From: Alphaproteobacteria bacterium
GTDB taxonomy: Bacteria; Pseudomonadota; Alphaproteobacteria; UBA6615
Length of the DNA stretch: 64,000 bases
Assembly: GCA_039980135.1 (NCBI GenBank)
Contig: JBDXCV010000009.1
Coordinates: 1 to 64,000, forward strand
Direction: 5' to 3'
Shown here: positions 1 through 64,000 of the stretch, in pieces
Position numbering within the stretch: the stretch's first letter is position 1
Layout: each line of letters opens with the position of its first letter
The notes under the pieces: model-generated
Database searches by the model: none
The model's input: the letters and a program-made list of their open reading frames with translations, nothing else
Told to the model about the DNA's origin: nothing
Program-made: the position numbers and the translations under genes

Positions 1-1
1 G

Positions 2-85
2 TTGCAGACGCGTCAGCAGCTCGGTATCTCGGCCCTGTCCTTCGCCGGTCAGGCCGAACAGTCGGTTCTGTCGCTGCTCCGTTAA
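2..85 (+). CDS. Flagellin, C-terminal end (partial)
   Basis: The frame is open from the window edge and ends at TAA 83-85. The last 27 residues include LSFAGQAEQSVLSLLR, which matches the amphipathic C-terminal D0 helix of alphaproteobacterial flagellins; these typically end in a Gln/Ser-rich stretch followed by LSLF or LSLL. This helix lines the filament channel and carries the export and polymerisation surface. A strong Rho-independent terminator follows 26 bases after the stop, so this is the last gene of its unit. The neighbouring glycosylation genes suggest that this flagellin is their substrate. Only the C-terminus is visible, so the class of flagellin cannot be given. Confidence 0.8.
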   Translation: MQTRQQLGISALSFAGQAEQSVLSLLR

Positions 86-110
86 ACCGGAACTTCGACA
101 ATCGATCCCT

Positions 111-140
111 GGGAAAGGGGGAGCTTCGGCTCCCCCTTTT
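111..140 (+). terminator. Rho-independent terminator of the flagellin gene
   Basis: An 11-bp perfect stem (114-124 paired with 129-139) closes a TTCG tetraloop and ends in TTTT. It lies 26 bases after the flagellin stop codon. Confidence 0.9.
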
Positions 141-149
141 CCTTTGAGG

Positions 150-164
150 TTAATCGCCCGTTAA
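150..164 (+). promoter_or_regulatory. CtrA-type binding box
   Basis: TTAATCGCCCGTTAA is a perfect TTAA-N7-TTAA, the consensus for CtrA in alphaproteobacteria. It sits between the flagellin terminator and the TPR glycosyltransferase, 23 bases before that start codon. A ctrA gene is present in this window. The match is seen directly; binding is inferred. Confidence 0.65.
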
Positions 165-187
165 GCAGGGCTGCATACGATACGAGC

Positions 188-2188
188 ATGACTCTCGCGG
201 CACCCCAGGACCCGTCACAACCCGCAGAAACGCATGCCTTCGACGCTATGGTCGAAGGCCATGTGCGCGCGGCGCGCGCCGCCTTCGATGTCGAGAATTA
301 CGACGGCGCCATCGCGGCATGTGAGCGACTTCTGGCGGCATGCCCGGGTTCACCCGAAGCACTGATGCTGCTCGGACTGGTGAGCTGGAAACTCGATGAG
401 CCTGTATCTGCCGTCGATCTGTTGCGCCGCGCCCAGGCCGCAGATCCGGAATCACGCGAATATGCCGACGCCCTGGCGACAATTCTGGCGCAGCTGGGGG
501 ACAGCACGGAATCCCTCTACTACGCGAAGCTGGCGACCATCCTCACGCCCCATCCGCTTGGCGCCGCGCTGCTGCCTCCCAAATTCACCGAGTATTTCAA
601 GAACCTGAACTTTGCCCGCCCGCATACTTTTCGAAATCGCGCACGCAAAGCATTCGACCGCGGGGCCATGCAAGAGGCGGTCGATCTGTGCAGCACCCAG
701 CTGGAACTCACACCCAACGAACCCGAGACCCTGCGGCTGATCGCATCCGCGCTGTTCGAAATGGGCCAGGTCACCAGCGCCGTGTCGGCCCTGCAAACCG
801 TGATCCGGGACTGCGCGACTGCGCACGACTATGAGAATTTGGCCCGTTTTCTGGGCGCCGCCGGAAAATTCGACGACGCCATGCTGGCTCATGCCATGGT
901 CATTCGGCGCCAGCCCGGCGATCCCGCACCGGAACAGGCACGAATCCGAACATTGGCAAAGCAATATGGCGTTGAGGATCCCGTGTCGCCGTTCGCCACG
1001 GCATGCCGGAGCTGGATCGACCGGTTCGGGTGTCGCGATGCCAAACGGCCGGTCGCATTCTCGAATCCCACGGAACCCGACCGCAGGCTTCGCATCGGTT
1101 ACATCGGCGCGGGCCTGCATGCGGGCGACCTCGCACCGATGCTCGAGCCTGTTCTGGCGCGCCATGACCGAAACACGATCGAGATCTATGTCTACGCCGA
1201 CGATGCGCGCCAGGACCCGATGACCGAGAGTCTGATGCGCCACACGGCACGGTGGACCGACCTTCGGAGGGTCGATCCGGAAACCGCCGCCGAAATCATC
1301 CGGGGGGACGGGATCGATATCGCCGTCGATCTGCGCGGGCATGGCACGGACAATCGCATGCTTACATTCGCACGTCGGCCCGCACCGGTGTGCCTAGGCT
1401 GGCTGGGTGTCCGGCCCGCATCCCTCGATGTCCATGACGCCCAACTCGTCGGCACGGACACGGTTTGCAAGGAAAATATCGCCGCCGGAACGAACGCCGC
1501 CACAACGACCGACGATGGTGCGTCCGCCCTGACCCTGCCGGCCGATCATCCGATTACCATGGCCGGCATGCCGGCGGTCAACCCGGTCCCGCCGCTGTCA
1601 ACCAACGGCCACATCACCTTTGGGGTGCTGGGACCGTTCTCCGCATTGGGCCCGGACAGCGTCGCGATCTGGAAGACCGCCCTCGAAGCGGTGCCCGATG
1701 CGAAACTGCTGGTCGCCAACCACGCCCGGATGGACAGCGAGACGCTGGATCGCGTTTATCGGCTGGCTGCCCATGTGGGATTGAGCGAGCGCGTCACCAT
1801 CGCGGAACTCGAAGATCCCCGCGCACCGCGCGCGAAGTTCATGGACTATATCGACATTGTGCTCGACACCATGCCGCAGAGCGGTTTTACCGAAGTCGGT
1901 GAAGCTTTGTGGATGGGCGTACCAGCGCTCGCAGAATCCGGATCAGCGGGCGCGCGCGCCTTAACTGCCGCGGGCAAGGAAGCCTGGGTATATTCCGGTC
2001 CCGACGGTTTGCGCGACACCGTCCAGGGCCTGGCAGGCAACGTCGAGTTGCTGCACGAACACCGGCAGAATATGCGGCTTTCGCTCGCCGACGCCCCCCT
2101 GTTCGATGTTGGTAGGTTTACCGCCAGTCTGGAGGCCGCGTATCGGGCTCACTGGATTCGGTGGTGCAACGCGCAGGCCGAAGACTAA
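188..2188 (+). CDS. TPR protein with OGT/SPINDLY-like glycosyltransferase domain
   Basis: This is a 666-residue cytoplasmic protein. Residues about 20-270 form TPR-like helical repeats (for example ALMLLGLVSWKLDEPVSAV, and later ETLRLIASALFEMGQVTSAV). From about residue 300 it resembles the C-terminal catalytic region of the O-GlcNAc transferase/SPINDLY family (GT41): RLRIGYIGAGLHAGDLAP, a GIDIAVDLRGH segment, ITFGVLGPFSALGP, and a nucleotide-site-like FMDYIDIVLDTMPQSGFTEV. The family normally has a longer linker and a stricter DTxPYxGxTT-like motif; here it reads DTMPQSGFTE, so the donor sugar is uncertain. Its place between flagellin and a Maf/NeuB/NeuA block suggests a role in flagellin glycosylation. 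The start at 188 follows a perfect CtrA-type box. Confidence 0.75.
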   Translation: MTLAAPQDPSQPAETHAFDAMVEGHVRAARAAFDVENYDGAIAACERLLAACPGSPEALMLLGLVSWKLDEPVSAVDLLRRAQAADPESREYADALATILAQLGDSTESLYYAKLATILTPHPLGAALLPPKFTEYFKNLNFARPHTFRNRARKAFDRGAMQEAVDLCSTQLELTPNEPETLRLIASALFEMGQVTSAVSALQTVIRDCATAHDYENLARFLGAAGKFDDAMLAHAMVIRRQPGDPAPEQARIRTLAKQYGVEDPVSPFATACRSWIDRFGCRDAKRPVAFSNPTEPDRRLRIGYIGAGLHAGDLAPMLEPVLARHDRNTIEIYVYADDARQDPMTESLMRHTARWTDLRRVDPETAAEIIRGDGIDIAVDLRGHGTDNRMLTFARRPAPVCLGWLGVRPASLDVHDAQLVGTDTVCKENIAAGTNAATTTDDGASALTLPADHPITMAGMPAVNPVPPLSTNGHITFGVLGPFSALGPDSVAIWKTALEAVPDAKLLVANHARMDSETLDRVYRLAAHVGLSERVTIAELEDPRAPRAKFMDYIDIVLDTMPQSGFTEVGEALWMGVPALAESGSAGARALTAAGKEAWVYSGPDGLRDTVQGLAGNVELLHEHRQNMRLSLADAPLFDVGRFTASLEAAYRAHWIRWCNAQAED

Positions 2189-2209
2189 CCCCTCCCAGAC
2201 CCCGAAACT

Positions 2210-4228
2210 TTACGCGACGTCCTCTTTGAAGGCCTCGAGCTCCTCGCGCGTGCCGTCGAAGAACGCATCGACATCATCGAGAAGCCGCGTGTAGCGCCGT
2301 GCCATGCGCGCAAACAGGGACTCCAGCTCCGCCAAAGCCGCGCGCCGGTATTCGATACGGGATTCGGGGTCCGTAATCCGCCCCTCCACCCAGATCATGC
2401 TTGCCAGCAACAGCACGGTGGTCCCGAACAGAAACACCCGGGTCGGAGGCTCGGTGGTGATCACTTCGGCATACCGGGTCTCTTCATAGAGGTCGCGCGC
2501 CCACGCCATGTCACCGGCCGGGTCGGCCCCCTTGAGAATATCGTTCACGCGGCCAAAGACCGCGCCCGCATGCCGCTCCAGTTGCTCACGGCGCCACAGG
2601 CTCTGGCAATGGCTGTCGGAATAGTTCGGCAGGCCTTCCGCCACCCGCGCTTTCACTTTCGCACGATCCAGGCGCCCCTGGGGAAATGTTACGAGCCGTG
2701 AGAGCTGCGGCGTGGCATGGGCGATGCGGACCCCGTCGCTGCAGTTGATGCAGTCGAGGTCACGGTGCAGGCGCACCACATTCTCGAAGGTGAAGCGGCT
2801 CCAGTTTAGTATGCCTTCGGTGTAGGCCGTGCCGCCGAAGTTCGCCGGCACTTCGAAGCGATTCTCACCGCCCCACTCCGGCGCCTTGCCCAGGCCGATA
2901 TAGGTCGCCGACGCGTGATAGGTGTCGCGTTCGCGCGTGCCCATGTCGACGCCGAACAGGTACAGTTTCCGGAACCCCATATAGAGCAGCGTGATCAACG
3001 CGGCGTTCGCGACGGACGGCCCGCAGGCCCCCAGCGGATCCGCGCCGGAACTCAGCAGCATTGTCGAACTGACCCGGTCACGAAAATAGAACACCCGGTC
3101 GTCGAAATACCGGCACACTTCGGGTCGTACGCTGGTCGATGCGATGAGCGTGGTGCCTTCGGGCTTGCCGAACTCCTCGACGGCGTTGCGAACGTTGCGC
3201 GCATTCGCGGCCTCATTCTCCAGCTCGACATGATAGTCCGGCGTCAGGCCGTTCGCCCGCAGGGCGCGAAGGCTTGAACCGAGCGAGACCAGGATGACGT
3301 TTTCGCGGTTGGCGATGATGAAATCCATATCCCTGTCGATCGATGGACCCGACCCGCAGATCATCACGGGCGTGTCGCGGACCGGCAGCGGGCTCGCGAT
3401 GACCTTGGTCGTCCCGCGGCCCAGATTACTGACCGCGTTGGACATCATCACCACTTCATCCTCGTAGAATCCGAGGCCGTAAATGTGGAGCGCGAAATCA
3501 TCGTGGAATGCCTGGTGGGCGCCATTGAGCACGCCCGATCCCAGATGCTGATAGACATAGGACCCGTCGAGGAATGCGGTGCCGGTTTCCCGGACGACCT
3601 CGCGGATACGCGATGAAATCGCATCGATGTCGCGCTCGAAAATGAAGTAGACCGAACCCCCGGCTCCATGGATCGCCATGAAGATTTCAGCCCAATCGAT
3701 GGTGGAGAGGCTGTGCCGGATATGTTCCAGATTGGGCTCGATCAGGACCAGGTCCCGGCAGCCCGCATGTGCAACCAGCGGCGCCAGGTGCAGACCCAGT
3801 CCGACGCCGTACACGAACATATAGCCGGCATCGCCGCCGGTCCGTACCTGTTCGAGGGCGATGCCGTGAGTTTCGGGATACGCCACCGACCAGCGCGCAA
3901 ACTCGCCCGCCAACCCCAAAAGTTTGTCCGCGGTTTTCATGGAGATATAGACACGCTCCGGCTCCGCGAAATATTCCGCCAATTGTGTGTTGGCGTAGTC
4001 AATCGCATCGGCGCGGTAGAGCGCGCCCTCACCGAAAACAATATCGAGCCGCCCGGCTTCGTCTGCCGACAATTGGGTGGCCGTGTGGTTCATGTTGGCC
4101 AGCCGTGCATGGAGTTGGGGCGCATGGCGTTCGAAGGCCGCCAGGTTCTGCGCCACACGCGCCTCGACCGCTGCAGCGGACATGTCGGGACGAGACAGGA
4201 TCTTCGGGTCGTTCATGCTTTTCTCCAA
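2210..4228 (-). CDS. Motility accessory factor (Maf/DUF115) flagellin glycosyltransferase
   Basis: The 672-residue protein carries the MAF/DUF115 domain: VMICGSGPSIDRDMDFI around residue 295 followed by ENVILVSLGSSLRALRANG, DYHVELENE and later GACGPSVANAALITLLYMGF. In Campylobacter, Aeromonas and Magnetospirillum, Maf proteins of this size are needed to transfer nonulosonic acids (pseudaminic or legionaminic acid) to flagellin Ser/Thr in the cytoplasm. Length and domain order fit the family. It is downstream of the NeuA/NeuB-type genes on the same strand, with 23 bases to the next gene, so an operon of four genes reading leftward is likely. The Maf assignment is strong; the identity of the sugar is inferred from neighbours. 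Confidence 0.85.
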   Translation of the reverse strand: MEKSMNDPKILSRPDMSAAAVEARVAQNLAAFERHAPQLHARLANMNHTATQLSADEAGRLDIVFGEGALYRADAIDYANTQLAEYFAEPERVYISMKTADKLLGLAGEFARWSVAYPETHGIALEQVRTGGDAGYMFVYGVGLGLHLAPLVAHAGCRDLVLIEPNLEHIRHSLSTIDWAEIFMAIHGAGGSVYFIFERDIDAISSRIREVVRETGTAFLDGSYVYQHLGSGVLNGAHQAFHDDFALHIYGLGFYEDEVVMMSNAVSNLGRGTTKVIASPLPVRDTPVMICGSGPSIDRDMDFIIANRENVILVSLGSSLRALRANGLTPDYHVELENEAANARNVRNAVEEFGKPEGTTLIASTSVRPEVCRYFDDRVFYFRDRVSSTMLLSSGADPLGACGPSVANAALITLLYMGFRKLYLFGVDMGTRERDTYHASATYIGLGKAPEWGGENRFEVPANFGGTAYTEGILNWSRFTFENVVRLHRDLDCINCSDGVRIAHATPQLSRLVTFPQGRLDRAKVKARVAEGLPNYSDSHCQSLWRREQLERHAGAVFGRVNDILKGADPAGDMAWARDLYEETRYAEVITTEPPTRVFLFGTTVLLLASMIWVEGRITDPESRIEYRRAALAELESLFARMARRYTRLLDDVDAFFDGTREELEAFKEDVA

Positions 4229-4251
4229 CTCCTCGGTACGTCGATGAGCGG

Positions 4252-5181
4252 TCAGGCCGCCGACAGGCGTCCGCGCGCCTGACGTTCGTCTGCCGGTTCG
4301 ATCTCGATCCAGTCGAGAAACTCGAACCAGACACCGGGCCGCCCGGCACAGGCATTCAAGGCCGCCGCCGCTTGCGTGTCCGAACTGCCGGACAGGGTCT
4401 GGACCAGCGTCTCCAGGCGGCCATGGCGGGCGGCAAGCTCGCGCGTGGCGGGAAACGCCCGGTAGTGACGCATGGCGATTTCAATCGACCGGTCCAGTTG
4501 CGCCCGCGTCGCGGGCACACCGGCACCCAGCGTGTTGCCGCCGTATAGGCGGTACGCAGCCACGGGAGACATCGTGCGCCGGGCCGTGCGGCCGGCGCGC
4601 AGCAAGGTCGTGAAAATCCACCAGTCCGCCGCCACCACGTCGGCGGGAATGTGCAACGCTTCCTCGGTCAATGACGCGGCGCGTACCGCAGTGTTGGACA
4701 GGCCCAGAAAATTCCGCCCGGCCAATGCCGCCGGGTCGTCCACATGGCGCGGCAGTTTCACGCCATCGAAAAAGCGCCGGTGGAGGTATTCTCCGCGGGT
4801 ATCCATCAGCTCCAGATCACCGAACGAAATATCCGCGCCCGAGCCCATGGCCAACGCGTCTTCATGCAACCCGGGCGCATTGGCGGCCAGCATGTCGTCC
4901 ATATCGGCAAAAATCAGGAAGTCCGCACCGGTCTCGAGGGCAGCCATGAGAAGGGTGCGTCGCACTTGCGCGGGTGTCGCCGCGTCACGCGCCTTGATGG
5001 TCATGACTGGACAGATCTCGCGTAAGGCCGCAATCAAGGGGTCCGGCGCATCGAAATCATCGATCGCGAGTACCAGGCAAACATCGGCACCGCTTACGGC
5101 AGCGCGCAGGCCCGCCGTATAGGCATCGAAATAAGGCCGCCCGGCCTCATACAGCGCGGTGCAGATGGCGAACCGGGTCAT
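4252..5181 (-). CDS. GT-A family glycosyltransferase
   Basis: The start chosen is the ATG at 5181, giving MTRFAICTALYEAGRPYF, where the GT-A fold begins at once; an in-frame ATG at 5208 would add nine residues. The product of about 309 residues has a nucleotide-sugar/metal site (LIFADMDDMLAANAP, a DxDD motif), followed by RNFLGLSNTAVRA and a VVAADWWIFTTLLRAG acceptor-side segment, as in family 2-type enzymes. It probably adds a sugar in flagellin or surface glycan assembly. The 5' end overlaps the cytidylyltransferase gene by about 35 bases, so the two are likely translated together. The sugar donor cannot be told from sequence. Confidence 0.65.
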   Translation of the reverse strand: MTRFAICTALYEAGRPYFDAYTAGLRAAVSGADVCLVLAIDDFDAPDPLIAALREICPVMTIKARDAATPAQVRRTLLMAALETGADFLIFADMDDMLAANAPGLHEDALAMGSGADISFGDLELMDTRGEYLHRRFFDGVKLPRHVDDPAALAGRNFLGLSNTAVRAASLTEEALHIPADVVAADWWIFTTLLRAGRTARRTMSPVAAYRLYGGNTLGAGVPATRAQLDRSIEIAMRHYRAFPATRELAARHGRLETLVQTLSGSSDTQAAAALNACAGRPGVWFEFLDWIEIEPADERQARGRLSAA

Positions 5182-5917
5182 CGGCCTGGTCGAGCTCCTG
5201 TTGGTCATTCCGTTGGCGTTTCAATCGGTTTTCGGGGCGCTGCAGGAAAAGCGCCTCGGCGGCCAGAAAGTCCGCTTCGGCATCGATATCGACCGCGCGT
5301 TCAACGGGCATCACATGGGCGAACATTTCGCCGCCGTAGATCGAGCCGCGCCGGCGTGCCGCCGCGACATCGAAGACATAAACAGAACCGTTCGGCAGAT
5401 AGGCCTCATCATGCGCCTGGCGGTTGACCAGCGGGCCGTCGCTTGCAACCGCGGGGACCAACTGGCCGTCGGCGGCGATCGTGTGCAGCCAGGCCAGCGG
5501 CTTGGCTTCGCTCACCGAAATCACGGCATCGGCTCCCTTGCGGTGATAAAGCGCGATCGCGCCGTCGATGTCGTCGGGCGAACGCAGCGGTGAGGTCGGC
5601 AACAACACGCACACCTCGCGCGGTGCGGATCCCTCGATAAGCTCGAGGCTGTCGATCAGATGCAGATAGGCGTCGAGCGCGTTGGCGGTGTCGGATGCGA
5701 GATGCGGCGGCCGGCGAACCGGGATTTCAACCCCCTCGATATCGCGGGCAATCCGCATGATCTCGTCATCATCCGTCGTGACAAGCACCCGGGTAACGGA
5801 TCGTGCAGCCAGCGCGGTCCGCAAGGTATGGACGATCAGCGGCTCACCCGCAAACAGCCGGGTATTCTTGCCCGGCAGCCCCTTTGAGCCGCCGCGCGCA
5901 GGAACGATAACGATCAT
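5147..5917 (-). CDS. Acylneuraminate-type (nonulosonate) cytidylyltransferase
   Basis: The 256-residue protein opens with MIVIVPARGGSKGLPGKN, the signature of NeuA/LegF/PseF enzymes that activate nine-carbon sugars with CTP. Further family segments are VTTDDDEIMRIA, the RPPHLASDTA loop, VLLPTSPLRSPDDID and a late VDIDAEADFLAAEAL. CMP-activated sugar is the donor for the Maf transferase encoded two genes downstream. It overlaps the synthase gene by 4 bases (ATGA), a sign of translational coupling. The last 25 residues are basic and outside the family core. Legionaminic, pseudaminic and neuraminic acid versions cannot be separated by eye. Confidence 0.88.
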   Translation of the reverse strand: MIVIVPARGGSKGLPGKNTRLFAGEPLIVHTLRTALAARSVTRVLVTTDDDEIMRIARDIEGVEIPVRRPPHLASDTANALDAYLHLIDSLELIEGSAPREVCVLLPTSPLRSPDDIDGAIALYHRKGADAVISVSEAKPLAWLHTIAADGQLVPAVASDGPLVNRQAHDEAYLPNGSVYVFDVAAARRRGSIYGGEMFAHVMPVERAVDIDAEADFLAAEALFLQRPENRLKRQRNDQQELDQADDPVRHLHRAV

Positions 5918-7005
5918 GCGGCGTCGCTGATACCGGCGGCCACAGACGGGGCCGGTGCCAGGTCGTCATCGGACAGCAACGCATCCGCCGAAATATCATG
6001 CACGAGCACACGGCCGAACAGGCGATGAGCGTCATTGGGGGAAATTCCGGTGCCGGGACGGCGATAGGTTACATCCGTCTCCGACAGGACATGCCCCGCC
6101 GGCAGTGGCCGCGCGGCGACCACGCTGCGTCGCATGCCGAGGCTTTGCTGGCGCTCGGCGTCGGAGACAACGCGGCGGCGTTCTCCGAGAGCGGCGGGAA
6201 TGCGTCCCGCAGCCGAGGCGATGAGAGCCAGATCGGCGGGATCGGCCGAGACGGCGTGGTCCCAGCCCTCCATATTCTTGTCGAGCGTGAAGTGTTTCTC
6301 GATCACGACCGCGCCCAGCGCGATCGCGGCGAGGGGAATTTCAACCCCGATCGTGTGATCGGAAAATCCGACCGGATAGCCGAACGCGTCGCGCAACATC
6401 TCGATATTGCGCAGGTTCATGTAGTCGTCGGCGGGCGGCGGATAGAGCGCGATACAATGCAACAGGGTCGTGTCGCGATGACCACAGGCTTCCAATGTCG
6501 CGAGCGCATGTTCGATTTCGCCCATGGTCGCGAAGCCGGTCGACAGCACGATCGGCCGGCCTTTCCCGGCCGCGACACGCAGCAGCGGGTCGTTGTTCAA
6601 ATCCATCGAGGCGAGCTTGATGAAGGGCGGGTCGAGAAGATCAAGCGCGTGCAGCTCTTCGTCGGAGCAGGGCGTGGAGGCGAAGTCGATGTCGACCTCG
6701 CGACAGTAGGCCGCGAGCTCGGCCATATCACCCTCGGCGACCGCATATTCCGCGACCTGATCCTCGAGCCCGGGATTGGCCTCATAGACGGAGCGGGCAA
6801 ACAGCCCCGTGCCCCAGCTCTGGAATTTGGCCGCATCGGCGCCGCCGGCTTTGGCGGCATCGACCAGTTCGCGTGCGAGTTTCATGTTGCCGTTATGGTT
6901 CGCGCCGATCTCGGCGATGACATAGGCGCGACCGTCGGAATGAAGAGGCATGGTGGGCATTCCCGCAAATGAAAAGGACTCGCCGGCGACGGGCCGACGC
7001 TTCAT
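5914..7005 (-). CDS. N-acetylneuraminate/legionaminate-type synthase (NeuB family)
   Basis: The 363-residue protein condenses a six-carbon sugar with phosphoenolpyruvate to give a nine-carbon nonulosonic acid. It shows the NeuB barrel (YVIAEIGANHNGNMKLA, AAKFQSW, DIDFASTPCSDEELH, KLASMDLNNDPLL, IVLSTGFATMGEIEHA, GFSDHTIGVEIPLAA, VIEKHFTLDKN) and a C-terminal SAF (antifreeze-like) domain from about residue 290 (GMRRSVVAARPLPAGHVLS). It heads a leftward four-gene unit with the cytidylyltransferase, a glycosyltransferase and Maf. The sugar-precursor genes (PseB/PseC/LegB-like) are not in this window and would have to lie elsewhere. Confidence 0.88.
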   Translation of the reverse strand: MKRRPVAGESFSFAGMPTMPLHSDGRAYVIAEIGANHNGNMKLARELVDAAKAGGADAAKFQSWGTGLFARSVYEANPGLEDQVAEYAVAEGDMAELAAYCREVDIDFASTPCSDEELHALDLLDPPFIKLASMDLNNDPLLRVAAGKGRPIVLSTGFATMGEIEHALATLEACGHRDTTLLHCIALYPPPADDYMNLRNIEMLRDAFGYPVGFSDHTIGVEIPLAAIALGAVVIEKHFTLDKNMEGWDHAVSADPADLALIASAAGRIPAALGERRRVVSDAERQQSLGMRRSVVAARPLPAGHVLSETDVTYRRPGTGISPNDAHRLFGRVLVHDISADALLSDDDLAPAPSVAAGISDAA

Positions 7006-7018
7006 CGGGAAAGCTTAG

Positions 7019-7032
7019 TTAATGGTGGTTAA
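7019..7032 (-). promoter_or_regulatory. TTAA-N6-TTAA pair upstream of the NeuB-type gene
   Basis: On the minus strand the sequence reads TTAACCACCATTAAC, 14 bases before the ATG at 7005. The spacing is six, not the CtrA consensus seven, but the half-site TTAACCA resembles the reported TTAACCAT form. A regulatory role is a weak inference. Confidence 0.3.
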
Positions 7033-7090
7033 TAACGTCTGAACCGACGCGGTTTGATTCGCGCGGCGATGCCGTTCGATTTCATCCCGC

Positions 7091-7948
7091 CTAGACCGGC
7101 TTGTCGCCCTTGATGACAATGCGGTGCATCAGCCGGTGTTCGGTGTAGTCGAACAGGGCGTAGTGCAGCGATAGCCGGTTGTCCCAAACCGCCAGGTCGT
7201 TGGTCTTCCATTTATGGCGATACTGAAACTCGGGTGTCCGCAGGTAGTCGAACAGGTAACGCAGCAGGAAATCGCTCTCGCGGCGGTCCATGTCCTTGAT
7301 GAAGCTGGTCATGGATTCGTTCACGAACAGCCCCTTCTTGCCCGTCACGGGGTGGGTCCGCACGACCGGGTGAAGGGCGGGCGTGTAGGTCGCCTTGCGG
7401 TTACGCAAATGTTCCTGGTGATCCCTGCTCCAGAGTTCCGGGCGGACATGTTCGCCGTAGGCCTTGAACCGGTCATGATACGCCCACAACCCATCCACAT
7501 GCGCCCGCATCCGGTCCGACAGGGCCTCATACGCAGCCACCATGTTGACCCAGACCGTGTCGCCGCCGCGCGGCGGAATGTCCCGGGCATACAGCGCCGT
7601 GCCCATGCTCGGGATCTCCATTCCCGCGAAATCCGTGTGCCACAGATCGAGCGTTTCATGGGGTGGCTTGGAGGCGTCATACTCGAGGATATCAATCTCC
7701 GGATTATCCTTGCTCTTCTCGAACCCGGATACGGCCGACGGCTGCAATTCACCGAAACGGCGTGCGATGGCGACATGTTGATCCGGGGTCAGATTCTGGT
7801 CACGGAACACAATCACCGTGCGTTCGAGCAATGCCTCGTGAATCTCATCGAACGCCCGGTTGGTTAATTCCCGGGAGAGATCAATGCCTTCGATGACGGC
7901 ACCACATGCCGGCGACATCTCGTGCATTTCAAAACTTTCATATGCCAT
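7091..7948 (-). CDS. TauD/TfdA-family Fe(II)/2-oxoglutarate dioxygenase
   Basis: The start used is ATG 7948 (MAYESFEMHEMS), which places the GAVIEGIDLS motif at the usual distance from the N-terminus; an upstream in-frame ATG at 8002 adds 18 residues with no family similarity. The 285-residue product has the iron-binding pair in WHTDFAG (His104, Asp106) and the distal histidine in WDNRLSLHYALFDY (about 262), with an Arg nearby for 2-oxoglutarate. Such enzymes hydroxylate taurine, 2,4-D, alkyl sulfates or other small acids; the substrate cannot be named. It lies alone between the glycosylation genes and flbT, with no sulfonate transporter beside it. Confidence 0.82.
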   Translation of the reverse strand: MAYESFEMHEMSPACGAVIEGIDLSRELTNRAFDEIHEALLERTVIVFRDQNLTPDQHVAIARRFGELQPSAVSGFEKSKDNPEIDILEYDASKPPHETLDLWHTDFAGMEIPSMGTALYARDIPPRGGDTVWVNMVAAYEALSDRMRAHVDGLWAYHDRFKAYGEHVRPELWSRDHQEHLRNRKATYTPALHPVVRTHPVTGKKGLFVNESMTSFIKDMDRRESDFLLRYLFDYLRTPEFQYRHKWKTNDLAVWDNRLSLHYALFDYTEHRLMHRIVIKGDKPV

Positions 7949-8072
7949 CGCAATAAGGGCCCCGCTTACCCAATTTCGTCCGGTTATCCGCCGATCTTCC
8001 ACGATCGTCAGTGACCCGGCAAGTACGGATCCTGCGCGAAAGTACGAACAATTTTCGGCAAATTCCGCGCTT

Positions 8073-8087
8073 TTTACTCTTCCTTAA
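8073..8087 (+). promoter_or_regulatory. CtrA-like box upstream of flbT
   Basis: TTTACTCTTCCTTAA is a TTAA-N7-TTAA site with one mismatch in the first half, followed by C as in the extended consensus. It ends 50 bases before flbT. Function is inferred. Confidence 0.4.
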
Positions 8088-8137
8088 CAGCCCGGGGCGA
8101 AAGTAGCGTCCGAACGTCACCTAACCCGGTAGGGGTC

Positions 8138-8527
8138 ATGCCTCTTAAATTGTCGCTCGCCAAAGGCGAGAAATTCGTGGTCAACGGCGCCGTCATCAAG
8201 AATGACGGAGCAGACATCAACCTTGTCTTCGAGAACAAGGCACACATCCTTCGTCAGAAGGACATCATGACGGCGGATACGGCGAGCACGCCGGCCCGCC
8301 GGGTCTATCTGGCCCTGCAATGCGCCTACATGTTCAAGGATCGCGAGAACGACCATCTCGGCGATTTCGCATCCCTCCTCGAAGAGTTCCAGGACGCCGC
8401 CCCCAGCACGGGCGATGTCGCCGGCGCCATTCGAAAACATGTGGACGAACACGATCTGTATGGCGCCCTCAAGGAATGCCATCGGCTTATCGACCTGGAA
8501 GCGGAGATTATGAATCATGTCCAATGA
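8138..8527 (+). CDS. flbT: FlbT, post-transcriptional flagellin regulator
   Basis: The 129-residue protein begins MPLKLSLAKGEKFVVNGAV and carries IVKND-type and DIMTADTASTPARRVYLAL segments diagnostic of FlbT. In Caulobacter FlbT binds flagellin mRNA 5' leaders and represses translation until the hook is complete, acting against FlaF. The gene overlaps flaF by 11 bases, an order kept in many alphaproteobacteria. A CtrA-like box lies upstream. Family length is usual (about 130-140 residues). Confidence 0.93.
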   Translation: MPLKLSLAKGEKFVVNGAVIKNDGADINLVFENKAHILRQKDIMTADTASTPARRVYLALQCAYMFKDRENDHLGDFASLLEEFQDAAPSTGDVAGAIRKHVDEHDLYGALKECHRLIDLEAEIMNHVQ

Positions 8528-8942
8528 ACATGCGTCGGCACAGTATCGTCAGCCTGGCCAGCAGGGCGGGTCCCCGCGCGAAACCGAAGGTCGTGCCCTG
8601 CTCGAGGCCGCGCGTCGGCTGACGGCGGCAAAAGACAAGCCCGAAGAGAAGAAAGAGCTTCTCGACACGGTACGGCTGAACTGGCGCCTCTGGACGATTT
8701 TCCAATCGGAGGTCAATTCCCAGGAATCGCCGTTGCCGCCGGAAATCAGGACAAACGTGATTACCCTGTGCAATTTCATCGACAAGCACACGGTTGAAAT
8801 CCTGTCGGACCCGAACCCCGACAAACTCGACATTCTGATCAGCATCAATCGCAATATCGCCGCCGGCCTGCTGGCCGATCCCGGCGCGGTGATGGACACA
8901 CCGGCTGCCAACACCGACGCGCTGGAACGCATGAGCGCCTAG
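8517..8942 (+). CDS. flaF: FlaF, flagellin synthesis/secretion regulator
   Basis: The 141-residue protein has the FlaF core: RETEGRALLEAARRL, KKELLDTVRLNWRLWTIFQ, LPPEIRTNVITLCNFIDKH and ILISINRNIAAGL. FlaF promotes flagellin synthesis and secretion in Caulobacter and works opposite FlbT. It is translationally coupled to flbT (11-base overlap) and followed by a Rho-independent terminator, so the pair forms its own unit. The first 20 residues are a variable polar extension. Confidence 0.92.
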   Translation: MSNEHASAQYRQPGQQGGSPRETEGRALLEAARRLTAAKDKPEEKKELLDTVRLNWRLWTIFQSEVNSQESPLPPEIRTNVITLCNFIDKHTVEILSDPNPDKLDILISINRNIAAGLLADPGAVMDTPAANTDALERMSA

Positions 8943-8988
8943 GCGTCACACCAGACCCGTTTCGCGAACCCACTCGCGATCCGTTTCG

Positions 8989-9015
8989 AAACGGCCGGCC
9001 CTCGCCGGCCGTTTT
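8989..9015 (+). terminator. Rho-independent terminator after flaF
   Basis: An 11-bp perfect stem (8989-8999 with 9004-9014) with a four-base loop ends in TTTT. The rest of 8943-9240, apart from this and the sigma-54 site, is an AT-rich leader with no further feature seen. Confidence 0.88.
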
Positions 9016-9170
9016 GCGTTTCGCGGCAAAACACCGCGACACATCAGCGGCAGGGTTTTCCCTGCGACGGCAATATTTTCCCGAGAAACAGGCCCACACA
9101 CCAATCATCTCGGCGACCAAACTCCATTATTATCGTTTGTTTTCAACGGTATAATTGTTTTCGTGGAAAC

Positions 9171-9186
9171 TGGCCCGGCGCTTGCT
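9171..9186 (+). promoter_or_regulatory. Sigma-54 promoter of the fliK-flgD-flgE unit
   Basis: TGGCCCGGCGCTTGCT keeps the invariant GG (-24) and GC (-12) at the right spacing and matches TGGCAC-N5-TTGCA/T in all but one base of the first box. It lies 54 bases before fliK. FlbD, a sigma-54 activator, is encoded downstream, and hook genes are classical FlbD/sigma-54 targets. Confidence 0.75.
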
Positions 9187-9240
9187 GAGTAATTGGCAAG
9201 CCGCGGCAGGTACGCCGCAACAGTTTCGCAGGAAGCGATA

Positions 9241-10674
9241 ATGGATTTGCCGACCACTGAATATGATTTGTCCTTGCGGTCTGCCACCGGGAACACGCCC
9301 GGTCAGACGGCTTCGGATTCGCTTATCCGGCCATTTGCCGAATTCCTCTCGTCCGACATGTTCTCCGACGCGTCTGATCGACCGACGCCTGACGCGGTCT
9401 ATGACGAACTCGACACGCTGACCGCGCGCGATGACTGGGCGGACGACGCGTCTGCCTATGACGACCTTGATGACAACAGAAATGAAGATGCTGACCCGGA
9501 CTGGCATTCCGACGACGACCGTGCATCGGATCAGAACAGCTCGCATGAAGACGCCAACCGGTCGGCTGCGGATGCCGGTGAGAACGCCGTTTCTTCTCCC
9601 ACCGCTCTACAGCAGGCGTTGACAGCGGGGACGATCCCGACGACCGGGAACATGTCCGGGAGCGCCGCGCTCTCAGGGACACAATTGAACAGCCCGCAGG
9701 CCGGCGACGCCGCCGCCGGCGCAACATCGCCCCCGGATCAACTCAATGCCGCCCTGGCTGGCACCGGCAGCGCCGCCCCGGGTGCGGCCAATCTGTCCGA
9801 AGTGCGCGTTCTGAACAGGCGCTCGCGCGTGTTGCAGGCGAACGCACAGCATGTCGAGACCGCGAAATCGCAGCTCGCCAAGGCCGAGGGCGCAACCGCC
9901 AACCCGGCCGCGCGCACGGCTGCACAATCGACGGATACGGCCAAGCCTGCGTCGGCGCCGCAGGAAGCATCGCAACCGAAGTCCGAAGCCGGGCGCCTCG
10001 ATCAGGTGTTCCGCGCCGCCTTCCCGCAGAACGCGTCGACTTCCGCCGCGACAACGAATGCAACGCCCAACCTCGCTCAGGGCCAGCCCGCCACCCAGAA
10101 CGCTGTATTCGCCGACAGCCTGACGGCGGCCAGTTCCGGCGACGGTGGCGATACGAACACCCAGGTTCAGAACAGCGCAGAGCGTACCAACACGACGGCC
10201 GCAGCAAAAACCGCGGCGACCCGCACCCCGTTCAACCTGCCCGGATCACGCCCGGCGGAGCAGGTGTCGGTACAAATTCAGAACGCCGCGCGCAGCGGCA
10301 CCGACCGGATCAGCATCCGCCTCTCCCCCGCCGCCCTCGGCAAGGTCGAAGTGAAACTGGAGCTTTCGCCGGACAAAACGGTCCAGGCGATCGTGACGGC
10401 CGAGAAACCCGAGACGCTCGATATGCTCGAACGCGATGCGCGGACATTGCAACGCGCGCTCGAAGAAGCGGGCCTGCGCACCAACTCCGACAGCCTTTCG
10501 TTCGAGCGCCGCGATCCGGGTGCATCCGCCGATACGGCGTCGGATCCGGACGGACAATCATCGGACGGCACCAACCGCTCCGAACACACCGAACATGACG
10601 ATGGTCACGGCCAGATCGAGGCCGAAGCCGCCGACCGGCGGCACCATGACGGTCTTCTCGACGTGGAAGTATAG
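9241..10674 (+). CDS. fliK: Flagellar hook-length control protein FliK
   Basis: The start is ATG 9241 with an AGGAAG ribosome site; an earlier in-frame ATG at 9193 lies too close to the sigma-54 promoter. The 477-residue protein has a long Ala/Thr/Asp-rich disordered region, the ruler part, and a C-terminal Flg_hook domain (residues about 350-430) with VSVQIQNAARSGTDRISIRL, LSPAALGKVEVKLEL and LERDARTLQRALEEAGLR. FliK measures hook length and switches export specificity. It leads a unit with flgD and flgE, with 11 bases to flgD. The tail is His/Asp-rich. Confidence 0.88.
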   Translation: MDLPTTEYDLSLRSATGNTPGQTASDSLIRPFAEFLSSDMFSDASDRPTPDAVYDELDTLTARDDWADDASAYDDLDDNRNEDADPDWHSDDDRASDQNSSHEDANRSAADAGENAVSSPTALQQALTAGTIPTTGNMSGSAALSGTQLNSPQAGDAAAGATSPPDQLNAALAGTGSAAPGAANLSEVRVLNRRSRVLQANAQHVETAKSQLAKAEGATANPAARTAAQSTDTAKPASAPQEASQPKSEAGRLDQVFRAAFPQNASTSAATTNATPNLAQGQPATQNAVFADSLTAASSGDGGDTNTQVQNSAERTNTTAAAKTAATRTPFNLPGSRPAEQVSVQIQNAARSGTDRISIRLSPAALGKVEVKLELSPDKTVQAIVTAEKPETLDMLERDARTLQRALEEAGLRTNSDSLSFERRDPGASADTASDPDGQSSDGTNRSEHTEHDDGHGQIEAEAADRRHHDGLLDVEV

Positions 10675-10685
10675 GAAGGAAGCCG

Positions 10686-11363
10686 ATGGATATCGCAGCT
10701 CTCACCTCCGGCGCGGACTCGTCAGACTCCGACGTGGCGAAGAAGTCGCTGTCGGAGAATTTCGACCAGTTCCTGACCATGCTGACCGTTCAGTTGCAGA
10801 ACCAGGACCCCCTTTCGCCGATGGATTCGACGGAATTCACCAACCAGCTCGTGATGTTCAGTCAACTCGAGCAGGAAATTAAGGCGAACGATAATCTGGA
10901 GCAGGTCATCGCGCTGCAGCAGTCTGCAGAGGCCACCGCCGCGCTGTCCTATCTCGGCACAGAGGTCGAAGCCCAAAGCTCCGCCGTTTATCTCGACAAC
11001 GGCAGCGCAGAATTTTCCTACGATATGCCGGTCGGTGCCCACACGACGTCGATCACGATCTTCGATGCCGACGGCAACATTATCAAGACCCTGCCGGCCG
11101 AGACCGATCCCGGACACCACAGCACAACATGGGACGGCCTGAACGAACAGGGTGTCCTGCAGGCCGACGGCGTTTACTCGATCCTCGTCAGCGCGGTGGA
11201 TCAGGACGACGCCGCGCTCGACCCCATATCCGTCTATCTCAAGGGAACCGCCACGGGCGTAACCCAGGAGGCCGGACAGACCTTCGTCCAGGTCGGACCG
11301 ATCAACATACCTCTCACTTCAATCTTCGCGGCGGCAACGCCCGATGAAATCCCGGCCGAATAG
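10686..11363 (+). CDS. flgD: Hook capping protein FlgD
   Basis: The 225-residue protein shows the N-terminal FlgD export/capping segment (FDQFLTMLTVQLQNQDPLSP, then MDSTEFTNQLVMFSQLEQE) followed by the FlgD Ig-like/Tudor domain (TSITIFDADGNIIKTLPA, WDGLNEQGVLQADGVYS). FlgD sits at the tip of the growing hook and helps hook subunits assemble. It lies between fliK and flgE, with a GGAAGGAAG-type ribosome site just before the ATG. Confidence 0.93.
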   Translation: MDIAALTSGADSSDSDVAKKSLSENFDQFLTMLTVQLQNQDPLSPMDSTEFTNQLVMFSQLEQEIKANDNLEQVIALQQSAEATAALSYLGTEVEAQSSAVYLDNGSAEFSYDMPVGAHTTSITIFDADGNIIKTLPAETDPGHHSTTWDGLNEQGVLQADGVYSILVSAVDQDDAALDPISVYLKGTATGVTQEAGQTFVQVGPINIPLTSIFAAATPDEIPAE

Positions 11364-11411
11364 TCCGGCCACCATTTCAGCCGTTTTCCAACCCCAAGGG
11401 GAGAACCGAAT

Positions 11412-12731
11412 ATGAGTATCTATGGCGCGATGTTCTCGGGCGTTTCAGGTCTCAATGCCAACAGTCAGGCAATGGGCATGATTTCCGACAACATCTCCAA
11501 CCTGAACACGATTGGTTACAAGCACACCCAGGCCCGGTTCTCGACCCTGGTCACCAATGCCTCGTCATTAAGCCGTTACGCGCCGGGCGGCGTGCAGTCG
11601 AATCCGTTTCAGATGGTCGACCGTCAGGGGCTGCTACAAGCGTCCCAGAATCCGACCGATCTGGCCGTCTCCGGCCGCGGGTTCTTCGTGGTCAATTCCA
11701 GCTCGACGCCAACCAGCGGCAACTATCTGTATTCCCGCGCCGGTCAGTTCTCGGTCGACGCGAACGGCTATCTGGTCAACAACACGGGGCAATATCTGCT
11801 CGGCTGGCCGACCCTTCCCGACGGCGCCTACGATGTCGATCAGAACGGCGTCGATGACGGCAGCGTCCCCGATCCGACGAGCCTGACCAACCTGCAATCC
11901 ATCCAGGTCACCAGCTTGTCGGGTACCGCAACACCGACATCGAGCGTGACCCTGGCGCTCAACCTTCCGGCGACCGCCGCGGTCAGTGATACACAGAACC
12001 TGACGGTTCTCGTTTACGACTCCCTCGGTGTCGGTCACAACGTCGCGCTGGAATGGACCAAGACCGTCGCCGCGCCGCCGACATGGCGGTTGGACGCAAC
12101 GGGCATCACCCGCGCCGACAATGGTGCGGCGTCCCTGCAGGGCGCGACCCTCGCCTCCATGCCCCTCACGCTCGATACGGTCGTGTTCAACGGTGACGGC
12201 ACGCCGGCAAGCTACTCGCCGACAACCCTTGCCGTCCCGACGGCCGACTGGACGACGGCGGCGGCGACCAGCGCCATCACCTTCGACCTGGGCACGGCCA
12301 ACCAGGCCGACGGCATCACCCAGTTCGCGTCGAACTACTCGATCACATCGATCAACCAGAACGGCGTTACATTCGGCCGCTTCCAGTCCATCGAGGTGGA
12401 TGAAGCCGGCGGCGTCAATGCCCTGTTCGACAATGGCGGCACCCGGTCGATCTACAAGCTGCCGGTCGCGACCTTCGCCAACCCGAATGCCCTGCAGGCG
12501 CAGAGCGGGAACGCATGGTCCCATACCGTCAACGCAGGCAACGTCTTCCTCAACCCTGCGGGCACGGCATCCGCGGGCAAAATCTCACCGGCCAGCCTGG
12601 AGGCCTCGACCGTCGATCTCGGTGAGGAATTCACCAACATGATTATCACCCAACGCGCCTACTCCGCCTCAAGTCGAATCATCACGACGGCGGATCAGAT
12701 GCTTGAAGAACTGGTGCGAATCAAGCGCTAG
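11412..12731 (+). CDS. flgE: Flagellar hook protein FlgE
   Basis: The 439-residue protein begins MSIYGAMFSGVSGLNANSQ with the NISNLNTIGYK rod/hook signature and ends with ASTVDLGEEFTNMIITQRAY, the conserved D0 coil of the flagellar rod/hook family. The central part (residues about 150-340) is the variable D1/D2 region with a FlgE insert. It polymerises to form the hook. It is the last gene of the fliK-flgD-flgE unit and is followed by a long terminator hairpin. The ribosome site GGGGAGA precedes the ATG. Confidence 0.95.
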   Translation: MSIYGAMFSGVSGLNANSQAMGMISDNISNLNTIGYKHTQARFSTLVTNASSLSRYAPGGVQSNPFQMVDRQGLLQASQNPTDLAVSGRGFFVVNSSSTPTSGNYLYSRAGQFSVDANGYLVNNTGQYLLGWPTLPDGAYDVDQNGVDDGSVPDPTSLTNLQSIQVTSLSGTATPTSSVTLALNLPATAAVSDTQNLTVLVYDSLGVGHNVALEWTKTVAAPPTWRLDATGITRADNGAASLQGATLASMPLTLDTVVFNGDGTPASYSPTTLAVPTADWTTAAATSAITFDLGTANQADGITQFASNYSITSINQNGVTFGRFQSIEVDEAGGVNALFDNGGTRSIYKLPVATFANPNALQAQSGNAWSHTVNAGNVFLNPAGTASAGKISPASLEASTVDLGEEFTNMIITQRAYSASSRIITTADQMLEELVRIKR

Positions 12732-12750
12732 GCATCCGCGGGTGACGCGG

Positions 12751-12791
12751 CGGCCCCGATGTTTCCGGCGTGGCAGGGAACATCGGGGCCG
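12751..12791 (+). terminator. Long hairpin after flgE
   Basis: A 16-bp stem (12751-12766 with 12776-12791, one G-T pair) with a 9-base loop lies 19 bases after the flgE stop. No T-run follows, so it may stabilise the mRNA 3' end or act with Rho rather than terminate alone. Confidence 0.6.
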
Positions 12792-12846
12792 TAAACGCAA
12801 CCGACGATGGCAGATAGGTAAAATCCAAGCATATAAAATCCGCCAT

Positions 12847-12861
12847 TTAGCCTTTCCTTAA
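12847..12861 (+). promoter_or_regulatory. CtrA-like box upstream of sciP
   Basis: TTAGCCTTTCCTTAA is TTAA-N7-TTAA with one mismatch. It lies 52 bases before the sciP start. In Caulobacter sciP is CtrA-activated and SciP in turn blocks CtrA, so the site would fit that loop. Confidence 0.45.
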
Positions 12862-12913
12862 AACACGGAGCACTACCTTCGTCAGACCACAATCAGGAAG
12901 AGGTGGTTGCACA

Positions 12914-13201
12914 ATGGACAGTCAATTCTATACCCGGCAGGAAGCCGAATTGTCCCAAATCGATACCGGCGCCCAGCGCCGTCTGGCCAATCTGGAGGAG
13001 CTGCCCCCGCGCGATACAAAGCGCTGGGTCGTTCGTCGCAAGGCCGCCGTTGTAAACGGCGTACGCGATGGCCTCCTTACGCTTGAGCAGGCTTGCGAAC
13101 GCTATGGCCTTACGGCCGAAGAGTTCCTTTCCTGGCAGCGCCTGATCGACGAACACGGTGTTCGCGCGCTGCGGGTCACGCGTCTTCAGGACTATCGATA
13201 G
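12914..13201 (+). CDS. sciP: SciP-type CtrA inhibitor (DUF1153)
   Basis: The 95-residue protein has the DUF1153 helix-turn-helix: LPPRDTKRWVVRRKAAVVNG, LTLEQACERYGLTAEEF and SWQRLIDEHGVRALRVTRLQ. In Caulobacter SciP binds CtrA and stops it recruiting RNA polymerase after replication starts, giving timed flagellar and cell-cycle expression. Here it stands alone between flgE and fliF, and has its own upstream CtrA-like box. An AGGAAGAGG-like ribosome site precedes the ATG. Length is typical (about 90 residues). Confidence 0.88.
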   Translation: MDSQFYTRQEAELSQIDTGAQRRLANLEELPPRDTKRWVVRRKAAVVNGVRDGLLTLEQACERYGLTAEEFLSWQRLIDEHGVRALRVTRLQDYR

Positions 13202-13282
13202 GTCGATTCACCGCGGCGGGAAACCGGCGCGGTGACGACCTTCCTGCCATCGCGCCGGTATGGCGTGGCGATCTGATTTCCG

Positions 13283-13325
13283 CACTGGGAAAACTTTTCC
13301 CAGTGAGGCGGCAATTCTTGCCGCC
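13283..13325 (+). repeat. Two adjacent perfect inverted repeats upstream of fliF
   Basis: The first (13283-13305) has 11-bp arms around a single central C. The second (13307-13325) has 8-bp arms around TTC. They are one base apart and lie 95-137 bases before fliF. They could be operators, or RNA hairpins ending the sciP transcript or shaping the fliF leader. Confidence 0.6.
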
Positions 13326-13327
13326 CG

Positions 13328-13342
13328 TTAACTGCTTCTTCA
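13328..13342 (+). promoter_or_regulatory. Weak CtrA-like box upstream of fliF
   Basis: TTAACTGCTTCTTCA fits TTAA-N7-TTAA with one mismatch in the second half, directly after the two inverted repeats. The fliF operon is a CtrA target in Caulobacter; here that is inference only. Confidence 0.3.
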
Positions 13343-13369
13343 TTCAGCGCCCCTAAATTGCCCCCTGTT

Positions 13370-13395
13370 CCCGCCGCTTCTGGCGGGCGGTTTTT
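13370..13395 (+). terminator. Terminator-like hairpin in the fliF leader
   Basis: A 6-bp G+C stem (13370-13375 with 13382-13387), a six-base loop and, after CGG, a TTTTT run. It ends 24 bases before the fliF GTG. It either ends sciP read-through or attenuates the fliF operon, depending on where the fliF transcript starts. Confidence 0.5.
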
Positions 13396-13419
13396 GGTTA
13401 ATCAGGGGCGGTCGCCAGA

Positions 13420-15090
13420 GTGAACGGTTTTCAACAAATGCTGCGACAGCTGGGCCCGGCCCGGCTTGCGATCATGGGCTTCGTCGCCGTTGGCCTGATC
13501 GCCTTTTTCATGTTCATGTCCACACGCCTCGGAAGCGCCGAGATGTCGCTCCTGTTCGGCGACCTCGCTATTGAGGATGCGGGCGCTATTTCCCAGCGAC
13601 TCGAAGCCGACAATATTCCGTTCGAGGTGCGCGGGAACGGCACTCAAATCTATGTACCCGCCGACTCGGTCGGGCGCCTGCGCCTGACGATGGCCGCCGA
13701 TGGACTGCCCGGTGGCGGCTCCGTCGGCTACGAACTCTTCGATCAGACGGACGCCATCGGCACGACAAATTTTGTCCAGCGAATTAACCATGTTCGCGCA
13801 CTCGAGGGCGAACTCGCGCGCACGATCAGTGCCCTCGCGCAGGTCCAGACGGCCCGCGTCCATCTCGTGCTGCCACGCCGCGAGTTGTTTACACGCGACA
13901 AACAGGAGCCGACCGCATCGGTGGTCCTGAAGCTACGCGGTTCATCGATCCAGGGGAGCCAGGTACTGGCCATTCAGAACCTGGTCGCGTCTGCCGTGCC
14001 CGGACTGACAACGGACCAGATTTCAGTCGTCGACCATACCGGGCGCCTGCACGCGCGCGGCGGAGGAACAGACGACAGCAATCTGTCGGGCGCCAACGGC
14101 GAGGAAGCACGCCAGCGCTACGAGGCCCGCCTTGCCCGCTCGATCGAGAAGCTTCTCGAAAGCACAATCGGATTTGGCGGTGTACGCGCCGAAATCTCCG
14201 CCGAGATCGACTTCGACCGCGTAACGACGACCAATGAATCCTATGATCCCGACGGCCAGGTGGTGCGCTCGACCCAGTCGGTCGAACAGGAAGACGCAAA
14301 CAGCGAGGCGCAGAACAACGACTCCGTCTCCATCACGAACAACCTGCCCAATGCGGGCAGCGTGGACGGTGCGGGCGACAACAATCGCAACACCAACAGC
14401 TCCCGCCGCGCCGAGGAAACCGTCAATTTCGAGATTTCCCGAAAGGTCACGACGCTCGTCCGGGAATCGGGTCAGGTGAAACGCATTAGCGTCGCGGTGC
14501 TCGTCGATGGCACCTACGACGCCGAGGGAACCTATTCGCCGCGCTCCGACGACGAACTCGAGAACTATGTTGCACTGGTTAAATCGACGATCGGCTTCAA
14601 TGAAGAACGCGGCGACGTTGTCCAGGTCATCAACCAGCAATTTGTCGCCCCCGACATTGGTGACGAAGTCGCCGTGGAGGCCGGCCTGCTCGGTTTTCAG
14701 AAAAACGACATCTTCCGCCTGGCTGAAATGCTGGTCCTGGGTATCGTCGCGGTGCTCGTCCTGCTGCTGGTCGTGCGCCCGCTCCTGACCCGCGCATTCG
14801 ATGCCGCGGCGACGGCGAATGCAGCAAGCGAATCGGCCGCCATGTTGCCGGCGGGCGCCGAACAAATGCGCCTAGCACCCCCATCCGGGGACTACGAAGC
14901 CCTTGAATCGAGCGGCGACGCCGAACCCATGCCGCGTGAAATCGAAGCCGAGGACGATCCGGAAATCGACATCGCCCAGGTCGACGGCAAAGTGAAAAAG
15001 TCATCGCTGTCGCAGATCAATCAGATCGTCGAGAAACATCCCGACGAGACGATCTCGATCATGCGCGGCTGGATGTATCAGGACGCCTAG
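13420..15090 (+). CDS. fliF: Flagellar MS-ring protein FliF
   Basis: The 556-residue inner-membrane protein begins at GTG 13420. It has an N-terminal membrane helix (LAIMGFVAVGLIAFFMFMST), the YscJ/FliF ring-building domains (LFGDLAIEDAGAISQRLEAD, then RVHLVLPRRELFTRDKQEPT), a FliF C-terminal region and a second membrane helix near residue 440 (MLVLGIVAVLVLLLVVRPLL). The C-terminal cytoplasmic tail (DPEIDIAQVDGKVKKSSLSQ) is the FliG-binding part. FliF forms the base on which the rotor and export gate assemble. It leads a long unit running through flhG. Confidence 0.95.
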   Translation: MNGFQQMLRQLGPARLAIMGFVAVGLIAFFMFMSTRLGSAEMSLLFGDLAIEDAGAISQRLEADNIPFEVRGNGTQIYVPADSVGRLRLTMAADGLPGGGSVGYELFDQTDAIGTTNFVQRINHVRALEGELARTISALAQVQTARVHLVLPRRELFTRDKQEPTASVVLKLRGSSIQGSQVLAIQNLVASAVPGLTTDQISVVDHTGRLHARGGGTDDSNLSGANGEEARQRYEARLARSIEKLLESTIGFGGVRAEISAEIDFDRVTTTNESYDPDGQVVRSTQSVEQEDANSEAQNNDSVSITNNLPNAGSVDGAGDNNRNTNSSRRAEETVNFEISRKVTTLVRESGQVKRISVAVLVDGTYDAEGTYSPRSDDELENYVALVKSTIGFNEERGDVVQVINQQFVAPDIGDEVAVEAGLLGFQKNDIFRLAEMLVLGIVAVLVLLLVVRPLLTRAFDAAATANAASESAAMLPAGAEQMRLAPPSGDYEALESSGDAEPMPREIEAEDDPEIDIAQVDGKVKKSSLSQINQIVEKHPDETISIMRGWMYQDA

Positions 15091-15102
15091 GAGCATTTAA
15101 CG

Positions 15103-16125
15103 ATGGCGGGACGCCTGCGCGAGGATATCAGAGCAATCAACGGTGCCGAGAAGGCAGCGATCATGATGCTCGCGGTCGGTGAAGAAGGCGCCTCGCGTCT
15201 CTTCAGCATGATGGACGACGAGGAAATCCGCGAGGTTTCCCAGTCGATGGCCAATCTCGGAACCATCGATTCCAAGATCGTCGAGAAGATCTTCCATGAA
15301 TTCGTCGATCAGATGTCGGCGACCGGTTCGCTGACGGGCTCTATGGACAGCACCGAACGGCTGCTCGCCAAGGTGCTCCCCGACGATCGGGTCAAGGGCA
15401 TCATGGAGGAAATCCGGGGGCCGGCGGGCCGTACCATGTGGGACAAGCTCGCCAATGTGAACGAGCAGGTCCTCGCCAACTATCTGAAGAACGAATACCC
15501 GCAGACCGTGGCGGTTATCCTTTCCAAGATTCGTTCGGAACACGCCGCGAAGGTGCTGGCCACGCTGCCCGAATCATTCGCCATGGAAGTGGTGATGCGG
15601 ATGCTCAACATGGAATCGGTCCAGAAGGAAATCCTGGACGATGTGGAGCGAACCCTGCGCACCGAGTTCATGTCGAACCTCGCGCGGGCGCAGCGAACAG
15701 ATTCTCACGAGATGATGGCGGAAATTTTCAATGGCCTCGATCGCCAGACGGAGGCCCAGTTCCTGACCTCCCTCGAAGACCGCAACAAGGACGCCGCCGA
15801 CAAGATCAAGGCGCTGATGTTCACCTTCGAGGACCTGCTGAACCTGGAGACCTCGGGTGTGCAAACCTTGTTGCGCGAGATTGAGAAAGACAAGCTGGCC
15901 ATGGCCATGAAGGGCTCTTCGGAACAAATCCGCGAGCTCTTCTTCTCGAACATGTCCGAACGCGCCGGCAAAATTCTGCGCGAGGACATGGAGGGCATGG
16001 GCCCCGTCAGATTACGCGACGTCGACGACGCACAGGTCGAAATCGTGAACAAGGCCAAGGAGCTCGCCGACAAGGGTGAAATCATGATCGCCGACACCAA
16101 GGACGAAGAAGAGTTGGTGTACTGA
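15103..16125 (+). CDS. fliG: Flagellar motor switch protein FliG
   Basis: The 340-residue protein has all three FliG domains: [20 protein letters not shown] near the N-terminus, the middle [20 protein letters not shown] segment with [19 protein letters not shown], and the C-terminal torque domain with [20 protein letters not shown] and [18 protein letters not shown]. FliG couples ion flow through the stator to rotor rotation. It follows fliF by 12 bases and precedes fliH by 2 bases. Confidence 0.96.
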
Positions 16126-16127
16126 TC

Positions 16128-16874
16128 ATGCCAGCGGGACAGAAATATCTCTTCGAGAACGACTTCGCCCATCCCGACGAGATGCGGAAACGGGCTGCCG
16201 TTCACACCGCCGAGGAACTTACGGCGGCACACGCGCAGGGTTTCGAGGAAGGCCGCGCCGCCATGCAGGCGGAACAGGACGCCGCGCACGAACAGGATAT
16301 ATTCACGCTCCTCACGCAGATGGCGGAGACCTTCAAAGGTCTATGCACGCAGCGGGGCGCTGAAACCAACGACGCAGCCACACAGGCGGGCGAACTCGCC
16401 CTGACCATCTGCCGCAAGATACTGCCGACGCTGTCTGCTCAGAATGTCATGACCGAAATCGAGGGTTTGGTCGTCCGCACGATCACCGAAATGCAGGATG
16501 AACCGCGCCTGGTTGTGCGGGTCGCCGACGCGAAAGTCGAAGATCTGCAGGCCCGGTTTGAACGGATGTCGGGTGCCTTCGAGGGGTCACTCGTGTTGCT
16601 GGGTGACGACGAACTCGCCGAAACCGATTGCAGCCTGCTCTGGGCCGACGGTGGGGCAGAGCGGAAACTCGATCGACTGTGGGCCGAAATCAACGCCGCC
16701 GTCAGCATGATCACCGACACACGCACACAACCAATGCCGGCGTCACCTCTCGACGAACTCGAGAGTCTCGCCGCGCAGCCCAACGACCTGCCGGAGGCCC
16801 ATGCAGTGGCGTCCGCGCAGTCCCTTAACGACGTTGAAAACGACACCGCGAAACAGGAGAGCGGGCATGGATGA
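16128..16874 (+). CDS. fliH: Flagellar assembly protein FliH-like
   Basis: The 248-residue protein has an N-terminal polar part with an Ala/Glu-rich helical segment (HAQGFEEGRAAMQAEQDAAH) and a C-terminal FliH-type domain (EIEGLVVRTITEMQDEPRLV, VADAKVEDLQARF, a V-LLGDDELAETDCSLLWADG stretch). FliH is the export-ATPase regulator that tethers FliI to the C-ring. Position between fliG and fliN supports the call, as sequence similarity in this family is low. The last 60 residues are extra and disordered. It overlaps fliN by 8 bases. Confidence 0.82.
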   Translation: MPAGQKYLFENDFAHPDEMRKRAAVHTAEELTAAHAQGFEEGRAAMQAEQDAAHEQDIFTLLTQMAETFKGLCTQRGAETNDAATQAGELALTICRKILPTLSAQNVMTEIEGLVVRTITEMQDEPRLVVRVADAKVEDLQARFERMSGAFEGSLVLLGDDELAETDCSLLWADGGAERKLDRLWAEINAAVSMITDTRTQPMPASPLDELESLAAQPNDLPEAHAVASAQSLNDVENDTAKQESGHG

Positions 16875-17268
16875 AACTGAAAATCTCGAACTATCAGATC
16901 TGGACACCGAAACCACGGCACCGCCGGAGGCCGTCAGCGCTGAACCCATTCTGGACAGCAACGAAATCGATGCCCTCGACGCCGGTCAGGAAGTGTTGCC
17001 GGCCGACGGTGAAGATCCGGAGCTGAATGCTGCCGGTCTCGGGGCTGTCTACGATATCCCCGTACAGATCGCCGCCGTTCTCGGCACCTCACAGATGCAA
17101 GTCAGCCAGCTTCTGAAACTCGGGCGCGGCGCGGTCGTCGAACTCGACCGTAAGGTCGGCGAGGCGATCGACATCTACGTCAACAACCGTCTGGTCGCGC
17201 GCGGCGAGGTCGTTGTCGTGAATGAACGCCTCGGCGTGACGATGACGGAAATCATCAAGGCCGACTGA
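16867..17268 (+). CDS. fliN: Flagellar motor switch protein FliN
   Basis: The start is ATG 16867 (MDETENLELSDL), which overlaps the fliH stop; an upstream in-frame ATG at 16801 lies deep inside fliH. The 133-residue protein has an acidic N-terminal half and the SpoA domain: YDIPVQIAAVLGTSQMQVSQ, LLKLGRGAVVELDRKVGEAI and NNRLVARGEVVVVNERLGV. FliN forms the bottom of the C-ring and docks FliH. It is followed by motA after 7 bases. Confidence 0.94.
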   Translation: MDETENLELSDLDTETTAPPEAVSAEPILDSNEIDALDAGQEVLPADGEDPELNAAGLGAVYDIPVQIAAVLGTSQMQVSQLLKLGRGAVVELDRKVGEAIDIYVNNRLVARGEVVVVNERLGVTMTEIIKAD

Positions 17269-17275
17269 GCGCGAT

Positions 17276-18151
17276 ATGAGCGAAACCACCGCCCCCGCTT
17301 CGGCCAGTACGGCCGCGCGAAAACGCAGCCGAAAAGGTTCGGACGGCGAAGCACCGCTGGTCGAGGCGCGCCGGACGCGCAGCATCGACATCGCGACGGT
17401 CGCGGGCTTGTCGGGCGGTCTCGCGCTGATCGTCGGCGCGATGTTCATGAGCGGTTCGATCGGTGGTTTTCTGGACGTGCCCGCCGTGTTGATCGTTTTT
17501 CTCGGCACCGTGGCTGTCACCAGTATCAGTTTCAACCTGACGGATATTCTGCGGTCCCAACGCGTTGTCGCGAAGAGTGTCTTCAACGTCTCGCGCGACC
17601 CCGCGGAAACGGCCCTGGGCTCACTGCAACTGGCCGAACGCGCCCGCAAGGACGGGGTATTGTCCCTGCAAAACTATCTCGACGAGGGCCGCGGAGACCC
17701 GTTCCTCGGCCGGGGGCTTGGCCTCGTGATCGACGGGACGCCGGCCGGCGAGACGGAGCAGGTGATGCGCACCGAAATGTATGCGATTGCCGAACGCCAT
17801 AATAAGGGCGCGGACATTCTGCGGCGGGCCGCGGAAGTCGCCCCGGCCATGGGGTTGATCGGCACGCTGGTCGGCCTCGTCCAGATGCTCGGCAATCTGG
17901 ATGACCCGTCCGCGATCGGTCCGGCCATGGCCGTCGCCCTGCTCACCACATTCTACGGTGCCGTCCTGGGCAGCATGGTCTTCGGGCCGCTGGCCGCAAA
18001 ACTCGAGCGCAAATCCGACGAGGAAGCGCTGCTCAATGAAATCTATCTTCTGGCGATCGTCTCGATCGCCCGTCAGGAACATCCCCGCCGGCTGGAAGTT
18101 CTGCTGAATACGATCTTGCCCCCGGCAAAACGAATTTCATACTTCGGATGA
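17276..18151 (+). CDS. motA: MotA/PomA-type stator channel protein
   Basis: The 291-residue inner-membrane protein has four predicted membrane segments: IATVAGLSGGLALIVGAMFM, VPAVLIVFLGTVAVTSISF, then MGLIGTLVGLVQMLGNL and MAVALLTTFYGAVLGSMVFG. The last two form the conserved MotA channel core. A 40-residue basic N-terminal extension precedes TM1. No motB partner is in the window, so the peptidoglycan-binding stator subunit must be encoded elsewhere. ExbB/TolQ proteins are the alternative, but the loop with GKGADILRRAAEVAPAMGLI-type sequence and the flagellar operon favour MotA. Confidence 0.88.
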   Translation: MSETTAPASASTAARKRSRKGSDGEAPLVEARRTRSIDIATVAGLSGGLALIVGAMFMSGSIGGFLDVPAVLIVFLGTVAVTSISFNLTDILRSQRVVAKSVFNVSRDPAETALGSLQLAERARKDGVLSLQNYLDEGRGDPFLGRGLGLVIDGTPAGETEQVMRTEMYAIAERHNKGADILRRAAEVAPAMGLIGTLVGLVQMLGNLDDPSAIGPAMAVALLTTFYGAVLGSMVFGPLAAKLERKSDEEALLNEIYLLAIVSIARQEHPRRLEVLLNTILPPAKRISYFG

Positions 18152-18188
18152 ATGACCGGACACTTGCCGTCCGGATTGGAGAATTCAC

Positions 18189-19550
18189 ATGCGTTTGTTG
18201 ATCATCGGTAGCCTCGAAGGCCACATCACCATGGCGAGCAAGATCGCCATCGCACGCGGCGCGAAAGTCACGCAGGTCGACGATGTCGAGACCGGCATGT
18301 CCACGATCCGGGCAGGCTACGGCGCCGAACTGGTTATGGTGGATATCGACCTGGATATCGCCGGGCTGGTGACAAGCCTGGCCAGCGAGCGGATCAGCGT
18401 TCCTGTCGTTGCCTGCGGCTTCCGCAACGACGCCGAAGCCGCCGTGGCTGCCATCAAGGCGGGCGCAAAAGAATACATCCCCCTGCCCCCGGATCCCGAG
18501 TTGATCGCCGCGGTGCTGGAAGCCGTGGTCGAGGAAGACAATGAAATCATCTTCCGTGACCCCAAAACCGCTGACGTGATCGCGCTGGCCGAAAAGGTGG
18601 CACCGTCGGAGGCCTCAATCCTGATCCTCGGCGAGTCCGGCACGGGCAAGGAATTGATGGCGCGCCATATTCACCGGAAATCGAAACGCGCCCAGGCGAA
18701 TTTCGTGTCGGTCAACTGTGCCGCCATCCCGGAAAATCTTCTCGAATCAGAACTGTTCGGTCACGAGAAAGGTGCCTTCACCGGCGCCGTAGCGCGGCGG
18801 ATCGGCCGTTTCGAGGAAGCCGATGGCGGCACCCTTCTGCTCGATGAAATCTCGGAGATGGATATCCGGCTGCAGGCAAAACTTCTGCGTGCCATCCAGG
18901 AGCGCGAGATTTCTCGCGTCGGCAACAATGATCCCATCAAGGTCGATATCCGATTGATCGCGACCTCGAACCGCGATCTTGCGACGGAAGCCGCCGAAGG
19001 CAAGTTTCGCGAGGATTTGTACTTCCGCCTCAACGTCATGAACCTGACGCTGCCGCCGTTACGCGAGCGCCCCGAAGATATCGCCTTGCTGGCCGACCAT
19101 TTCGCCCAGAAATACGCCGAGGCCAATGCCGTGCCGCTTCTGCCGGTGTCCGATGCGGCGCTGGCGCAGCTGCGCCAGCATCACTGGCGCGGCAATGTTC
19201 GCGAACTGGAGAACGCGATGCATCGGGCCGTCCTGCTGGCCGCCGGCGATCAGATCGGCCCCGAGGCCATACAGCTGACGAACACGCCCCTCGGCCATGC
19301 CACGACCGAAGTCACGGCCGACAGTGAAATCCTGGACGATGCGAGCACGGAGGCGCTGGTCGGCCGAACGGTAGCCGAAGTCGAGCGCGAACTCATCCTC
19401 GACACGCTCAGCCACACCTTGGGCAATCGCACTCATGCGGCAAATATCCTGGGCATTTCGATCCGCACCCTGCGCAACAAACTCAAGCTCTACACCGAGC
19501 AAGGTGCCCAGGTGCCGACACCCGGCGCCAGCGCCGGCGCAGCCGCATAA
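18189..19550 (+). CDS. flbD: Sigma-54-dependent flagellar regulator FlbD
   Basis: The 453-residue protein has a receiver-like N-terminus (1-115) without the usual paired acidic residues after the first strand, an AAA+ domain and a Fis-type HTH. AAA+ motifs are GESGTGKELMARHIH (Walker A), ELFGHEKGAFTGAVARR (the sigma-54 contact loop), GGTLLLDEISEMD (Walker B) and HHWRGNVRELENAMHRA. The HTH reads THAANILGISIRTLRNKLKL. In Caulobacter FlbD activates late flagellar sigma-54 promoters and represses fliF. A sigma-54 promoter upstream of fliK and the fliF leader in this window are likely targets. Confidence 0.9.
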   Translation: MRLLIIGSLEGHITMASKIAIARGAKVTQVDDVETGMSTIRAGYGAELVMVDIDLDIAGLVTSLASERISVPVVACGFRNDAEAAVAAIKAGAKEYIPLPPDPELIAAVLEAVVEEDNEIIFRDPKTADVIALAEKVAPSEASILILGESGTGKELMARHIHRKSKRAQANFVSVNCAAIPENLLESELFGHEKGAFTGAVARRIGRFEEADGGTLLLDEISEMDIRLQAKLLRAIQEREISRVGNNDPIKVDIRLIATSNRDLATEAAEGKFREDLYFRLNVMNLTLPPLRERPEDIALLADHFAQKYAEANAVPLLPVSDAALAQLRQHHWRGNVRELENAMHRAVLLAAGDQIGPEAIQLTNTPLGHATTEVTADSEILDDASTEALVGRTVAEVERELILDTLSHTLGNRTHAANILGISIRTLRNKLKLYTEQGAQVPTPGASAGAAA

Positions 19551-19585
19551 AGCCGGTATCCGGCCGTACGCGACCCTGAACCGCC

Positions 19586-21820
19586 ATGAGCGATCTCTCC
19601 ACCAATGCGCTGCCCGCGCCGACCCCCCCTGCACCGATATCCGGTAGAGGTGGCGGCTCGGGCGGGTCTGAACAACCCGGGCTGGCGCAACCCATGCCGG
19701 GCAGTGGTGGTGAAACCATCGAAACCACCGGACCGGCGGGGACCCCGCTCGATCTGAACGGCATGCTTCACGCCATCCTGCGCCGCGGCGACATCGGGCT
19801 GGCGCTCGGTATCGTCGCGATTCTCGTGGTCCTGATTCTGCCGATGCCGAAATGGCTGCTGGACATGAGTCTGGCCATTTCGATCACCTTCGCAGTGCTG
19901 ATTCTGATGACGGCGCTGTTCATTCGCACCCCGCTCGAGTTCAGTTCATTCCCCACGATCCTGTTGATCGCGACAATGCTGCGTTTATCGCTGAATCTGG
20001 CGTCGACCCGGCTGATTCTCGGCCACGGCCATGAGGGAACGGCGGCCGCCGGCAACGTGATCGAGGCGTTCGGCAACTTCGTGATGAGCGGCAATTTCGT
20101 CATCGGAATTATCGTCTTCGCGATCCTGATCATCGTGAACTTCATCGTCATCACCAAGGGTTCGGGCCGTATCGCCGAAGTCGCGGCGCGCTTCAGCCTG
20201 GATGCATTGCCCGGCAAGCAGATGGCGATCGACGCCGACCTCTCGGCCGGCCTGATCAGCGAAGACGATGCGCGCACCCGGCGCCGCACCCTGGAGGAAG
20301 AATCCAGCTTTTTCGGCGCCATGGATGGTGCCGCCAAGTTCGTCCGCGGTGACGCCATCGCCGGCCTGATGATCACCTTCATCAACGTCGTCGCGGGCAT
20401 CATTATCGGCGTCGGCCAGCAGGGGCTGACCTTCTCCGAAGCGGCTGACACCTACACACTCCTGACCGTCGGGGACGGGCTGGTCAGCCAGATCCCGGCG
20501 CTGATCGTTTCGACAGCCGCAGGCATGGTCGTCACCAAAGCCGGAGTCAGCGGCAGCGCGGACAAGGCCGTCTTCGGCCAGCTATCGGGCTATCCGAGCG
20601 CGCTCGGCGTCAGCTCCTTCCTGATGGTTTGCCTGTCGATGCTGCCAGGCATCCCGGCCCTGCCGTTCCTCGCACTCGCGGGCGCCACCGGCGCCGGCGC
20701 CTATGCCCTGATGAAACGAAAGCAGGCCGAAGAACAGGAAGTCGTGGACGCCGAAGCAGCCGAAGCGGCCGCCGTTCCGGTCGCTGACGAGCCGATCTCA
20801 ACGGCGCTGCAGATAGACCAGATTCGGCTCGAGCTCGGCTACGGATTGTTGTCGATGATCAACTCGGAAAAGGGCCAGCGTCTGACCGATCAAATCAAGG
20901 CTCTCCGCCGCCAGCTTGCCTCGGAGATGGGGTTCATCCTTCCCGCGGTACGCATCCAGGACAACATGCAGCTCGGCCCCAATGCCTATGTCGTGCGGAT
21001 CAAGGAAATCGCCGCCGGACGCGGGGACGTCCGCCCCAACATGCTGCTGACGATGGACCCGCGCGGCGAGCCAATCACGCTGCCAGGCGAAGACACTGTC
21101 GAGCCGACATTTGGTTTGCCCGCCATGTGGGTCTCCGACGGCCATAAGGAAGAGGCCCTGTTTCGCGGCTACACCATCGTCGACCCGCCGACAGTCATCA
21201 CCACCCATCTGACCGAAGTGGTGAAGGACAGCATGTCCGAAATGCTGTCCTTCAGTGAAACCCAGCGTCTCCTCGACGAACTCGACAATGACCACCAGAA
21301 ACTGATCGAGGACCTGGTTCCCAACCAGATCACCGTCGGCGGTATTCAGCGTGTCCTGCAGAATTTGCTGACCGAGCGCGTGTCGATCCGCGACCTCGCC
21401 ACAATTCTTGAGGCGATCAACGAAGCCTGTGTCGCGACCCGCAACGTGACCGCGATCACGGAGCATGTACGTTCCCGCCTGGCACGCCAGCTCAGCGACA
21501 GTCACACGAACCCTGACGGTTTCCTGCCCATCGTCACCATGTCGCCCGACTGGGAACAGGCCTTCTCGGAATCGCTGATCGGGGACGGCGACGACATCCA
21601 TCTCGCGATGGCGCCGTCCAAGCTCCAGGATTTCATCACCATCGTGCGTCAGGAGTTCGACCGGCAGGCCATGGATGGCGCGGCCCCTGTGCTGCTGACC
21701 AGCCCCGGCGTACGACCCTTTGTCCGTTCGGTCGTCGAACGGTTCCGGCCCCAGACGACGATTTTATCCCAGAACGAAGTTCACCCGAAGGTCCGCATTC
21801 GGACCCTTGGTGCGGTCTAG
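19586..21820 (+). CDS. flhA: Flagellar export gate protein FlhA
   Basis: The 744-residue membrane protein has the FHIPEP/FlhA pattern: about eight N-terminal membrane helices (LALGIVAILVVLILPMPKWL onwards), the FHIPEP loop region (FSLDALPGKQMAIDADLSAG with RTRRRTLEEESSFFGAMDGA), and a C-terminal cytoplasmic ring domain ending in the AMDGAAPVLLTSPGVRPFVR and VLSQNEV-like region. FlhA is the export-gate channel that guides substrate release. The first 60 residues are a Gly/Pro-rich disordered extension. It precedes flhF by 12 bases. Confidence 0.95.
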   Translation: MSDLSTNALPAPTPPAPISGRGGGSGGSEQPGLAQPMPGSGGETIETTGPAGTPLDLNGMLHAILRRGDIGLALGIVAILVVLILPMPKWLLDMSLAISITFAVLILMTALFIRTPLEFSSFPTILLIATMLRLSLNLASTRLILGHGHEGTAAAGNVIEAFGNFVMSGNFVIGIIVFAILIIVNFIVITKGSGRIAEVAARFSLDALPGKQMAIDADLSAGLISEDDARTRRRTLEEESSFFGAMDGAAKFVRGDAIAGLMITFINVVAGIIIGVGQQGLTFSEAADTYTLLTVGDGLVSQIPALIVSTAAGMVVTKAGVSGSADKAVFGQLSGYPSALGVSSFLMVCLSMLPGIPALPFLALAGATGAGAYALMKRKQAEEQEVVDAEAAEAAAVPVADEPISTALQIDQIRLELGYGLLSMINSEKGQRLTDQIKALRRQLASEMGFILPAVRIQDNMQLGPNAYVVRIKEIAAGRGDVRPNMLLTMDPRGEPITLPGEDTVEPTFGLPAMWVSDGHKEEALFRGYTIVDPPTVITTHLTEVVKDSMSEMLSFSETQRLLDELDNDHQKLIEDLVPNQITVGGIQRVLQNLLTERVSIRDLATILEAINEACVATRNVTAITEHVRSRLARQLSDSHTNPDGFLPIVTMSPDWEQAFSESLIGDGDDIHLAMAPSKLQDFITIVRQEFDRQAMDGAAPVLLTSPGVRPFVRSVVERFRPQTTILSQNEVHPKVRIRTLGAV

Positions 21821-21832
21821 GAGCGAACGAAG

Positions 21833-22888
21833 ATGAGACTCAAAAGCTTCGAGGCCGGAAGTCTGCAAGACGCGATCAAGAAAGTTCGCGACACGTTCGG
21901 CGAGGACGCGCTGATCGTATCCACGGACCGGGTCAAGCATGGCAAGGCGATCCGTGTGACCGCCGCGATCCCCGAAAAGGATACTGACCCCAACTCGCTC
22001 GTCATCGACAAGAAGCAGTTTAACGGACAGCCCGTCGATGACCCGATTCCGGTGTTGCGCGCCGCACTGGCCGACAACGGGGTCGAGGGCGACCTCGCGA
22101 CCCGCATGCTGGAAACAGCGTCATTTGTCACAAAGCCGATTGCGCCCGCACTCGCACTCGCCGCCGCTCTGGATACCGTGTTCGACTTCCAGCCGCTCGG
22201 CAAGCTCGGGGGCCGCGTCGTCACGGACGCCGGCCTCAAACGCGCGACGTTGCTGATCGGCCCCCCCGGGTCCGGCAAGACCGTGACGGCGGCAAAGATG
22301 GCGGCCCGCGCGGATCGCGCCGGACACGGCGTGCGTCTCTACTCCATCGATACACTCAAGACGGGCGGCATCGATCATCTCCGTGCACTGGCCGAGGCGC
22401 TCGGGATCGGCATGCGGGCCGCCCAAGACCCGCGAGAACTGGCCGCGTTGGTCGCCGGCAGCACCGGCGATGTTTCGATCATCGACAGCAGCGGCATCAA
22501 TCCCTTCGACAGCGTCGATGTGGACCATCTGTCCGAATTCATCGAGGCGGCGGATGTCGAACCGATCCTGGTCATGCCCGCGGGCATCGACCGGGTGGAC
22601 GCCATCGAAACCGCACAGGCCTTCTCGGATCTCAGATGCAAGCGGATGATCGTCACGCGGGTCGACATGACCCGCCGTCTCGGCAGCCTGCTTGCCGCCG
22701 CCTATGAAAGCGGACTGGCCTTCTCCGATGTCTCCGTGTCACCCGAAATCCTGGGGCAGAACGGCGGCGGGTTGGGCACGTTAAACCCGGTTGCATTGGC
22801 GCGGCTGATGCTTCCGACATTGTTGCTTCACGAAGACGCCGAGGCGGGTAAACCCGCCTTTGCCGCAGAAAGGATTTCGGCATCATGA
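21833..22888 (+). CDS. flhF: Flagellar biosynthesis GTPase FlhF
   Basis: The 351-residue protein has the FlhF N-terminus (MRLKSFEAGSLQDAIKKVRD, then TFGEDALIVSTDRV) and an SRP-type GTPase domain: P-loop IGPPGSGKTVTAAKMAARAD, then YSIDTLKTGGIDHLRALAEA in place of the usual DTYRIGA, IDSSGINPFDSVDVDHLSEF in place of DTAGR, and IVTRVDMTRRLGSLLAAAYE as the base-specificity motif. FlhF sets flagellar place and number, acting with FlhG. The G2 and G3 motifs depart from the SRP pattern, so GTPase activity may be altered. It overlaps flhG by 4 bases (ATGA). Confidence 0.87.
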   Translation: MRLKSFEAGSLQDAIKKVRDTFGEDALIVSTDRVKHGKAIRVTAAIPEKDTDPNSLVIDKKQFNGQPVDDPIPVLRAALADNGVEGDLATRMLETASFVTKPIAPALALAAALDTVFDFQPLGKLGGRVVTDAGLKRATLLIGPPGSGKTVTAAKMAARADRAGHGVRLYSIDTLKTGGIDHLRALAEALGIGMRAAQDPRELAALVAGSTGDVSIIDSSGINPFDSVDVDHLSEFIEAADVEPILVMPAGIDRVDAIETAQAFSDLRCKRMIVTRVDMTRRLGSLLAAAYESGLAFSDVSVSPEILGQNGGGLGTLNPVALARLMLPTLLLHEDAEAGKPAFAAERISAS

Positions 22889-23688
22889 CCGATATTGGCT
22901 TGCAACAGGAATCCATGCCGGCGCTTAGCTCCGAACCCCGCAAAAACTTGCGGCGGATTGCGATCGCGTCGGGTAAAGGCGGCGTCGGCAAGACGTGGTT
23001 CTCCTCGACCCTGGCCCACAGTTTTGCGCTGAAGGGGCGGCACACCCTCCTGTTTGACGGCGATCTCGGGCTGGCCAATGTCGATATTCAACTCGGCATC
23101 GCCCCCCAGACGGACCTGTCCGAGGTGCTCGCCGGTCGCGCCCGCATCGAAGATGCAGTGACCGCCGACGTCGCGAAGAATCTGGACGTCATTGCCGGCA
23201 GTTCGGGCACGGCATCTCTGGCCAGCCTTCCCCAGGCACGGCTGGACCGCCTGCTCGCCGACCTCGATATCGTCAGTGAAAACTATGATCGTGTCATTCT
23301 CGATCTGGGGGCCGGCGTGGACAATATGGTTCGCACACTCGCGGCGTCCGCCGACACCATTCTGGTGGTCACAACGGCCGAACCCACTGCGCTCACGGAC
23401 GCATACGCCTTCGTGAAGGTGATGAAAATGCGCGAGCCGGACAAGGATTTGCGCGTGGTCGTAAACCAGGCAGCCAGCACGGCCGAAGGCGAGCGCGTGT
23501 ATCAAACGCTTTCGAAGGCCTGCGAAAAGTTTCTCGGCAGCACACCCCCGCTGGCCGGCATTATCCGCATCGACCGCCTGGTTACGGAATCGATCCGCAA
23601 CCAGACCCTGATGATGACCCGCCACCCGACATCGGCGGCGGCCGCGGATGTAGAGAAAATTGCCAAGAGTCTGCGTCAGTATTTCTAG
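22885..23688 (+). CDS. flhG: MinD/ParA-like ATPase FlhG
   Basis: The 267-residue protein has the deviant Walker A ASGKGGVGKTWFSSTLAHSF, then LLFDGDLGLANVDIQLGIAP, the RVILDLGAGVDNMVRTLAAS segment and TTAEPTALTDAYAFVKVMK, as in FlhG/FleN/YlxH. FlhG limits flagellar number and stimulates FlhF. Its N-terminal extension (about 30 residues) is where FlhG binds and activates FlhF. It ends the fliF-flhG unit; no clear terminator was seen in the 118 bases before fliJ on the other strand. Confidence 0.9.
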   Translation: MTDIGLQQESMPALSSEPRKNLRRIAIASGKGGVGKTWFSSTLAHSFALKGRHTLLFDGDLGLANVDIQLGIAPQTDLSEVLAGRARIEDAVTADVAKNLDVIAGSSGTASLASLPQARLDRLLADLDIVSENYDRVILDLGAGVDNMVRTLAASADTILVVTTAEPTALTDAYAFVKVMKMREPDKDLRVVVNQAASTAEGERVYQTLSKACEKFLGSTPPLAGIIRIDRLVTESIRNQTLMMTRHPTSAAAADVEKIAKSLRQYF

Positions 23689-23806
23689 CCGCCGGGTGAT
23701 TTCGAACCAACAGCTGCGGCAAAACCGCCGACATACGCCGGCGGCGGCCGGGCGCAGCCAAACTGATATCCGGAGAACTTACGGAGCCCGCAGGCGGTCT
23801 GCCCGG

Positions 23807-24226
23807 CTAACCGTTTTCCTGACGTCGGAACGACGACAGGGCGACTTCGTCGAGTGACAGCTGCTCCTTGCGTGTCTCTGCGGCGCGTTCGCTTTCGATA
23901 CGCTGTGCGTCCGCAATCTCGAACTGCTTGAGGTCCCGAAACGCTTCGCGCACGCCGGCCTCCGCCAATGTGATCCGCTGGGCAAGTTCACTTTCCTGCT
24001 GGTCGAACATGCTGCGCCGCTCGCGCACGGTCACGAGGTACTCGCCATACCGGTACGACGCTTCGATATCGTCGCGTGCGGTCGCCGACTCAGTCGCCAG
24101 TTCGCGATCGAGGCTTGCGCGCGCCTGGTTGATTGCATCCACGGCCCGTTGCAACTCGGTCAACTCGCGCCGCGCCTCGTCCAGCGTGTGCTTGCGCAGG
24201 CGGATCAGGGTCGGGAGCGACTTCAT
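23807..24226 (-). CDS. fliJ: Flagellar export protein FliJ
   Basis: The 139-residue protein is an almost continuous coiled coil, rich in Arg, Glu and Ala, starting [20 protein letters not shown] and with [20 protein letters not shown]. FliJ sits in the FliI hexamer centre and links it to FlhA. It overlaps the fliI stop by 4 bases, so the two are coupled. Similarity in this family is always low, so position downstream of fliI is the main support. Confidence 0.82.
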
Positions 24227-25740
24227 GCGTCATTCGTTGCCGGCGCAACCCCGGCGCTCAGGGACGACATGTGGGCCGATGTCTCCGGAGGCGGTGTCTC
24301 GCCAAATTCCGGCAGCTGGGAGCCATAGGCCGCGGCGATTGAATCCGGATCGTTTATCCCCGGGTCGGATAACGGCTGCGCGCCCGGCGGCAGCTCGGGC
24401 GCGGCTTCCTGGGCGCTCGACATCTCGAGGATCTGTCCCAGGGCCGTGTAGCCATCGTCGAGTGAGCAACGTTCATCAATGGTCTGCGAAAGGAACGATT
24501 CGAGCGCCGGATAGTATTTGATCGCCTCGTCAATTTCCGGATCGGCGCCGTGCCGATAGGCGCCCAGCCGTATCATTTCTGCCATGTCTTCGTAGCGCGA
24601 GAGCAAGGCACGGGCGCGCCGCACCAGTGCATTTTCGAATACGCTGTTGCAGTCGGGCATGGTCCGCGAAATCGAGCGCAGAACATTCACCGCCGGATAG
24701 CGCCCGCGCTCCGCGATTGCACGTTCCAGGACGATATGCCCATCGAGGGTTCCGCGCGCCGCATCGGCAACCGGTTCATTGTGGTCGTCGCCTTCGACGA
24801 GAACCGTGAACAAGCCGGTAATATTGCCGGTGCCCTCGACACCCGGCCCCGCGCGCTCGAGAAGTTTCGGCAATTCGGAGAATACCGTCGGTGTGTAGCC
24901 CTTGCTGGCCGGCGGCTCACCCGCACTCAGACCAATTTCACGCTGCGCCTGGGCAAAGCGTGTCACGCTGTCCATCAGGCACAGGACTTCGTTACCCTGG
25001 TCGCGGAAGTATTCGGCGATCGTCAATGTCAGATAGGCGGCTTGCCGCCGCATGAGCGGGGATTCATCCGACGTCGCGATGACCACGACGCTCTTTGCCA
25101 GACCTTCCGGCCCCAGATTGTCTTCGAGAAACTCCTGCACTTCGCGGCCGCGTTCGCCGATCAGGCCGATGACGTTCACATCGGCGCTGGTGTAGCGCGA
25201 CAGCATCGACATCAGCACCGACTTGCCGACGCCGGAGCCCGAGAAAATACCCATGCGTTGTCCGCGACAGCATGTGAGGAAAGTGTTGAGGGCGCGCACG
25301 CCGAGATCGAGTTTTTCTCCGACGCGGCGGCGCTGGTGTGCCGGCGGCGGATTGGCCCGCAGCGGATAGGCCTGTGACCCGCTCTCAACTGCGCCTTTAC
25401 CGTCGACCGCCTCTCCCATGGCATTCACGACGCGCCCAAGCCAGCTGGGGTCGGGCCGTACCATCGCGGACGGATCGGCCAACTCGGCGCGTGATCCGAT
25501 CCCCACCCCGTCGAGGGTGTCGAACGGCATCAGCAGCGCTCTGTCATCGCGGAATCCCACGACCTCACAAGCCACATGCCCGCCACCACGTTTTTCGATA
25601 TTGCAGCGACCGCCCACTGAAAGCGACCTATGGACACCGCCCACTTCCACCATCATTCCCTTGACGGCCGCGACACGCCCATGCCGGTAACAGTCGGGAA
25701 TCGCTTCGACTTGAGACAAAAGATGACGAAAATTAACCAC
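24223..25740 (-). CDS. fliI: Flagellar export ATPase FliI
   Basis: The rotary ATPase domain is clear: [20 protein letters not shown] (P-loop), [58 protein letters not shown] and [20 protein letters not shown]-type sequence. It energises flagellar export. The start taken is GTG 25740 ([18 protein letters not shown]), which fits the family N-terminus; an in-frame ATG at 25830 would add 30 unrelated residues. The product is about 505 residues, with a C-terminal tail of about 65 acidic and Pro-rich residues beyond the usual end, absent from most FliI. The start is uncertain because no strong ribosome site is seen. Confidence 0.9.
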
Positions 25741-25895
25741 GCAACACCCATCGCTTGGGTTTATTTGGGAGGGATGGAACAGCTTCGAAAACCGCCCAAA
25801 CCCTTGAGAACCCTGCAATTCTGCCAGCAACGTGTTTAAGGAACAGTGAACATGGGTGCGCGTATTTCGGGGATGGCCAAATCCGGCAACTTTCC

Positions 25896-25932
25896 GTTAA
25901 CCATTTGGGACTAGTCTGTTAACGATGATTAA
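25896..25932 (+). promoter_or_regulatory. Cluster of GTTAAC/TTAA sites upstream of ctrA
   Basis: Two GTTAAC sites (25896-25901 and 25918-25923) lie 16 bases apart. The first continues as TTAACCAT, the reported CtrA half-site, and the second begins a TTAA-N6-TTAA pair (25919-25932). They end 49 bases before ctrA in the region shared with fliI. CtrA autoregulation is a reasonable but unproven reading. Confidence 0.4.
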
Positions 25933-25981
25933 GCCGAACGAGCACCCGGATAAACGGGTGGGCGACCTACGGAGAGACAGA

Positions 25982-26698
25982 ATGCGTGTTCTATTAGTTG
26001 AGGACGATACCGCAACCGCCCAGAGCATCCAGATGATGCTCAAATCCGAAGGGTATATTTGCGACACCACGGATCTCGGCGAAGACGGTCTTGAGATCGG
26101 CAAGCTGTATGACTACGACATCATTATCCTGGATTTGATGCTGCCCGACATGGACGGCTACGAAGTCCTGAGACGCCTGCGCGAAGCGCGCGTGGAAACA
26201 CCGATCCTGATCCTTTCCGGCCTCAACGAGCCGGACAACAAGATCAAGGGCCTCGGGTTCGGCGCCGATGACTATCTGACGAAGCCGTTCGACAAGCGCG
26301 AGCTGGTCGCCCGCGTCCAGGCCATCGTGCGCCGCTCCAAGGGGCATGCCGATTCGGTCATTCATACCGGCCTCATGGACGTCAATCTCGATGCCCGGAC
26401 AGTTTCCGTCGAAGGCAAACCGGTGCATCTCACCGGCAAGGAATATGGCATCCTCGAGCTGCTCAGCCTGCGCAAGGGTACGACGCTGACGAAGGAAATG
26501 TTCCTGAATCACCTTTATGGCGGCATGGACGAGCCCGAGCTCAAGATCATCGACGTGTTCGTCTGCAAGCTGCGCAAGAAGCTGTCGACCGCCACCGAAG
26601 GCGACAACTACATCGAAACGGTCTGGGGACGCGGCTATGTATTGCGGGACCCGGTCGAAGAACCCGAAACCAAGAAATCCAAGGCGAAGGCCGCATAG
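25982..26698 (+). CDS. ctrA: Cell-cycle response regulator CtrA
   Basis: The start is ATG 25982 with a GGAGAG ribosome site; an in-frame ATG at 25925 gives a 19-residue extension not seen in the family. The 238-residue protein has the acidic pair in [19 protein letters not shown], phospho-acceptor Asp51 in [16 protein letters not shown], Lys in [13 protein letters not shown], and an OmpR-type winged helix with [19 protein letters not shown] and [20 protein letters not shown]. CtrA controls replication, division and flagellar genes in alphaproteobacteria. It ends in Ala-Ala, which in Caulobacter is the ClpXP degradation signal. It converges with chpT across a shared terminator. Confidence 0.95.
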
Positions 26699-26720
26699 GC
26701 CGTCTTCGTCGAAGTATCCC

Positions 26721-26755
26721 GAACGGTCGGCATGTTGCCGGCCGTTCTCGTTTTT
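26721..26755 (+). terminator. Bidirectional-type terminator between ctrA and chpT
   Basis: A 12-bp stem (26721-26732 with 26736-26747, one G-T pair) with a three-base loop is followed by TCGTTTTT. It lies in the convergent gap after ctrA. Confidence 0.85.
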
Positions 26756-26763
26756 GGCTCCGG

Positions 26764-27399
26764 TCAGAGCGCGACCGGCAGCTGCGCCGTGAAATTCACC
26801 CGGTCCGCTGCGGTCGAAACCACGACATCGACCGCCACGCGCTGGCGCACACAATGCGTGAAATACGCATGTGCCGTTTTCGGATCGAGGTCATCGACAT
26901 CGAACGTACCGTCAAGCGCGGCCTGTTCTCCCTCACCGATGCGCGCGCCGTCGCCGGCCGCCGTGATATCCAGCGCCATGTCCGGCCCGACCCGTACCGT
27001 GAGTGTGCCGCCGCGCGGCAGGCATTCACCGGCCATCAGCGCGACGCAGAGCAGCAGCTTGACCGCGCCCGCCCCGGGCATCGCACCGGCGCTCGAATCG
27101 TCGATCACGGTCTCGGTTCGCTGGTTGACGCAAACAGGCGCGATGAGATTCAGCCCGTCCGCCAGCGGAATATTCGTGCCCGAACCGGCATTGCCATAGG
27201 CGATCCGGAAGAACAGAAGCTTGTCGGACGCCGTGCGCGCGCTGCTGGTGATCAACGCCATGTTCTCGCCGTCGGGGTCGTCACCGAACTCGGTCAGCAA
27301 CTCGATGCCGCTGTTCACCGCGCCCACGGGGCTGATCAGGTCGTGACACAGACGCGACGCGAGAAGTTCGGCCACCCGCAATTCAATTGTCGGTTCCAT
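26764..27399 (-). CDS. chpT: Histidine phosphotransferase ChpT
   Basis: The start is ATG 27399, preceded by GAGGA; longer in-frame starts reach back to 27522 but lie over the divergent formate dehydrogenase promoter. The 211-residue protein carries the phosphorylated His19 in ASRLCHDLISPVGAVNSGIE, typical of the HisKA-like ChpT/DHp domain, followed by a degenerate ATPase-like domain. ChpT moves phosphate from CckA to CtrA and CpdR. Its convergent place next to ctrA supports the assignment. Confidence 0.88.
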   Translation of the reverse strand: MEPTIELRVAELLASRLCHDLISPVGAVNSGIELLTEFGDDPDGENMALITSSARTASDKLLFFRIAYGNAGSGTNIPLADGLNLIAPVCVNQRTETVIDDSSAGAMPGAGAVKLLLCVALMAGECLPRGGTLTVRVGPDMALDITAAGDGARIGEGEQAALDGTFDVDDLDPKTAHAYFTHCVRQRVAVDVVVSTAADRVNFTAQLPVAL

Positions 27400-27520
27400 C
27401 TCTGATCCTCGATATTCTACCAAGCTTACCGCCCGGTTGACCCCGGCCACGTCGGGCAATCTAATGCGATTCGCCCGCCCCACCCCATCCATCCGATCAA
27501 CTCCGAGCAACTGGCCAACC

Positions 27521-29209
27521 ATGAGTGAGCAGACGTCGCAAGACTTCCATCATCCCGGCAGCGGGCGCCGCAAGGCACCATCCCACCCGAAAGGACGACA
27601 GGTCGACGCCGACGCGCTCACGGAGGTTCATGCGCTTCTCGGAGACGCGCCGCTGCATCGCGAGCTTCTGATCGAGCATCTGCATGTGATCCAGGACGCC
27701 CATCACGGCCTGTCGCCGCGCCATCTCGCGGCACTGGCCGACCTGATGAAACTGTCCCTGGTCGAAGTCTATGAGGTCGCGACCTTCTATGCCCATTTCG
27801 ATGTCGCGACCGACGACAATGTGAAGATGCCGGCGGTGACGGTGCGCGTCTGCGACAGCCTGCCTTGCATGCAGGCCGGGTCGGAAAAACTGCTGGCCGT
27901 GCTTGAAACCCAAACCGCAGACGATGTGCGTGTCGTTAGCGCACCCTGCATGGGCCGCTGCGACCATGCGCCCGTCGCCGAGGTCGGCCACCGGCACATC
28001 GACGTCGCCACTCCGGGAAACGTCACCGCGGCCATTTCCACCGGTGAGACCCACCCCCAAATCGAGCCATACCAGACCCTCGATGTCGCCCTGAAGCGCG
28101 GCGCCTATGGCATTTTCCAGTCTTGCGTCTCGGAGAACCGAACCTACGAGATGGTCCATGGCGCCCTCGACAAGGCTGACTTGCGCGGCATGGGTGGCGC
28201 GGGATTTCCCGTCGCACGAAAATGGGATTTCGTGCGCGCCGAGGACGGCGCGCGGACGGTCGTGATCAACGCCGACGAGGGCGAGCCCGGCACGTTCAAG
28301 GACCGCTACTTCCTCGAGCGCTCTCCTCATTCGATTCTCGAAGGAGCGTTGATCGCGGCCTGGGCCGTCGATGCGGAATCTCTCTGGATCTATCTGCGGG
28401 ACGAGTATCCGGCGGCGCGGGAGATCCTCCGCCGCGAGATCGCGGCAATCGAGGAGTCCGGCATGATCGGACCCGGATACATTCAGCTTCGGCGTGGCGC
28501 GGGCGCCTATATCTGCGGCGAAGAAAGCGCGCTGATCGAATCGATCGAGGGTAAACGAGGTTTGCCCCGCCACCGGCCGCCCTATGTGGCCCAGAACGGG
28601 GTCTTCGGCCAGCCGACACTCGTACACAATGTCGAAACCGTATTCTGGGTCCGCGAGATCCTGGAGTCCGGGGCGGCCTGGTACAAGGATCAGGGCCGGC
28701 GCGGCCACGCCGGCGTGCGGGCCTATTCGGTCTCGGGCCGGGTCAAAAATCCGGGTGTAAAAATCGCGCCCAACGGCATCACCCTGAACGAGCTGGTTGA
28801 GGAATATTGCGACGGCATGGCCAACGGTCACGACCTTCGCGCCTACCTTCCCGGCGGGGCCTCGGGGGGCATCCTGCCCGCATCCATGGCCGATCTGCCG
28901 CTCGCATTCGGATCACTCGAGGAGCATGGCGCGTTCGTGGGATCCGGGGCGGTAGTGGTGCTATCGCAGGAAGATGATGTCCGCGCGGCAGCGCTGAACC
29001 TGACGCAATTCTTCGAGGATGAAAGCTGCGGCCAGTGCACCCCGTGCCGGGTGGGCTGCGAGAAGGCCGTCAAGCTGATGCAGGCGGGCGACTGGGATGC
29101 GGACTTGCTCGGCGAGTTGGCCCAGACCATGCGCGACGCCTCGATTTGCGGGCTGGGTCAGGCCGCGCCCAACCCGATGGAGAGCGTGCTCAGATACTTC
29201 GCCGACTAG
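27521..29209 (+). CDS. NAD-dependent formate dehydrogenase, fused gamma-beta subunit
   Basis: The start used is ATG 27521 (MSEQTSQDFHHPG); a 28-residue upstream extension has no family similarity. The 562-residue protein fuses a NuoE-like [2Fe-2S] domain (VRVCDSLPCMQAGSEKLL and SAPCMGRCDHAPVAEV give four Cys) to a NuoF-like domain with GMGGAGFPVARKWDF (FMN), INADEGEPGTFKDRYFLERS (NAD), GAGAYICGEESALIESIEGK and the 4Fe-4S set in SCGQCTPCRVGC plus SICGLGQ. It passes electrons from formate to NAD. FdsG and FdsB are separate proteins in Rhodobacter and Cupriavidus. The catalytic subunit is about 9 kb away. Confidence 0.9.
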   Translation: MSEQTSQDFHHPGSGRRKAPSHPKGRQVDADALTEVHALLGDAPLHRELLIEHLHVIQDAHHGLSPRHLAALADLMKLSLVEVYEVATFYAHFDVATDDNVKMPAVTVRVCDSLPCMQAGSEKLLAVLETQTADDVRVVSAPCMGRCDHAPVAEVGHRHIDVATPGNVTAAISTGETHPQIEPYQTLDVALKRGAYGIFQSCVSENRTYEMVHGALDKADLRGMGGAGFPVARKWDFVRAEDGARTVVINADEGEPGTFKDRYFLERSPHSILEGALIAAWAVDAESLWIYLRDEYPAAREILRREIAAIEESGMIGPGYIQLRRGAGAYICGEESALIESIEGKRGLPRHRPPYVAQNGVFGQPTLVHNVETVFWVREILESGAAWYKDQGRRGHAGVRAYSVSGRVKNPGVKIAPNGITLNELVEEYCDGMANGHDLRAYLPGGASGGILPASMADLPLAFGSLEEHGAFVGSGAVVVLSQEDDVRAAALNLTQFFEDESCGQCTPCRVGCEKAVKLMQAGDWDADLLGELAQTMRDASICGLGQAAPNPMESVLRYFAD

Positions 29210-30777
29210 GTCGATTGAAGCGGCCGTCGTGCGTCGCCGCGCCCGGGGACACAGACCGTCACGGCCGTTCCCTGGCCGGGGGTGCTGGTGACGGTAATCT
29301 CTCCCCCATGCGCATCGATAATCCGCTTGCAGATCCAGAGCCCGAGGCCCGCGCCGCCATTCTCGCGCGCGACAAGCGGGTCGATCGTTCGAAACGGTTC
29401 GAAGAGCCGCGGCAACTCGGCTTCATCTATGCCACAGCCCGTATCCCTGACAGTGATATCCGCCGCACCGCCGCCAACGCGGATGCATGAGACTTCCACA
29501 CTTCCGCCGCGCGGTGTGAACTTGAAGGCGTTGGAAAGAAGATTGAACATCACCTGACGCAGCGCACGGAGATCGATATCGAGTTCGAATCCCGGATCGG
29601 GTGTTCTGCCCATGAGTTTGATGCCGCGCTGCTCGGCGAGACTGCGGGTCAGCCGGAAAACATCCGACACAAAGCGACCGGCGGCGATCCTCTCGATATC
29701 GAGATTGTCGTCTGCAATATCGAGACACGAAACGTTCAGAAGGTCTTCCACCACCGACAGCAAATGCTGCGCACTGTCGAGAATGTCCGTCGCGTATCCC
29801 TTGTAGCTCTTGTTCTCCATCGGGCCGACCAGTTCCTTGGTCATGACTTCCGAGAATCCGATAATCGCGTTGAGGGGCGTCCGCAACTCATGACTCATCG
29901 TCGCGAGAAACTGGTTGGTGACAGCGTTTGCCGTGATCGCGATATCACGTTCGCTCAGCAACTCCTGGGCATAACGCTCCGCCTCGACCCGCTTGGTGAT
30001 ATCCCGCCCCGTCCCGCGATACCCCATGAAGTTCTGTGTCTCGTCGAAAATCGGGTGCCCGGAAATAGAGGCGTGTCCGATTTCCCCGGCTCCCGTCTTG
30101 AAGACATATTCGAGGTCGCGGAACGGTCGGCAGGCTTCGAGATCTTCCATGTGGTGCCGCCATTTTTCCTCGAATTCCTCATTCCGCGATTCCACGCCGA
30201 TGTCCTGCATCAATTCCAGCCGCGTGACACCGAGGACTTCGTCCAGCGGATAGCCGTAATAGTTGAAGACCGAGGACGAGTAGTAGACGAATCGGTGGTT
30301 TTCATCGGTCTCCCACAACCAGTCGGACCCGGCTTCCGCGAAGGCGCGAAATCGCGCCTCTGCCTGCGCCAACTGATCCCGCGCCTGGCGCAACTCTTCC
30401 GACCGATCAACCTGTTCTGGCGCCAGCTCGTCCAGATCAATCGCATGCACCAGCATCGCCGTTCGGCCATCGGCCTGCGGAACACCGCAACAACGCAAAC
30501 GAACGGTCACCGGCTCACCCTTCGGATAAAGCGTCCAGGCCGCATCCACGCTCTCGTCCCGCGAGAAACGGTCGGCATATTCGCGCAATCGCGAATGGGT
30601 TACATCCGAGACATTGGACATATCACGCGCTTGCAACTCCGCGAGGGATTCCGCCCGCCAGAATTCAACCGCAGCTTCGTTGCCCCACAAGACCCGATGA
30701 TGATCCAGATCGAAAACCCAGATGGGGACACCAATCAAAGACCAGCCTTCGGTATCGATCGTAAGTGCTTCCGTCAT
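29206..30777 (-). CDS. PAS-domain sensor histidine kinase
   Basis: The 523-residue protein has two PAS-like sensor parts (IGVPIWVFDLDHHRVLWGNE at the N-terminus; AGSDWLWETDENHRFVYYSS from about 145) and a kinase core: H-box NQFLATMSHELRTPLNAIIG, N-box LRQVMFNLLSNAFKFT, and G-boxes in DITVRDTGCGIDEAEL and GGAGLGLWICKRIIDAHGGE. No membrane helix or receiver is seen, so it is soluble and its response regulator is not adjacent. DivJ/PleC-like cell-cycle kinases share this core. It overlaps the fused formate dehydrogenase gene by 4 bases, convergently. Confidence 0.88.
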   Translation of the reverse strand: MTEALTIDTEGWSLIGVPIWVFDLDHHRVLWGNEAAVEFWRAESLAELQARDMSNVSDVTHSRLREYADRFSRDESVDAAWTLYPKGEPVTVRLRCCGVPQADGRTAMLVHAIDLDELAPEQVDRSEELRQARDQLAQAEARFRAFAEAGSDWLWETDENHRFVYYSSSVFNYYGYPLDEVLGVTRLELMQDIGVESRNEEFEEKWRHHMEDLEACRPFRDLEYVFKTGAGEIGHASISGHPIFDETQNFMGYRGTGRDITKRVEAERYAQELLSERDIAITANAVTNQFLATMSHELRTPLNAIIGFSEVMTKELVGPMENKSYKGYATDILDSAQHLLSVVEDLLNVSCLDIADDNLDIERIAAGRFVSDVFRLTRSLAEQRGIKLMGRTPDPGFELDIDLRALRQVMFNLLSNAFKFTPRGGSVEVSCIRVGGGAADITVRDTGCGIDEAELPRLFEPFRTIDPLVARENGGAGLGLWICKRIIDAHGGEITVTSTPGQGTAVTVCVPGRGDARRPLQST

Positions 30778-30860
30778 GCCTGCTCACGTCCATCCGGCAC
30801 CCGTGCGGATTCTCCAAACCCTTGGGTCGCCGATCGTCTCACCATTCCATAACGGAATTC

Positions 30861-30951
30861 TTAATCGCCAAATACCCAGCGATACATATGGAAATCGTCC
30901 TGATAACCGCCATTCGCGGAAAACGGCTCATTCGCCCAGAATTCATCGGCG
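30861..30951 (-). pseudogene. Displaced 3' end of the YciI-like gene (left direct repeat)
   Basis: This 91-base stretch matches 36238-36328, the last 30 codons of the intact YciI-like gene, at 85 of 91 positions; 30889-30951 is identical over 63 bases. It still ends at a stop codon (TAA for TAG), and all six differences fall on third codon positions in that reading (two change the residue, Ile to Met and Gln to His). No 5' part of the gene is attached. With the right copy it brackets a 5.3-kb block of unknown genes. The last bases overlap the end of the 423-residue protein gene. Confidence 0.85.
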
Positions 30952-32214
30952 ACCCGCGCTCAGTCCCTCAAGGTAGATTTCCGCATCCCGCAGATGCTCG
31001 TTGTCGGGAAGAATGCGGCGGCGCTCCCGGATGTATTCCAGCGAACGGTCCCAATCCCCCTTGCCGAATTCAAGGGCATCCAGCACGGCATGCGTCCGCG
31101 ACGGCGCTTGGGCGAGGAGCCTCGCCGCGGACGGATTGCGCATGACCTCTCCGCGAGTAATTTGTTCGAGTTGACTCGTGACGACCGCCCCGACGCCATC
31201 GGGATCATCCTCGTAAAAGAATTCTGCGGCCTGCTCCATCAGCCGGAGCGCGCGTTCGGGCTGCGCCCCGGACACGGCCAGGGCCCAGCCGAGACGCCAT
31301 GTCTGCTCGGCCTCGGCCTGATCGCGAAGCGACACATAGATCGCATCCCGCTCACCGGGCTGCAGCCGTTCGTCGGCCGCCGCACGGAGCTGTCGCGCCC
31401 AGATGATCGCGTCGTTCAGCGCCGAGCGGGTGCTCGGCGATGTCGCAGCCTGCCCCCGGGCCTCCGTGAAAATACGGACCGCGTCCTCGTAATTGCCCTG
31501 CCCCAGGCGGTACGCGCCCCGGAGGATCATTCCGTGGATCGCAATATCCGTACGCTCGACCTGTCGTTCCGCTTCGTACGGGTCGACGAGCGGGCCACCC
31601 GATGGAATGGCGCCCGAGAGCATGCGTTGGTTCACCAGCTCGTCGAGCCGAGCGACAAACGCGTCATGGTCCGTCCCGTTCGATTGCAGGCCGATGAACT
31701 CGCGGGCGCGCGCATAGGCGCCCCGTCCAACCTTCAACAAGCTCAGGAGAAACCCCGTGCGGGAGGTCGCCGACCAGTCGGCCCACAGGGCCTCGTCGAA
31801 AAGCGCGTCCAGTTTGTCATCGGTCCGCCGACCTGCATGGACCTCGAAGCCGGCCATGATGCGTTCGAATTCACCGCGCAGCCGTGCCGACTCCAATTCG
31901 TTACAGAAGGCGCCGACAGCGTCGTTCAGGCGCGCGCGCCGGTCGAGAAGTTGCCCCTGTTCCACCGCGCAATTCTCGAACGCAGCGGTTCCCTGGCCCA
32001 CGCTTTCACAGCGCGTGTTGAACCGTTCGCCGCGGGCGACAAGTGCAATCTGTTCGCTCAGCAAATTCGTTCGGCGGGCCTCGAACGTCCGGGCCGTTTC
32101 GCCCGTTAGAACCGGTGATATCGGGCAAATTCTGATGAACTGGGCCTGGGCAGAAGACATCGTGGCAATTTGTGCCAGCACCGCGATGACAACACCGAAG
32201 ATTCGTATCGGCAT
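30943..32214 (-). CDS. Exported TPR-like protein of unknown function
   Basis: The start used is ATG 32214; an in-frame TTG at 32238 is possible. The 423-residue protein has a signal peptide (MPIRIFGVVIAVLAQIATMS then SAQAQ) and Cys in FIRICPISPV just after the likely cut. The mature part is helical, Arg/Ala/Glu-rich, with TPR-like stretches such as RGAYRLGQGNYEDAVRIFTE and later LEYIRERRRILPDNEHLRDA. No catalytic motif was recognised. It is divergent to the Sel1 gene, and its last codons lie inside the left direct repeat, so it is the left end of the inserted block. Confidence 0.65.
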   Translation of the reverse strand: MPIRIFGVVIAVLAQIATMSSAQAQFIRICPISPVLTGETARTFEARRTNLLSEQIALVARGERFNTRCESVGQGTAAFENCAVEQGQLLDRRARLNDAVGAFCNELESARLRGEFERIMAGFEVHAGRRTDDKLDALFDEALWADWSATSRTGFLLSLLKVGRGAYARAREFIGLQSNGTDHDAFVARLDELVNQRMLSGAIPSGGPLVDPYEAERQVERTDIAIHGMILRGAYRLGQGNYEDAVRIFTEARGQAATSPSTRSALNDAIIWARQLRAAADERLQPGERDAIYVSLRDQAEAEQTWRLGWALAVSGAQPERALRLMEQAAEFFYEDDPDGVGAVVTSQLEQITRGEVMRNPSAARLLAQAPSRTHAVLDALEFGKGDWDRSLEYIRERRRILPDNEHLRDAEIYLEGLSAGRR

Positions 32215-32301
32215 GAGGAAGAGTCGCCTTGGTTGCAATTCGTCTCTAAGCTATGCCGCAACGACGGTACGGTGACGGGATCGTGTTTGTCGAGCATTGC
32301 T

Positions 32302-34230
32302 ATGAAACCTAGATATTTCGCCTCTCTGGCGATCCTTGGATTTCTTGCCGCATTGGCCCCCGCACAGCGAGGCCTTGCTTGCGATCTCACCTGTTCAAAT
32401 AACGTCTACTACGGGTGGCGCGCCTATCAATCTGACAATCATGCCGAAGCACTAAAATATTGGCGGGACTCCGCCGCGCAGGGCAGCGGCGAGGCCATGC
32501 ACGGCATCGGTACGCTCCACCTTGAAGGCAAAGCTGTCCCCCGAGACATGAGAGCGGCGGCGGATTGGTTCCGGAAAGGCGCCGAAGCCGGTTACTGGGC
32601 GGCCAAGATCGACTACGCACGCCAACTGATTTTGGGTGACGCCATCGAGCAGGACATCGCCAGTGCAGCGCTTTGGTTGCGGCGTTCGGTATTCGAGAAC
32701 GGGGTCGTCAACGGCACTGTTGCGTTGGACCAAGCTTCAGCGGATATCCATCACGAATACGATTCCGACAAATACCTGTGCTGGCGTCATCCATCGCGTA
32801 TCGAGAGGTTCACCGATTTCGTTCGTGAACTCGTACCCCAAAACAATGCCAGAAATTCAGCCGAAGCATTCGGCAAAGGCGATGGGCTCCTGGGCGGAAG
32901 AAAGCACGTCTATTATTTCCGAAGCACGGCACAAACGGAGGCGTACCTGCTGCACAACGGCGCCACAAAGTGCGGTCTGTACGAATGGAATCCAAACCGG
33001 AAGCCGTCATCACGTGCCGTCGAAGCCCACTATGTCGATCTTGGATGGGTTCGCCGGGCACTCAAGGCCGCGATTATCCTGGAGCCAGCCGAAGAGATTT
33101 ACTGGATCGATTATGCGCGGGCGTGGGCGATAAGCTCGCTCGAGTTTCCCCGCAATCTTCGGCTCGCGACCGACGCATGGGAGCATGTGTGGGCCATGCT
33201 CGCCGGCCAGGATCCGCAGTTACGGCAAGCCCGGTTGCGTCGGTTGCGCGAGGAGTTTGGGTTTTCGCTCGATCGTAGCGTTCTCGCCGAAATCGCCGAA
33301 CTTCATCTCCGACAAGCCAATTTCGACGCCGCATTTTTTTTCGCTTCTCAGATTTATGACGACTGGATCGACGGCGCGATCACCGAAGAGATGGACAATC
33401 TCGCTGCCGCAACGGGGATTGCGCGCGGCGGCGTCCCGGGTCTCGAGGACGCAAAGCAAATGGTCGAGGCTGTGCGCAACCGTGACGGTCGTCGCGCGTC
33501 CTGGTCCAATGCCGTGGACAGGGAAGATCGACACTTCCCCTGGCAGGAGTTCTGCGGCACCCGCGGTCGGCCCAGCGAGAAATCGATCATGCTCGTCGAC
33601 GCCATGCAGCAGCTGGCCAGTGCTGCATCCAAAGCGGGGAACGTCTACGCCAAGTACGAACTTTATCAGATGGTTCGCCTTGGCCAGAATATCCGACAGG
33701 ACGCACAGGACTACATCGACTATTTCCAAAACTACACCTGCGATCCGGACAAACGGATACCGGACTTCGATGAAGTGGGAGCGTATATCGACGACGCACG
33801 AGCGGCCATGCCCATTCCAAAGCTGTCGCGCGTAGGTACACTGTTGCTCGCCCAGGGAGAAGCGGCGGCTGACGCGGGCAACTTCGAGAGTGCACGACGC
33901 GCCTACCAGGACCTCGTGAACTCCTACGAGCCTTGGTATCCGCCGGCCTATTTCAATCGCGCCATGGCCGGCGCGGCGGTCTTCGGTATCAATCGGGACA
34001 CCGTCGAATGGCTGCAGACCTATCTCGAACTCGCGCCACACGGCGAGCGGGCCGACGAAGCCCGTCGGCTGATCGCGGAGTGGACACCGATGATCGACGG
34101 CATGGCCCGCCAGGGCCGAAACATGGATGGCGAAATGGTGATCCAGCCCGACCATGCGGTGATCGAATACCGCGAGACCGACGACAACGACAATACGGCA
34201 AACAGTTTCGGCGACAACGACTTCGATTAG
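32302..34230 (+). CDS. Exported Sel1-repeat protein of unknown function
   Basis: The start is ATG 32302 (MKPRYFASLAILGFLAALAP), which opens a signal peptide ending near RGLACDL. Longer frames start inside the divergent gene. The 642-residue protein has two or three Sel1/TPR-like repeats near the N-terminus (YYGWRAYQSDNHAEALKYWR, GIGTLHLEGKAVPRDMRAAA, WFRKGAEAGYWAAKIDYARQ), then a long region of unrecognised sequence, and TPR-like repeats near the end. A C-terminal Asp/Asn-rich tail follows. It leads a run of four rightward genes with 5- to 27-base gaps. Sel1 proteins often work as scaffolds; no function is assigned. Confidence 0.65.
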   Translation: MKPRYFASLAILGFLAALAPAQRGLACDLTCSNNVYYGWRAYQSDNHAEALKYWRDSAAQGSGEAMHGIGTLHLEGKAVPRDMRAAADWFRKGAEAGYWAAKIDYARQLILGDAIEQDIASAALWLRRSVFENGVVNGTVALDQASADIHHEYDSDKYLCWRHPSRIERFTDFVRELVPQNNARNSAEAFGKGDGLLGGRKHVYYFRSTAQTEAYLLHNGATKCGLYEWNPNRKPSSRAVEAHYVDLGWVRRALKAAIILEPAEEIYWIDYARAWAISSLEFPRNLRLATDAWEHVWAMLAGQDPQLRQARLRRLREEFGFSLDRSVLAEIAELHLRQANFDAAFFFASQIYDDWIDGAITEEMDNLAAATGIARGGVPGLEDAKQMVEAVRNRDGRRASWSNAVDREDRHFPWQEFCGTRGRPSEKSIMLVDAMQQLASAASKAGNVYAKYELYQMVRLGQNIRQDAQDYIDYFQNYTCDPDKRIPDFDEVGAYIDDARAAMPIPKLSRVGTLLLAQGEAAADAGNFESARRAYQDLVNSYEPWYPPAYFNRAMAGAAVFGINRDTVEWLQTYLELAPHGERADEARRLIAEWTPMIDGMARQGRNMDGEMVIQPDHAVIEYRETDDNDNTANSFGDNDFD

Positions 34231-34235
34231 GCAGT

Positions 34236-35279
34236 ATGCGACGATTCACAATCCATCTTCTCTTATTGGCCGGTCTGGCGGTATCGGCGATTTCGATGTC
34301 CGGCCCTGGCTATTCCCAGTCGATCGGGCCAGGACGCTGCGTACCCTGCCCGGAATGTCCGCCATGTGGTGATAGCTACAGCGGCGGCGGCGGTTCGGGC
34401 AGCGGCACCCCGGTGCTATTTTGCTTGTTCGTGCCGGGCTTGTGCCCCGGGTTCGGTGCCAGCACCAGCGAAGCTCCACCGACAGCAAAACCGGAAATGC
34501 CGCGCGTGATGCGGGATTGGCTTGGCGTACAGAAATCGATCCGCAGCAACCTTTCCGAGCGCATTATCCGCACGGACCCGAAACACAGCGCGACCGTGCG
34601 ATCCTCGGCAAATCTTTCAGACGGACGGACCGGAACCGCCTTTTTTACGCCACCGGGCGGCCGCCTGGATGAATTTCTACCAAATCCTCCCGAAGCCAGT
34701 CTCTTGGTTCCCAGCGGCCCGAAAGTGAAGGTGGACGCGACACTTGAGCAGTTGCAGTACGCGCTGGCGATCGTTCGGGAAGCGGACAAACAAAAAAACA
34801 GGGACAATCCGGAAGCGTACCGGTTTCTCCTCGACCAGGCCGGGCATATGCTCGCCGGCGAACCTGTGCAGCTGTACCTCGGCAACCTTCAGCCCGTACC
34901 CGCAACCGGGGCCGATCTCGATGCGATCGAGGACCTTTACGATGAACTCGGTGACGTGCGCGAGGGACGGGTCGCGATTGCCCGAGAGAAAGTCGGCGTC
35001 GCTCGGCAATCCGAGCGAACCGAGGCCAGAATAGATCAACACGACGGGTTTCGCTTCTACCTGTCCGACGAAAAGCCCAGTTCGCCCGAACTGCGGCAAG
35101 CGTTCAAAACCCAGGAGGAATTGGGTGATTCCTATGAGCGTTTCTTGATCAAGGACCGTGAACTTCGGCAGGAATACCGGGAGAAGGCCGAGGCGGTGAT
35201 GAAGGATTTACCGACCGTCGGATTCCACTTCGGAACCAAGATCGTCGATCAAAAACCTCCGAACGACACTGCCCGGTAG
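34236..35279 (+). CDS. Exported protein with Cys-rich N-terminus, unknown family
   Basis: The start is ATG 34236, 5 bases after the Sel1 gene stop; the frame is open further back but inside that gene. The 347-residue protein has a signal peptide (MRRFTIHLLLLAGLAVSAIS), then CVPCPECPPCGD, a Gly/Ser linker and CLFVPGLCPGF. The rest is charged and helical (for example LEQLQYALAIVREADKQKN, and RELRQEYREKAEAVMKDLP). The CxxCxxCxxC spacing could bind metal or form disulfides. No family was recognised. It is the second gene of the rightward block inside the direct repeats. Confidence 0.6.
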   Translation: MRRFTIHLLLLAGLAVSAISMSGPGYSQSIGPGRCVPCPECPPCGDSYSGGGGSGSGTPVLFCLFVPGLCPGFGASTSEAPPTAKPEMPRVMRDWLGVQKSIRSNLSERIIRTDPKHSATVRSSANLSDGRTGTAFFTPPGGRLDEFLPNPPEASLLVPSGPKVKVDATLEQLQYALAIVREADKQKNRDNPEAYRFLLDQAGHMLAGEPVQLYLGNLQPVPATGADLDAIEDLYDELGDVREGRVAIAREKVGVARQSERTEARIDQHDGFRFYLSDEKPSSPELRQAFKTQEELGDSYERFLIKDRELRQEYREKAEAVMKDLPTVGFHFGTKIVDQKPPNDTAR

Positions 35280-35306
35280 GCGGGATTTCACGAAAGGTGC
35301 GCACAA

Positions 35307-35600
35307 ATGTGTGTTCGACCGTTTGTAGTGGGTATTCTGGCAATAACCATGATCGTCGGCACACAAGCCCCGTCGATCGCTCAGAACGGAAATCCGTTCG
35401 TCAATCCGGGACAGGAGTCCGCCGGATCGGGCGCGCCGCGCAACCCGGGGAACGCCGGTGCACCCAGACTCGACCAGGGCTCCCTCCCGGTCATTTACCC
35501 GGTGGTCATACCGAATCCGCAAAATACGACGGCCGGGTCGGCCCGGGTCGTGCCGGTCCCGCGAGCGCCGCGGCCGATCCCCGAACGCGCGCGGGACTAA
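35307..35600 (+). CDS. Small exported Pro-rich protein
   Basis: The 97-residue protein starts at ATG 35307 (MCVRPFVVGILAITMIVGTQ, cut near SIAQ) with AAAGG upstream. The mature part is Asn/Pro/Gly-rich with PVVIPNP and VPRAPRPIPERARD. Such low-complexity exported proteins may be cell-wall or surface linkers, but none is recognised. Its stop (TAA) overlaps the next start by one base (TAATG), so the two are translationally coupled. Confidence 0.5.
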   Translation: MCVRPFVVGILAITMIVGTQAPSIAQNGNPFVNPGQESAGSGAPRNPGNAGAPRLDQGSLPVIYPVVIPNPQNTTAGSARVVPVPRAPRPIPERARD

Positions 35601-36241
35601 TGCTCGAAGAAGCGCCCCGGAGCGCGGAACTTGTCGCGCTCGCCGTCGCCGGATTCGGTGCAGTAATTATTCTCTATTCGATTCTCCTGAGGCGAAGCAT
35701 TTTGGTCATGACGCTCGGTGCGCTGATCGGCGCCGGAGCGCTCATCTCGCCGATGTTGTTGCGCGACCGCCCCGTAAACGTCCTGATCGTCCAAAGTTCT
35801 GAATCCGGTATCGAAACCGTTCGCGCGGACAATTTCCATGGCGGCAGTTACACGGACGCTAATGGCCGCACGATCCACATCGATCGACAACCCGGCTGGG
35901 GACCCGTCGCCACCATTGTTGTCAACGACACAGCGCACCTCGTCCGCATTCTCGGTTATGCCTATTCCCAATCGGGACTGGGTGCCGGGGGCGAATCATT
36001 GATCGCTGTCATTCCGCCGGGCAGCATGTCCGCACTCGCCGTCACGCCAGCCCTCGCCACATCCGAAACAGAGCCACCACCCGAGACGATATCCGCGGCT
36101 GGACCGTTCTATGATTTGGTGATCGCCCAGTGGTCCCAGGTTCCATATGACGCCGCCCGTGACGGAACGATTGAATCGCTTCGGGCCAGAGTCGAGATCG
36201 CGGAACTCGTCTACGACAATACTGACTTCATTCGACCCTAA
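35600..36241 (+). CDS. Membrane protein of unknown function
   Basis: The start is ATG 35600, one base into the previous stop. The 213-residue protein begins MLEEAPRSAELVALAVAGF and has two membrane segments (LVALAVAGFGAVIILYSILL and ILVMTLGALIGAGALISPML), then a soluble domain of about 150 residues (VNVLIVQSSESGIETVRADN and GWGPVATIVVNDTAHLVRIL) that faces one side of the membrane. No homologue was recognised. Its stop codon falls in the right direct repeat and overlaps the YciI-like gene end by 4 bases, convergently. Confidence 0.55.
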   Translation: MLEEAPRSAELVALAVAGFGAVIILYSILLRRSILVMTLGALIGAGALISPMLLRDRPVNVLIVQSSESGIETVRADNFHGGSYTDANGRTIHIDRQPGWGPVATIVVNDTAHLVRILGYAYSQSGLGAGGESLIAVIPPGSMSALAVTPALATSETEPPPETISAAGPFYDLVIAQWSQVPYDAARDGTIESLRARVEIAELVYDNTDFIRP

Positions 36242-36328
36242 TCCCCGAACACCCAGCGATAGATCTGGAAATCGTCCTGATAACCGCCATTCGCGGAAAA
36301 CGGCTCATTCGCCCAGAATTCATCGGCG
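36238..36328 (-). repeat. Right direct repeat (3' end of the YciI-like gene)
   Basis: These 91 bases match 30861-30951 at 85 positions, with 36266-36328 identical to 30889-30951. The repeats have the same orientation and are 5377 bases apart. They bracket a block of five unknown genes. Confidence 0.9.
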
Positions 36329-36921
36329 GCGGCACGGTCGGGCAACTCGATCATCAGCGCCGAGCCCACATTCTCGGTTCCATCCGGTGACCGCAGAGGG
36401 CCACGGAAAATGAAACGGTCCTCATGGGCCTTGAAGAAATCCTCATGGGCTTTCAGATGCACGGCGATGAACGGCGCGGCATCGGGAATCTTCCAGCCGA
36501 AATACAGGAACTGCTGTTCACCCTTGCGCGCGTAGTCGGCCTGGCGCTTGATAAAACTGTTCGACCAGCGGCGAACGTCTGTCCGGTCATAGACCCCGGC
36601 CTTCGCCAGAGGGTCGTCGGCCGCAAAGGCCTCCGCGAATTCCCGGCCGCCGAGCTCGACGAACCACGCCGTCGCCCGGATATCGCTTTCGTCATCGTCG
36701 CCGACGATATGGCCGTAGCCGATCAGCTGGTCACCGAGTGACTTGGCATAGGCCTTCTGGGCTTCGAGGTTGGCGGCGCGGGCATCGGCCTGGCCGGGCT
36801 TGTCCCAGGCGACGATGACCCATTGTGCGGGCTTGTCGCGATAATATTGCGCCAGTTCATCCGGCGTCAGCCCGTAACGCGGGTCGTCGGGCTGATAGCC
36901 GGTGATTTTTTCGTCGCTCAT
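36238..36921 (-). CDS. YciI-family protein with two YciI-like domains
   Basis: The 227-residue protein has two tandem dimeric ferredoxin-like YciI domains. The first contains PAQWVIVAWDKPGQADARAA and GYGHIVGDDDESDIRATAWF, then EFAEAFAADDPLAKAGVYD. The second contains FIAVHLKAHEDFFKAHEDRF, GSALMIELPDRAAADEFWAN and a PFSANGGYQDDFQ end. YciI proteins are small cytoplasmic enzymes or scaffolds with an active-site His-Asp pair; here no function is fixed. It is intact, but the last 30 codons are repeated at the left end of the adjacent block. It converges with that block. Confidence 0.75.
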   Translation of the reverse strand: MSDEKITGYQPDDPRYGLTPDELAQYYRDKPAQWVIVAWDKPGQADARAANLEAQKAYAKSLGDQLIGYGHIVGDDDESDIRATAWFVELGGREFAEAFAADDPLAKAGVYDRTDVRRWSNSFIKRQADYARKGEQQFLYFGWKIPDAAPFIAVHLKAHEDFFKAHEDRFIFRGPLRSPDGTENVGSALMIELPDRAAADEFWANEPFSANGGYQDDFQIYRWVFGD

Positions 36922-36968
36922 GATGTTCCCTCAAGCCGCTGAATTTTTTCCATGTTCACGCGCCGGTC

Positions 36969-37004
36969 CGGGTGCGGTCAATATCTTCTGGTTGACCGCA
37001 CCCG
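36969..37004. repeat. 13-bp perfect inverted repeat
   Basis: Arms 36969-36981 and 36992-37004 are perfectly complementary, with a 10-base loop. It lies 48 bases upstream of the YciI-like start, in the divergent gap. No T-run follows, so an operator or RNA stem is as likely as a terminator. Confidence 0.65.
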
Positions 37005-37045
37005 CGAACGCGCCTACAAGCCGCGCCATGATCAACCGAACCGCC

Positions 37046-37123
37046 ATGATGAACTATATGTGGAAACTTGCCGCGCGACGCGCGAGCGAGGGCGGTTCCG
37101 TATTTGTGAGGACGATGGCTTAG
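37046..37123 (+). other. Possible 25-residue leader ORF before a terminator-like hairpin
   Basis: ATG 37046 opens MMNYMWKLAARRASEGGSV and ends at TAG 37121, 28 bases before the terminator-like hairpin at 37152. A short ORF then a terminator then a structural gene is the layout of attenuators. No repeated amino-acid codon run is present, and no clear ribosome site is seen, so this may be chance. It is recorded because the 304-base gap 36922-37225 otherwise holds only the inverted repeat and hairpin. Confidence 0.2.
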
Positions 37124-37151
37124 CACCCATCACATCACAGAAGATCGACGG

Positions 37152-37181
37152 ACCGCCGGCAACATGCACGGCGGTTTTTTT
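37152..37181 (+). terminator. Terminator-like hairpin upstream of the GNAT gene
   Basis: A 7-bp G+C stem (37152-37158 with 37169-37175), extended inward by two pairs, is followed by seven T. It lies 44 bases before the GNAT start, so it ends an upstream transcript or attenuates this gene. Confidence 0.75.
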
Positions 37182-37225
37182 GTGCGTGGACCCGGCAAAC
37201 AACCCAAGCGAGCGGGGACCGAACC

Positions 37226-37669
37226 ATGCAGAACGAATACAGACTAAGCGACGAACTCTCGACCATCGACTGGTGGCAGCTGGCCAACATCATGGCCGAT
37301 GCGAACCTGTTCGACCGCAAGGCGTTCGACATCGCACGCGCCTTTCACGGCAGCTATACCTCGGTCTTCGTATACAAGGGCGACACGCTCGTTGCCGCCG
37401 CGCGCGCCACATCCGACGGGGTCTACTACGCGACGGTGTTTGACGTGGTGGTGGCGACACAACATCAGGGACGCGGCGTCGGCCGGTTACTGATGGAGGG
37501 ACTGCTGGCGAAGCTGCCATTCGAGCGGATATTCCTGACGTCTGTCTTCGGCAAGGAAGATTTCTACGCGAAGTTCGGTTTCCTGGCGCAAACCAACGCG
37601 ATGGGACTTTATGAAGGGCCGGCACTGACGAGCGCCGTGCAACGCGGTATTCTCCAGGCCAACGCGTGA
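37226..37669 (+). CDS. GNAT-family N-acetyltransferase
   Basis: The 147-residue protein has the GNAT core: SVFVYKGDTLVAAARATSD (beta 2-4 region), VFDVVVATQHQGRGVGRLLM (the acetyl-CoA pyrophosphate loop Q/RxxGxG/A) and FERIFLTSVFGKEDFYAKFG (motif B). It transfers an acetyl group to an amine; the acceptor is unknown. A GCGGGGACC segment lies before the ATG. A terminator-like hairpin lies in its leader. Confidence 0.82.
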   Translation: MQNEYRLSDELSTIDWWQLANIMADANLFDRKAFDIARAFHGSYTSVFVYKGDTLVAAARATSDGVYYATVFDVVVATQHQGRGVGRLLMEGLLAKLPFERIFLTSVFGKEDFYAKFGFLAQTNAMGLYEGPALTSAVQRGILQANA

Positions 37670-37755
37670 TGTGCTCACGCGCTGTTTATTTCGATCGGGT
37701 GCGAGACCGGGCTAGTGCTGGTTCGGTCTTGCACTTTTCGCCCCGGAGGTATCCC

Positions 37756-38202
37756 ATGGCACACCTAACTCGTCTTCAACACTTGCTGACCGCGATGCTT
37801 CTCGCCGCGGCGATGGTTTTCATTATGCCCAACGATTCCGACGCCCAAGACACGATCACCACCTCCAGTGGCCTGCGCTATGTCGATAGCGCGCCTGGCG
37901 CCGGCGAGGCGGCCAAGGCCGGCGACAATGTGATCGTCCACTACACCGGCTGGCTCTATGTCGATGGCGAGAAGGGCAGCAAGTTCGACAGTTCCGTCGA
38001 TCGCAACCAGCCGTTCAACTTCCCGCTCGGCGCCGGCCGGGTGATCGGCGGCTGGGACGAAGGGGTCGCGGGCATGCGCCCGGGCGGCAAACGCACGCTG
38101 ATCATTCCGCCCGCACTCGGCTATGGCGCGCGCGGTGCCGGCGGGGTCATTCCCCCGAATGCCACATTGATGTTCGACGTCGAGCTGATCGAGATTCGCT
38201 AG
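37756..38202 (+). CDS. FKBP-type peptidyl-prolyl isomerase, exported
   Basis: The start is ATG 37756 with a strong GGAGGT site; an in-frame ATG at 37666 overlaps the preceding gene. The 148-residue protein has a signal peptide (LLTAMLLAAAMVFIMPND) and a single FKBP domain with NVIVHYTGWLYVDG, KFDSSVDRNQPFNFPLGAGR, VIGGWDEGVAGMRPGGKR and YGARGAGGVIPPNATLMFDV. It speeds Xaa-Pro bond rotation in periplasmic proteins. It lies 35 bases before the formate dehydrogenase catalytic gene, but probably has no direct link to it. Confidence 0.9.
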   Translation: MAHLTRLQHLLTAMLLAAAMVFIMPNDSDAQDTITTSSGLRYVDSAPGAGEAAKAGDNVIVHYTGWLYVDGEKGSKFDSSVDRNQPFNFPLGAGRVIGGWDEGVAGMRPGGKRTLIIPPALGYGARGAGGVIPPNATLMFDVELIEIR

Positions 38203-38237
38203 ACCTGCCCTCTCTGCCCGCGTGATATAATCGGGCC

Positions 38238-41009
38238 ATGAGTAACACGATCCGATTCACCCTCGACGGGCGCGAGGTCACGGCCGCGCCCGACGAGACC
38301 ATCTGGCAGGTCGCGGCCCGCGAAGGCACCGAGATTCCACATCTCTGCTATGCCCCCGAGCCGGGCTACCGGCCCGACGGCAACTGCCGCGCCTGCATGG
38401 TGCATATCGAGGGCGAACGGGTGCTGGCGGCATCCTGTCTGCGCAAGCCTGCCGACGGCATGGTGGTGGACACCGAGGCCGAACGGGCCCGCAAGGCCCG
38501 CGCGATGGTGATCGAGATGCTGGCGGCGGACCAGCCGGACCGCGCCACCGCCCATGACGCAGATTCCAGATTCTGGCAGTGGGCCGACCGCGTAAACATC
38601 GAATCCAGCCGTTTCCCGTCGCGCGATGCCACCCCCGAGGCCGATCCCAGCCACCCCGCGATGGCCGTCAATCTCGACGCCTGCATCCATTGCAACCTGT
38701 GTGTGCGGGCGTGCCGCGAGGTCCAGTCGAACGATGTCATCGGCATGGCCATGCGGGGGACTGAATCGAAGATCGTGTTTGATTTCGACGACCCCATGGG
38801 CCAGTCCACCTGCGTCGCCTGCGGCGAATGCGTCCAGGCCTGCCCCACCGGCGCCCTGCTGCCGTCGACGATGGTCGATGCGGCCGGCGTCGGCGTGGCG
38901 AAGGCCGACGAGACGGTCGACAGTGTCTGCCCCTTCTGCGGGGTCGGCTGCCAGATCACCTATCACCTCAAGGACGGCAAGATTCAGAAGGTCGATGGCC
39001 GCGACGGCCCGGCGAACGAGCAGCGCCTGTGCGTCAAGGGGCGGTTCGGTCTCGACTATGTGCATCATCCCCACCGGCTGACCACACCGCTGATCCGGAT
39101 AGACGGCATCGGCAAGCTCTGGGACGACCAGGTCGACCCGGCTGATCCCTCGACCCATTTCCGCGCGGCGAGCTGGGACGAGGCCCTCGAATTCGCGGCA
39201 GCCGGCCTGACCCGCACACGCGACGAACATGGCGGCCAGGCCGTCGCCGGGTTCGGTTCGGCCAAGGGCTCCAACGAGGAGGCATATCTTTTCCAGAAGC
39301 TGATCCGCGCCGGGTTCCGGACCAACAACGTCGATCACTGCACGCGGCTGTGCCATGCCAGTTCGGTCGCGGCGTTGATGGAGACCATCGGCTCGGGTGC
39401 GGTCACCGCGCCCTTCACCGCCGCCGAAGACACGGACTGCATCATCGTGATCGGCGCGCGTCCGACGGAAAATCATCCCGTGGCCGCCACCTACATCAAG
39501 GACGCGGCGAAACGCGGGGCGAAGCTGATCCTGATGGACCCGCGCGGTTATGCGCTGACCCGCCACGCCGATCACTTTCTCCAGTTCAAGCCGGGCACGG
39601 ACGTCGCGCTTCTGAATGCGATCATGCACACGATCGTCGCGGAAGACCTGACCGACGCGCAGTATATCGCCGGCTACACCGAAGACTACGAAGCGCTGCG
39701 CGCCTCGCTGACGGACTTCACGCCCGAAGCCATGGCCGACGTCTGCGGCATCGATGCCGAAACCATCAAAACCATCGCCCGGACCTATGCCAACGCCGAA
39801 CGCGCGATGATCTTCTGGGGGATGGGCATCTCCCAGCATGTGCACGGGACGGACAATGCACGCTGCCTGATATCGCTGGCGCTGATGACCGGCCATGTCG
39901 GCCGCCCCGGGACCGGCCTGCACCCGCTGCGCGGCCAGAACAACGTTCAGGGCGCATCGGACGCGGGCCTGATCCCCATGGTCTATCCCGACTATCAGAG
40001 CGTGGCCGACCCGGACATCAAGGCGAAGTTCGAGAGGCTCTGGGGGGTGGAGGACCTCAACCCCGAACCGGGGCTGACCGTGGTCGAGATCATGGACGCG
40101 GCGCGCGCGGGTGACATCCGGGCGATGTATGTGATGGGCGAGAACCCGGCCATGTCGGACCCGGACCAGCATCACGCCCGTCAGGGGCTCGCCGCATTGG
40201 ATCATCTCGTGGTGCAGGAAATCTTCCTCACCGAGACGGCATTTCATGCCGACGTCATCCTGCCGGCCTCGGCCTGGCCCGAGAAATCCGGCACGGTCAC
40301 CAACACCAACCGGCAGGTCCAGATGGGCCGCCCGGCCCTCGACGCACCGGGCGGCGCGAAACAGGATTGGTGGATCATCCAGGAGCTCGCACGCCGCGTC
40401 AGGCTCGACTGGAATTACGACGGCCCGGCGGATGTCTATGGCGAGCTGCGCGAGGCCATGCACTCGATCGACGGCATCAGCTGGGAACGGCTGGAACGCG
40501 AGGATGCGGTGATCTATCCGTGCGACGACGAGAACGCGCCGGGTACGGAAATCATGTTCGCAAGCGGTTTTCCAACACCCACGGGCCGGGGCAAGTTCGT
40601 CCCGACCGAAGTGCTGCCGCCGGACGAACTGCCGGACACCGACTATCCCATGGTGCTTTCGACCGGCCGGCTGCTTGAACACTGGCACACGGGTGCCATC
40701 ACGCGCCGTGCCACGATCCTCGACCATCTCGAACCCGAGGCGGTCGCCTCGCTGCATCCGCGCGAGATGAAGCGCCTCGACGTCTGGCCGGGCGACCCGA
40801 TCCGGGTCTCGACCCGGCGCGGCACCATCGAGATCGCGGCCCGGTCCGACCGGGACGTGCCCGAGGGCATGATCTTCATCCCCTTCTGTTTCGCCGAGGC
40901 GGCGGCCAATTTGCTGACCAACCCGCAGCTGGACCCGTTCGGCAAGATCCCCGAGTTCAAATTCTGCGCCGCGAAGGTGGAGGCCGGCGTCAAGAACGCT
41001 GCGGAATAA
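38238..41009 (+). CDS. fdsA: NAD-dependent formate dehydrogenase, catalytic subunit (FdsA type)
   Basis: The 923-residue protein has an N-terminal [2Fe-2S] domain (HLCYAPEPGYRPDGNCRACM), a NuoG-like His-Cys part, two ferredoxin sites (CIHCNLCVRACREV and CVACGECVQACPTG), and a Mo/W-bis-MGD part with its own cluster (VCPFCGVGCQITYHLKDGKI). The metal ligand is probably Cys in DHCTRLCHASSVAAL, the FdhF position where selenocysteine occurs in other species. The C-terminal pterin-binding domain carries TGRLLEHWHTGAITRRA. It oxidises formate, or reduces CO2, with the FdsGB fusion. FdhD, MobA and TupABC nearby serve its cofactor; FdsD was not found. Confidence 0.93.
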   Translation: MSNTIRFTLDGREVTAAPDETIWQVAAREGTEIPHLCYAPEPGYRPDGNCRACMVHIEGERVLAASCLRKPADGMVVDTEAERARKARAMVIEMLAADQPDRATAHDADSRFWQWADRVNIESSRFPSRDATPEADPSHPAMAVNLDACIHCNLCVRACREVQSNDVIGMAMRGTESKIVFDFDDPMGQSTCVACGECVQACPTGALLPSTMVDAAGVGVAKADETVDSVCPFCGVGCQITYHLKDGKIQKVDGRDGPANEQRLCVKGRFGLDYVHHPHRLTTPLIRIDGIGKLWDDQVDPADPSTHFRAASWDEALEFAAAGLTRTRDEHGGQAVAGFGSAKGSNEEAYLFQKLIRAGFRTNNVDHCTRLCHASSVAALMETIGSGAVTAPFTAAEDTDCIIVIGARPTENHPVAATYIKDAAKRGAKLILMDPRGYALTRHADHFLQFKPGTDVALLNAIMHTIVAEDLTDAQYIAGYTEDYEALRASLTDFTPEAMADVCGIDAETIKTIARTYANAERAMIFWGMGISQHVHGTDNARCLISLALMTGHVGRPGTGLHPLRGQNNVQGASDAGLIPMVYPDYQSVADPDIKAKFERLWGVEDLNPEPGLTVVEIMDAARAGDIRAMYVMGENPAMSDPDQHHARQGLAALDHLVVQEIFLTETAFHADVILPASAWPEKSGTVTNTNRQVQMGRPALDAPGGAKQDWWIIQELARRVRLDWNYDGPADVYGELREAMHSIDGISWERLEREDAVIYPCDDENAPGTEIMFASGFPTPTGRGKFVPTEVLPPDELPDTDYPMVLSTGRLLEHWHTGAITRRATILDHLEPEAVASLHPREMKRLDVWPGDPIRVSTRRGTIEIAARSDRDVPEGMIFIPFCFAEAAANLLTNPQLDPFGKIPEFKFCAAKVEAGVKNAAE

Positions 41010-41020
41010 ATAACCTCCAA

Positions 41021-41099
41021 TCGTCATGCGCGGACTTGATCCGCGCATCTCTGTCTCAACAGCTGAATGAGATGCCCGGGTCGAGCCCGGGCATGACGA
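41021..41099. repeat. Palindromic repeat, TCGTCATGC...GCATGACGA type
   Basis: The outer arms TCGTCATGC and GCATGACGA enclose two inner palindromes (around 41028-41046 and 41075-41091). This matches an interspersed repeat common between genes in many alphaproteobacteria. It follows fdsA by 11 bases and could end or stabilise that mRNA. Confidence 0.75.
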
Positions 41100-41170
41100 C
41101 TCTGGTAGCGGAATTGACTCCGGCCACCGGTCGCCCGAGACTTTCCCGCACGCCACCGGGAGGAACGCTC

Positions 41171-41725
41171 ATGGACACGCCGAAAGTTTCCACCGCCGAG
41201 ATGGAGCAGAACCATGTCGTCCGCTACGCCGACTGCAACGGCTCGGACCTCGCCTATCTCGACCAGCGCCTGCCCGGCCACGAGCGCGAGATCGTCAACG
41301 TCATCGGCATGAACGTGACCGAAAATCGTGACGACCCCGATCTCGTCCCGAAGCTGGGTAACGCCTTCGGCTTCTCGCTGGTCTACAACAAGCGGACCCC
41401 CGGCAGCGGCTCCGGCCCGGCCTTCCATGTCCACCAGACCGAAGAGGTGTTCGTGCCCATGAAGGGCACCTGGGAGGTGGTCTGGCTGGAGGGCGACGAG
41501 GAACGCGCCATCGCGCTTGAACCGCTTGATGTGGTCAGTGTGCCGGTCGGCGTGTACCGCGGCTTTCGCTGCATCACCGACGAAGACGACGCCCTGATGC
41601 TGGCAATCGTCGGCGGCCCCGAGGCAGGCAATGTCGCCTGGCACCCCAGTGTCATCGACCGCGCCCGGGAGACCGGCCTCGAAGTGGATGACGACGGGAA
41701 CCTCAAGGATGTCGCGGCGGGGTAG
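41171..41725 (+). CDS. Cupin-domain protein
   Basis: The start is ATG 41171 after GGAGGAACG; the frame is open further upstream but across the palindromic repeat. The 184-residue protein has a single cupin with GPAFHVHQTEEVFVPMKGTW (metal-type His-x-His and Glu) and VSVPVGVYRGFRCITDED. Cupins bind metals or small ligands; no substrate is clear. It lies between fdsA and mobA, possibly by chance. Confidence 0.78.
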   Translation: MDTPKVSTAEMEQNHVVRYADCNGSDLAYLDQRLPGHEREIVNVIGMNVTENRDDPDLVPKLGNAFGFSLVYNKRTPGSGSGPAFHVHQTEEVFVPMKGTWEVVWLEGDEERAIALEPLDVVSVPVGVYRGFRCITDEDDALMLAIVGGPEAGNVAWHPSVIDRARETGLEVDDDGNLKDVAAG

Positions 41726-41743
41726 AGCCACAACCGGCTAGCC

Positions 41744-41807
41744 GGGCGGGTCGCAGACCCGCCCCTACGGCCATAGACGAATGTAGGGGTGGGTTTCAAA
41801 CCCACCC
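41744..41807. repeat. Palindromic repeat, GGGCGGGT...ACCCACCC type (copy 1)
   Basis: Two palindromes (GGGCGGGTCGCAGACCCGCCC and, after a spacer, one with GTAGGGGTGGGTTTC and its complement) are joined by CTAC/GTAG segments. The same element occurs at 44764-44834. It lies just after the cupin gene. Confidence 0.75.
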
Positions 41808-41814
41808 GCATATC

Positions 41815-41852
41815 GAAAAAAGAAAAGGCCCGGCGCGTATTCGCACCGGACC
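41815..41852 (-). terminator. Rho-independent terminator on the minus strand
   Basis: Read on the minus strand, an 11-bp stem (41842-41852 with 41827-41837, two G-U pairs) and a four-base loop end in TTTTCTTTTTT. It lies about 250 bases after the mobA stop and ends that transcript or a separate RNA. Confidence 0.85.
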
Positions 41853-42060
41853 CCTCAGATCTAAGCAAGAGCATTTTCCACGGGCAGGTCTTCTTGTTCC
41901 CCCGTTCCCGCTGGTCGAGCGCCAGGCGCTCTTCCGTCTTTGCTCTCCTCTCCTCCCCTCCCTCGGGCCGTCGTGCACACCGCCTGAATTTTCTTCCGGC
42001 TGGTGCGCGACACCCCGACTTTGCCAGGGTGCTTTATTCTGCGGTCGCGATTTAAGTGAG
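41853..42060 (-). ncRNA. Candidate structured RNA or mobA 3' untranslated region
   Basis: On the minus strand this stretch has a 7-bp hairpin (42014-42034), a longer imperfect hairpin (41970-42010) with arms of about 12 pairs, and a 6-bp hairpin GAGCGC-CTG-GCGCTC (41917-41931), then the terminator at 41815. The purine-rich segment between them (about 41941-41966) is unpaired. It does not match tmRNA, RNase P, SRP or 6S patterns that I could test by eye. It could be a 3'-UTR-derived small RNA or an independent one. No protein-coding reading looks real. The 374-base gap 41726-42099 holds this, the terminator and the repeat. Confidence 0.35.
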
Positions 42061-42099
42061 TCCGGCGACAAGAGTCAATTCACGTCTCATCCCAGAGGA

Positions 42100-42723
42100 C
42101 TATTTCAAGCTTGTGAAAAATCTCTCCGCCGCCGCGACGTCTTCCGGACGGTTGATGTTGAAGAACGGATCGACCACCAACACGGGAAATGGAACCGCTG
42201 TCAGCCGGTGGCGCGCGGTCCAGCGATCGACCTTGCGAATGTCCTCATCGACCAGCGCGCGACGCAAATCCTCACGCAAACCGACTGGCCAGAGACCGAA
42301 TACCGGGTGCGTCCGCCCCCCGGATTCCGCGCATGCTAGGTCGGTATCGTCGAAATCAACGGCCTCAACGAAGCGCGCGACCAGGTCTTCGGGGAAGAAC
42401 GGCGCGTCCGTCGCAACCGTCACCACCCACTCACATTCGGGGGCGTTTTCCGCCGCCCAATCGAGGCCGGCGAGTATACCTGCCAGGGGACCTGCGAACC
42501 CCTCGACGGTATCGGGCACAACCGGCAATCCGAACGAGCCAAACCGTGCCGGATCGCCGTTGGCGTTGAGGGCGATTCGCGAGACTTGTGGCCTGAGACG
42601 TTCGATCGCGTGGGCCAGCAGGGGCCGCCCCGCGACCTCCTGCAGCGCCTTGTCGCCGCCGCCGAGGCGCCGCGCCTGCCCGCCGGCGAGGATGACGCCA
42701 AGAATGGACAAAGATTCACTCAA
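42100..42723 (-). CDS. mobA: Molybdenum cofactor guanylyltransferase MobA
   Basis: The protein has the MobA nucleotidyltransferase pattern: GVILAGGQARRLGGGDKALQ near the N-terminus, LPVVPDTVEGFAGPLAGILA, VVTVATDAPFFPEDLVARF and DPFFNINRPEDVAAAERF at the end. It attaches GMP to molybdopterin to give MGD, needed by formate dehydrogenase. No ATG or GTG is in a suitable place. The start used is TTG 42723, which overlaps the upstream stop (TTGA), giving 207 residues; TTG 42711 is also possible. A second, orphaned mobA 5' end lies at 43193-43312, so this start may be secondary. Confidence 0.8.
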   Translation of the reverse strand: MSESLSILGVILAGGQARRLGGGDKALQEVAGRPLLAHAIERLRPQVSRIALNANGDPARFGSFGLPVVPDTVEGFAGPLAGILAGLDWAAENAPECEWVVTVATDAPFFPEDLVARFVEAVDFDDTDLACAESGGRTHPVFGLWPVGLREDLRRALVDEDIRKVDRWTARHRLTAVPFPVLVVDPFFNINRPEDVAAAERFFTSLK

Positions 42724-43196
42724 TTCGAGCGGATCCGACCCAGCGCAATAAAGCCGAACAGCAAAACGCACAAAAAGGCGATGGGCGTACCGAGCAGCCA
42801 CGTCAGAAGCGAACCGACGAGCCAGATCGACATGACCGTGCGGGGAATATCTCCGTCGGGCGCCATCGCGACAAACCAGATAAGAATGCCAATATCGGCA
42901 ATCAGGATAGCCAAAAGCGCCCGAATGAACGCGGGCATGATCAGATCCGCCCGCCGGGCGAAAGCGAGGCTCCCGCGGCGAATCAGCCAGCGCGTCAGGA
43001 GTGCCGCGAAGACAAGCGTCGCGGCGGCAAACATCGCCGCCCCGAACCACGGCAGAATGGGCATCCCGACCACCAGCAGCCCATAGGACACGGCACCCGC
43101 GATCCCGAGCGGCGCCAGGGCAGCGATCGCAACCCACAGAACGCGCGGACGGCGGAACGCCCAGTCGTCTTCGATGAGGTCAGTTTGCTCAGTCAT
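42720..43196 (-). CDS. Four-helix membrane protein of unknown function
   Basis: The 158-residue protein (start MTEQTDLIEDDWAF) has four predicted membrane helices: VLWVAIAALAPLGIAGAVSY, ILPWFGAAMFAAATLVFAAL, PAFIRALLAILIADIGILIW and LVGSLLTWLLGTPIAFLCVL. No family was recognised. Its ATG overlaps the stop of a 39-residue mobA-like fragment, and its stop overlaps the TTG start of mobA, so it lies exactly between the two mobA pieces. Confidence 0.6.
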   Translation of the reverse strand: MTEQTDLIEDDWAFRRPRVLWVAIAALAPLGIAGAVSYGLLVVGMPILPWFGAAMFAAATLVFAALLTRWLIRRGSLAFARRADLIMPAFIRALLAILIADIGILIWFVAMAPDGDIPRTVMSIWLVGSLLTWLLGTPIAFLCVLLFGFIALGRIRSN

Positions 43197-43312
43197 AGCT
43201 TGGTCCTCAGCGCCGTTCGTCGAACGGCCTTATCGCTGCGCACGAACCGCCGCGCCTGCCCGCCGGCCAGGATGACGCCGAGGACGGAATCCGGGTCAAA
43301 CGCCTGTGTCAT
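43193..43312 (-). pseudogene. Orphaned MobA N-terminal fragment (39 codons)
   Basis: ATG 43312 opens a 39-residue frame, with SVLGVILAGGQARRFVRSDK, then a TGA that overlaps the next start (ATGA). The segment LGVILAGGQARR is the same as in mobA, and 43249-43286 matches 42669-42706 at nearly every base. The motif after it (FVRSDKAV for LGGGDKAL) has lost the Gly-Gly of the nucleotide loop, so it cannot act as MobA. It is either a relic of the original mobA start or a displaced copy. It still might serve as a leader for translation of the membrane protein. Confidence 0.7.
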
Positions 43313-43793
43313 TGGAACCTACCGATTTCGAGACATCGCAAAGAAACCAATGCGACGAAATCAGCAAAGTGAGGAACAACAAAAAGAAGCTGAAAGGGGC
43401 TGCATAGAGGCTCGTTTGCCAAGAGATTGAAAAACTTTGGAAAAGATCTTCCAGAGTATCCTCCGAGAACAGCCAAAATACGAATGAAGCCAACGGTCCG
43501 TTGGCAATAACAGCCAATAGCATGAACGGCATAAATCGTAGGACAAAGCTGGTTCGAGACCTAAACGCTAAATGAGGACGGAAATAAGCAAAGAAAAAAA
43601 GAAAGGGGAAAAGTATCAACTCGACAGACGGATACAAAAACGTACCAATGACGACAAAAACAATAGAAGTGGCTTCTGAATCACCCTCTAAAGAGGCGAT
43701 CAAAACAATTATGCCGAACGTAAATGCGGCGGTTGTGCCTAAATACGACTTGGCAACCGCAGTCGAAGCAGGTGTGCAAAACTCCAGTTTCAT
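43296..43793 (-). CDS. AT-rich membrane protein of unknown function
   Basis: The 165-residue protein (MKLEFCTPASTAVAKSYL) has about four membrane segments, including TAAFTFGIIVLIASLEG, VFVVIGTFLYPSVELILFPF and SFSISWQTSLYAAPFSFFLL. No family was recognised. Its DNA is plainly AT-rich: the line 43561-43620 is 35 percent G+C by count, whereas flanking genes are near 60-65. This suggests recent horizontal gain. The last codons overlap the ATG of the mobA fragment by 17 bases. Confidence 0.6.
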   Translation of the reverse strand: MKLEFCTPASTAVAKSYLGTTAAFTFGIIVLIASLEGDSEATSIVFVVIGTFLYPSVELILFPFLFFFAYFRPHLAFRSRTSFVLRFMPFMLLAVIANGPLASFVFWLFSEDTLEDLFQSFSISWQTSLYAAPFSFFLLFLTLLISSHWFLCDVSKSVGSNDTGV

Positions 43794-43834
43794 GCGACTA
43801 TTGGTTCCCGAAGCAGATCAATAATCGTCCCCCA

Positions 43835-44698
43835 TTACGCAGCACCCTTGCGCGCCACGTCGGTGGGCTCCTCACCGTCAGCATCCGCATCGAACGTAAT
43901 CCGCTCTTCCCCCGCCAGCGCCATGAAGCGCTTGCCGCGCGCGCGGCCGATCAGGGTCAGGTTCGCCTCACGGGCGAGGTCTACGCCCCAGGCGGTGAAG
44001 CCGGAGCGTGACACGAGTATCGGGATGCCCATATGCACGGTCTTGATGACCATCTCCGAGGTCAGCCGCCCGGTCGTGTAGAATATCTTGTCATCCGCCG
44101 CGATGCCCTTGAGGCGCATGTAACCGGCAATCTTGTCCACCGCATTGTGACGGCCGACATCCTCCATATAGATCAGCGGCTGGTCCTTCTCGCACAGCAC
44201 GCAGCCATGGATCGCACCGGCGGCCAGATAGAGACTCGGCATGGTGTTGATGGCCTTGGTCAGGGCGTAGAGCCATGACGTGCGCAGTTCCGCATCGGGC
44301 TTCAGGACCACACCTTCTAGGGATTCCATCAAGTCACCGAAAACCGTCCCCTGGGCGCAGCCGCTGGTCAGCGTCTTCTTCCTGAGCCGCGCCTCGTAGT
44401 CGGTCTCCCGGTCGGTGCGCACCACGACCACACCCAGATCATCGTCATGGTCGATGCCGGTGATCGTGTCGTCGGGGAGCAGCATGTTCTGGTTGGCGAG
44501 ATAGCCGACCGCGAGATAATCCGGGTAGTCGCCGATCGTCATCATGGTGACGATCTCCTGCCCGTTCAGGAACAGGGTGAGTGGACGCTCGACCACGACC
44601 CGGGCGTCGACGGGGTTGCCGTCCTGGTCGATCCCGCGGACGGGTTCGGTCAGGCGCGGGTCGTCCGGGTTGGGCTGGAGGGTGTGATCAGGTGGCAT
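43835..44698 (-). CDS. fdhD: Formate dehydrogenase sulfurtransferase FdhD
   Basis: The 287-residue protein has the FdhD pattern: RPLTLFLNGQEIVTMMTIGD, PDYLAVGYLANQNMLL, SLYLAAGAIHGCVLCEKDQ, MEDVGRHNAVDKIAGYMRLK and TGRLTSEMVIKTVHMGIPIL. FdhD moves sulfur from IscS to the Mo/W-bis-MGD cofactor of formate dehydrogenase. The loop that in E. coli holds the paired Cys (CGxCG) here reads SGCAQG, with a single Cys, a variant seen in other alphaproteobacterial-like sequences. It lies near the other formate dehydrogenase genes. Confidence 0.92.
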   Translation of the reverse strand: MPPDHTLQPNPDDPRLTEPVRGIDQDGNPVDARVVVERPLTLFLNGQEIVTMMTIGDYPDYLAVGYLANQNMLLPDDTITGIDHDDDLGVVVVRTDRETDYEARLRKKTLTSGCAQGTVFGDLMESLEGVVLKPDAELRTSWLYALTKAINTMPSLYLAAGAIHGCVLCEKDQPLIYMEDVGRHNAVDKIAGYMRLKGIAADDKIFYTTGRLTSEMVIKTVHMGIPILVSRSGFTAWGVDLAREANLTLIGRARGKRFMALAGEERITFDADADGEEPTDVARKGAA

Positions 44699-44763
44699 GA
44701 CCTGCCCAGCATATCAAATCCACGGCAAGATGGGTCGCAATCGACCACGGCGCGAAAACACCC

Positions 44764-44834
44764 GGGCGGGTTTGAAACCCGCCCCTACAACCGCGAGCGC
44801 CAATCCCAGGTAGGGGTGGGTCTGTGACACACCC
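44764..44834. repeat. Palindromic repeat, GGGCGGGT...ACACACCC type (copy 2)
   Basis: This is the second copy of the element at 41744-41807: GGGCGGGTTTGAAACCCGCC, CTAC, spacer, GTAG and a second palindrome. It lies in the divergent gap between fdhD and tupB, where promoters must also fit. Confidence 0.75.
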
Positions 44835-44928
44835 GGTCGCCCGGACCAGAGGCGTGTGTGGACATGGGCCACGGCCCTGCATAGATAATGGCCCCGAACC
44901 CAAACCAGCGGATTGACGCAGAAACCAG

Positions 44929-45639
44929 ATGGACAGCTTCGTCACAGCCTTCGCGGAAGCCGGCGCTTTGCTGGTCAGCTTCGACCCGGACTTCCTGTCG
45001 ATCGTCGGGCTGTCGCTGCGGGTCAGCCTGACCGCCGTCGCCCTGGCCTGCCTGATCGGGTTTCCGCTGGGCGCACTCGTGGCGCTGACGCGCTTCCCCG
45101 GCCGCGGCGTGGCGGTCCTGCTGCTCAACACCTTCATGGGCCTGCCGCCGGTCGTGGTCGGGCTGATCGTGTTTCTCGTGTTGTCGCGCGCCGGACCGCT
45201 CGGCGTGCTGGGACTTCTGTTCACGCCTGCCGCGATGATCATCGCCCAGACGATCCTGGTTACGCCCATTGTAGCCGCGCTCACCCGACAGATCGTCGCC
45301 GATCTGTGGGTCGAGTATGGCGAACATCTGCGGTCGCTTGATGCGGGGCCGGTGACCACGCTGGCAACGCTCATTGTGGACGCGCGCTATTCCCTGGCCA
45401 CAGTCGTGCTGGCCGGGTTCGGCCGGGCGATCGCAGAGGTCGGTGCGGTCATGATCGTCGGCGGCAACATCGACCATGTGACCCGCGTGATGACGAGCGC
45501 CATCGCGCTCGAGACCAGCAAGGGCAATCTTTCGACCGCGCTCGGGCTTGGTATCGTGCTTCTGTTCCTCGCACTAACGGTCAACGCCGCCGTGCAGATC
45601 ATCAACACACAAGCAGGCAAGCGGGCGGCGCTCGCATGA
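44929..45639 (+). CDS. tupB: Tungstate ABC transporter permease TupB
   Basis: The 236-residue membrane protein has an ABC-2-type permease pattern with about five helices (LSLRVSLTAVALACLIGFPL onwards), the EAA-like loop with GRAIAEVGAVMIVGGNIDHV, and MTSAIALETSKGNLSTALGL, typical of TupB/WtpB. It forms the channel for tungstate import. The gene is 10 bases from tupC. TupA-like binding residues in the third gene support tungstate over molybdate, but the two cannot be fully separated by sequence alone. Confidence 0.85.
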   Translation: MDSFVTAFAEAGALLVSFDPDFLSIVGLSLRVSLTAVALACLIGFPLGALVALTRFPGRGVAVLLLNTFMGLPPVVVGLIVFLVLSRAGPLGVLGLLFTPAAMIIAQTILVTPIVAALTRQIVADLWVEYGEHLRSLDAGPVTTLATLIVDARYSLATVVLAGFGRAIAEVGAVMIVGGNIDHVTRVMTSAIALETSKGNLSTALGLGIVLLFLALTVNAAVQIINTQAGKRAALA

Positions 45640-45649
45640 GCAAGCTTCC

Positions 45650-46372
45650 ATGAGCGGCCCGGCGTCCATACTCCCCCTCCAGGTGCAACGTCTCGCCTTC
45701 GAGGCTGACGGCACGCGCCTGCTCGACGACGTGAGTTTCACCCTGCAGGCCGGGCGACGCACGGTCCTGCTGGGGCCGAACGGCGCGGGCAAGAGCCTCC
45801 TGCTCCGCCTGTGCCACGGGCTGCTCCAGCCCACATCGGGCGACGTTCGCTGGGCCATCGAGGGACGACAAAACGCGCGCCGGCAGGCCATGGTATTCCA
45901 GCAGCCCGTGATGCTGCGCCGCTCGGCGGCTGGCAACATCACCCACGCGCTTACCGCACATGATGTTCCGCGCGCCGACAGGCTGGCGCGCGCGAACGCC
46001 GCGCTGGCATTGGCCGGGCTCTCCCATGTGGCGCGGCGGCCCGCCCGGGTGCTGTCCGGCGGTGAGCAACAGCGCCTCGCGCTTGCCCGCGCCTGGGCGA
46101 CCGAACCCGAGATCCTGTTTCTGGACGAGCCGACATCGAGTCTCGACCCCGCCGCGACCCGCGCCGTCGAGACCCTGATCGAGGGGTTCCACGCCGCCGA
46201 CACCAAGATCGTCATGGCGACACATGACCTGGCACAGGCCAGGCGGATCGCCGACGACATCCTGTTCCTGCACAAGGGCCGGTTGCTCGAAACGTCGGGC
46301 GCCACAGAGTTCTTCGAGAAACCGCAGACCGACGAGGGCCGCGCATTCATCGCCGGAGAATTGCTGTGGTAG
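45650..46372 (+). CDS. tupC: Tungstate ABC transporter ATPase TupC
   Basis: The 240-residue ATPase has Walker A LLGPNGAGKSLLLRLCHGLL, the signature VLSGGEQQRLALARAWATEP, Walker B ILFLDEPTSSLDPAATRAVE and the His-switch MATHDLAQARRIADDILFLH. It powers tungstate import with TupB and TupA. It follows tupB and overlaps the tupA start by 7 bases. Confidence 0.85.
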   Translation: MSGPASILPLQVQRLAFEADGTRLLDDVSFTLQAGRRTVLLGPNGAGKSLLLRLCHGLLQPTSGDVRWAIEGRQNARRQAMVFQQPVMLRRSAAGNITHALTAHDVPRADRLARANAALALAGLSHVARRPARVLSGGEQQRLALARAWATEPEILFLDEPTSSLDPAATRAVETLIEGFHAADTKIVMATHDLAQARRIADDILFLHKGRLLETSGATEFFEKPQTDEGRAFIAGELLW

Positions 46373-47196
46373 CGCGCCTGCGCCGGATTTTCCTGGCCCC
46401 GCTGGTAGTCGCCACGCTGTTACTTCCGTCGCAAACCATCGCCGCAGACAATGACCGCGCGCTGCTGCTCGGCACCACCACATCGGTCGACAATTCCGGG
46501 CTTCTTGGCCCCCTTCTCGAGGCGTTCCACGACGCGACCGGGATCGAGGTGCGGACCGTCGTGCGCGGCACCGGCGCGATACTGCAACTGGGGCGCAGCG
46601 GGGATTTCGACGTGGTCCTGGTGCATCATCCCGACGCGGAAGCGGCCTTCGTCGCAGGCGGCGACGGCATCGCCCGCCACCCGGTGATGACCAGCCGGTT
46701 CCTGATCGTCGGCCCCAAGAGCGACCCGGCGAATGTGCGCGCCGCACCCGACGCCGGCGGCGCACTGACGCGTATCGCAGACGGGACGTTCAATTTCATT
46801 TCACGCGGCGATGAAAGCGGCACCAACGCCGCGGAGCGGAACCTCTGGGGCCTCGCGGGACGAGCGCCCTGGACCGATCGCACGGGCTGGTATCGGGAAA
46901 CCGGTTCCGGCATGGGTGCGGCCCTGAACATGGCCAGCGTTCTTTCCGCCTACACCTTCACCGAAAGCGGTTCCTGGACCAATTTCGCCAATCGCGGTGA
47001 CCTGACCGTGCTTTTCGAGGGCGGGCCGCATCTCGCCAATCCCTACACCATCATCCCGATCAATCCCGATCGACATCCCCATGTTGCCGCCGGCGCCGCC
47101 GCACGCCTGGTGGAGTGGCTGACAGGGCCGCCAGGCCAATCCTTCATTGCCGACTTCCGTGTCGATGGTGAACCGCCATTCGCGCCCGCCCGTTGA
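46366..47196 (+). CDS. tupA: Tungstate-binding periplasmic protein TupA
   Basis: The start is GTG 46366, overlapping the tupC stop. The 276-residue protein has a signal peptide (LAPLVVATLLLPSQTIAAD) and the TupA-type oxyanion site LLLGTTTSVDNSGLLGPLLE, which in Eubacterium TupA provides backbone contacts to tungstate, plus FISRGDESGTNAAERNLW. Tungstate is the likely ligand. This suggests that the formate dehydrogenase of this locus may use tungsten. Confidence 0.88.
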   Translation: MVARLRRIFLAPLVVATLLLPSQTIAADNDRALLLGTTTSVDNSGLLGPLLEAFHDATGIEVRTVVRGTGAILQLGRSGDFDVVLVHHPDAEAAFVAGGDGIARHPVMTSRFLIVGPKSDPANVRAAPDAGGALTRIADGTFNFISRGDESGTNAAERNLWGLAGRAPWTDRTGWYRETGSGMGAALNMASVLSAYTFTESGSWTNFANRGDLTVLFEGGPHLANPYTIIPINPDRHPHVAAGAAARLVEWLTGPPGQSFIADFRVDGEPPFAPAR

Positions 47197-47248
47197 ATGG
47201 CGCCAGGCCGTGATTGACGCATCCCGTCATCGCCGCCACGCTGGCGCC

Positions 47249-48376
47249 ATGGCCAATGCCCCCATCAGGACGACCGCTCTTTTGCTCGCGATCGCGTTTT
47301 CCGTCTTGCTGGCGGTGACCGGCAATGCGTATGCACAAGACCGTCAAACGGACAAACAAATGCCGTTTGTCGCGGTGACAACCATCACCAGCAGCGCGGA
47401 AATCCAGGCGATCATCGACGGCATGCGCGATCAGCTTGCCAAACGAGGCCATTGGCCCGGCGACACGATAACGATCGAGGTGGCCGACGCCGGTGCCGAC
47501 ACGGCACGTGCGGCCGATCAGGTTCGCGCGTTTGTCCGGCGCGGCGCCGAGGTCCTGGTCGCCATATCGGAACCATCGATCAAGGCGGCGATAACAGCCA
47601 ATTCGCGTTTGCCGCTGGTCGTTGCCGGGGTCTCCCTCGAGATCGCGGAAGCCAACAAACGCAAACGTCGCCGGCGGACGGTCACCGGCATCGTGTCCGG
47701 CGAAACCTACAACGAGCAATTCGAACTGATCGGGAATCTCGCATCGCAAACCAAGACCGTCGCCGTACCGGTCGATCCGATCGACGGCAACATGCACGAG
47801 CGCTTGCGCGGCCTGACCGCCGTCGCGCGCCGCCATGGGCTGACAATCATGCCGCTGCCGGTTTCGGTGTTGCAGAACGCGGTCAGCAACAGAATCTCCG
47901 AGCTCGACCCGGAAACGAGCGTCATCCTCCTGGACCGGGAGCTTCTTCCAACAGCCCCGGTAGAGGCTCTCGCCGCCGCGGCAGAAACACGCAAACTGCC
48001 CCTGTTTGCGACCGATGAGGACAGCGTGATCCGCGGTGCGCTCGCGGCCATGGTGGTGGAACCCTTCGGGGTCGGGGTCCAGCTCGGCGATCTGATCGCG
48101 CGAATTCTCGAAGATTCAGCGGCGACCCGCGCGCCCTTCGAGCGCGCCCGGGCGTCTCATTTGGTGGTGAACCAGGACGCGCGCGCACTCGTCGATATCG
48201 CCGCATTGGAGCGCGATACGGCGTTTCGACAGCGCTCCGTCGTGGATTGGGCCGACATCGCCGGGCCGCGGCCGCGGATCAAGCCGAGCGCCCCCGAAGA
48301 ACCGCCGCCGCTTGGCGTGGCGCGGGGAATCGACGTGCCGGCACCCCGGGTCAAGCCGGAGACACCATTGCGCTGA
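47249..48376 (+). CDS. ABC transporter substrate-binding protein (TrpX-like)
   Basis: The start is ATG 47249, giving a 375-residue protein with signal peptide ([20 protein letters not shown]); the frame extends upstream into tupA, where it is not real. It has the PF04392-type pattern: [50 protein letters not shown] and later [20 protein letters not shown] with [18 protein letters not shown]. No permease or ATPase is next to it. A Pro-rich tail of about 50 residues follows. The ligand is unknown. Confidence 0.7.
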
Positions 48377-48588
48377 GTGCAGAACCGTCTGACCGACAGC
48401 CATTCGGCAAGACCCGGTGCCTCGACGCCGACCAGCATGCGTGGCACGAAACATGCTTCGTAGAGGCTGAGAATGATTGTCGAATCGACGCAAAAACTGC
48501 CGGAATCATGCCCTTTTTCGCGAATATTGCCGATATGACACCGATCGCGCCCTACATACCGTTCGCGAAATGTACTACATACACATGC

Positions 48589-49635
48589 ATGAGCACTGAA
48601 CTGTCTGAAAACGCGAATACTCAACCGGCACCTGCCGAACCGGCATTGATCGATCCATTTGCGCGATCGATCGACTATCTGCGGGTTTCGGTCACTGACA
48701 GGTGCGACCTCCGCTGCGTGTATTGCATGGCGGAGGATATGACCTTTTTGCCAAAGGCCGAGATTCTGTCCCTCGAAGAGCTGGACCGGCTCTGCACCAC
48801 ATTTGTCGACCTGGGTGTGCGGAAACTGCGCCTGACCGGCGGCGAACCGCTTGTCCGCAAGAACATCATGTGGCTGATCCGGCGTCTCGGCCGCCATCTC
48901 GACAGCGGCGCGCTGGACGAGCTGACCCTGACATCGAACGGCACCCAGCTGGCACGTTATGCCGACGAACTCGCCGACGCAGGCGTTCGCCGGATCAACA
49001 TCTCCCTCGACACGCTCGACCCGTCGAAGTTCAAGGCGATCACGCGCTGGGGCGACCTCGATCAGGTACTCGACGGCATCGCCGCCGCACGCAAGGCCGG
49101 CCTGGCGATCAAGATCAACACAGTTGCGCTGCGCGGCGTCAACGACGATGAAATCGATCGATTGATCAACTGGTGCGGCGAATGCGGTTTCGACCTGACC
49201 TTCATCGAGGTCATGCCGATGGGCGAGATCGGCGAGCAGCGGCTCGATCAGTATCTCCCCCTTTCAATGGTCCGCGCCGACCTCTCGGAGCGCTGGACCC
49301 TGACCGAGTCCGATCATTCCACGGGCGGGCCGGCGCGTTATTTCGATCTGGCCGAAACCGGCCAACGGCTGGGTTTCATCACGCCGCTCACCCACAATTT
49401 TTGCGAATCCTGCAATCGGGTGCGCCTGACCTGCACCGGCACCCTTTTCATGTGCCTCGGTCAGGAAGATGCCGCGGATTTGCGCGCGCCCCTGCGGGCC
49501 AGCGAAGACGACGCTCTCCTGACGGAGGCGATCCACGAAGCCATCGGCCGCAAACCCAAGGGCCATGACTTCATCATCGATCGACGCCACAACGCCCCGG
49601 CGGTCGGCCGTCACATGAGCGTGACGGGCGGCTAG
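48589..49635 (+). CDS. moaA: GTP 3',8-cyclase MoaA
   Basis: The start is ATG 48589; a longer open frame upstream lies in an unlikely region. The 348-residue protein has the radical-SAM triad Cys39, Cys43 and Cys46 in [51 protein letters not shown], a C-terminal cluster in [20 protein letters not shown], and the C-terminal Gly-Gly (VTGG) that in MoaA is essential. It starts molybdopterin synthesis from GTP. The 212-base gap before it holds two TCGCGAA segments that could be operator halves, and no Moco riboswitch pattern that I recognise. Confidence 0.94.
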
Positions 49636-49653
49636 CCGCGATCGCGCCCCGAC

Positions 49654-52074
49654 ATGTATTTCTCGGCAGGTACTTCGGGTATCGTCCACGTCATCATCGT
49701 GGCCGCCTCGCTGGGGACCTTGCCGGCCATCGAACTGGCCTTCGGCGACCGGTTCGGTCGCGGCGCCACCCGCGATGTCCTTTCCTATGAGGAAAGCAAT
49801 GAATTCCAGAGCAAATTCTCGACCGGCGCGCTGACCGATAATCCCGGCGAGATGATCGAGGACGAGAACGCATCCGGCCTCGACCCCGATGATAATGTCG
49901 ATACGCTCACCAGCGGTGAATTCGGCTTCGACGAAGCCGGTGATTCGGACCAGACCGACTCCCTCAGGGGTTCGCCCGATGCGGCTCGACAGCGGAACAC
50001 GCCGTCCGGTGGCGCCGGGCAAGGCGAAGATCAGGCCGTGGAAGCAAGCCTCGAGGGCGATCGAGAGGATGATGGCGATACCGGCGACGCCGAGGATGCC
50101 GGCGAAGCGACACGCGAGATTATCATCTTCGTGAATCTCCGCCCGGAGCCCGAGCCCGACCAGGAAATCGTCGAGACCGAAGCCGCTCGCGAGGCCGGGC
50201 CCACGGATTTGCCGGCCCCGATCGCAATTGAAACGGCGGGCGAAGCGCTGGCCGAACTCGCCGCGCTCGACGAGGACACGCCGGAAATTGCGCCGGACGA
50301 TCTACGCGCCGGCGTTCCCGATGCGCCGGAAGACGGCGAAACTTCCGAAGGCCGGGAAAGCACGCTCGACCCGAACAAGGCGGTCGCTCCGGAGTCAGGC
50401 GAAATTTCCCCCTCCAGCGGCAGCGCGGCGGCGCAGACCGATGTCGAAGGTGGTCTCCCGGACTCCCTCCCGCTGGCTGACGAAAACTCGTTGGCCCCGA
50501 CGCGATCCACCGCCGCGATCAAAAAGGACGAAAACCCGTCCGGCGTGGCCGAGGCATCGGAACAAACGACCGCCGTGCAGGCCGCGACCGGCCAACCCGG
50601 CCTGCCCGATGCCGGTCCGGACATCAAGCCGAAGAACGAACCGGTCCCGCCGGACACAACGGCCCAGGCCCAACGCACCGTGGCGGTGCCGCTGAAGGGC
50701 ATTCCGGGTGCCGTCACGCCCGCACCGCAACTCAAGGATCATCAGCAGTTGCGCGATCCCGACGAGGTTGGCACCTCGCTTGCGCGTATCGGCTCCAAAC
50801 TCCCCGGTGTGACCGAACAGGAAGACGGCCTCATCGGCCAGAACGAGGATGTCAACCAACAACAGGTCAAGGTCGCCGAAGGCTTGTCCGAAGCAACCCA
50901 GCTTGCGCGCCGGTCGGACGAAGTTCGGCCCGGTGCGCCGGAAAGCGCGCTGGACCGCGCCGAAAAATCCAAGGATTCAGACCTGGCCGGGACGGAAGTT
51001 GCTGCGCTGAAGACCGGCGAAGCCTTCACCGCACGCGAGACCAACGAGTTCGACCGGCCATCGTTGCGCGACGGCGAAGACAATCCCCTCGCCAGGATCG
51101 TCGCGGCGATTGCCGGCGATGACGACGCGCTGTCACGTGCCTTGTCGGATCCCAGCCCGTTCGACACGATCGGCGGGAACCCCGACCCCGGGACCCAGCG
51201 CACCAATGAGGTCCTGGAGAAGGCCGCCGAAGCCGGCCTCGCCGCCGCGCAGACGAAGCTCGCAAAACGCTACGTCCTGGGCCTCGTCGACGGAAGCGAT
51301 CCCGATAAACTGGTCGAGCTTCTGCGCAATGCCGCCGAACAGGGTGATCAGGAAGCGCAGCTCATGCTCGGCGCCTTGTTCGCCGACGGCCGCATCGTGC
51401 CGCAGGACAAGGTCCAGGCCCATGTCTTCTTCGACCTGGCGGCCGCGCAGGGCAGCGACGAGGCGAACGACATTCTGCCGGTGCTTGAACGCCAGATGGC
51501 GCCCCGGGAAATTGCCGATTCCCGCCGGCTTGCGCGGGAATACAAGCGCCTGCTCGACGCTGTGGCGCAACCGCGCGCACGCGGTACAAACGGTGATGGT
51601 TTGAGCGATCAACTGCTCGACGCGGCCGCGGCCGGAAACACCGCCAAGATTGCCGAACTCCTGTCGCGGGGCGCCGACCTCGAGGGCAACGATACATCGG
51701 GCCGGACCGCGGTGATCAATGCATCCTGGCGAGGCCGGACCGAAGTCGTGGACCTGCTTGTTGAACTCGGCGCCGATTTCAACGTCACGGACTATGACGG
51801 ACGTACGGCGGTTTCCTGGGCCGCCAGCAACGGGCATAACGATGTTGTCCAGAAGCTCGTCGAAGCCGGCGCACGCCCCAATGTGATCGACCGTGACGGG
51901 CTGACACCGCTGATGCGGGCGGCCTGGAACGGCCACGACACGATTGTGCGCCTCCTGATTGAATCCGGCGCGCGCGCCAATATAAAAGACGGGAACGGAA
52001 AGACCGCGCTCGACTACGCGATCCAGGGCAAGCATCGCAATGTTGCGCGCACGCTTCGCTCGTTCGGCGCCTAG
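49654..52074 (+). CDS. Membrane-anchored protein with disordered linker, Sel1 and ankyrin repeats
   Basis: The 806-residue protein starts MYFSAGTSGIVHVIIVAASL, a TonB-like signal anchor. Residues about 40-430 are acidic, Asp/Glu/Pro/Ala-rich and probably disordered. Sel1 repeats follow (AAEQGDQEAQLMLGALFADG and the next), then four ankyrin repeats (GRTAVINASWRGRTEVVDLL, GRTAVSWAASNGHNDVVQKL and GLTPLMRAAWNGHDTIVRLL). No catalytic part is seen. It follows moaA by 18 bases and could be a periplasmic protein-binding scaffold. The mix of Sel1 and ankyrin on one long flexible arm is uncommon. Confidence 0.65.
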   Translation: MYFSAGTSGIVHVIIVAASLGTLPAIELAFGDRFGRGATRDVLSYEESNEFQSKFSTGALTDNPGEMIEDENASGLDPDDNVDTLTSGEFGFDEAGDSDQTDSLRGSPDAARQRNTPSGGAGQGEDQAVEASLEGDREDDGDTGDAEDAGEATREIIIFVNLRPEPEPDQEIVETEAAREAGPTDLPAPIAIETAGEALAELAALDEDTPEIAPDDLRAGVPDAPEDGETSEGRESTLDPNKAVAPESGEISPSSGSAAAQTDVEGGLPDSLPLADENSLAPTRSTAAIKKDENPSGVAEASEQTTAVQAATGQPGLPDAGPDIKPKNEPVPPDTTAQAQRTVAVPLKGIPGAVTPAPQLKDHQQLRDPDEVGTSLARIGSKLPGVTEQEDGLIGQNEDVNQQQVKVAEGLSEATQLARRSDEVRPGAPESALDRAEKSKDSDLAGTEVAALKTGEAFTARETNEFDRPSLRDGEDNPLARIVAAIAGDDDALSRALSDPSPFDTIGGNPDPGTQRTNEVLEKAAEAGLAAAQTKLAKRYVLGLVDGSDPDKLVELLRNAAEQGDQEAQLMLGALFADGRIVPQDKVQAHVFFDLAAAQGSDEANDILPVLERQMAPREIADSRRLAREYKRLLDAVAQPRARGTNGDGLSDQLLDAAAAGNTAKIAELLSRGADLEGNDTSGRTAVINASWRGRTEVVDLLVELGADFNVTDYDGRTAVSWAASNGHNDVVQKLVEAGARPNVIDRDGLTPLMRAAWNGHDTIVRLLIESGARANIKDGNGKTALDYAIQGKHRNVARTLRSFGA

Positions 52075-52081
52075 ACACGCA

Positions 52082-52576
52082 TCATCGGAGCTGTATCTGG
52101 TGCGCGAACGAGGCGCCGTCGGTATAGGTGATCTGGCTGAATCCCAATAATTTGGCCAGATCGAAGAAGGTGAACCGGTCGGCCTCGGGCTGTTCCTGAA
52201 AGAACGGCGTGCCGCGCGCAACGGCGGTCAAAATCGCGAAAAGCCCACGTGCGCGAAACAGGGTGTCATAGCTGTTCGCGTTCAACCCGGTGATGATCAG
52301 CTTCTCGGCCTCCGCACCCTTGGCAAAGATCGCGAACTGCGGTGGGTACGGGTTTTTCAGCATCTCGTTGGTCATGACCGTCACGAAACCGATGCGACGC
52401 TTGCGGTCACTGCCCGGCAGGACGGGAACCCGGGCCTCGTAGACCTCGGATGTCGCGGGTGCCGGATAATAATACCCGACATGCCGATCACCCGACTGGG
52501 CGATGGCAGACGCGCCGAGCGGTGAAAAAGCCAATCCGGCGAACAAGGTTGCGATAAACAAACGATGGAACTTCAT
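52082..52576 (-). CDS. Exported protein of unknown function
   Basis: The start is ATG 52576, giving a 164-residue protein with a signal peptide (MKFHRLFIATLFAGLAFSPL). A longer in-frame ATG at 52642 is before the signal peptide. The mature part has HVGYYYPAPATSEVYEARVP, GFVTVMTNEMLKNPYPPQFA and a C-terminal TFFDLAKLLGFSQITYTDG. No family was recognised. It is convergent with the Sel1/ankyrin gene and diverges from nadK. Confidence 0.6.
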   Translation of the reverse strand: MKFHRLFIATLFAGLAFSPLGASAIAQSGDRHVGYYYPAPATSEVYEARVPVLPGSDRKRRIGFVTVMTNEMLKNPYPPQFAIFAKGAEAEKLIITGLNANSYDTLFRARGLFAILTAVARGTPFFQEQPEADRFTFFDLAKLLGFSQITYTDGASFAHQIQLR

Positions 52577-52734
52577 GCACAGGCGCCCTTCGGATTCTGG
52601 TACGGAACTTACAGCCGCAACGACGCGGCGTCTTGCCAGCATCGTGACTACGGCTGGTTTGTCACCATATCCCTACGATATACTGCATTTCTCCCCGGCC
52701 CGGCGGCCAAACAGTTTAATCCGCGTGCGAGATC

Positions 52735-53535
52735 GTGTCCCAGGCAGCATCCGACAAGGCGTCAACAGTAATTGCCGATCGCATCGCGTTCGTCGCCGCA
52801 AACTTTGACGCCGCACAAGCGGCGCTGAAAAATCTGACCGCGGCCTATGACAGTGTCGCGCCGGAGGACGCCGACGTGATCGTGGCGTTGGGCGGCGATG
52901 GATTCATGCTTCAGACCCTGCGCCGCTTCATCGATAGCGGCGTGCCGGTTTTCGGCCTCAACCGCGGTTCGGTCGGATTCCTCATGAACGAGTTCAGGCC
53001 CGACGACCTGCCCAATCGCCTGAAAGAATCGCAGGCGGTAACACTGCATCCGCTCCAGATGATCGCCAAGACGCTCGACGGCAGCACTCAGGAATCCGTG
53101 GCAATCAACGAAGTCTCCCTGCTTCGCGAGACCTATCAGGCGGCAAAACTGGAAATCCTGGTCGACGGCGTCGTGCGGTTGCCGGAACTGATCTGCGACG
53201 GCGCGTTGGTCTCCACCCCGGCGGGCAGTACCGCCTACAATCTGTCCGCGCATGGCCCGATCATTCCGCTCAGCGCGGAAATCCTGGCGCTGACACCCAT
53301 CAGCGCATTCCGGCCCCGGCGCTGGCGCGGCGCTTTGCTGCCCCATGACGCCGACGTCGTATTCCGCATTCTCGAAGCCGGGAAGCGGCCGGTCAGCGCA
53401 ACGGCCGATGACTTCGAAGTCCGCAACGTCATTGAGGTCACCATCCGCGAGGACCGGACCCGAAGTTTCGAGATCCTGTTTGACCCCGAGACCAACCTCG
53501 AGGAGCGCATCCTCAAGGAACAGTTCGCACCGTGA
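52735..53535 (+). CDS. nadK: NAD kinase
   Basis: The start is GTG 52735. The 266-residue protein has the GGDGFML motif (53-59), the [12 protein letters not shown] segment and [15 protein letters not shown], with [17 protein letters not shown] for the active site, as in the NadK family. It makes NADP from NAD and ATP. It overlaps the next gene by 4 bases (GTGA). Confidence 0.93.
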
Positions 53536-54533
53536 CGACAGCCGGCCGCGCCTGGATGCACCCCGGTGATGCCGAACGGGTGGAACTCGAACCACCGGAT
53601 ATTACGGCCTACCGTGCGGGAAACACCGGCATCCCCTATGTGACGAGCTTCGACAGCGGTCACCCCGGGCCCCATGCGGCAATCGTGGCGCTGACCCATG
53701 GCAATGAGATTTCGGGTGCGCTGGCCCTGGACCAGCTCCTGCGTAGCGATATCCGACCCGGGCTCGGCAAACTCTCACTGATCTTCGCCAATGTCGCCGC
53801 CTATGCGGAATTCGACCCGCGCCGCCCCAGCGCATCGCGGTATATCGACCACGACCTGAACCGGCTCTGGGGATCGGACGCATGCAGCGCCGTCGATTCC
53901 ACATCTGTCGAGGCCCTGCGCGTCGAGGCGCTTCGACCATTCATCGACACTGTCGACTTGTTGCTCGACCTCCATTCCATGCAGTCGGAAATCCCGGCTT
54001 TGTTGCTCGCGGGCCCCAGCGAAAAGGGACGAATTCTTTCCCGCAGCCTCTCGAGTGCCGCCGTCATTGTCTGCGATACGGGGCATGATGACGGCACGCG
54101 ACTGCGCGATTTCGGCCCGTTCAATAAGCCGGAGCAACCGCAGAAATCGGTACTCGCGGAATGCGGTCAGCACTGGAAGAGCGCAACGGCGAGAATGGCT
54201 ATCGACACGGCTTACCGTTTCCTCCTGGCGCTCGGAATGATCGATCAGGCAACGGCTGCGGCACACCTGCTGGCCGGTACCCCACCCGACTATTGGGTCG
54301 AAGTGACGGAGCGTTTCGTCCCGCGCAACGACGACGCGTATTTCATCAAGCCCTTCGTCGGCATGGAAGTGATCGCGCAACGCGGCACGGTCATCGCCTA
54401 TGACGCCATGAAACCCGTCCGGACCCCGTATGACGATTGCGTCCTGATCATGCCGTCGCGCCAACCGGCGGCCGGTCAGACCGCCGTTCGCCTCGGTCGC
54501 AGGCACCGAATCGAAGAACATGACGATGGCTGA
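53532..54533 (+). CDS. Succinylglutamate desuccinylase/aspartoacylase-family protein
   Basis: The start is GTG 53532, within the nadK stop. The 333-residue protein has the zinc site [15 protein letters not shown] (His-x-x-Glu), [14 protein letters not shown] and [10 protein letters not shown] (third ligand), as in aspartoacylase and AstE. It hydrolyses or removes an acyl group from an amino acid; the substrate is not clear. The gene overlaps the AbrB-like gene by 14 bases. Confidence 0.82.
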
Positions 54534-55617
54534 CGGGGCAAGCTCACCACAGATCAATCCGGTCCGCCGCCTGACGCGCGCCGACTTGCCGGTCTTCGCA
54601 CGGACGGTTGCGATCGCCTTCGTCGGCGGCGCGATATTCAATGCGCTCAATCTGCCGCTGCCCTGGATGTTGGGGGCGATGCTGGCCACCGGGTCGGTCA
54701 CGCTCATGCGGATCGAGACGAACATGGATATCCGCCTGCGCACCTTGATGATCGTCGTGCTGGGGGTGCTGCTCGGCAGCGCCTTTTCACCTGAAATCCT
54801 GGACCGTGCGGCGCTTTGGCCGATCACGCTGGTCTCCCTGGCCGGCTATGTTCTGCTCAGCACCGTGTCGGGCTACGTCTATTTCCGCCTGGCCGGGTTC
54901 GAACCCAAGACGGCCTTTTTCTCGGGTGTTCCGGGCGGGTTGAACGAGATGGTAACGCTGACCGGCGCGATGGGCGGCGATGAACGCCAGGTCAGCGTCG
55001 CGCACACGACACGTATTTTTCTGGTCGTGATGGTCCTGCCGTTCCTGTTTCGCCTGATCGAGGATTTCGAGCCGGGTCTGCGTACCTTCTCCGGCGACGG
55101 CGCAGCGTTCACGCTTGTCGATATCGCATTGCTGGCCGGCAGCGCCGTGGCGGGCCTCTACGCTGCACGTTTCCTGCGTCTCCCCGCGCCGCATCTCACC
55201 GGCCCGATGGTGGCGAGCGCCGCCGTGCACCTGATTGGCCTGACCAATGCGTCACCCCCGGTCATCGTCGTCGCGTTCGCGCAAATTCTCCTCGGCGCTT
55301 CGGTCGGCGCCCGGTTCGCGGGGCTGACCTATCGAGACCTCGGGCGCGTGCTGCGACTGGGGGGAATCGCGACGGTCATCATGCTCTTCATCACCGGCAT
55401 CTTCGCCGTCGGACTGAACGCACTCACCGGCATTCCCTTCGCATCGATCGTGCTCGCATTTTCGCCCGGCGGGCTGACGGAAATGAGCCTCGTGGCGCTC
55501 GCGCTCAATGTCGATACCGCATTCGTCGCGACACATCATATTGTGCGAATTACGGTCGTGGTTATGCTCATTCCGTTCCTCTTCAAGATCATGCGCGCGC
55601 GCGGCCTGATCGACTAG
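54520..55617 (+). CDS. AbrB-family membrane protein (PF05145)
   Basis: The 365-residue protein has nine or ten membrane helices in two similar halves. The first has ALNLPLPWMLGAMLATGSVT and PGGLNEMVTLTGAMGGDE; the second has LPAPHLTGPMVASAAVHLIG and PGGLTEMSLVALALNVDTAF. The repeated PGGLxEM motif marks the AbrB (putative ammonia monooxygenase regulator) family, which is not related to AbrB DNA-binding proteins. It may be a transporter; no ligand is known. It overlaps the previous gene. Confidence 0.85.
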   Translation: MTMADGASSPQINPVRRLTRADLPVFARTVAIAFVGGAIFNALNLPLPWMLGAMLATGSVTLMRIETNMDIRLRTLMIVVLGVLLGSAFSPEILDRAALWPITLVSLAGYVLLSTVSGYVYFRLAGFEPKTAFFSGVPGGLNEMVTLTGAMGGDERQVSVAHTTRIFLVVMVLPFLFRLIEDFEPGLRTFSGDGAAFTLVDIALLAGSAVAGLYAARFLRLPAPHLTGPMVASAAVHLIGLTNASPPVIVVAFAQILLGASVGARFAGLTYRDLGRVLRLGGIATVIMLFITGIFAVGLNALTGIPFASIVLAFSPGGLTEMSLVALALNVDTAFVATHHIVRITVVVMLIPFLFKIMRARGLID

Positions 55618-55698
55618 ACAGGGACTTCGCCGGAACCTAGCGAAGCCGTCACCGGGGGCGTATGTTCATGCCAACAGGAAAAATCACGGGGTAGAGAT

Positions 55699-56487
55699 AT
55701 GATCGTCGAACAGATCTGGACCGGAAATTCGGGCCGCAACTTCTTCTACATGGTCGCATGCTCGGAGACGGGCGAAGCGGTCGCAATCGATCCGATCGAT
55801 CCGCCCAAATGCCTGGCCGTCGCCAAGGACAAGGGCTGGGACATCACCCGCGTTTTCAACACCCACGAACATGGCGACCATATCGCCGGCAACGACGACG
55901 TGGTCGCGGCCACAGGCGCCAGGCTGATTGCGCCCTACAATGCCGGCAGCCGGATTCCCAAGGTCGACGAGGGTGTGCGCGAGGGCGACCATGTGAAGCT
56001 CGGCAAGACGGTCGACCTCGAGGTCATCGAGACCCCCGGTCACACGCCAATCCATATCTCCTTGTTCGGTGAAAACGACGAGCCACATCTGCTGTGCGGC
56101 GATACCGTCTTCAACGCCGGTGTCGGCCATTGTCATTCCGGTGATCCGAACGTGCTCTACGCAACGTTCCGGGACAAGATCTCGAAACTGCCCGACGGGA
56201 CCCGCGTCTATCCGGGTCACGATTACATCGCCAACAACCTTCAGTTCACGCTCGACCGGGAACCGGACAATACCGATGCCAAGGCGCTTCTGGCCGACGT
56301 CGAGGGCCAGGACCCGGACCAGGCGCTGGTCACGACCCTGGGCACGGAGCGCAAGGTGAACACCTTCATGCGCCTCGACAGTGCGGGCGTCGTCGAGGGC
56401 ATCAAGGCGAAGTTCCCGGACCTGCCGAAAACGCCGAGCGACGAAGACATCTTCCTCAGCCTGCGGCTGCTGCGCAACGACTGGTAG
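55699..56487 (+). CDS. gloB: Hydroxyacylglutathione hydrolase-like metallo-hydrolase
   Basis: The 262-residue protein has the metallo-beta-lactamase motif THEHGDHIAGND (His56, His58, Asp60, His61), then VIETPGHTPIHISLFGENDE, LLCGDTVFNAGVGHCHSGDP and VYPGHDYIANNLQFTLDREP, as in glyoxalase II. It cleaves S-lactoylglutathione. It stands alone with a GGGTAGAGAT leader. Other persulfide-dioxygenase-like or ribonuclease-like MBL proteins are less likely. Confidence 0.82.
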   Translation: MIVEQIWTGNSGRNFFYMVACSETGEAVAIDPIDPPKCLAVAKDKGWDITRVFNTHEHGDHIAGNDDVVAATGARLIAPYNAGSRIPKVDEGVREGDHVKLGKTVDLEVIETPGHTPIHISLFGENDEPHLLCGDTVFNAGVGHCHSGDPNVLYATFRDKISKLPDGTRVYPGHDYIANNLQFTLDREPDNTDAKALLADVEGQDPDQALVTTLGTERKVNTFMRLDSAGVVEGIKAKFPDLPKTPSDEDIFLSLRLLRNDW

Positions 56488-56503
56488 GCGTCGAGGTCGG
56501 CTT

Positions 56504-57250
56504 CTAGAGAAACGACCGCATGATCATGACAAAACCGAGGCCCGCGAGGCCGACGAACACCCATCGTTGGAATACGGCGACCGACAGTCGGCCACGAACC
56601 ATCTGGCCGACCGTCATGCCCGCGCTCGCAGCAACCAGGGCGATGATCACCGCCGGCCAGAGCCCGAAATCGATGGGTTGATTCAGGCCGAACCCCAACG
56701 CCAGCGCAGCTGGTGCGACGAGGCCCACGAACCCGAGCGCCTGGATAAGCTCGTCTTTTCCAAACTCCGATGCCTGCAGATAGGGCGCACCCGGTAGCAC
56801 AAAGATCGCGGTCGCGCCGTTGATCAGCCCCGTCGCCAGCCCCGCCGCCGGACCGGCCAGCACTTCTGCCTTCCGCGACACCCGGAACCGCACGCCCGAC
56901 AAACCGAGGACAGAATAGAGGAACAACATCGCCCCGATCAGCGCGGCGGCGATGCTCGGATCGGCGCCGGTAATAATGCCCGCCGTCGCGAGCGTCCCCA
57001 GAATGACAGCAACGAGCATCGGCCATATCCGGCGCAGGACGGCCAGCGTGTGGGGGCCCACGAAGGTCTGCCAGACATTGGTCAGCAAGGTCGGCACGAT
57101 CAGAATCGCCGCCGCGACATCCGGCGCGATCAGGGCGCCGAGTACGCCCATCGAGATGGTTGGCAGACCGAAACCGATAACGCCCTTCACAAGCCCCGCG
57201 ACACCGAACACCGCGGCGACCAGCACCAGTCCGGCAATGTCAAAATCCAT
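56504..57250 (-). CDS. TauE/SafE-family membrane permease
   Basis: The 248-residue protein has about seven or eight membrane helices in two repeats (MDFDIAGLVLVAAVFGVAGL, VIGFGLPTISMGVLGALIA, LIGAMLFLYSVLGLSGV and AAGLATGLINGATAIFVLPG). TauE/SafE proteins export or import sulfite, sulfoacetate or other small anions; the substrate is not visible. It lies 8 bases downstream of the haloalkane dehalogenase gene on the same strand, so the two are co-transcribed. Confidence 0.85.
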   Translation of the reverse strand: MDFDIAGLVLVAAVFGVAGLVKGVIGFGLPTISMGVLGALIAPDVAAAILIVPTLLTNVWQTFVGPHTLAVLRRIWPMLVAVILGTLATAGIITGADPSIAAALIGAMLFLYSVLGLSGVRFRVSRKAEVLAGPAAGLATGLINGATAIFVLPGAPYLQASEFGKDELIQALGFVGLVAPAALALGFGLNQPIDFGLWPAVIIALVAASAGMTVGQMVRGRLSVAVFQRWVFVGLAGLGFVMIMRSFL

Positions 57251-57258
57251 CGGCGCGC

Positions 57259-58137
57259 CTAGCCGATGGCCTGCAGCCAGTCGGCAAGCGCCTGGCCGAT
57301 CTCGTCCGGGGAATCTTCCTGGATAAAGTGCGAGCCTTTGACCGTCACTTCGGTCTGGTTCGTCCAGGTACGACAGAAATCCCGGCTTTCCCCTTCGCCG
57401 AGGATCGCGCCGGGATCGGCGTTGATGAACAGCTTGGGGAAGTTCGCCGTCGAGACCCAGGCGGCAAAGTCGTCCACGATTGCCGTCACATCCGCGGGCT
57501 CGCCATCTATCGGTATCTGGCGCGGCCAGGTCAGGGTCGGGCGACGGGATTCACCCGGCTGCGTGAAAGGGCGGCGATACTCGGTCATTTCCTCATCCGT
57601 CAGATCGCGCAGGATCGACCCCGGCAACATCCGTTCGACGAAGAAGTTCTCCTCCAGAACCATCTTGTCACCGGCGGGCGAGCGGAAAGCCTCGAACGCC
57701 GGACGGGCACGTTCCGGGAAATCATCCCAGGAGCGCGATTTCACGATCGCCTCCATGTACGCGATGCCCTTTACCGCGTCGCGATGCTGGTTCGCCCAGT
57801 CGAACCCCAGGGCGCTGCCCCAGTCGTGGATCACCAGGGTGACATTGGCGTTGACGCCAAGCTGTTCGAGCAACACGTGGAGATACTCACGATGTTCGAC
57901 GAAGCGATACCGGTCCGGTCCGCTGTCGGGCAGCTTGTCGGAATCCCCCATGCCGATCAGGTCCGGCGCGATGCAACGCCCGAGTTTTTCGGCATGGGGC
58001 ATGATGTTGCGCCAGAGATAGCTGGATGTGGGATTCCCATGCAGGAAGACGATGGGATCGCCATCGAGATTGCCGGTTTCCACATAGGCCATGCGATGGC
58101 CATTCACCTCGGCAAACTTCTTCTCGGTCCAGGTCAT
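57259..58137 (-). CDS. Haloalkane dehalogenase-type alpha/beta hydrolase
   Basis: The 292-residue protein has the family II haloalkane dehalogenase pattern: [20 protein letters not shown] (Asn35 halide-stabilising), nucleophile Asp105 in [12 protein letters not shown], Glu129 in [11 protein letters not shown], and His270 in [17 protein letters not shown]. Together these give the Asp-His-Glu triad of DhaA and LinB. It cleaves carbon-halogen bonds by hydrolysis. Related epoxide hydrolases lack the same Asn and Glu positions, so the call is firm for family but not for substrate. Confidence 0.88.
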
Positions 58138-58162
58138 ATGACGTTCCTCGGGATGCGGTTGT

Positions 58163-59149
58163 TCAGGGGATCAGCACCGTCGAGCCGGTGGTTCGCCGTG
58201 CCTCGATATCGCGATGGGCCTTCGCCGCATCCTTCAGCTTGTATCGCTGTTTCACCTGAACCTTGACGTGGCCCTTCTTGATGGCGGCGAACAGATCGTC
58301 GGCACGTGCGATCGTTTCCTTCCGGCTCGTGGTGTAATTCACCAGCGAACATCTTGCGATAAAGGGTGAACCAGCGTTGCCCGTTGCGGCGATATCCACC
58401 AACGGCGGCTTGCCCGACGCGCTGCCGAAACTGATGACCGTCCCGCGCAGGCGCACGCTGGCCATCGATTCTTCCCAGGTTTCCTTGCCGACTGAATCAT
58501 AGACACAATGGACGCCCTCACCGTTCGTGAGTTCACGCACCTTCTTGGCAAATTTCGGCCCCTTGCGCTTCACCACGATGGGATGATGGCAACCGTTGCG
58601 CTTGGCAAATCGCGCCTTCGCTTCCGTGCTGACCGTGCCTATGACGGTGGCACCAATCGCCTTGGCCCACTGACACATGATAATGCCCACGCCGCCAGCC
58701 GCCGCATGCACGAGGATCGTGTCACCGCGTTTCACCTGATAGGCGTCGCGGAGCAGATATTGCGCGGTAATGCCCTTCAGCAACGACGCGGCGGCTGCCC
58801 GGTCATCGATGTATTTGGGTATCGGAATGAGGCTCGCGACCTTGGCCACGCGCCGCTTGGAATAGGCATCGAAAGCCTGGCCACCGATATAACCGACCCG
58901 ATCACCCACCTTCAGGGCCCGTACACCGGGGCCGACCGCTTCAACCACGCCGACCGCCTCGTTGCCCATGCCATTCGGCAGCGGCATCGGATAGAGACCG
59001 GTGCGCCGGTACGTATCGGCGAGGTTGAGGCCCACCGCCGTGTGACGCAGCAGGACTTCGCCTCTTCCCGGTGCGGGAACCTCGACCGTTTCCCATTTCA
59101 GCTCGCCGGGACCGCCGTTCTTGTAGATCCGAAACGCGTTCGTCATCAT
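58163..59149 (-). CDS. Quinone oxidoreductase-like medium-chain reductase
   Basis: The 328-residue protein has the zinc-free MDR pattern: [60 protein letters not shown] and the NADPH site in [23 protein letters not shown]-type enzymes reduce quinones or enals with NADPH. It reads in the same direction as the dehalogenase gene, with 25 bases between, so they may be co-transcribed. Confidence 0.87.
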
Positions 59150-59184
59150 GTCGTTCTCCAGAATCTCTATCGCTTGTGAATGGG

Positions 59185-59538
59185 TCAGGACGCGCGCTGG
59201 TAAAGCTGCACGAGATTGCCGTCGGGGTCGCGGAAGGTGACGGTTTTGCCATGGTCACCCATGTCGCGTTCGCCGAGAATTTCGCCGCCCGCTGCCGCGA
59301 TCGCGACACCGGCTGCTGCGGCATCCGGTACTTCGAAAACCACCGTTGCGCCGACCGCGCCGTCGGGCGCTTCGTCGGTTGAACTGAGTGCGAAATTCAC
59401 GCCGCCCGCCTTGAGCTGGGCCCACTTGCCGCCGTCCTGGAACATCAGGTCCAGGCCGAGCGTGTCACGATAGAACGCTACCGCCCGCTCCATGTCGCCG
59501 GTGACGTAATAGGCATTCTGAAGCTTCTCGACAGTCAT
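59185..59538 (-). CDS. VOC-family glyoxalase-like protein
   Basis: The start is ATG 59538, with GGAGGAGAACGG before it; a longer frame to 59700 runs through unlikely sequence. The 117-residue protein has the VOC fold: MTVEKLQNAYYVTGDMERAV, FYRDTLGLDLMFQDGGKWAQ and FRDPDGNLVQLYQRAS. Proteins of this type are glyoxalase I, antibiotic-binding or dioxygenase-like. Substrate is not known. It lies upstream of the oxidoreductase gene on the same strand. Confidence 0.83.
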   Translation of the reverse strand: MTVEKLQNAYYVTGDMERAVAFYRDTLGLDLMFQDGGKWAQLKAGGVNFALSSTDEAPDGAVGATVVFEVPDAAAAGVAIAAAGGEILGERDMGDHGKTVTFRDPDGNLVQLYQRAS

Positions 59539-59579
59539 TCCGTTCTCCTCCGTCCGTTCGCTTTTGCGCCGGCATTTTT

Positions 59580-60203
59580 CTATCCCGAGGCGCGAAACAC
59601 CACAGACAAGTTGTTCACCGGCATCTCGACAACCCGATCCAGCGCCAGCCCTGCATCGGAAGCGGCCTCGCACACCTGCGACAGGTCGCGCAAACCCCAT
59701 TCCGGGTTTTGTCCACGCAGTGAGCTATCGAACGCCGCATTGCCGTCGGATGTAAAGGCACCTTCCCGATTGAACGGTCCGTAAAGAAACAGAAAACCGC
59801 CTGCCGGCAGGATCCGTGCCGCACCGGCCAAAAGTCCCAGGCACACCGACCAGGGCGCGATATGAATCATGTTCACGTTGTAAATCATGCGGATCGGCGG
59901 ATCAGCCCAATCCCGCTCAACGGGCCAGGGAACGGCGGTCACATCGAGCGCGACCGGATCACGCAAATTCGGCCGATCGAGCCCGGCGAACCGCGCGCGC
60001 ATGTATTCAATACGGTCCGGATCATACTCGCTCGGTTGCCAGACCCGTGGCGCGAAGACCTCGGAGAACCGGGCCGCGTGCTGTCCGCTGCCACTGGCGA
60101 TTTCGAGGATGCTTCCGGCTTCGGGCACAAGCGTCTGCAGGACAGAAAGAATATCATCGCTATTGCGGTCGGCCGAGGCCTGTCCACGCGGCATTTCAAC
60201 CAT
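59580..60203 (-). CDS. DUF938 methyltransferase-like protein
   Basis: The start is ATG 60203, overlapping the ChaC stop by 8 bases; a longer frame starts inside that gene. The 207-residue protein has the DUF938 pattern: ADRNSDDILSVLQTLVPEAG, ILEIASGSGQHAARFSEVFA, WQPSEYDPDRIEYMRARF, and MIYNVNMIHIAPWSVCLGL, with a SAM-binding GxGxG-like loop. It is probably a SAM-dependent methyltransferase; the acceptor is unknown. Confidence 0.82.
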   Translation of the reverse strand: MVEMPRGQASADRNSDDILSVLQTLVPEAGSILEIASGSGQHAARFSEVFAPRVWQPSEYDPDRIEYMRARFAGLDRPNLRDPVALDVTAVPWPVERDWADPPIRMIYNVNMIHIAPWSVCLGLLAGAARILPAGGFLFLYGPFNREGAFTSDGNAAFDSSLRGQNPEWGLRDLSQVCEAASDAGLALDRVVEMPVNNLSVVFRASG

Positions 60204-60828
60204 TCGCCAGTTCCTGTTGGACACGCAGATGCAGTGCGCGGGTTTCGTCATCCTCCAGGCCATGGCGATCCAGCGCCGCGATCAAAAGCGACAGGTATTC
60301 ATGACATGTGCCGCGCGTCCCCAGCGCCGATGCGATGATGCGCACCGACATATCGAGCGGCAGTTCCCCGGCGTAATTCCGATGTTCCCGGTTGGCGACA
60401 AATCCCAGCGCCCAGACCTTGCCCATCTCCGTTTCAGCCTCTGTCCAGGTCGGCACATAGACGCCGCCACTCATTTCACGCCGCCACAGCTCATCGAGAA
60501 TTTCCTCCCGGCCGGCTTCCGGCACGCGAAACACCACGCCCGCACACGTGCCTCCAGGTTCCAGCGCCAGGCCAAGGCCGGGTCGCTCAAACGACCCCCG
60601 CGCCCGGACAGTCCAGAAACTGAACGCGCGGCGATAGTTCAATAGCGTCGCAACACGGGTTTCGTCCGGTTCGAAGCGCAGATCCCACATCAGCGAACCG
60701 GCCCCGAACACCCATAGCGCGGCCGGGTCCGGCAACGCCGTGAGCGTATCGCGGAGATTCACGGCCCGCGTCTCGTCACTCCATTCAACGAAGGAGGTCG
60801 GCGGCGGGTTAATGGGTCCATCTGACAT
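60196..60828 (-). CDS. ChaC-like gamma-glutamylcyclotransferase
   Basis: The 210-residue protein has the ChaC pattern: ALWVFGAGSLMWDLRFEPDE, YRRAFSFWTVRARGSFERPG, LGLALEPGGTCAGVVFRVPE and ELWRREMSGGVYVPTWTEAE with RGTCHEYLSLLI later. ChaC enzymes cleave glutathione to Cys-Gly and 5-oxoproline in the cytoplasm. It is the first of two overlapping genes with the DUF938 protein. Confidence 0.87.
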   Translation of the reverse strand: MSDGPINPPPTSFVEWSDETRAVNLRDTLTALPDPAALWVFGAGSLMWDLRFEPDETRVATLLNYRRAFSFWTVRARGSFERPGLGLALEPGGTCAGVVFRVPEAGREEILDELWRREMSGGVYVPTWTEAETEMGKVWALGFVANREHRNYAGELPLDMSVRIIASALGTRGTCHEYLSLLIAALDRHGLEDDETRALHLRVQQELANG

Positions 60829-60932
60829 GGCAAGTCCGTACGCGGTGCGAACTCTTCAACAGAAAGTCGGGGCGGTATAGCGCGGGTCCTGTTATTCTTC
60901 CATCCAAAGAAAACTGCGTTCTCGGGAGAGGC

Positions 60933-61877
60933 ATGGTCATGTCTGGCTATAGTTTGAAATCACACACCGTCGGCTGGATCGGCACCGGCAAGATGGGCTA
61001 CCCGATGGCCGGCCTGCTGATCGAAGCCGGCGCGGACGTCAAAGTCTATAACCGCACGGCTGCCAAGGCCGAACCGCTCGGCGTCGAAGTCGTCGCCAAA
61101 CCCTCGGATCTGGCCAATCGGGACATCGTCTTCACGATTGTCACCGACGATAAGGCCATCCGTGAAATGATCACCGGGCCTGACGGTGTGCTCTCCGGGC
61201 CAACGCTGCCGAAGATCATCTCGGACAGCTCGACGATCTCCATCGAAACATCGAAGGACATGCGCGCCGCCTGTGAGGCCAAGGGCGTGATGTTCCTGGC
61301 CACACCGATCAGCGGCAATGGCCATGCGGTGGCGGCGGGCAAGGCGACTCTCGGCGTTTCGGGTCCGCGCGAAGCCTACGACATCGCGCGCCCCTATATC
61401 GCCGCGCTGGGCCGCGCCGAGACCTATATCGGCGAGGGTGATTCCTCGCGCCTCGCAAAGCTCGCGCATAATGTCATGCTGGGTGTCGTTGCCCAGTGCC
61501 TGGCCGAGATCACGGTTCTTTGTGAGAAAGGCGGCATCGAGCGCCACGCGTTTCTGAACTATTTCAACAACAGCGCCATGTCCTCGATCTTCACCAACTA
61601 CAAGGCCCCGGCCCTGGTGAACCTGGACTTCACGGCAACCCACACATCGAAGATGCTGCGCAAGGATCTCGATCTCGCGCTGGCCGAGGCCCACGACCTC
61701 GAAGTGCCGATGCCGGTCACCAATCTCACCCGCGAACTGGTGCAGGCCCTGATCGGGCTCGGCCATGGTGAAGACGATTTCGCCGCGATGATCAAGGTTC
61801 AGGCCGCCATGGCGGGCTATGACATCAAGCCGGAGAATGTCGACGTCGATGACGGCCTGAACGAAGCTGCCGAATAG
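60933..61877 (+). CDS. 3-Hydroxyisobutyrate dehydrogenase-family NAD(P)-dependent reductase
   Basis: The 314-residue protein has the beta-hydroxyacid dehydrogenase pattern: TVGWIGTGKMGYPMAGLLIE (GxGxMG), KVYNRTAAKAEPLGVEVV, FLATPISGNGHAVAAGKATL and KLAHNVMLGVVAQCLAEI with the catalytic Lys. It oxidises or reduces a beta-hydroxyacid; the substrate is unclear. It precedes an aminotransferase gene by 19 bases, so a joint catabolic unit is likely. The start is ATG 60933 with GGGAGAGG. Confidence 0.87.
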   Translation: MVMSGYSLKSHTVGWIGTGKMGYPMAGLLIEAGADVKVYNRTAAKAEPLGVEVVAKPSDLANRDIVFTIVTDDKAIREMITGPDGVLSGPTLPKIISDSSTISIETSKDMRAACEAKGVMFLATPISGNGHAVAAGKATLGVSGPREAYDIARPYIAALGRAETYIGEGDSSRLAKLAHNVMLGVVAQCLAEITVLCEKGGIERHAFLNYFNNSAMSSIFTNYKAPALVNLDFTATHTSKMLRKDLDLALAEAHDLEVPMPVTNLTRELVQALIGLGHGEDDFAAMIKVQAAMAGYDIKPENVDVDDGLNEAAE

Positions 61878-61896
61878 CGGTAACCCGGAGAAGGTC

Positions 61897-63300
61897 ATGC
61901 CCGACGACACTGCACCCCGCCCGAATTCACCCGAGGCGCGCGACGCCGCGTCAGTGATTCATCCGCTCACCAACCTGAAGACGCACCTGGAAAAGGGACC
62001 GGTCGTCATCGAGGAGGGCAAGGGCGTTTGGGTCACGGACGCCCATGGAAAAGAATATATCGAGGGGATGGCCGGGCTGTGGTGCATCTCGCTGGGCTAT
62101 GGACAGCAGCGGCTGGTCAATGCCGCCACCGAGCAGATGGCCCGCCTGCCCTACTATCATCTGACGAACCACAAGAGCCATTCGCCGGTGATCGACCTCG
62201 CGGAGAAGCTGCTCGAGATCGCGCCGGTTCCAATGTCCAAGATTTGGTTCGCGAACTCGGGATCCGAGGGCAACGACAGCGCCGCGCGGATCGTCTGGTA
62301 CTACTGGCATGCGATGGGCAAGCCCGAGAAGCGCAAGATCATCGCCCATGAGCGCGCCTATCACGGCAACACGATCGCGTCGGCGAGCCTGTCCGGCATG
62401 CACTACAACCATGCGTCCTTCGGGTTGCCCCTCGAAGGCTTCCTGCATGTCACCCCGCCGCATCATTATCGCTATGCAAAACCGGGCGAGAGCGAGGAAG
62501 ATTTCGCAACGCGTCTCGCCGACGAACTCGATGCGCTGATCGAGGCAGAAGGCCCCGCGACCGTGGGTGCGTTCTTCACCGAACCGATCATGGGTTCAGG
62601 TGGCGTGATTGTGCCGCCGCGGACCTATTACGATAAAATTCAGGCGGTCATCCGCAAGCATGATCTGCTGCTCGTCGCCGACGAGGTGATCACCGCCTTC
62701 GGTCGAACGGGCAACATGTTCGGCACGACCACGATGGGGCTCGAACCCGACATGCTGGTCTGCGCTAAGGGCCTGTCGAGCGCCTATATTCCCATTTCCG
62801 CGCTGATGGTGAATGCCCGCGTGTTCGACGTGATCGCCGAGGAAAGCGACCGCGTCGGCGTGTTCGGCCTGAGTTTCACATATTCGGGCCATCCGGTTTC
62901 CGCCGCCGTGGCGCGCGAGGCGCTGCGTATTTACGAGGAAGAAGACATCGTCGGACATGTCCGGGCAATGGAGCCGCACTTCATGGGCGGGCTCGAAGCG
63001 CTGCGCGAACATCCGCTGGTTGGCGAAGTCCGCGGCAAGGGGCTCGTCGCCGGTGTGGAACTTGTCAGCGACAAGGAAACCGGTGCCGCCTTCGATCCGG
63101 CGCTCGGCGTCGGCCCCTACTGCAACGCGCGCGCCGAGGAACATGGCCTGATCGTCCGCGCGATCGGGGACACAATCTCCTTCTGCCCACCGCTGATCAT
63201 CAACAGGGACGAAATCGTGGAAATGATCTCACGATTCCGGCTTGCGCTCGACGACACACTCGAATTGCTGCAGACGCATGGACAGGTTGCGGCGAAATAG
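61897..63300 (+). CDS. Class III PLP-dependent aminotransferase
   Basis: The 467-residue protein has the omega-amino acid aminotransferase pattern: GKEYIEGMAGLWCISLGYGQ, IWFANSGSEGNDSAARIVWY, AYHGNTIASASLSGMHYNHA, LLVADEVITAFGRTGNMFG and the PLP-Lys in DMLVCAKGLSSAYIPISALM. It moves an amino group from a terminal amine to pyruvate or a similar keto acid. It sits between a beta-hydroxyacid dehydrogenase gene and an amidase gene, 47 bases upstream of the latter. Confidence 0.92.
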   Translation: MPDDTAPRPNSPEARDAASVIHPLTNLKTHLEKGPVVIEEGKGVWVTDAHGKEYIEGMAGLWCISLGYGQQRLVNAATEQMARLPYYHLTNHKSHSPVIDLAEKLLEIAPVPMSKIWFANSGSEGNDSAARIVWYYWHAMGKPEKRKIIAHERAYHGNTIASASLSGMHYNHASFGLPLEGFLHVTPPHHYRYAKPGESEEDFATRLADELDALIEAEGPATVGAFFTEPIMGSGGVIVPPRTYYDKIQAVIRKHDLLLVADEVITAFGRTGNMFGTTTMGLEPDMLVCAKGLSSAYIPISALMVNARVFDVIAEESDRVGVFGLSFTYSGHPVSAAVAREALRIYEEEDIVGHVRAMEPHFMGGLEALREHPLVGEVRGKGLVAGVELVSDKETGAAFDPALGVGPYCNARAEEHGLIVRAIGDTISFCPPLIINRDEIVEMISRFRLALDDTLELLQTHGQVAAK

Positions 63301-63347
63301 GCCGTCGCGCGCGAACGATGCCTGACTGAAGACGTGAGGAACTAAGA

Positions 63348-64000
63348 ATGTCCGAGAATTTTGCGGCGCTGACGGCCACCCAGCTCAGCGATCTGTATGC
63401 GAGCGGCGCGGCCTCACCCGTCGATGCGACCCAGACCGTGCTCGACCAGATCGAGGCCCATAATCCGACCCTGAACTGTTTCTGCCTGATCGACGGAGAT
63501 TCCGCGCTGGCGACCGCGCGGGAGTCCGAGGCGCGCTGGCAGAAGGGTGAGCCGCTGTCCGCCATCGACGGCATACCCGTCTCGATCAAGGACCTGACTC
63601 TCACCAAGGGTTGGCCAACCTTGCGCGGCTCACGCACCAGCGACCCGGCAGGCCCGTGGGACGAAGACGCCCCGGCAACGGCCCGCCTGCGCGAGGCGGG
63701 TGCCGTCCTAACGGGCAAGACCACGACACCGGAATTCGGCTGGAAGGGCGTGACCGATAATCCCCTGACCGGGATAACCCGCAACCCGTGGAACCCGGAG
63801 AGGACGCCGGGTGGATCGTCCGGCGGCGCGTCATCGGCCTGCGCGTCCTTCATGGGACCACTGCACCAGGGCTCCGACGCGGCCGGTTCGATCCGCATTC
63901 CCGCCGCCTTCGCCGGCGTCTTCGGCCACAAGCCCACCTTCGGACTGGTGCCCAACTATCCCCTGCCCGGCCATGTCGGCAATCTGGCAAATATGGGCCC
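63348..64000 (+). CDS. Amidase-signature family protein (truncated by the window edge)
   Basis: ATG 63348 opens a frame that runs out of the window with no stop; 217 codons are visible. It has the amidase signature: AIDGIPVSIKDLTLTKGWPT with the catalytic Lys, TPGGSSGGASSACASFMGPL with the cis-Ser, and GSDAAGSIRIPAAFAGVFGH with the nucleophile Ser. The usual GSDxGGS reads GSDAAGS, which may alter the oxyanion loop. GatA and general amidases share this fold; the substrate is unknown. An AAGAATG-type leader precedes it. Confidence 0.86.
   Translation, partial: MSENFAALTATQLSDLYASGAASPVDATQTVLDQIEAHNPTLNCFCLIDGDSALATARESEARWQKGEPLSAIDGIPVSIKDLTLTKGWPTLRGSRTSDPAGPWDEDAPATARLREAGAVLTGKTTTPEFGWKGVTDNPLTGITRNPWNPERTPGGSSGGASSACASFMGPLHQGSDAAGSIRIPAAFAGVFGHKPTFGLVPNYPLPGHVGNLANMG

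Follow-up and report, generated by a model that had tools for sequence, protein, structure and literature searches.

A 5.3-kb block of essentially orphan genes lies between direct repeats of a YciI-like gene end and most likely entered by recombination that left the gene whole

The window, i.e. the whole stretch of 64,000 nucleotides (nt) that was analysed, contains genes in the local order fdsGB (fused), a PAS-histidine kinase gene (29206–30777, minus strand), a displaced end of a YciI-like gene (left copy), P1 to P5, an intact YciI-like gene encoding 227 amino acids (36238–36921, minus strand), a GNAT gene, FKBP and fdhF. In the first of these, FdsG and FdsB are apparently fused in a single open frame (27437–29209) with a NuoE-like part followed by a NuoF-like part. 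P1 to P5 form a block of 5.3 kb (30952–36237) that is bracketed by direct repeats of 91 nt. The left copy (30861–30951, minus strand) adjoins the histidine kinase gene and represents the displaced last 30 codons of the YciI-like gene, stop included, terminating in ...DDFHMYRWVFGD-TAA, while the right copy (36238–36328, minus strand) is the current 3′ end of the intact gene and terminates in ...DDFQIYRWVFGD-TAG. Self-BLAST and a repeat search returned this as the sole pair (30862–30951 and 36239–36328, 94.4% identity, E ~4e-31), the length of 91 nt resulting from the 90-nt match plus the final base of the stop codon, and genome-wide the 91-nt gene end occurs in just two copies. The end of the target gene is repeated directly on both flanks, and YciI is kept in frame.

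A first-pass annotation of this DNA had described these repeats of a gene end, with 63 identical bases and six mismatches exclusively in third codon positions, as well as the termination of both end genes of the block within them, and both descriptions proved accurate. The stop codons of P1 (30943–30945) and P5 (36239–36241) are supplied by the repeats. In the repeats themselves, 85 of the 91 positions are identical, 63 of them consecutively (30889–30951 and 36266–36328); the 63-nt core of the left copy (30889–30951, minus strand) is presumed to be the region of crossover. All six mismatches are confined to the 28 nt nearest the stop, four being silent and two changing the encoded residue (Gln/His and Ile/Met). 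The probability is ~6e-4 for their clustering in the last 28 nt and ~1e-3 for their restriction to third positions, both values being computed post hoc with the pattern already seen. Since a useless copied gene end would collect changes anywhere, the codon pattern means that the copies stem from two different alleles, each part of a functional gene under coding selection, and not from a decaying duplicate. In the window, the 28-nt ends of both copies are about equally distant from all relatives.

The proteins encoded by the block appear to be essentially orphans. P1 (30943–32238, minus strand) is TPR-like; P2 (32302–34230, plus strand, 642 amino acids) has a Sel1-repeat N-terminal part followed by an orphan remainder; P3 (34236–35279, plus strand, 347 amino acids) is an orphan with a Cys/Gly-rich N-terminal part; and P4 (35307–35600, plus strand, 97 amino acids) is likewise an orphan. 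For P5 (35600–36241, plus strand, 213 amino acids), whose stop overlaps the right repeat, two membrane helices in the N-terminal part are predicted by a low-confidence model. The N-termini of P1 to P4 were judged by eye to be signal-peptide-like, and translation of the block genes and export of their products are probable. Pfam matches in the block were limited to weak ones to TPR (P1) and Sel1 (P2), the few from NCBIfam and PHROG were either weak or concerned families of unknown function, and a PADLOC scan of the block for defence systems gave no match. DNA or protein searches, in the collections to which each was applied, revealed no relatives of the block in plasmids, phages or viral contigs, and a scan of genome contigs with P1 found no block relative either. 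Matches of P2 elsewhere were rejected as block relatives, as their similarity is solely through the Sel1 repeats, and a weak P3 match in genome G386 and a short P1 match in genome G332 were judged not useful. Single-sequence structure predictions of P3 (pLDDT 39) and P5 (pLDDT 47) were too poor for use. GC and GC3 content give no sign that the block is foreign. The similarity of P1 to other proteins reaches residue 427–429 of its 431 residues, and distant relatives extend 88–274 residues further (the last 50 residues were compared), so P1 may have been cut at the junction.

We searched 60 related genomes with YciI and read 13 regions from 12 genomes at the locus. The block is present in none of the 12 relatives read, and it is absent from the 24 family genomes and 385 class genomes searched; a donor genome with P1 to P5 beside YciI was not found among the genomes searched. 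The case in which all relatives carry the block, which would speak against an insertion, was hence not seen. Two relatives, G022 and G011, possess the order fdsB, kinase, YciI and GNAT without the block and represent the empty site that the first-pass annotation had proposed to look for, as judged from gene order and at genus distance. In nine further genomes (G002, G004, G006, G012, G018, G007, G014, G003 and G001), fdsB adjoins YciI or its remains without the kinase, and G020 has neither kinase nor block at the locus. In relatives, decay of the YciI-like gene is recurrent: G003 has a deletion that fuses GNAT codon 57 to YciI codon 197 (L051:5530–5628), G001 harbors a YciI pseudogene (L049:9396–9776), YciI of G011 has a frame break (L046:9840–10519) and that of G002 one internal stop (L042).

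The absence of the block from relatives bears on the idea that a YciI segment was duplicated in tandem and then drifted, with the block already there. Such a duplication would need no transfer, but drift would scatter the changes, and all six lie in third positions within 28 nt of the stop; we regard it as very improbable. We are equally sceptical of an assembly chimera. The genome may derive from metagenomic data, like the locus of the nearest relative (G022), but the collapse of a shared 63-nt repeat cannot create the inner left junction from the YciI core to P1, reading frames pass cleanly through both junctions, and the contig has a length of 796 kb.

The comparison with relatives further shows that YciI itself was swapped for an allele of a kind found in another genus, since the YciI tree conflicts with the trees of its neighbours. 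Its closest homolog, at 82%, is from a different genus, and it shares just 64–66% with the congeners of the window's genome. While fdsB and GNAT place the window with its congeners, YciI joins the window to G022 at full support, and a constraint keeping YciI with the congeners was rejected (p-AU 1.6e-20). Similarity of the DNA to congeners breaks off at the fdsB stop codon and returns abruptly near 37,000, the right end of the swapped tract lying at 36985–37020, where DNA of ~92% similarity to congeners begins again. The kinase, which adjoins YciI in two relatives and is missing in congeners, was found at high similarity only in G022 and G011 among the relatives. Among informative sites in the three kinases, 53 link the window with G022 and 75 link it with G011, whereas the same test for YciI gave 56 and 15 sites, respectively. 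Co-transfer of the kinase with YciI was rejected, as the kinase shows no particular resemblance to its G022 counterpart. Because the kinase does not share the history of YciI, at least two histories meet between kinase and YciI, i.e. at the block.

A swap of this kind could be part of a linear import, in which incoming DNA paired homologously on the YciI side and was joined illegitimately or by template switching on the other side, a short overlap duplicating the gene end. The clear allele swap of YciI with its sharp right border fits this scenario, as do the left junctions in GC-rich codons and the unrelated GNAT–YciI deletion of G003, which lies almost at the repeat boundary; homology-facilitated illegitimate recombination has moreover been described (PMC3240628). 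However, a pair of crossovers on a single chromosome leads to replacement of DNA and not to duplication of 63 nt, which would require sister copies or replication restart. It would further have to account for a duplication of 63–64 identical nt in both this case and a second one described below, and we consider linear import improbable. The homologous replacement that the first-pass annotation had offered as one option accounts for the swapped YciI body but does not by itself create the duplicated end.

We also searched for the machinery of a site-specific insertion. Domain searches found neither an integrase nor a transposase in the block, in agreement with the earlier statement that no integrase is present. 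The genome encodes two tyrosine recombinases, whose best matches are XerD and XerC, the latter match being below the cut-off of that model, and the search for a large serine recombinase in it was negative. The region and the YciI gene end, whose 63-base core had been proposed earlier as a query against phages, integrative elements and other genomes, had no match in phage, plasmid and viral-contig collections, and the YciI end and YciI protein gave nothing against viral contigs. No second element resides at the YciI gene end among the relatives read at the locus, and no element with this att site turned up in relatives or in viral, phage and plasmid collections, an absence that applies to these sets and is no proof beyond them. 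Transposons typically leave a target duplication of 2–14 bp and encode a transposase. The 91-nt coding repeat and the lack of a transposase do not fit a transposon insertion at this locus.

On these grounds it is unlikely that an integrase, later lost as in CIMEs or acting in trans, put in an element whose attP mimicked the YciI 3′ end. The anatomy does correspond to icd::e14, with a displaced gene end, a replacement end supplied by the element and a long identity block (PMC6379469). Identity blocks in such genes can reach ~250 bp (PMC10111431), CIMEs retain attL and attR and lose their integration genes (PMC5704250), and in a circle P1 and P5 would be convergent around attP. Against this stand the missing integrase in a genome with only XerC/XerD-like tyrosine recombinases and no large serine recombinase, the missing matches in phages, plasmids and viral contigs, the missing second element at the YciI gene end and, in the second case, an unrelated core and a native holin gene cut at the junction. 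In the window case, an integrase-driven insertion with subsequent loss of the integrase would nonetheless leave an identical picture.

The second case emerged from a survey of direct repeats on two contigs (1.96 Mb of the 3.76-Mb genome), which yielded dispersed palindromic repeats, paralogues and one further gene-end repeat pair. This pair is located on contig C9, the contig of the window, and measures 101 nt (394352–394452 and 402035–402135), comprising 64 identical nt and four mismatches, one in a second and three in third codon positions, all within the 37 nt nearest the stop. Its target gene belongs to the isocitrate/isopropylmalate dehydrogenase family. The 7.6 kb inside the pair contain two amidase-like genes (one of them scanned), genes for an NMT1-like binding protein and a HAD hydrolase, and two isochorismatase-like genes (identified by eye), and the genes read included no integrase. 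In congeners G002, G004 and G006, a GH108 endolysin and a GTA-type 3TM holin lie between the dehydrogenase and a convergent TPP-enzyme gene (L185:254–1394), while in G003 the dehydrogenase-family gene and the TPP-enzyme gene meet tail to tail. The left copy of the second case meets the TPP gene exactly as in G003, by a tail-to-tail overlap. The holin is whole in congeners, whereas the window's genome retains a decayed remnant that lacks the front, shows 73–76% to the congeners' holin and starts within ~35 nt of the left copy. The right copy matches the gene end of G006 and G002 better than the left copy does (86 versus 82 of 101 positions), as it does that of G004 (83 versus 80). The GTA-type holin and GH108 endolysin of the congeners raised the idea that a gene transfer agent had delivered the DNA, but this is not proposed, as GTA_TIM was found in none of the 24 family genomes.

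The second case, although unrelated, has the same anatomy as the window case, and no motif is common to both repeat cores beyond chance. Its pattern is what a circularised chromosomal fragment reaching from the holin to the gene end would give upon a single crossover in the gene end. That a different gene carries an insertion built in the same way, yet with no common core sequence, together with the recombinase and mobile-element searches, argues against the specific attachment site that the first-pass annotation had suggested. The other part of that suggestion, that the gene end was brought in as a further copy, is supported by the empty sites, the absence of the block from relatives and the codon pattern of the mismatches. 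Most likely, DNA carrying its own copy of the gene end recombined into the chromosome, and the gene stayed intact.

The best explanation for the window case, which we put forward tentatively and at a little below an even chance, is a circularised chromosomal fragment that was inserted by a single RecA-type crossover via the YciI end. The source would be a piece of the chromosome of a related bacterium carrying P1 to P5 and the last 91 nt of the neighbouring YciI gene. It would have been circularised by end joining, the cut end in P1 being ligated to the cut end within YciI, and a single exchange of the RecA type, located in the stretch of 63 identical nt at the end of the resident YciI, would then yield kinase, resident end (left copy), block and incoming end (right copy) on the resident gene body, with YciI left whole. 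The YciI body up to ~37,000 would have been swapped separately or come from the same donor lineage. The circular intermediate, the role of RecA, the identity of the resident end and the direction of transfer are inferred. In E. coli, incoming linear DNA can circularise and integrate by a single RecA-dependent crossover (PMC3240628). We favour such a crossover because the second case combines the same anatomy with a holin cut at the outer junction, and by analogy with it the window case is read as a circularised fragment reaching from within P1 to 91 nt inside YciI, which the extent of P1 at the junction weakly supports. To reconcile 63 identical nt with alleles differing at 6 of the last 9–10 codons, this reading has to invoke coincidence, mismatch correction close to the crossover point or a donor that is very closely related.

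Among known systems, e14 and phage 21-type insertions in icd of Escherichia coli resemble the window case in their position within a gene near its 3′ end, in the displaced end at the far side and in a replacement end from the incoming DNA with few changes, which measures 163 bp in e14 (PMC6379469). In contrast to them, the block is only 5.3 kb in size, has neither an integrase nor phage genes, and has a sister case in the same genome with another target and no common core. As in CIMEs, a duplicated gene end brackets a block without integration or transfer genes (PMC5704250), yet no related ICE/IME or integrase for this target was found here. Campbell-type single-crossover integration of circularised DNA likewise duplicates the region of homology on both flanks (PMC3240628), although the E. 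coli case involved a laboratory plasmid and the present one a natural block with ~63 nt of identity within 91 nt of homology. The route of gene gain is unusual but already known, and the structure is of a known kind.

Two unrelated blocks on one contig, each with ~63 identical nt, divergence towards the stop, an apparent gene cut at the outer junction and no integrase, could point to a general integrase-free route by which circularised chromosomal fragments are inserted without breaking the target gene. We consider this generalisation speculative and rather doubtful; if true, integrase-based island finders would miss such insertions. A small block was gained here, apparently without an integrase and without breaking the gene that was entered, and the duplication of a gene end whose changes are confined to the vicinity of the stop provides a testable signature for similar insertions. 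The block adds five almost unstudied proteins, most of them predicted to be exported.

Further features were noted to the right of the block. Between YciI and GNAT, the segment 37028–37190 contains an open frame of 31 codons (MINRTAMMNYMWKLAARRASEGGSVFVRTMA) and a hairpin that has a T run and resembles a terminator, an arrangement that is conserved in several relatives and resembles a leader peptide with an attenuator ahead of GNAT. A dispersed palindromic repeat of ~80 nt (CGTCATGCCCGGACTTGATCCGGGCATCTC...) is located at 41019–41099 and in at least 10 other places on C9, with many on C9 and C3. The start of a mobA-like gene (GVILAGGQARR...) is accompanied by a second short fragment 580 nt upstream that is 82% identical (42647–42708 and 43227–43288).

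Follow-up and report, generated by a model that had tools for sequence, protein, structure and literature searches.

A candidate CIME-like islet in the 3' end of a YCII-domain gene carries five genes for predicted envelope proteins

Introduction

The e14 element of Escherichia coli is integrated at the 3' end of the icd gene. As outlined in one account (PMC6379469), the element brings a slightly different replacement end for the gene, and the duplicated gene tail lies on its far side. Cis-mobilizable elements (CIMEs), in the outline given in PMC5704250, keep both end sites and have no integration or transfer genes; the same outline treats them as decay products of integrative elements. In Dehalococcoides, islands at ssrA that have no integration module and are flanked by gene-end repeats were interpreted as CIMEs, according to the relevant section of PMC3146451.

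Here we describe a block of five genes, P1 to P5, in an Alphaproteobacteria bacterium (assembly GCA_039980135.1; 3.76 Mb in 15 contigs, 98.8% complete). The window, by which we mean the whole stretch of DNA that was analysed, comprised 64,000 nucleotides of contig JBDXCV010000009.1. The block is best explained as an acquired CIME-like cargo islet in the 3' end of a YCII-domain gene, probably encoding a periplasmic and inner-membrane assembly, a reading that we hold with moderate confidence. It is filed as CIME-like rather than as a proven CIME, because no related ICE or IME was identified from which it might descend or by which it might be mobilised. The locus is a clean case, with a small islet, an all-orphan cargo of predicted envelope proteins, a conserved metabolic setting, no integrase and two readable junctions. 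Should the five cargo proteins truly form a complex, that complex would be an as yet unnamed assembly.

Results

Gene layout and flanking repeats

The block lies in a formate dehydrogenase locus, in which genes for histidine kinase, YCII-domain, GNAT and FKBP proteins stand between the subunit genes. The molybdopterin subunit matched, at 68%, genes labelled formate dehydrogenase alpha subunit on plasmids. We take the flanking formate dehydrogenase genes to be fdsB and fdsA. The features of the locus were as follows.

27437-29209, NuoE/NuoF-like fused subunit, on the left side of the locus
29206-30777, minus strand, PAS/histidine kinase, the left neighbour of the block
30862-30951, minus strand, left direct repeat, a YCII 3'-end remnant (ADEFWANEPFSANGGYQDDFHMYRWVFGD stop) adjoining the histidine kinase; interpreted as an attL-like junction
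30943-32214 (30943-32238 in the TTG-started form), minus strand, P1, 423 aa from the ATG, TPR-like protein, predicted to be exported
32302-34230, plus strand, P2, 642 aa from an ATG, Sel1/TPR-type protein
34236-35279, plus strand, P3, 347 aa, Cys-rich protein, predicted to be exported
35307-35600, plus strand, P4, 97 aa, small Pro-rich protein with an N-terminal hydrophobic stretch
35600-36241, plus strand, P5, 213 aa, protein with two predicted N-terminal transmembrane helices
36239-36328, minus strand, right direct repeat, with which the intact YCII gene ends (ADEFWANEPFSANGGYQDDFQIYRWVFGD stop); read as an attR-like junction with an islet-supplied tail
36238-36921, minus strand, YCII-domain gene (the target), 227 aa, intact
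38238-41009, molybdopterin subunit, on the right side of the locus

The first-pass annotation had placed five open reading frames inside the repeats, with gaps of 5, 27 and -1 bases in the rightward run P2-P3-P4-P5, and both coordinates and sequence bore this out. The 5.3-kb islet is organised as two divergent units, the leftward P1 and the rightward run, with 87 bases between P1 and P2. For P1 the ATG at 32214 was preferred over the TTG at 32238, and for P2 the ATG at 32302 was used. The last two codons and the stop of P1, and the stop of P5, lie inside the repeats. Promoter and terminator scans gave nothing above chance.

The flanking repeats are direct, 90 nt long and 94% identical, and the 3.76-Mb genome has no third copy; they provide the two related end sites that are a feature of CIMEs. 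The minus strand of each encodes ADEFWANEPFSANGGYQDDF-xx-YRWVFGD followed by a stop, which is the YCII C-terminus; the left repeat is a 29-codon YCII fragment beside the histidine kinase. The target gene is intact, and a second tail encoding the same C-terminus lies displaced from it. This arrangement resembles that of e14 in icd, where, as outlined in PMC6379469, the 3' end of the gene is kept intact by the incoming end and the old end is left as a displaced fragment. The scale differs, since the duplicated tail is 163 bp at icd and 90 bp at the islet, and e14 is a 15-kb prophage whereas the much smaller islet has no recombinase and no recognised phage genes.

When the repeats were aligned in the sense of the gene, the first 63 bases were identical and all five mismatches fell within the last 27 (P = 0.0018 for such a placement among 90 bases at random, the 27-base cut having been chosen post hoc). 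Chance was discounted as the source of the repeats, because the 63-bp perfect run is in-frame YCII C-terminus in both copies. In relatives, only 41-48 of these 63 bases agree with the two copies; the core therefore either became identical recently or is kept so by recombination.

Empty sites in relatives

The YCII loci of relatives were taken and the proteins of the window were mapped onto them. P1 to P5 were absent from all 13 loci, which came from 13 genomes with the YCII 3' end and fdsB on one contig; a fourteenth locus (G014:C358), in which the contig ends inside YCII, was excluded from the count. The empty site looked for by comparison with e14 in icd was thus present in 13 of 13 cases, these being relatives and not members of the same species. 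The block is consequently either an insertion into a kinase-YCII arrangement or a segment that arrived with the kinase and YCII.

A kinase was found between fdsB and YCII in only two of the 13 loci (G022 and G011), where it adjoins YCII; the other 11 had none. No other protein of the window mapped to this interval in any of the 13. YCII was 82% identical to that of G022 versus 64-66% to those of the congeners G002 and G006, and the opposite held for fdsB, GNAT and FKBP, which were nearer to the congeners. Since YCII and the kinase resemble another genus while the flanking genes resemble congeners, the islet could, on these affinities, have arrived together with the kinase and YCII in one ordinary gene transfer. 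In the explicit form of this explanation, the kinase, P1 to P5 and YCII came in a single transfer by homologous recombination from a donor resembling G022 and G011, and the left repeat is what remains of an older YCII copy that was partly deleted. Such a transfer would account both for the contrasting identities and for the presence of the kinase in G022 and G011 alone, but neither genome has P1 to P5 at the locus, and searches of the rest of both genomes gave no P1, P3, P4 or P5. Furthermore, a simple deletion of the old YCII copy does not predict mismatches that are all clustered in the tail. We regard this origin as unlikely.

Several other features of the locus were recorded. Across 29206-36921 of the window the kinase and YCII resemble genus g6 while the flanking fds genes resemble congeners, and a kinase-YCII segment seems, from this pattern, to have been exchanged between genera in the formate dehydrogenase locus. 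YCII 3' fragments in other genomes (residues 197-227 in G003, 170-227 in G004, and others) looked like junctions of an integration hot spot; on inspection they were either ends of contigs or degraded, insert-free copies of YCII/GNAT in the interval from fdsB to fdsA, and the hot spot was rejected. Both YCII and GNAT were degraded in G003, G001 and G017 (L049 5274-5625, L061 8113-8776 and L062 7287-7794), which suggests that the cell can do without these two genes of the fdsB-fdsA interval. The response regulator encoded at 25925-26698 of the window shares 95-96% identity with those of G004 and G022, across genus boundaries, a level much higher than that of its neighbours; it is likely to be an essential regulator of the CtrA type.

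Mobility genes and the proposed origin of the islet

Searches of P1 to P5 with Pfam, NCBIfam, PADLOC and PHROGs gave no match to integrase, transposase, relaxase or phage structural families. No transfer, replication, plasmid or defence family was found in the block either, in agreement with the absence of integration and transfer genes from CIMEs, and the region 30862-36328 contained no element-borne site-specific integrase of the kind looked for by comparison with e14. In the whole genome, the Phage_integrase family was represented by two genes only, both XerC/XerD-like. One gave its best match to XerC, the other to the general Xer subfamily model and then to XerD, and both fell just below the NCBIfam XerC and XerD equivalog cut-offs. 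The genome had no gene of the Resolvase family, for which the same search was positive in 10 of 14 control genomes. No dedicated recombinase for the islet was visible in this genome, which is 98.8% complete.

An islet that has no recombinase, transfer or replication genes points either to a decayed element or to a recombinase acting in trans. A further reading, which we consider distinctly unlikely, is that the block is a relic of a larger prophage or ICE that has lost its integrase and kept its ends and a cargo that no longer functions. Ends without a recombinase are what such a relic would leave, and CIMEs are described as decay products of this kind in the outline in PMC5704250. However, no other phage, transfer or plasmid family was found in the block, and the open reading frames are full and tightly packed, with a low second-position GC content like that of the neighbouring genes and no pseudogene debris noticed.

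The preferred explanation, an acquired islet, supposes that the YCII gene between fdsB and fdsA took up circular or donor DNA at its 3' end through recombination, with a crossover within the 63-bp identical core. The incoming DNA would have supplied an alternative 27-bp end with which the YCII protein remained whole, and the previous end, now the left repeat, would have been pushed beyond the insert. The islet would then be a decayed element with ends and cargo only, like a CIME, or one moved by a recombinase in trans; plain homologous recombination via 90 bp at 94% might have acted instead of a site-specific recombinase. The circular intermediate and the direction of acquisition are putative. 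Counting against the islet, a second copy, a circular form and a donor genome were not seen, so that mobility is surmised from a single locus. The GC content of the block (0.607), which is near that of the window (0.623), counts against acquisition. It is quite improbable, in our estimate, that P1 to P5 form an undescribed envelope machine and are all that is carried by a minimal islet which enters the 3' end of a YCII gene by means of a recombinase in trans.

The encoded proteins

All five proteins had been described as aimed at the envelope. Hydropathy analysis agreed with this for P1, P3 and P4, each of which has one N-terminal hydrophobic stretch, and for P5, which has two; the N-terminal stretch of P2 fell below the hydropathy threshold and its signal peptide was read by eye, so that P2 may be exported. 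The statement that none of the proteins was recognised was nearly right, the exceptions being a Sel1 repeat in P2, weak TPRs in P1 and P2, and a C-terminal motif in P1.

The Sel1 repeat of P2 lies at approximately residues 44-134 of the ATG-started form and scored 29.6 bits against a Pfam cut-off of 30.7; when P2 was compared with the PDB, solved Sel1 proteins matched with E values down to 2.4e-25. Apart from marginal noise, NCBIfam, PADLOC and PHROGs gave only matches of the Sel1 kind, in P2. The TPRs were sub-threshold with Pfam in P2 and also in P1, where the best scored 18.6 bits against a gathering threshold of 27.9, and P1 was accordingly not assigned to the TPR family. P3 carries CVPCPECPPC at residues 35-44, and its residues 35 to 70 include six Cys. 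Its single-sequence structure model was poor (mean pLDDT 38.9), as was that of P5 (mean pLDDT 46.6), in which helices 7-29 and 34-55 coincide with the two membrane spans and the tail looks, with low confidence, beta-rich in the model. P1, P3 and P5 gave nothing credible against the PDB.

Relatives were sought in 289 genomes of the class, separately for P1, P3, P5 and P2 without its Sel1 part, and in 24 genomes of the family. The Sel1 part of P2 is widespread (70 of 95 genomes including its own), and among the matches listed those elsewhere lay within query residues 3-168. Without this part, P2 found its own gene and two stop-containing noise matches only. P1 had matches in 10 of the 289 genomes including its own, mostly noise; P3 was found in its own genome only, and P5 in its own together with five noise-level matches. 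In the family, P1, P3, P4 and P5 were found in their own genome only, with one noise match in G018. Plasmid searches gave no match to P1, P3 or P5 and, for P2, matches to the Sel1 part only. No match was found in viral contigs with P1, P2, P3 and P5, or in genome contigs with P2, in scans that require an exact shared peptide word and so reach close relatives. The single genome-contig match to P3, in L089, was rejected as an antisense frame across unrelated genes. Weak matches (E ~0.002-0.02) to P1, P5, P2 without Sel1 and a joined query were dismissed as noise, several having internal stops; the joined-query search was itself weak, scoring two candidates per genome and missing P5 even in its own genome.

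The five-gene block is complete in no other sampled genome, and none of the other family or class genomes had even two of the genes. The earlier view that the set travels as a unit is tentative, resting on one occurrence and on a reading of the repeats. Among the open-licence papers listed in full-text searches for such a gene set and for comparable elements, none described it, which is a thin test of novelty. The same lack of co-occurrence in any other genome examined would be expected if the five genes were unrelated lineage-specific orphans that lie together with no common function. This we hold to be rather unlikely, since four of the genes follow one another closely on the same strand, P4 and P5 overlapping by 1 base, and N-terminal hydrophobic stretches occur in at least P1, P3, P4 and P5.

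An envelope assembly is the most likely product of P1 to P5. In its predicted form, P5 would anchor it in the inner membrane, P1 and P2 would serve as periplasmic scaffolds built of helical repeats, and P3 and P4 would be small exported partners, P3 perhaps bearing disulphides or metal via CxxCxxCxxC. A physical complex of the five proteins, which the first-pass annotation took to be plausible at the cell surface, is suggested more tentatively, the single-sequence structure models having been too poor to inform it, and each of these biochemical roles is putative.

Residues 373-420 of P1 form a C-terminal motif of approximately 50 residues that is common to proteins of G218, G082 and G110. A three-row profile of the motif, two rows of which were the G082 and G218 matches, found it in 4 of 270 genomes including its own, so that two of the other three were the profile's own rows. 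With this profile the E value of the G110 match to the P1 C-terminus improved from 0.0097 to 3.4e-8, and by sequence G110 is likely to be a third carrier. P1 ends three residues past the motif and the G110 reading frame does the same; P1 therefore need not be truncated by the junction. The proteins of G218 and G082, which belong to the same class, are predicted exported TPR proteins in which Cys- or Gly-rich N-terminal stretches precede the TPRs. Their likeness to P1 is confined to the motif, and their genes form tandems with further TPR genes, P2 to P5 not being among their neighbours.

The tandem TPR-like genes of G218 and G082 were observed at L079 1780-4622 and L080 3467-10616, the first gene having a Cys/Gly-rich N-terminal stretch and the P1 motif. 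These tandem genes possibly represent an unnamed family.
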